A stretch of DNA of 11,194 nucleotides, taken from positions 1 to 11,194 of the forward strand of contig JAKSMA010000062.1 of assembly GCA_024400895.1 (NCBI GenBank). The letters are read 5' to 3'. The translations under genes were made by a program, and so were the position numbers. This document shows, in pieces, positions 1 through 11,194 of this stretch; position 1 is the stretch's first letter, and the number at the start of each line of letters is the position of its first letter. Source of the DNA: Muribaculaceae bacterium. Its GTDB lineage: Bacteria > Bacteroidota > Bacteroidia > Bacteroidales > Muribaculaceae. The notes beneath the pieces were generated by a model. It worked only from the letters and a program-made list of their open reading frames with translations, had not been told where the DNA came from and did not search any database.

Positions 1-40
1 TCATAAATATTCCGAAATGTTCAGATTTGTTCAAACAACC

Positions 41-1447
41 CTACTTGCCGATGCAAAAATGAGAAAATATTTCCCCGAGGATGTCGTCGGTGGAGATTTC
101 GCCAGTGATTTCGCCAAGATAGTGCATACATTCGCGTATGTCTTGGCTCACGAAGTCGCCGCTGATGCCGCTCTGCAAGCCTTCGATGCTGCGGCAGATG
201 GCTTCGCCGGCACGCACGAGGGCTTCGTAATGGCGGGCATTAGTCACAATCACAGCCTCGTCGTCGGCCACTGATGGGAGCGCTGCCAAATCGATGATGG
301 TCTGTTCGAGAGTTTCCATGTTTTGTCCGTCGCGTGCCGAAACGTAGATGGCCTTTGCATCAACATCTGCCGGAATTTGGGCTTTGATGGCACTGCTCAC
401 TGCAACTTGTGCTTCAGTGGTGACCGTGTCAATCTTGTTGATTACCACCAGCACTTTCTTGCCGTTGCAGCGTGGGAGAATTTGATTGCTGAATGCTGCA
501 ATTTCCTCTGCTCCTTCGCCCGGGTCAACCACCCAAAGCACGAGTTGCGCCTCGTCGAGTTTCTTGAACGAGCGTTCGATGCCCATGTTTTCAATCACAT
601 CGCCCGATTCGCGGATGCCCGCAGTGTCGATGAAGCGGAAAAGCGTTCCGCCGAGGGTGATGGTGTCTTCAATTACATCGCGAGTGGTGCCCTTGATGTC
701 GCTCACCAGCGCACGGTCGTCGCCCAGTAACGCATTGAGCAGGGTGGATTTTCCCGCATTGGTGTGTCCCACAATGGCCGCGGGCAGACCATTCTTGATG
801 GCATTGCCAGCGTTGTAGGAGTCAGCCAAACTATAAATCACCTTCTTGATGTCGGTTGCCAGAGCAATGAGGCGTTCGCGGTCGGCGAAGTTCACCTCTT
901 CCTCGCTGAAGTCGAGTTCAAGTTCAATCAATGAAACGAATTGCAGCAACTGTGCACGCAGACTGGTGAGCCTGCGGCTGAAAGCGCCACGCATCTGGTT
1001 CATAGCCACGCGGTGCGATGCTCGTGACGACGAGGCAATCACATCGGCAATGGCTTCGGCCTGCGAGAGGTCGAGGCGTCCGTTGCCGAATGCGCGTTGC
1101 GTGAATTCGCCGCCCGTAGCCGAGCGAGCTCCAGCGTCGATAAGTGTGTTTACCACTTGCTGCTGAATCCATATCGAACCATGGCAGGCGATTTCAATCA
1201 CATCTTCGCCAGTGAAAGAATGCGGCCCGCGAAACAGCGTGAGCACCACTTCGTCGAGCAATTCTCCATTGCTGTCGAGCAGGTGGCCAAAGTGGGCGGT
1301 GTGACTTTTTATTTCGCTGATAGCCGCACCTTTCCATCGTTTCGCCACAATCGACAAAGCGTCTTCGCCGCTCACTCTCACCACAGCGATGCCCCCCATT
1401 CCGTGAGGGGTGCTGATGGCCACAATTGTATCGTTGTTAATCGTCAT
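41..1447 (-). CDS. mnmE: tRNA uridine-5-carboxymethylaminomethyl(34) synthesis GTPase MnmE
   Basis: MnmE (TrmE) is a cytoplasmic GTPase that works with MnmG to install the (carboxymethyl)aminomethyl group on wobble uridine 34 of certain tRNAs. The 468-aa product has the full family architecture and usual length. An N-terminal formyl-THF-binding domain (about 1-120) is followed by a helical domain that is split around a Ras-like G domain. Visible G motifs are the P-loop GHTNAGKS (227-234), the K-loop GTTRD (253-257), DTAG (274-277), NKID (337-340) and SAR (370-372). The protein ends in the diagnostic CIGK tail (465-468), whose Cys is essential in the family. The ATG start gives the typical N-terminus with DTIVAISTP. 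It lies 14 bp downstream of a NUC1-type nuclease gene on the same strand, so the two are probably co-transcribed. No TAnnTTTG box lies in the gap. Identification is secure; the operon is inferred from spacing. Confidence 0.97.
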   Translation of the reverse strand: MTINNDTIVAISTPHGMGGIAVVRVSGEDALSIVAKRWKGAAISEIKSHTAHFGHLLDSNGELLDEVVLTLFRGPHSFTGEDVIEIACHGSIWIQQQVVNTLIDAGARSATGGEFTQRAFGNGRLDLSQAEAIADVIASSSRASHRVAMNQMRGAFSRRLTSLRAQLLQFVSLIELELDFSEEEVNFADRERLIALATDIKKVIYSLADSYNAGNAIKNGLPAAIVGHTNAGKSTLLNALLGDDRALVSDIKGTTRDVIEDTITLGGTLFRFIDTAGIRESGDVIENMGIERSFKKLDEAQLVLWVVDPGEGAEEIAAFSNQILPRCNGKKVLVVINKIDTVTTEAQVAVSSAIKAQIPADVDAKAIYVSARDGQNMETLEQTIIDLAALPSVADDEAVIVTNARHYEALVRAGEAICRSIEGLQSGISGDFVSQDIRECMHYLGEITGEISTDDILGEIFSHFCIGK

Positions 1448-1461
1448 GTTTTCAGAAATCG

Positions 1462-2382
1462 TTAAAAGTCCACCTTGCCGTCAACCCACATTTGCACATC
1501 GGTTTTCGCTTCCATCTTGTTCTCCAACTTATCGTCGACCGATGAGAAGAAGTCGAGCCCCGTCATGCGTTCAATGTAGTCAACGCTCACCACATGCTTC
1601 GTATATGAGCCCGTGATTTTTTCATTATTAAAGATGAAGCCGATAGCGCGACCTTGATTCGGAGCATAAACCACCTTGTAGAAGGCACCCGGCACCGAAA
1701 TGTCGTTGTTTTGGCCAATCTTCTTCATATTGTTTTTCAGCACCGGACCTGCAGCCACAATCACACGCTTGTCGCGCTTCGCCCAATAGTGCACCGCATT
1801 TTCAAGCTGTCGCCAGCATCCATCGTTCAACGCGTGGATTTGCGGACACATATTCGTCATGTAGAAGCACTCCGCCATGGCCGTCTTGTCCCACTTCATG
1901 TCATTGGCAGGCACCATGTGACCGCGGTCGTAGCCCGAGCCCTTGTATTCCCACCATTCCGGACTGTCGGCACAGAGAGGGTCGGCGTTGAAATTGTAGT
2001 TTTTACGCTTCTCCGCCCCAGGAGCATCGCATTGCGCCACTTCGGTAGCCGAGAGTTCATAGATGATGCAGTTAGGAATGCGGTGCTGCTTATTGAAATA
2101 GCACACATAAGCCATATGGTTAATGCGCTGATTGGCAATGTTCGACGGTACCTTCACCAGCAGCAGCGGATTCTTGTTGGTAGGCGTAAGGTCCCCCACA
2201 GGGCTCGTCTTTTTGACCCCATTTTTCGTCTTCGCCTTACCGCCGTTATCTTCCACCGTCGTCTTCCCAATCGAAGGATGAGTGGTTTTCGTGCGTCGTG
2301 CATGCCCATTCATCGCAAAATACACAATGCCCCCCATCAGCGCCAAAGCAATAATCAAAAATGTATATGTTTCCTTCTTCAT
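1462..2382 (-). CDS. membrane-anchored DNA/RNA non-specific endonuclease (NUC1 family), copy 1
   Basis: The 306-aa protein belongs to the beta-beta-alpha-Me DNA/RNA non-specific endonuclease family (Serratia nuclease/NUC1), Mg-dependent enzymes that cut both DNA and RNA. Residues 6-24 form one hydrophobic segment after a KK-containing start, so it is a membrane anchor or uncleaved signal and the catalytic domain probably lies outside the cytoplasm. A low-complexity Lys/Thr-rich linker (about 28-72) precedes the nuclease domain. The active-site motif DRGHM is at 152-156, with H155 as general base. N177, the presumed Mg ligand N186 and E194 match the spacing of N110, N119 and E127 in Serratia nuclease. 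All key residues are present, so it should be active. The gene is followed by mnmE after 14 bp, and starts 28 bp after the transposase stop codon. I see no TAnnTTTG box in front of it, so it may depend on transcription entering from upstream. A paralogue lies at 3327-4175. The substrate (extracellular nucleic acid for nutrition, or defence) is unknown. Confidence 0.9.
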   Translation of the reverse strand: MKKETYTFLIIALALMGGIVYFAMNGHARRTKTTHPSIGKTTVEDNGGKAKTKNGVKKTSPVGDLTPTNKNPLLLVKVPSNIANQRINHMAYVCYFNKQHRIPNCIIYELSATEVAQCDAPGAEKRKNYNFNADPLCADSPEWWEYKGSGYDRGHMVPANDMKWDKTAMAECFYMTNMCPQIHALNDGCWRQLENAVHYWAKRDKRVIVAAGPVLKNNMKKIGQNNDISVPGAFYKVVYAPNQGRAIGFIFNNEKITGSYTKHVVSVDYIERMTGLDFFSSVDDKLENKMEAKTDVQMWVDGKVDF

Positions 2383-2406
2383 AATTCAATATAATATAAT
2401 AATTTT

Positions 2407-2442
2407 ATGGCTAAAGGGGACGGTTCTTTTTAGCCATTTTTT
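2407..2442 (-). repeat. REP-like hairpin repeat, copy 1 (overlaps transposase 3' end)
   Basis: Read on the minus strand this is A6, then arm ATGGCTAAA, loop AAGAACCGTCCCC and arm TTTAGCCAT. The arms are perfect 9-bp complements. Positions 2408-2442 are identical over 35 bases to copies 2 (3281-3315) and 3 (7122-7156). It is inverted relative to copy 2, and together they bracket the transposase. It overlaps the transposase gene, encoding its last eight residues and TAG stop. On the plus strand the hairpin is followed by T6, a terminator-like arrangement that points into the transposase gene. On the minus strand, the direction of the transposase mRNA, it is followed by a mixed A/T sequence and not a T run, so read-through is plausible. 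Confidence 0.92.
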
Positions 2443-3211
2443 GATGATAAGATATCGTTGAATACCCAATCCCCAAAAGTCTTGCAATTTGGTTCTTCTT
2501 CATCCCCATCGACAATGCCTCTAAAATCACCTTCTTGCGTTGATCTGTTGGAAGCGTATTGAAAGGTTCGTTTTCGCAAAGTTCATGCAGTGCAGCAAGG
2601 GCTTCTCTATCGGTCATGCTGTTTCTGTCAAGCGGAGTTTTTGAAATCCCTGGATGGCAATATTCTTGCACTAATTCACAAATCTCTTCCCAATTCAAGT
2701 CGCAGAAAGGCAATTCATGTGAGCAAATGCGCTCTGTTTTGTTGTTTTGTGTATATTCGCCCCAACTGCTCCATTGCCATTCGTCGAGCGATTGAGCAAT
2801 ATGTGCCTCGATGGGGTTGAAGTGAATGTAGCGGAGCAACTGAACAAAATATTTGGTGTTGCACACAGGCTCACTGCGGAAGCGGTCTTGGAACAGTGGT
2901 CCCATTCGTTCGTGTTGTTTGTTGAAATAGTTCACATAAGCAACCCCAATTCGCTTCATGACCGTCCCGATGTCATCGCTACCCTCCGAAATAAGGAGGT
3001 GTACATGGTTGTCCATCAGGCAATAAGCGTGGATGTGGCAATACGGAGGAAGGGGCTCTTCTTGCCCATTAGTTGGAGCAACAACAGAATTGAGGATTTT
3101 TAGGAACTTTCTCTTGTCGATGTCGCTGAGGAATATATCGTTGTGGTTGATGCCTCGAAGCATCACATGATAAACTCCAGTGGGGCTTTGTTGTCTACTT
3201 TTGCGTGGCAT
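2411..3211 (-). CDS. REP-associated tyrosine transposase (RAYT, Y1_Tnp/IS200-like) with C-terminal HTH
   Basis: The 266-aa product is a Y1-type HUH transposase of the RAYT (TnpA-REP) class, single-strand nucleases that cut at REP hairpins. Family signatures are the N-terminal GVYHVMLRG, the HUH metal-binding motif in MDNHVHLL (H69 and H71), FQDRFRSEP (107-115) and LLRYIHFNP (125-133). Y121 is the likeliest catalytic tyrosine, with Y128 as alternative. A C-terminal extension contains a helix-turn-helix-like segment (about 224-256, MKKNQIARLLGIGYSTIS). I chose the ATG at 3211; an in-frame TTG six bases upstream is possible but adds only two residues. A good -7 box (TATTTTTG) lies 28-35 bp upstream of the start. 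The gene is bracketed by two inverted copies of a 35-bp hairpin repeat, and the 3' copy encodes the last eight residues and stop. The frame is intact and the motifs complete, so it may be active. It sits between two paralogous nuclease genes. Confidence 0.92.
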   Translation of the reverse strand: MPRKSRQQSPTGVYHVMLRGINHNDIFLSDIDKRKFLKILNSVVAPTNGQEEPLPPYCHIHAYCLMDNHVHLLISEGSDDIGTVMKRIGVAYVNYFNKQHERMGPLFQDRFRSEPVCNTKYFVQLLRYIHFNPIEAHIAQSLDEWQWSSWGEYTQNNKTERICSHELPFCDLNWEEICELVQEYCHPGISKTPLDRNSMTDREALAALHELCENEPFNTLPTDQRKKVILEALSMGMKKNQIARLLGIGYSTISYHQKMAKKNRPL

Positions 3212-3238
3212 ATTCAAATAGTTTGGGCTTTTCTATCG

Positions 3239-3246
3239 CAAAAATA
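3239..3246 (-). promoter_or_regulatory. predicted -7 promoter box for the transposase gene
   Basis: The minus strand reads TATTTTTG, a full match to the Bacteroidota -7 consensus TAnnTTTG. It lies 28-35 bp upstream of the ATG at 3211, which would give a leader of about 20 nt. I see no convincing -33 element at ideal spacing. The box lies inside the two hairpin repeats, so it would travel with the transposase gene. Confidence 0.5.
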
Positions 3247-3280
3247 AGAACTTTTAGGGAGAAAACAAAGAAAATCCGCT

Positions 3281-3316
3281 AAAAAATGGCTAAAAAGAAC
3301 CGTCCCCTTTAGCCAA
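3281..3316 (+). repeat. REP-like hairpin repeat, copy 2 (upstream of transposase)
   Basis: Identical over 35 bases (3281-3315) to the other two copies and inverted relative to copy 1. The last base of the 9-bp arm differs (A at 3316 instead of T), leaving an 8-bp stem. It starts 69 bp upstream of the transposase ATG and lies 11 bp past the stop of the second nuclease gene. Read on the minus strand, the direction of that nuclease, the hairpin is followed by T6. It is therefore positioned to act as that gene's intrinsic terminator, keeping its transcription out of the transposase. A perfect 10-bp palindrome, CCAATATTGG (3313-3322), overlaps its outer edge. Confidence 0.92.
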
Positions 3317-3326
3317 TATTGGTTTT

Positions 3327-4175
3327 TTAGAAGTGGAACCAGGGGGCGGTGTTGGAGGTGGACTCGAGGCGGGATTGCTCGGCTTCGGGGAGGGTGTGGA
3401 AGAAGTCGATGCCGGTGAGGCGCTCTATTTCGTCGATGCTTACGGCATATTGGGCGTAGTGCTTGTCGGCGTTTTCGTTGGGCATTACGAAGGCGATGGC
3501 GCGCGATGGCTGGGCGTGGGGGGCGAACACTACTTTAAAGAAATGCTTCGGGACGGCTATCTTGTTGGCGTTGCCGATGGTGGACATCTGCTTGGTGAGC
3601 ACTGGGCCGGTAATCACCACGAGCATGCTGTCGCGCTGGCCCCATTCTCTCACTTTTTCCTCCAACTTGCGCCATGAGCCGGTGTTCAGTTGTCTGCGCT
3701 GTGGGCAGATGTTGAGCATGGCATACGACCCTTCCAGTGCCACGGCGTCCCATTTCATGTCGGCAGCGGGTGCCATGTGCCCGCGCTGGTAGCCGCTTTT
3801 GGCATACTCCAGTGGCATGGCGCATCCGTCCACCGATTCGTCGTTGTAGAAAGTGCCGTCGTATGTCGCCTTTCCTCCAATGTGGTCGCGTGTGAGGGTG
3901 TAGACCACATAGTTGGGCACATGGTGGGCACTGTTGAAATGCACTGTGAAACCGATGAAGTCCACTTCTTCGTCGGGGATTCCGGCGGGCAACTTCGGCG
4001 CGCATATCTCCTTCAGCAGACGCTCGTTGATGGCGATGCCTTCTTGCTTGAGGCAATGGCGCTTGACAATGACGGCAATGAGAAGTCCCACCACCAAACT
4101 GCCCCAAAAGCCTGAAAGTAGATGCAACTTCCAGTGCCGTGAGGCCCGTGTTTTACGTTTTTTACGAATTGCCAT
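3327..4175 (-). CDS. membrane-anchored DNA/RNA non-specific endonuclease (NUC1 family), copy 2
   Basis: The 282-aa paralogue of the nuclease at 1462-2382 has the same plan. A very basic N-terminus (RKKRKTR) and one hydrophobic segment (about 18-37) predict an N-in membrane anchor with the nuclease domain outside. The active-site motif is QRGHM (130-134): the usual Asp of DRGH is Gln, while R131 and the general base H133 are kept. N155, the Mg ligand N164 and E172 are conserved with Serratia-nuclease spacing, so activity is likely. I chose the ATG at 4175. An in-frame TTG at 4202 overlaps the predicted -7 box and would add nine residues before the basic region, so it is unlikely. The gene ends 11 bp before hairpin repeat copy 2, which can serve as its terminator. 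It is divergent from pepT. The substrate is unknown. Confidence 0.9.
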   Translation of the reverse strand: MAIRKKRKTRASRHWKLHLLSGFWGSLVVGLLIAVIVKRHCLKQEGIAINERLLKEICAPKLPAGIPDEEVDFIGFTVHFNSAHHVPNYVVYTLTRDHIGGKATYDGTFYNDESVDGCAMPLEYAKSGYQRGHMAPAADMKWDAVALEGSYAMLNICPQRRQLNTGSWRKLEEKVREWGQRDSMLVVITGPVLTKQMSTIGNANKIAVPKHFFKVVFAPHAQPSRAIAFVMPNENADKHYAQYAVSIDEIERLTGIDFFHTLPEAEQSRLESTSNTAPWFHF

Positions 4176-4199
4176 GTTACAAATGCCACCTTTTGACCA

Positions 4200-4207
4200 C
4201 AAAAATA
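4200..4207 (-). promoter_or_regulatory. predicted -7 promoter box for nuclease copy 2
   Basis: The minus strand reads TATTTTTG, matching TAnnTTTG, 25-32 bp upstream of the ATG at 4175. It argues for that start, since the alternative TTG codon at 4202 lies within the box. It is back-to-back with the pepT box, with 13 bp between them. Confidence 0.5.
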
Positions 4208-4220
4208 CAAAAATTATTAT

Positions 4221-4228
4221 TACCTTTG
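4221..4228 (+). promoter_or_regulatory. predicted -7 promoter box for pepT
   Basis: TACCTTTG is a full match to the Bacteroidota -7 consensus. It predicts a start near 4235 and a leader of about 70 nt before the pepT ATG at 4306. A TTTTG at 4191-4195 is 25 bp upstream, longer than ideal for a -33 element. The leader contains a weak CGCCA/TGGCG hairpin (4266-4281) with a 6-nt loop and no obvious function. Confidence 0.5.
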
Positions 4229-4305
4229 TTCACTAATAATACTTATAATAACAATAAACTGCCCACGCCACACCAATGGCGATGGCTTAAAAACATAATC
4301 ACAGC

Positions 4306-5526
4306 ATGAAATTAGTAGATAGATTTCTCCAGTATGTGAAGTACGACACTCAAAGTGACGAACTTACCAACCTTACCCCATCCACCCCAGGTCAGATGGT
4401 GTTTGCACAACAACTCAAAAAGGAACTCAAGGGCATGGGCTTGAGCGACATCTCGCTTGACGACAACGGTTATTTGATGGCAACTCTTCCTTCAAACACC
4501 GACAAGAAAGTGCCTACCATCGGTTTTATCGCTCACCTCGACACTGCTCCCGACATGAGCGGCCATGGCGTGAAACCACGCGTGGTGAAATATGAAGGTG
4601 GCAAGGTGGTGCTCAACGAAGAACAAGGCATCGTGCTCGATCCTGAACAATTCCCTGAAATGAACGATTTCGTGGGTCAAGACCTCGTGGTTACCGACGG
4701 TACAACCCTTCTTGGTGCCGACGACAAGGCTGGTATCGCCGAAATCATCAGCGCTATTGAATTCTTCCAGGCTCACCCTGAAATCAAGCACGGCGACATC
4801 CGCATCGCTTTCAACCCAGATGAAGAAATCGGTATGGGTGCTCATCACTTCGATGTTGAAAAATTCGGCGCCGACTGGGCTTACACAATGGACGGCGGCT
4901 ATCCTGGCGAACTTGAATACGAAAACTTCAACGCTGCATCAGCAAAAATCACTTTCACTGGTTTGAACGTGCACCCAGGTATGGCTAAGCACAAAATGCT
5001 CAGCTCTATCCGCGTGGCCAATCAGTTTGCAGTGATGATTCCTCGTTGGGAAACTCCTGAACACACCGAAGGCTATGAAGGTTTCTATCACCTCGTAGGT
5101 TTCGAGGGCTCTGTTGAAAAGACTGTGCTCACCTACATTGTTCGCGACCACGACCGTGCACGTTTCGAAAGCCGCAAGCGCGAACTCGAACACCTCTGCC
5201 GCAAGGTGAATAGCGAATTCCCTAACTGCGCTTCTTGCGAAATCAAGGACCAATACTACAACATGCGTGAAAAGATTGAGCCAGTGATGCACATCGTGGA
5301 AGTGGCTGAGAAGGCTATGAAGAATGCCGATGTGGCTCCTATCGTGCAACCAATCCGTGGCGGTACCGATGGCGCTCAACTCTCGTTCAAGGGTCTTCCT
5401 TGTCCTAACATCTTCGCTGGTGGCATGAACATGCACGGCCGCTACGAATATGTTTCGGTTCAAGCAATGGAAAAGGCTATGCAAACCATCGTTGAAATCT
5501 GCAAAATCGTTGAAGCAGAAGCATAA
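4306..5526 (+). CDS. pepT: peptidase T (tripeptide aminopeptidase, M20B)
   Basis: PepT is a cytoplasmic di-zinc aminopeptidase that removes the N-terminal residue of tripeptides during peptide utilisation. At 406 aa the protein is full length. Metal and catalytic residues fall at almost the canonical numbers: H77 and D79 (AHLDT), bridging D140 (GADDKAG), catalytic base E173 and ligand E174 (PDEEIG), D196 (MDGG) and H377 (MHGRYE). A lid/dimerisation domain sits between about 205 and 310 (HPGMAKHKM near its start). The ATG start is well supported, since [17 protein letters not shown] is the typical family N-terminus. The gene has its own predicted promoter and ends in a strong intrinsic terminator, so it is probably monocistronic. 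The next gene, pepD, is a second M20 peptidase, which suggests shared peptide-catabolic use rather than co-transcription. Confidence 0.97.
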
Positions 5527-5557
5527 GCGATAGCGAGGCATAATCCAGATAATACAA

Positions 5558-5605
5558 AAGCAAGGTGCGAATCACAGAAGATTTTGCGCCTTGCTTCTTT
5601 TTTTT
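5558..5605 (+). terminator. rho-independent terminator of pepT
   Basis: An 11-bp stem (AAGCAAGGTGC, 5558-5568, with GCGCCTTGCTT, 5586-5596; one G-U wobble) has a 17-nt loop. It is followed by C and eight T residues (5598-5605). It lies 32 bp after the pepT stop and upstream of the predicted pepD promoter, so it separates the two peptidase genes. Confidence 0.9.
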
Positions 5606-5652
5606 CGTGTATTCGTTTGCAAATTTCCGCAAGTTTTGAGAACTTTGTTAGG

Positions 5653-5660
5653 TAAATTTG
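5653..5660 (+). promoter_or_regulatory. predicted -7 promoter box for pepD
   Basis: TAAATTTG matches TAnnTTTG and lies 30-37 bp upstream of the ATG at 5690, giving a leader of about 20 nt. It falls inside the longer reading frame that starts at 5591, which supports the shorter pepD protein. Confidence 0.5.
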
Positions 5661-5689
5661 TATATCAACTAAATCTTTCAGATGAAACT

Positions 5690-7102
5690 ATGAACAGCGA
5701 TAAGGTTTTTGAAATTTTCAGCCAACTGAATAAGATTCCTCGTGCATCGCACCACGAGGAGAAAGTAGCCGACTTTTTGTGCCAGTTTGCCCAAAATTTG
5801 GGCCTTGAATATGAACGCGATGCAGAAAATTGCGTCGTGATTCGCAAACCCGCCACTCCCGGCCACGAAAACGCCGAGCCAGTGGTGTTGCTCAACCACA
5901 TGGATATGGTGGCAGTGGGCGATGGCTCTCGTCCGTTCAATCCGCTCACCGATGGCATAGAAGCCTATGTGGAAGACGGGTGGATGAAGGCTCGTGGCAC
6001 TTCGCTTGGCGCCGACAATGGCGTGGGGTTGAGTATGGCACTCGCTGTGCTTGCGTCAGATGATGTGGAGCATGGACCACTTGAAGTGCTCACCACCACC
6101 AACGAAGAAGACGGCATGAGTGGTGCATCGCAGCTCTCTACCGATTTTGTGCATGGGCGCAAGGTCATCAACCTTGATAGCGAGGATTACGACACCATCA
6201 CCGTGGGTGCTGCAGGCGCATATCTGCAGGTGGCTTCGTTCCCCGTGAATCATGTGGCAGCTCCCGAAGGCCATTCCTTCTATCGCGTGGAAATCGCAGG
6301 TGGATTGGGCGGTCATTCTGGCGTTGACATCAACAAAGGCCGTATCAATGCCAATCAGGAAATATGCAATGCGCTGTCGGCATTTGCCGATGTTGTGGTT
6401 GCCGAAATCAATGGCGGCGTGGCCAACGCTTCAATTCCTGGCCAGTGTGCTGCGGTAGTGGGCGTGAAGCAAGAAAACGCCGCTGAATTTGTGGCACATA
6501 TGGAAAATTGCTTGGCCCAACTGAAAGGCAAATATCCTGAAGAGCCACACATCACCACTTCGGTAACACCTGTTGAAACTCCTGCCACAGTGCTTGACGG
6601 CTGTGCAGCAATGGCTGTCGTTCCAGAATTGCCTTGCAATATGATTCGTATGCACGAGGTGCTGGAAGGTACAGTGATGACCAGCAACAATATCGGCATG
6701 ATTGTGACCACCGACAGTGCCGTTACGGTTTCATGCCACACGCGCAGTTTCAGCGACGAAGAAATGGTGCAGACAGCCGAAGGCATCACTGCCAAATTCG
6801 TGGCTGCAGGCGCGAAGGTGGAAGTGCTGATGAACACTCCGGGATGGCAAGAAAACCAAGACTCCGACTATATGCATCTTGTGGACAGCACCTTCGTGGA
6901 TGTGCTTGGATTCTCGCCCCGAAAAGTGGCCATGCACTTCGTGCTTGAAGCCGGTTATTATGTTCAGAAATATCCTGGCATTGAAATCGCTTGCATTGGT
7001 CCTCGCATTATAGAGCCACACTCCACCAAAGAGCGCATCGAGCTCTCCACTGTCGACGACATTTGGCGTGTGCTCATCGCCCTCCTTCATCGCATGGCAT
7101 AA
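5690..7102 (+). CDS. pepD: aminoacyl-histidine dipeptidase (PepD, M20C)
   Basis: PepD is a cytoplasmic zinc dipeptidase that cleaves Xaa-His and other dipeptides. The 470-aa protein has the M20C residues in order: H70 and D72 (NHMDMV), bridging D109 (SLGADNG), E139 and E140 (TTNEEDG), D163 (NLDSED) and H444 (IEPHSTKER). The GGHSGVDI motif (207-213 region, H209) marks the lid/dimer domain. I chose the ATG at 5690. The frame is open from 5591, but the extra 33 residues are encoded across the pepT terminator's right arm and the predicted promoter, and the family normally starts at about this Met. The gene is convergent with prsW, and hairpin repeat copy 3 sits 15 bp after its stop, where it could terminate transcription from both sides. 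Confidence 0.95.
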   Translation: MNSDKVFEIFSQLNKIPRASHHEEKVADFLCQFAQNLGLEYERDAENCVVIRKPATPGHENAEPVVLLNHMDMVAVGDGSRPFNPLTDGIEAYVEDGWMKARGTSLGADNGVGLSMALAVLASDDVEHGPLEVLTTTNEEDGMSGASQLSTDFVHGRKVINLDSEDYDTITVGAAGAYLQVASFPVNHVAAPEGHSFYRVEIAGGLGGHSGVDINKGRINANQEICNALSAFADVVVAEINGGVANASIPGQCAAVVGVKQENAAEFVAHMENCLAQLKGKYPEEPHITTSVTPVETPATVLDGCAAMAVVPELPCNMIRMHEVLEGTVMTSNNIGMIVTTDSAVTVSCHTRSFSDEEMVQTAEGITAKFVAAGAKVEVLMNTPGWQENQDSDYMHLVDSTFVDVLGFSPRKVAMHFVLEAGYYVQKYPGIEIACIGPRIIEPHSTKERIELSTVDDIWRVLIALLHRMA

Positions 7103-7117
7103 TTCCTTCATTCATAT

Positions 7118-7167
7118 AACAAAAAAATGGCTAAAAAGAACCGTCCCCTTTAGCCATTTTTTTTGTT
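7118..7167. repeat. REP-like hairpin repeat, copy 3 (solo), probable bidirectional terminator
   Basis: The core 7122-7156 is identical over 35 bases to the repeats that flank the transposase. Here the palindrome extends outward: AAC plus A7 on the left is matched by T8 plus GTT on the right around the ATGGCTAAA/TTTAGCCAT stem, giving a nearly perfect 18-bp inverted repeat around a 13-nt loop. It is located between the convergent ends of pepD (15 bp away) and prsW (19 bp away). The T runs on both strands after a hairpin are what a bidirectional intrinsic terminator needs. No transposase adjoins it. Its presence here implies mobilisation in trans or loss of a once-adjacent transposase. Confidence 0.88.
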
Positions 7168-7186
7168 TATGAGATTGATTCTGAAG

Positions 7187-7975
7187 CTATTGTTGGTTTC
7201 TTTGTGATGTAAAGAATTGTTCGCGTTGCACGGCGTCGCAGAATGTGGCGATGTCGTAGGTGTCTTCGTCGAGTTGCTCCACATGTTTCAAACGCTTGAG
7301 GCAGAATCGGTGCATCCACACACTGAAGGCGATGACTGGGATGAAGCTCAATAGCGACAGCAACTCGTCTTCTGCGCCCACCATGAGGATGGCGTCGTAC
7401 ACACCATGGGCGAGCACCGGTGCCACCCAGATGAGCGACTTGTATTTCTGGAAGCGGCGTGGGTGGAAATGCACGAGCGAATAGAAGAAGCCCATCAGCA
7501 CGGCGAAGATGTAGTGTCCTGGCACAGCAAGCAGGCTGCGTGTGATGGCTGTCATTCCCCATCCGTCTTCGCTTTGGAAGAGATACAAAATGTTCTCCAG
7601 CCCAGCGAATCCCATACCGATGCACACCGCATACACGATGCCGTCCATCGATTCGTTGAAGTCGTCGCAGTTGCGAAGCATGAGCCAAAGCATGAGCAGT
7701 TTCACCGATTCCTCGGGAATGGCTGCACCCACAAATGCTTCAAACACGCCTCTGATGAATGGCAACTGTGTGAGTATGCCGAAGTCGGTGCTTATGATGA
7801 TACCCTCAAGTCCCATGGCCAATGGCACGGCCAAAAATGCCGAAAACACGCCATAAATCACGCCTTGCGCGATGCGACTCATAGGCTCGGGATGCTTGCG
7901 GTCGCGATATCTCACATAACAGATAAGTAGAAAGGCTGGCAGAATGCCGCAGATGAGCATGATGAGTGTTTCCAT
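7187..7975 (-). CDS. prsW: PrsW-family intramembrane metalloprotease
   Basis: The 262-aa polytopic membrane protein carries the PrsW-family motifs: PEESVK (87-92, the EExxK motif), GFAGLEN (122-128, FxxxEN-like), H154 in GHYIFAVLMGF, and HGVYD (190-194). In Bacillus, PrsW is the site-1 protease that cuts anti-sigma factor RsiW; homologues in other phyla mostly lack a known substrate. Hydrophobic segments span the protein from residue 3 to about 221, followed by a short polar tail (about 222-262). It is the last gene of a leftward trmN6-terB-prsW cluster, starting 2 bp after the upstream stop, so it is translationally close-coupled. No sigma or anti-sigma gene is visible here, so the substrate is unknown. 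The gene symbol follows the family and does not imply shared function. Confidence 0.88.
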   Translation of the reverse strand: METLIMLICGILPAFLLICYVRYRDRKHPEPMSRIAQGVIYGVFSAFLAVPLAMGLEGIIISTDFGILTQLPFIRGVFEAFVGAAIPEESVKLLMLWLMLRNCDDFNESMDGIVYAVCIGMGFAGLENILYLFQSEDGWGMTAITRSLLAVPGHYIFAVLMGFFYSLVHFHPRRFQKYKSLIWVAPVLAHGVYDAILMVGAEDELLSLLSFIPVIAFSVWMHRFCLKRLKHVEQLDEDTYDIATFCDAVQREQFFTSQRNQQ

Positions 7976-7977
7976 AA

Positions 7978-8451
7978 CTATTGAATAATTTCTGATTTAA
8001 GTTGGTTGATTTTAATTTGAGCCACTGGGGCCACATTGAGCCATGCGGCAGCGTTGGTCACGCCCATCACTTCAAGCGGTGTCACCACTCCATCGGCTTT
8101 TGCCACAAGAATGAGGTAGTCCACCACCAGCAGTCGCTCTTCCACCGAGGTGTAGGATGTGATGTCGCGGGCACATTCTTCAATTTTCGTAGCCCACATG
8201 ACGGGGTCGTAGTTTCGTTGCTCGTTGAGAATTCTGCCCAGAAGCATGTTGCATTTTTGGGCTTTTTCTGCTCCGAAATAGTTGTTCACGAAGTTGCCCA
8301 CATAAGTGTATTTTCTCATTCCGCTATCCACATCCACATTGATGATATAAGCGGAAAGCGCCATCAGTTGCAACAAGAAATTGTTGCGCTCCCCAATCAG
8401 AAGCGTCGACTGGCGCTCAATGTCGTTGATGATATTGTCGATTTTACCCAT
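7978..8451 (-). CDS. TerB-like (DjlA N-terminal-like) helical domain protein
   Basis: The 157-aa protein has no signal peptide or membrane segment and looks all-helical. Its C-terminal part contains a TerB/DjlA-type signature, LILVAKADGVVTPLEVMGV (about 112-130), where ADG followed by E is the typical metal-binding-like repeat. A degenerate first half is seen around 27-62. Proteins of this class occur in tellurite-resistance loci and in membrane-linked co-chaperones, but their biochemical role is poorly defined. No J-domain follows here. The gene lies 11 bp after trmN6 and 2 bp before prsW, which suggests the TerB-like protein and the protease are produced together. Family assignment is from motif recognition only. 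Confidence 0.7.
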   Translation of the reverse strand: MGKIDNIINDIERQSTLLIGERNNFLLQLMALSAYIINVDVDSGMRKYTYVGNFVNNYFGAEKAQKCNMLLGRILNEQRNYDPVMWATKIEECARDITSYTSVEERLLVVDYLILVAKADGVVTPLEVMGVTNAAAWLNVAPVAQIKINQLKSEIIQ

Positions 8452-8462
8452 ATTTAATTCCT

Positions 8463-9200
8463 TTATTTGTTTGTGCTGCCAGCGTGGAACGGCTCCATGA
8501 GGCTGAGGTACCAGTCGGAGCGTGTGCCGTCGGCATTGCGCATGCAGTGCGTGTGTTCGTTGCGTGTGGTGGATTCACCTTTCTTAAACACCAGCACAAA
8601 GCGTTTTGCAGCCTTCGTTGGCAGAGTTTTGATGTTGTAGATATCTTGTAGCCAAAAGCCTCTCAAATAGCATTCGGCACAGAAGTCGGAGAGCACTTCG
8701 CCTGGTATGCATACCGAAAACACCCCCTCGTCGCCCAGCATGGCATAAGCACCTTCGGCCAATACACCGAATGGCAGGCTCGAACTGTGGCGTGCGCGGG
8801 TGCGGCTGTCGTCGGGACATTCCAGACTCTTGTCGAAGTAGGGCGGATTGCACACCACGCAGTCGTAGGCTCCAAGCGCGCCTTCCGCCTTGCGTTGGGC
8901 GAAAAAGTCTTGGAAAGATGCGTGCACCAGTGTGAGTCGTTCGCTCCAAGGCGATGCGGCGAAGTTGGCGGCAGCATCGATAATGGCGTTGTCGTCAATC
9001 TCCACAGCAGTGATTGTGGCTTCGGGGCAGCGTTGGGCAAGCATCAGCGAAATGATGCCAGTGCCAGTGCCGATGTCGAGGATTCGTGTGCCACCAGCAC
9101 AGAGGGTGCCCAGCAAGTCGCTGTCCGTACCCACTTTCATGGCTGCATGTCGCTGGTCGATGGTGAATTGCTTGAATTCAAAAAAGTCTTTTCTTCGCAT
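8463..9200 (-). CDS. trmN6: tRNA1(Val) (adenine(37)-N6)-methyltransferase, TrmN6/YfiC family
   Basis: The 245-aa SAM-dependent Rossmann-fold methyltransferase contains the motif I loop DIGTGTG (42-48), the acidic residues of motif II in AVEID (65-69) and the catalytic NPPY motif (118-121). NPPY is typical of N6-adenine methyltransferases. The following segment with RTRARH, and the N-terminal FEFKQFTIDQ, match the YfiC/TrmN6 group that modifies A37 of tRNA-Val. I chose the ATG at 9200. The frame stays open to 9437, but that extension runs through the divergent promoter region and into the FKBP gene, so it is not real. The gene heads a cluster with the TerB-like and prsW genes, 11 bp apart. Specificity for tRNA-Val is inferred from the family. 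Confidence 0.9.
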   Translation of the reverse strand: MRRKDFFEFKQFTIDQRHAAMKVGTDSDLLGTLCAGGTRILDIGTGTGIISLMLAQRCPEATITAVEIDDNAIIDAAANFAASPWSERLTLVHASFQDFFAQRKAEGALGAYDCVVCNPPYFDKSLECPDDSRTRARHSSSLPFGVLAEGAYAMLGDEGVFSVCIPGEVLSDFCAECYLRGFWLQDIYNIKTLPTKAAKRFVLVFKKGESTTRNEHTHCMRNADGTRSDWYLSLMEPFHAGSTNK

Positions 9201-9230
9201 TGTTATGTGTTGTCCGCGTTCTCTTTTTGG

Positions 9231-9238
9231 CAAAGTTA
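9231..9238 (-). promoter_or_regulatory. predicted -7 promoter box for the trmN6 cluster
   Basis: The minus strand reads TAACTTTG, matching TAnnTTTG, 31-38 bp upstream of the trmN6 ATG at 9200. It is back-to-back with the FKBP box at 9261-9268, with 22 bp between, so polymerase binding at the two is probably mutually exclusive. Confidence 0.55.
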
Positions 9239-9260
9239 CAACATTTCTCGACAAATTGCG

Positions 9261-9268
9261 TATCTTTG
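9261..9268 (+). promoter_or_regulatory. predicted -7 promoter box for the FKBP gene
   Basis: TATCTTTG is a full match to the Bacteroidota -7 consensus. It lies 24-31 bp upstream of the ATG at 9292, giving a leader of about 17 nt. It also supports starting the FKBP protein at 9292 rather than further upstream in the open frame. Confidence 0.6.
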
Positions 9269-9291
9269 TGGTAGTAAAAAATATAACTGCA

Positions 9292-9690
9292 ATGAACAAA
9301 CTCGAATATAAGCGTAAAAATGAGCAGTGGCTTGAAGCCAAAGCAAAGGAAGATGGCGTGAATTCACTTCCTCGCGGCATATTATATAAGGTGCTCGAAA
9401 GTGGCGACCCCAACGGTAAAATGCCCAATCTCAGCAATGTGGTAGTGGCGCACTACACCGGCCGCACCATTGATGGCAGAGAATTTGATAACAGTTATGG
9501 CGGTGCGCCATTGGCCATTCGCCTTCGTGAACTCATAGAAGGGTGGATTATCGCCCTCCAACACATGCATGTGGGCGACAAGTGGGAACTCTACATCCCC
9601 GCCGAAATGGGCTATGGTAAGTTCTCCCAGCCCGGCATCCCAGCCTTCTCCACCCTCATTTTCCAAATCGAGCTGATAGGAATCGGCTAA
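9292..9690 (+). CDS. FKBP-type peptidyl-prolyl cis-trans isomerase
   Basis: The 132-aa protein is a single FKBP domain with a short charged N-terminal extension. The core signatures are VVAHYTGRTIDGREFDNSY (51-69), LIEGWIIALQHMHVGDKWELY (81-101), IPAEMGYG (102-109) and IPAFSTLIFQIELI (116-129). These are the residues that form the FK506/proline pocket in the family (Y55, D66, W85, Y108, F119 by eye). It catalyses peptidyl-prolyl isomerisation and may act as a chaperone. There is no signal peptide from the chosen start, so it is predicted cytoplasmic, unlike many periplasmic Bacteroidota FKBPs. The frame is open from 8890, but that part is antisense to trmN6 and crosses the promoter. It is followed by a ZIP transporter on the same strand, separated by a tandem heptamer array. 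Confidence 0.93.
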   Translation: MNKLEYKRKNEQWLEAKAKEDGVNSLPRGILYKVLESGDPNGKMPNLSNVVVAHYTGRTIDGREFDNSYGGAPLAIRLRELIEGWIIALQHMHVGDKWELYIPAEMGYGKFSQPGIPAFSTLIFQIELIGIG

Positions 9691-9693
9691 TAT

Positions 9694-9723
9694 CCCTCAG
9701 AGAGTTCATCGCCCTCCGAGAGT
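9694..9723 (+). repeat. short imperfect direct repeat before the heptamer array
   Basis: CCCTCAGAGAGT (9694-9705) and CCCTCCGAGAGT (9712-9723) differ at one position and start 18 bp apart. They directly precede the heptamer array and follow the FKBP stop codon by 3 bp. No function is evident. Confidence 0.7.
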
Positions 9724-9807
9724 CTAATTTCTAACATCTAACATCTAACATCTAACATCTAACATCTAACATCTAATCTCTAACATCTATCATCTAATTT
9801 CTAACAT
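9724..9807 (+). repeat. 7-bp tandem repeat array (consensus CTAACAT, 12 units)
   Basis: Twelve consecutive 7-bp units sit in perfect register. Units 2-7 (9731-9772) are six exact CTAACAT copies, units 9 and 12 are also exact, and units 1, 8, 10 and 11 are variants (CTAATTT, CTAATCT, CTATCAT, CTAATTT). The array fills most of the gap between the FKBP and ZIP genes and ends 7 bp before the ZIP start codon. It therefore occupies the region where translation-initiation signals would lie. No TAnnTTTG box is present in it. The unit length is not a multiple of three and the array is non-coding. Slipped-strand changes would alter the 5' region of the ZIP message, not a reading frame. Confidence 0.95.
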
Positions 9808-9814
9808 CTCTCCA

Positions 9815-10573
9815 ATGATAGAAAATGTAATATATAGCGCCCTCGGGCTTTGTGGAGCCACGGTGATTGGCTCTGTGATAGGCTTCGCCTTCAAAGAATT
9901 GCCCCACAAGTGGAACGATACTGTGCTCGGTTATTGTGCCGGCATAATGATGGCCGCATCGGTGCTCGGACTTCTCCTTCCTGCTGCCGATATGGCTGGC
10001 GATGGATGGGGTGTAGCGTGGGTCGTGGTCGGTGGCATGATAGGGGCGTTGTTCCTCAATGTGCTCGACTTCGTCACTCCGCACCTCCACCACATCACAG
10101 GTCTTGAGCAAGAACAGCATACCAACAATTCCACCCTCAACCATGTCCTTCTATTCGTGATGGCCATAGCCATTCACAAATTGCCCGAAGGCATGGCGGC
10201 GGGTGTGGGTTTCAACGGCGAGAATGTGGGCAATGCATGGACCGTGACAGCCGGTATCGCTCTGCAGAATGTGCCTGAAGGAATGGTGGTGATATCGCCA
10301 TTGCTTGTGGCTGGCGTGAGCCGTATGCGCACCTTCTTCATTTCTTTGGCCATTGGTCTGCTTGAAATTGTGGGCGTGCTCATCGGTTTCTTTGCAGGCG
10401 GCATCTCGCAAGTGTTATTGCCTGTGATGCTGGCTTTTGCTGGCGGTGCGATGCTTTATGTGGTCAGCGACGAAATGATACCCGAAACCCACATCCACGG
10501 CTACCAGAAGCAAGCCACCTACGCCTTGATGCTCGGCTTCTTCACCCTGTTGGTTCTTGAACGCGTATTGTAA
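9815..10573 (+). CDS. ZIP family metal transporter (GufA/ZupT-like)
   Basis: The 252-aa integral membrane protein has about eight hydrophobic segments and the two ZIP metal-site motifs: HKLPEG (121-126) in the fourth helix and QNVPEG (151-156) in the fifth. A His-rich cytosolic loop lies between the third and fourth helices (HLHH, 90-93, and H102), and the C-terminal GAMLYVVSDEMIPE is typical of the family. Such proteins import divalent metals, mostly zinc and also iron or manganese; the substrate cannot be told here. The ATG at 9815 follows the heptamer array by 7 bp, with no recognisable ribosome-binding or promoter signal. It may be transcribed from the FKBP promoter. The next gene starts 8 bp after its stop. 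Confidence 0.92.
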   Translation: MIENVIYSALGLCGATVIGSVIGFAFKELPHKWNDTVLGYCAGIMMAASVLGLLLPAADMAGDGWGVAWVVVGGMIGALFLNVLDFVTPHLHHITGLEQEQHTNNSTLNHVLLFVMAIAIHKLPEGMAAGVGFNGENVGNAWTVTAGIALQNVPEGMVVISPLLVAGVSRMRTFFISLAIGLLEIVGVLIGFFAGGISQVLLPVMLAFAGGAMLYVVSDEMIPETHIHGYQKQATYALMLGFFTLLVLERVL

Positions 10574-10581
10574 ACACTGTG

Positions 10582-11194
10582 ATGGAGAAATACAGAAAAA
10601 TATTATTGACGGCGGTTATCTTTGTGCTGATGGGATTGATTGCATCGGCGAAAGGATTCGTGACCGTGAGTGATGGCCGGTTTGTCCTTGATGGCAAACC
10701 TTATAAATATGTAGGCACCAATATGTGGCAAGCCACAATTATGGCATCGGAAGGAAGAGGCGGCAATCGCGCCAAGTTGCTGCGCGAACTCGACCATTTG
10801 AAGCGCATGGGCATCAACAATATCCGCATCTTGGTGGGCGCAGAAGGCCCAGAGGGACTTGGTTCGCATATCAAACCTGTGTTGCAAACAGCCCCTGGTG
10901 TGTACAACGACACCATTTTGCGTGGCCTTGACTTCCTGCTTGTGGAGATGGAGAAGCGCGATTTGCGAGGCGTGTGCTATCTCACCAATTCATGGGAATG
11001 GAGTGGGGGATATTCGGCGTATCTGCAGTGGGCAGGCTTCGGCGATGCCAAGATTCCAAGAGTCGATGGCTACGACGCCTATGTCGACTATGTGAAGCAT
11101 TTCGTGTCGAGTGATTCGGCGAAAGCAATGTATTATCGCCACATCCGCCGCATTGTGGGGCGCACCAATTCCATCACGGGCAAGCCCTATAGCG
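10582..11194 (+). CDS. secreted glycoside hydrolase family 5, mannanase-like (partial, 3' end missing)
   Basis: An open frame runs from the ATG at 10582 to the window end without a stop (204 residues visible). Residues 1-23 are a signal peptide: basic start, hydrophobic core, ASA cleavage site before K24. The mature part resembles the first half of a GH5 (beta/alpha)8 barrel, especially GH5_7 endo-beta-1,4-mannanases: GTNMWQATI (45-53), LDHLKRMGINNIRILVG (71-87), and LTNSWEWSGGYSAYLQWAG (121-139). The catalytic Glu residues (NEP motif and the nucleophile) would lie beyond the window, so activity cannot be judged. It starts 8 bp after the ZIP gene and is probably co-transcribed with it. The role would be hydrolysis of mannan-type plant or microbial glycan in the periplasm or outside the cell. 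GH5 membership is fairly certain; mannan specificity is inference. Confidence 0.8.
   Translation, partial: MEKYRKILLTAVIFVLMGLIASAKGFVTVSDGRFVLDGKPYKYVGTNMWQATIMASEGRGGNRAKLLRELDHLKRMGINNIRILVGAEGPEGLGSHIKPVLQTAPGVYNDTILRGLDFLLVEMEKRDLRGVCYLTNSWEWSGGYSAYLQWAGFGDAKIPRVDGYDAYVDYVKHFVSSDSAKAMYYRHIRRIVGRTNSITGKPYS

Follow-up and report, generated by a model that had tools for sequence, protein, structure and literature searches.

A RAYT-like transposase and hairpin repeats with a common loop core and lineage-specific arms in Muribaculaceae

The 11,194-nt stretch of Muribaculaceae DNA analysed here (the window; contig JAKSMA010000062.1) probably encodes a RAYT-like transposase for single-stranded DNA, of the type known as TIRYT or RAYT group 1, and carries the hairpin repeats that belong to it. 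Across the genus these repeats have a constant core, AGAACCGTCCC, in the loop, and arms which are specific to the transposase lineage. Copies with like arms stand on either side of the transposase gene and face outward, and further copies are mostly intergenic (Table 1).

Table 1. Positions of the transposase gene, its sequence features and the hairpin repeats in the window
Feature	Position	Strand	Remark
Family A hairpin repeat	2408..2442	minus	encodes the final eight codons and stop of the transposase
Y1/HUH transposase gene, 266 aa	2411..3211 (coding 2414-3211)	minus	ATG start; stop codon 2411-2413
C-terminal helical region, helix-turn-helix-like, residues 222-262	2426..2548	minus	three helices in the model
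Y128, presumed catalytic tyrosine; Y---N motif with N132	2828..2830	minus	both residues invariant in 32/32 aligned proteins
HUH motif H69-V70-H71	2999..3007	minus	H69 and H71 invariant in 32/32 aligned proteins
Family A hairpin repeat	3281..3315	plus	upstream of the transposase, outward-facing; start codon 85 nt from core end
Solo family A hairpin repeat	7122..7156	plus	between pepD-like and prsW-like genes

Direct sequence comparison confirmed that the three window copies are identical over 35 nt, at the places and on the strands reported by the first-pass annotation. A 9-bp stem (ATGGCTAAA/TTTAGCCAT) is present at two of them; the copy at 3281 has A as its final 3′ base and lacks the ninth stem pair, so that 8 bp are common to all three. 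The copies have an A run 5′ of the stem, and the hairpin foot carries no GT[AG]G, the mark of canonical REPs. On RNA folding of the minus strand the loop of the hairpin is largely paired. All window copies are single, with no doublets. In the home assembly (G000; 2.18 Mb, 67% complete) a 34-nt core with up to 3 mismatches was found at 11 places, five of them exact, against 0 for the reversed pattern, and the 13-nt loop with up to one mismatch was found at 32 places against 4 for the control. The genome-wide copy count that had been proposed as a check exceeds chance, with the long form counted at home and an 11-nt core counted in relatives.

The gene lying between the first two copies was correctly described in the first-pass annotation as an HUH/Y1 transposase. 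PF01797 matches the ORF from 3217 at 29.8 bits (cut-off 23), the protein is a Y1/HUH transposase, and its end, MAKKNRPL*, is encoded within the repeat at 2408-2442. Y128 is presumed to be catalytic through comparison with published motifs. An AlphaFold2 model (pLDDT 86.9, pTM 0.67) gave as its best Foldseek match 4er8, the E. coli RAYT with REP hairpin (E 4.4e-7; TM score 0.68 by target and 0.45 by query), and the transposases of IS608 and ISDra2 are also fold matches. By sequence the match to 4er8 is weak (E 0.005). The NCBIfam RAYT model NF047646 scores the window protein at 58.7 bits, under its curated cut-off of 80, and across five proteins tested the scores run from 51.5 to 60.5, all under that cut-off. 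At the C-terminus GerE reaches 20.3 bits, under its cut-off of 23.5, and HTH_23, HTH_28 and DnaA_C have no match in the transposase at 0.001.

The repeats of the home assembly form at least four families which have the loop core in common and distinct arms: TGGCTAAA/TTTAGCCA in family A, TTTAGTAAAAA/TTTTTACTAAA in B, TTACATCAAA/TTTGATGTAA in C and ACCATCA/TGATGGT in D. Matching arms are seen in 26 of 35 distinct copies (A 13, B 5, C 5, D 3); the remainder comprise one C/A hybrid, six copies in which an inserted element replaces the left arm, and two unassigned on one side. The close relative G078 has 40 copies, 27 with matching arms (A 8, B 9, C 5, D 5), alongside two hybrids (C/A and C/D), ten copies with the inserted element and one unassigned on one side. 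With a simple ORF caller, 34/35 copies in G000 and 39/40 in G078 lie outside ORFs of at least 100 codons. The three transposases found in G000 go with three arm families: that of the window (C221) has A arms at both ends, C236 has B arms at one end, with the gene cut by the contig end, and C15 has D arms at one end. No C-armed transposase was found in the incomplete G000 assembly; relatives carry the C inner arm. In families A and B conservation ends at the hairpin, and a longer repeat unit was rejected for both on this ground; some C copies have a loose leader in common.

The association of arms with transposases extends across the genus, as surveyed at 39 loci that harbour a transposase relative. 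With one mismatch allowed, the core is present on at least one side at 36 of these, and on neither side at L048, L051 and L099. Leaving out those three and five duplicate loci, stems were scored at 49 ends of 31 loci. The mean stem score was 7.27 within loci and 3.52 when outer arms were re-paired between loci (2000 shuffles, SD 0.17, maximum 4.23), and scores of at least 6 were reached at 35/49 ends but by only 6.9% of 2316 cross-locus pairs. The common inner arm TTACATCAAA, without a complementary outer arm, accounts for 10 of the 14 low-scoring ends; L105 and L110 are under-scored, as the score covers offsets of up to 4. Where both ends were available (18 loci), the two inner arms match each other at a mean of 10.7 of 12 nt, compared with 6.2 between loci; one of the 18 reaches only 3. 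Arm similarity follows protein identity (Mantel r 0.60, 30 loci, 0/5000 permutations as high). Among the loci scanned there are 23 outward core pairs 10-70 nt apart; 17 of these, beside ten transposase loci of relatives, form a single long hairpin on folding with RNA parameters (-40.6 to -67.4 kcal/mol), and the other six do not.

Copy number also follows the transposase. Over 101 genomes of the genus, the 11-nt core occurs 1693 times, against 194 for the reversed control. A transposase is detected in 35 of these genomes at E 1e-20 (36 by profile at 1e-10), with G040, an extra genome holding a 38-residue transposase fragment, counted among those without. The median is 25 core copies in the 35 genomes with a transposase and 3 in the 66 without, and at least 10 copies are present in 28/35 and 12/66 respectively (Fisher P 1.5e-9). 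Seven of the 35 transposase-bearing genomes have fewer than 10 copies, with G044, G010 and G011 having fewer than 8; the highest count without a detected transposase is 50, in G016. Wide occurrence of the repeat in genomes lacking a related transposase, which the first-pass annotation had named as counting against a coupled system, was therefore seen in part. The 12 exceptions argue that repeat and transposase are not strictly coupled; incomplete assemblies, gene loss or a more distant transposase could be their cause.

A variant of the loop provides a further comparison. GAACCGACCC flanks a transposase in G044, G010 and G041 (loci L116, L118 and L109), and AGAACCGACCC, the loop with one base changed, has 30 copies in G041, 13 in G044, 6 in G001 and 4 in G010. 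Elsewhere it has at most 3 copies. The count in G010 is not above control, as the reversed pattern also yields 4 in several genomes, and G001 is enriched for the variant without a detected transposase. The variant clearly tracks its transposase in two of the three genomes, G041 and G044.

These observations suggest a division of labour within the hairpin. The transposase would act on single-stranded DNA and recognise the core together with the hairpin, and may have distributed short units containing the core among intergenic regions. Family-level recognition, the role of GTAG in classical REPs, could fall to the core, with the arms giving specificity between paralogues. The first-pass annotation had put forward the loop as the specificity determinant, and on sequence grounds it is the best candidate for the family-level recognition element, because it is constant while the arms change and its variant follows the transposase in two genomes.

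It had also been proposed that the strict conservation of the whole unit reflects recent copying. This is not supported by comparison with G078, which is about 95% identical to G000 in aligned flanks: all three window sites are occupied there, two of them with an element inserted in the loop, and the G000-G078 comparison yielded no clean empty site or new insertion. The junction between pepD and prsW, suggested for mapping insertion ends, is visible in G078 on the pepD side only, as the contig ends in the inserted element; it is likewise occupied, with the loop in the opposite orientation, and offers no empty site. Fifteen aligned sites are shared by construction, both sets having been fetched via the core. 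A fairer test of occupancy used the flanks of 23 sites without a counterpart among those 15. Alignment succeeded for eight of these queries and yielded nine repeats, each of them occupied in G000 and G078 alike. The C1/C36 place has a rearranged left flank that precludes scoring; at C71, C237 and C236 the orthologous flank stands beside a core in G078, with one base of the core mutated at C71; and 12 of the 23 queries have no clear ortholog in G078.

The same comparison revealed changes within the loop itself. Two sites carry the loop in opposite orientation with respect to their stem and flank: the window copy at 7122 and the C19 B copy. At C41/C108 and C191/C75 four loop bases are missing in G078, and C191 has a base change in a neighbouring B-type core. 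These are few events, and template switching may be their origin. The transposase might alternatively cut within the loop core. The loop would then serve at once for recognition, as guide and as the point of cleavage, whereas classical REPs are cut outside the hairpin. Breakage and rejoining at that point would turn loops around and exchange half-sites from one repeat family to another. The two inversions, the two 4-nt deletions and the hybrid hairpins joined at the core are hints of this, and we consider such cutting distinctly unlikely.

General processes such as replication slippage, template switching and recombination might also maintain and change the repeats as a whole, with the transposase a passenger that shares their ends or has ceased to mobilise the repeats. 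All 24 repeats set against G078 are present on both sides of the comparison (15 of them by construction), the loop is inverted with the stem kept at two sites, and 12/66 genomes have high core counts without a detected transposase, all of which suits a passenger. Minute inversions of hairpin loops are known from chloroplast DNA. Against this, copy number goes with the transposase (28/35 against 12/66 genomes, at the P value of 1.5e-9 above), the arms go with the transposase lineage, and in two genomes the loop variant accompanies its transposase. We therefore regard the passenger explanation as unlikely, though the most credible of the rivals.

Transcription offers another role for such hairpins, as intrinsic and possibly bidirectional terminators. 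The stem of family A lies between an A run and a T run, and with simple ORF calling the nearest predicted-gene end is a 3′ end for 27/34 copies in G000 and 26/38 in G078. Families B and C do not have this run arrangement, and termination was rejected as a general account for that reason; it would also leave unexplained a constant loop with changing stems and the outward-facing copies around the transposase, which makes it a very improbable explanation. The element inserted in the loop could itself be suspected of having spread or maintained the repeats in place of the Y1 transposase. The core immediately follows this repeated element in 17/17 distinct right-end contexts (exact in 16 and altered by a base in one), and the element's left end stands directly after the left arm in 4/4 left-end contigs. 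Most of these loci were fetched via the core; in a fairer test within G000, 6/6 right ends run into the core. The sites occupied by the element differ between G000 and G078, and its body was not found in the examined loci, in G000 or in two exact-pattern scans of viral contigs (0 matches). However, the sites that lack it have intact hairpins, as expected of an element that inserts where a hairpin already stands, and we give this explanation hardly any weight.

A RAYT-like transposase with its own hairpin repeats remains the preferred reading, and among published systems the closest kind is TIRYT, or subclass 2.1, a resemblance by features rather than by tree placement. In a TIRYT, or TIRtron, a RAYT-like gene is flanked by inverted repeats, many with GGGGWSAS; some of the repeats are self-complementary, and some occur as dispersed families, dimers or clusters (Di Nocera 2013, PMC3733652). 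Flanking inverted repeats around a RAYT-like gene are likewise seen at both ends in the window and at the 18 genus loci with both ends scored. The window motif GGGGACGG misses the consensus GGGGWSAS at one position, a motif reported for many but not every TIRYT, whereas CTGACCCC of several distant relatives fits it. Those parts of the TIRYT source drawn on here (PMC3733652) do not describe a loop kept constant between paired arms that vary by lineage. TnpA_REP subclass 2.1 corresponds to RAYT group 1 and probably to the TIRYT group; it is the second largest subclass, present in 14.9% of strains, and REP-like neighbours of its genes were not found in that study (Quentin 2018, PMC6006769). The window protein has in common with subclass 2.1 (PMC6006769) a Y1 core and a long protein, and, to judge by the helices of its model, perhaps a C-terminal HTH-like region. 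Unlike in subclass 2.1 as published, hairpins adjoin the genes here, and doublets are present in ten relatives.

The first-pass annotation had named the locus a RAYT/REP system. A repeat family tied to a RAYT-like transposase does give it the layout of such a system, yet it is not a canonical RAYT/REP member. Canonical REPs and REPINs, of RAYT groups 2 and 3, have GTAG at the hairpin foot and are cut 5′ and 3′ of the hairpin (PMC3116915, PMC8266576). Both systems have a Y1 transposase, hairpin repeats, inverted doublets (in relatives, for the genus) and a transposase-specific, mostly intergenic repeat type; in the genus, however, it is the loop that holds the constant part, and the hairpin foot lacks GTAG. 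The CGTC-tagged REPs are also short palindromic repeats, and the window core contains the letters CGTC. As described, they have 4-5 nt loops and no associated transposase (PMC3733652), and identity with them was rejected, CGTC there being an unpaired terminal tag and not part of the loop.

More distant relatives separate the core from the hairpin. A tblastn search at E 1e-8 found 12 plasmid records with 27-35% identity, and nine plasmid records together with L048 and L051 gave 11 loci for examination, some with estimated gene ends. A two-sided inverted repeat with a related core is present at 7/11, the core upstream only at 2/11, and neither at 2/11. The related core is GAACCGTCCC in Acetoanaerobium and of CTGACCC type in Sporomusa, Rhodospirillum, Legionella, Iodobacter, Pseudoalteromonas and L048. 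In a sample of the phylum, profile matches occur in 61/395 genomes at E 1e-25. Of 29 further phylum loci, four had too short a flank and 25 were scored: CTGACCCC repeats stand on both sides at three, repeats ending ACGTCCC or ATGTCCC are found at 10, a repeat up to AACAACGT is common to three, and nine have none of these types. Most of the distant relatives have a core in inverted repeats without an evident hairpin. This survey therefore indicates that the GTCCC/GACCC-type core is more widespread than the paired arms.

Subclass 2.1 transposases have been reported without REP-like partners (Quentin 2018), and the genus supplies such partners. Within it a single loop is found with numerous naturally differing stems, and in two genomes a changed loop accompanies its enzyme, so that loop and stem can each be exchanged alone to test recognition.

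In the home assembly (G000) and in a relative about 95% identical to it in aligned flanks (G078), the hairpin loop of the repeats is the insertion place of a repeated, mobile-looking element. The core, the constant loop sequence of the hairpin repeats, directly follows the right end of this element at all 17 of the right ends examined (most loci were fetched through the core). Small hairpins occur at the ends of the element, and no clear target duplication was seen there. The body of the element was not found in the loci examined, in G000, or by exact-pattern scans of viral contigs. Several repeats of the arm family C are preceded by a loosely conserved leader, and a second dispersed motif, TTATCCCGAACTCGCGTTA, lies at several contig starts and ends in G000.

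Location of the features (L numbers, fetched loci)
Feature	Location	Genome or strand	Basis
Loop-inserted element	L042 1-219; L092 1-39; L152; L153; L031; L215; others	G000 and G078	
Family-C leader	left flanks of copies, e.g. L033, L159, L169, L175		
TTATCCCGAACTCGCGTTA motif	L052 1-62; L053 1-61; L056; L060 35-57; L061 309-333	G000	
PF01223 gene	window 1462-2382	same strand	domain match
PF01223 gene	window 3327-4202	same strand	domain match
TCTAACA array	window 9723-9810		

Within the window, the transposase sits between two genes with a DNA/RNA non-specific endonuclease domain (PF01223), one per side. Elsewhere in the window, the 7-bp unit TCTAACA forms a tandem array flanked by an FKBP-like gene and a ZIP-like gene (both named by eye).

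The top count of exact cores in the 101-genome genus sample, 165, was reached in the genome G069, in which only one transposase was detected.
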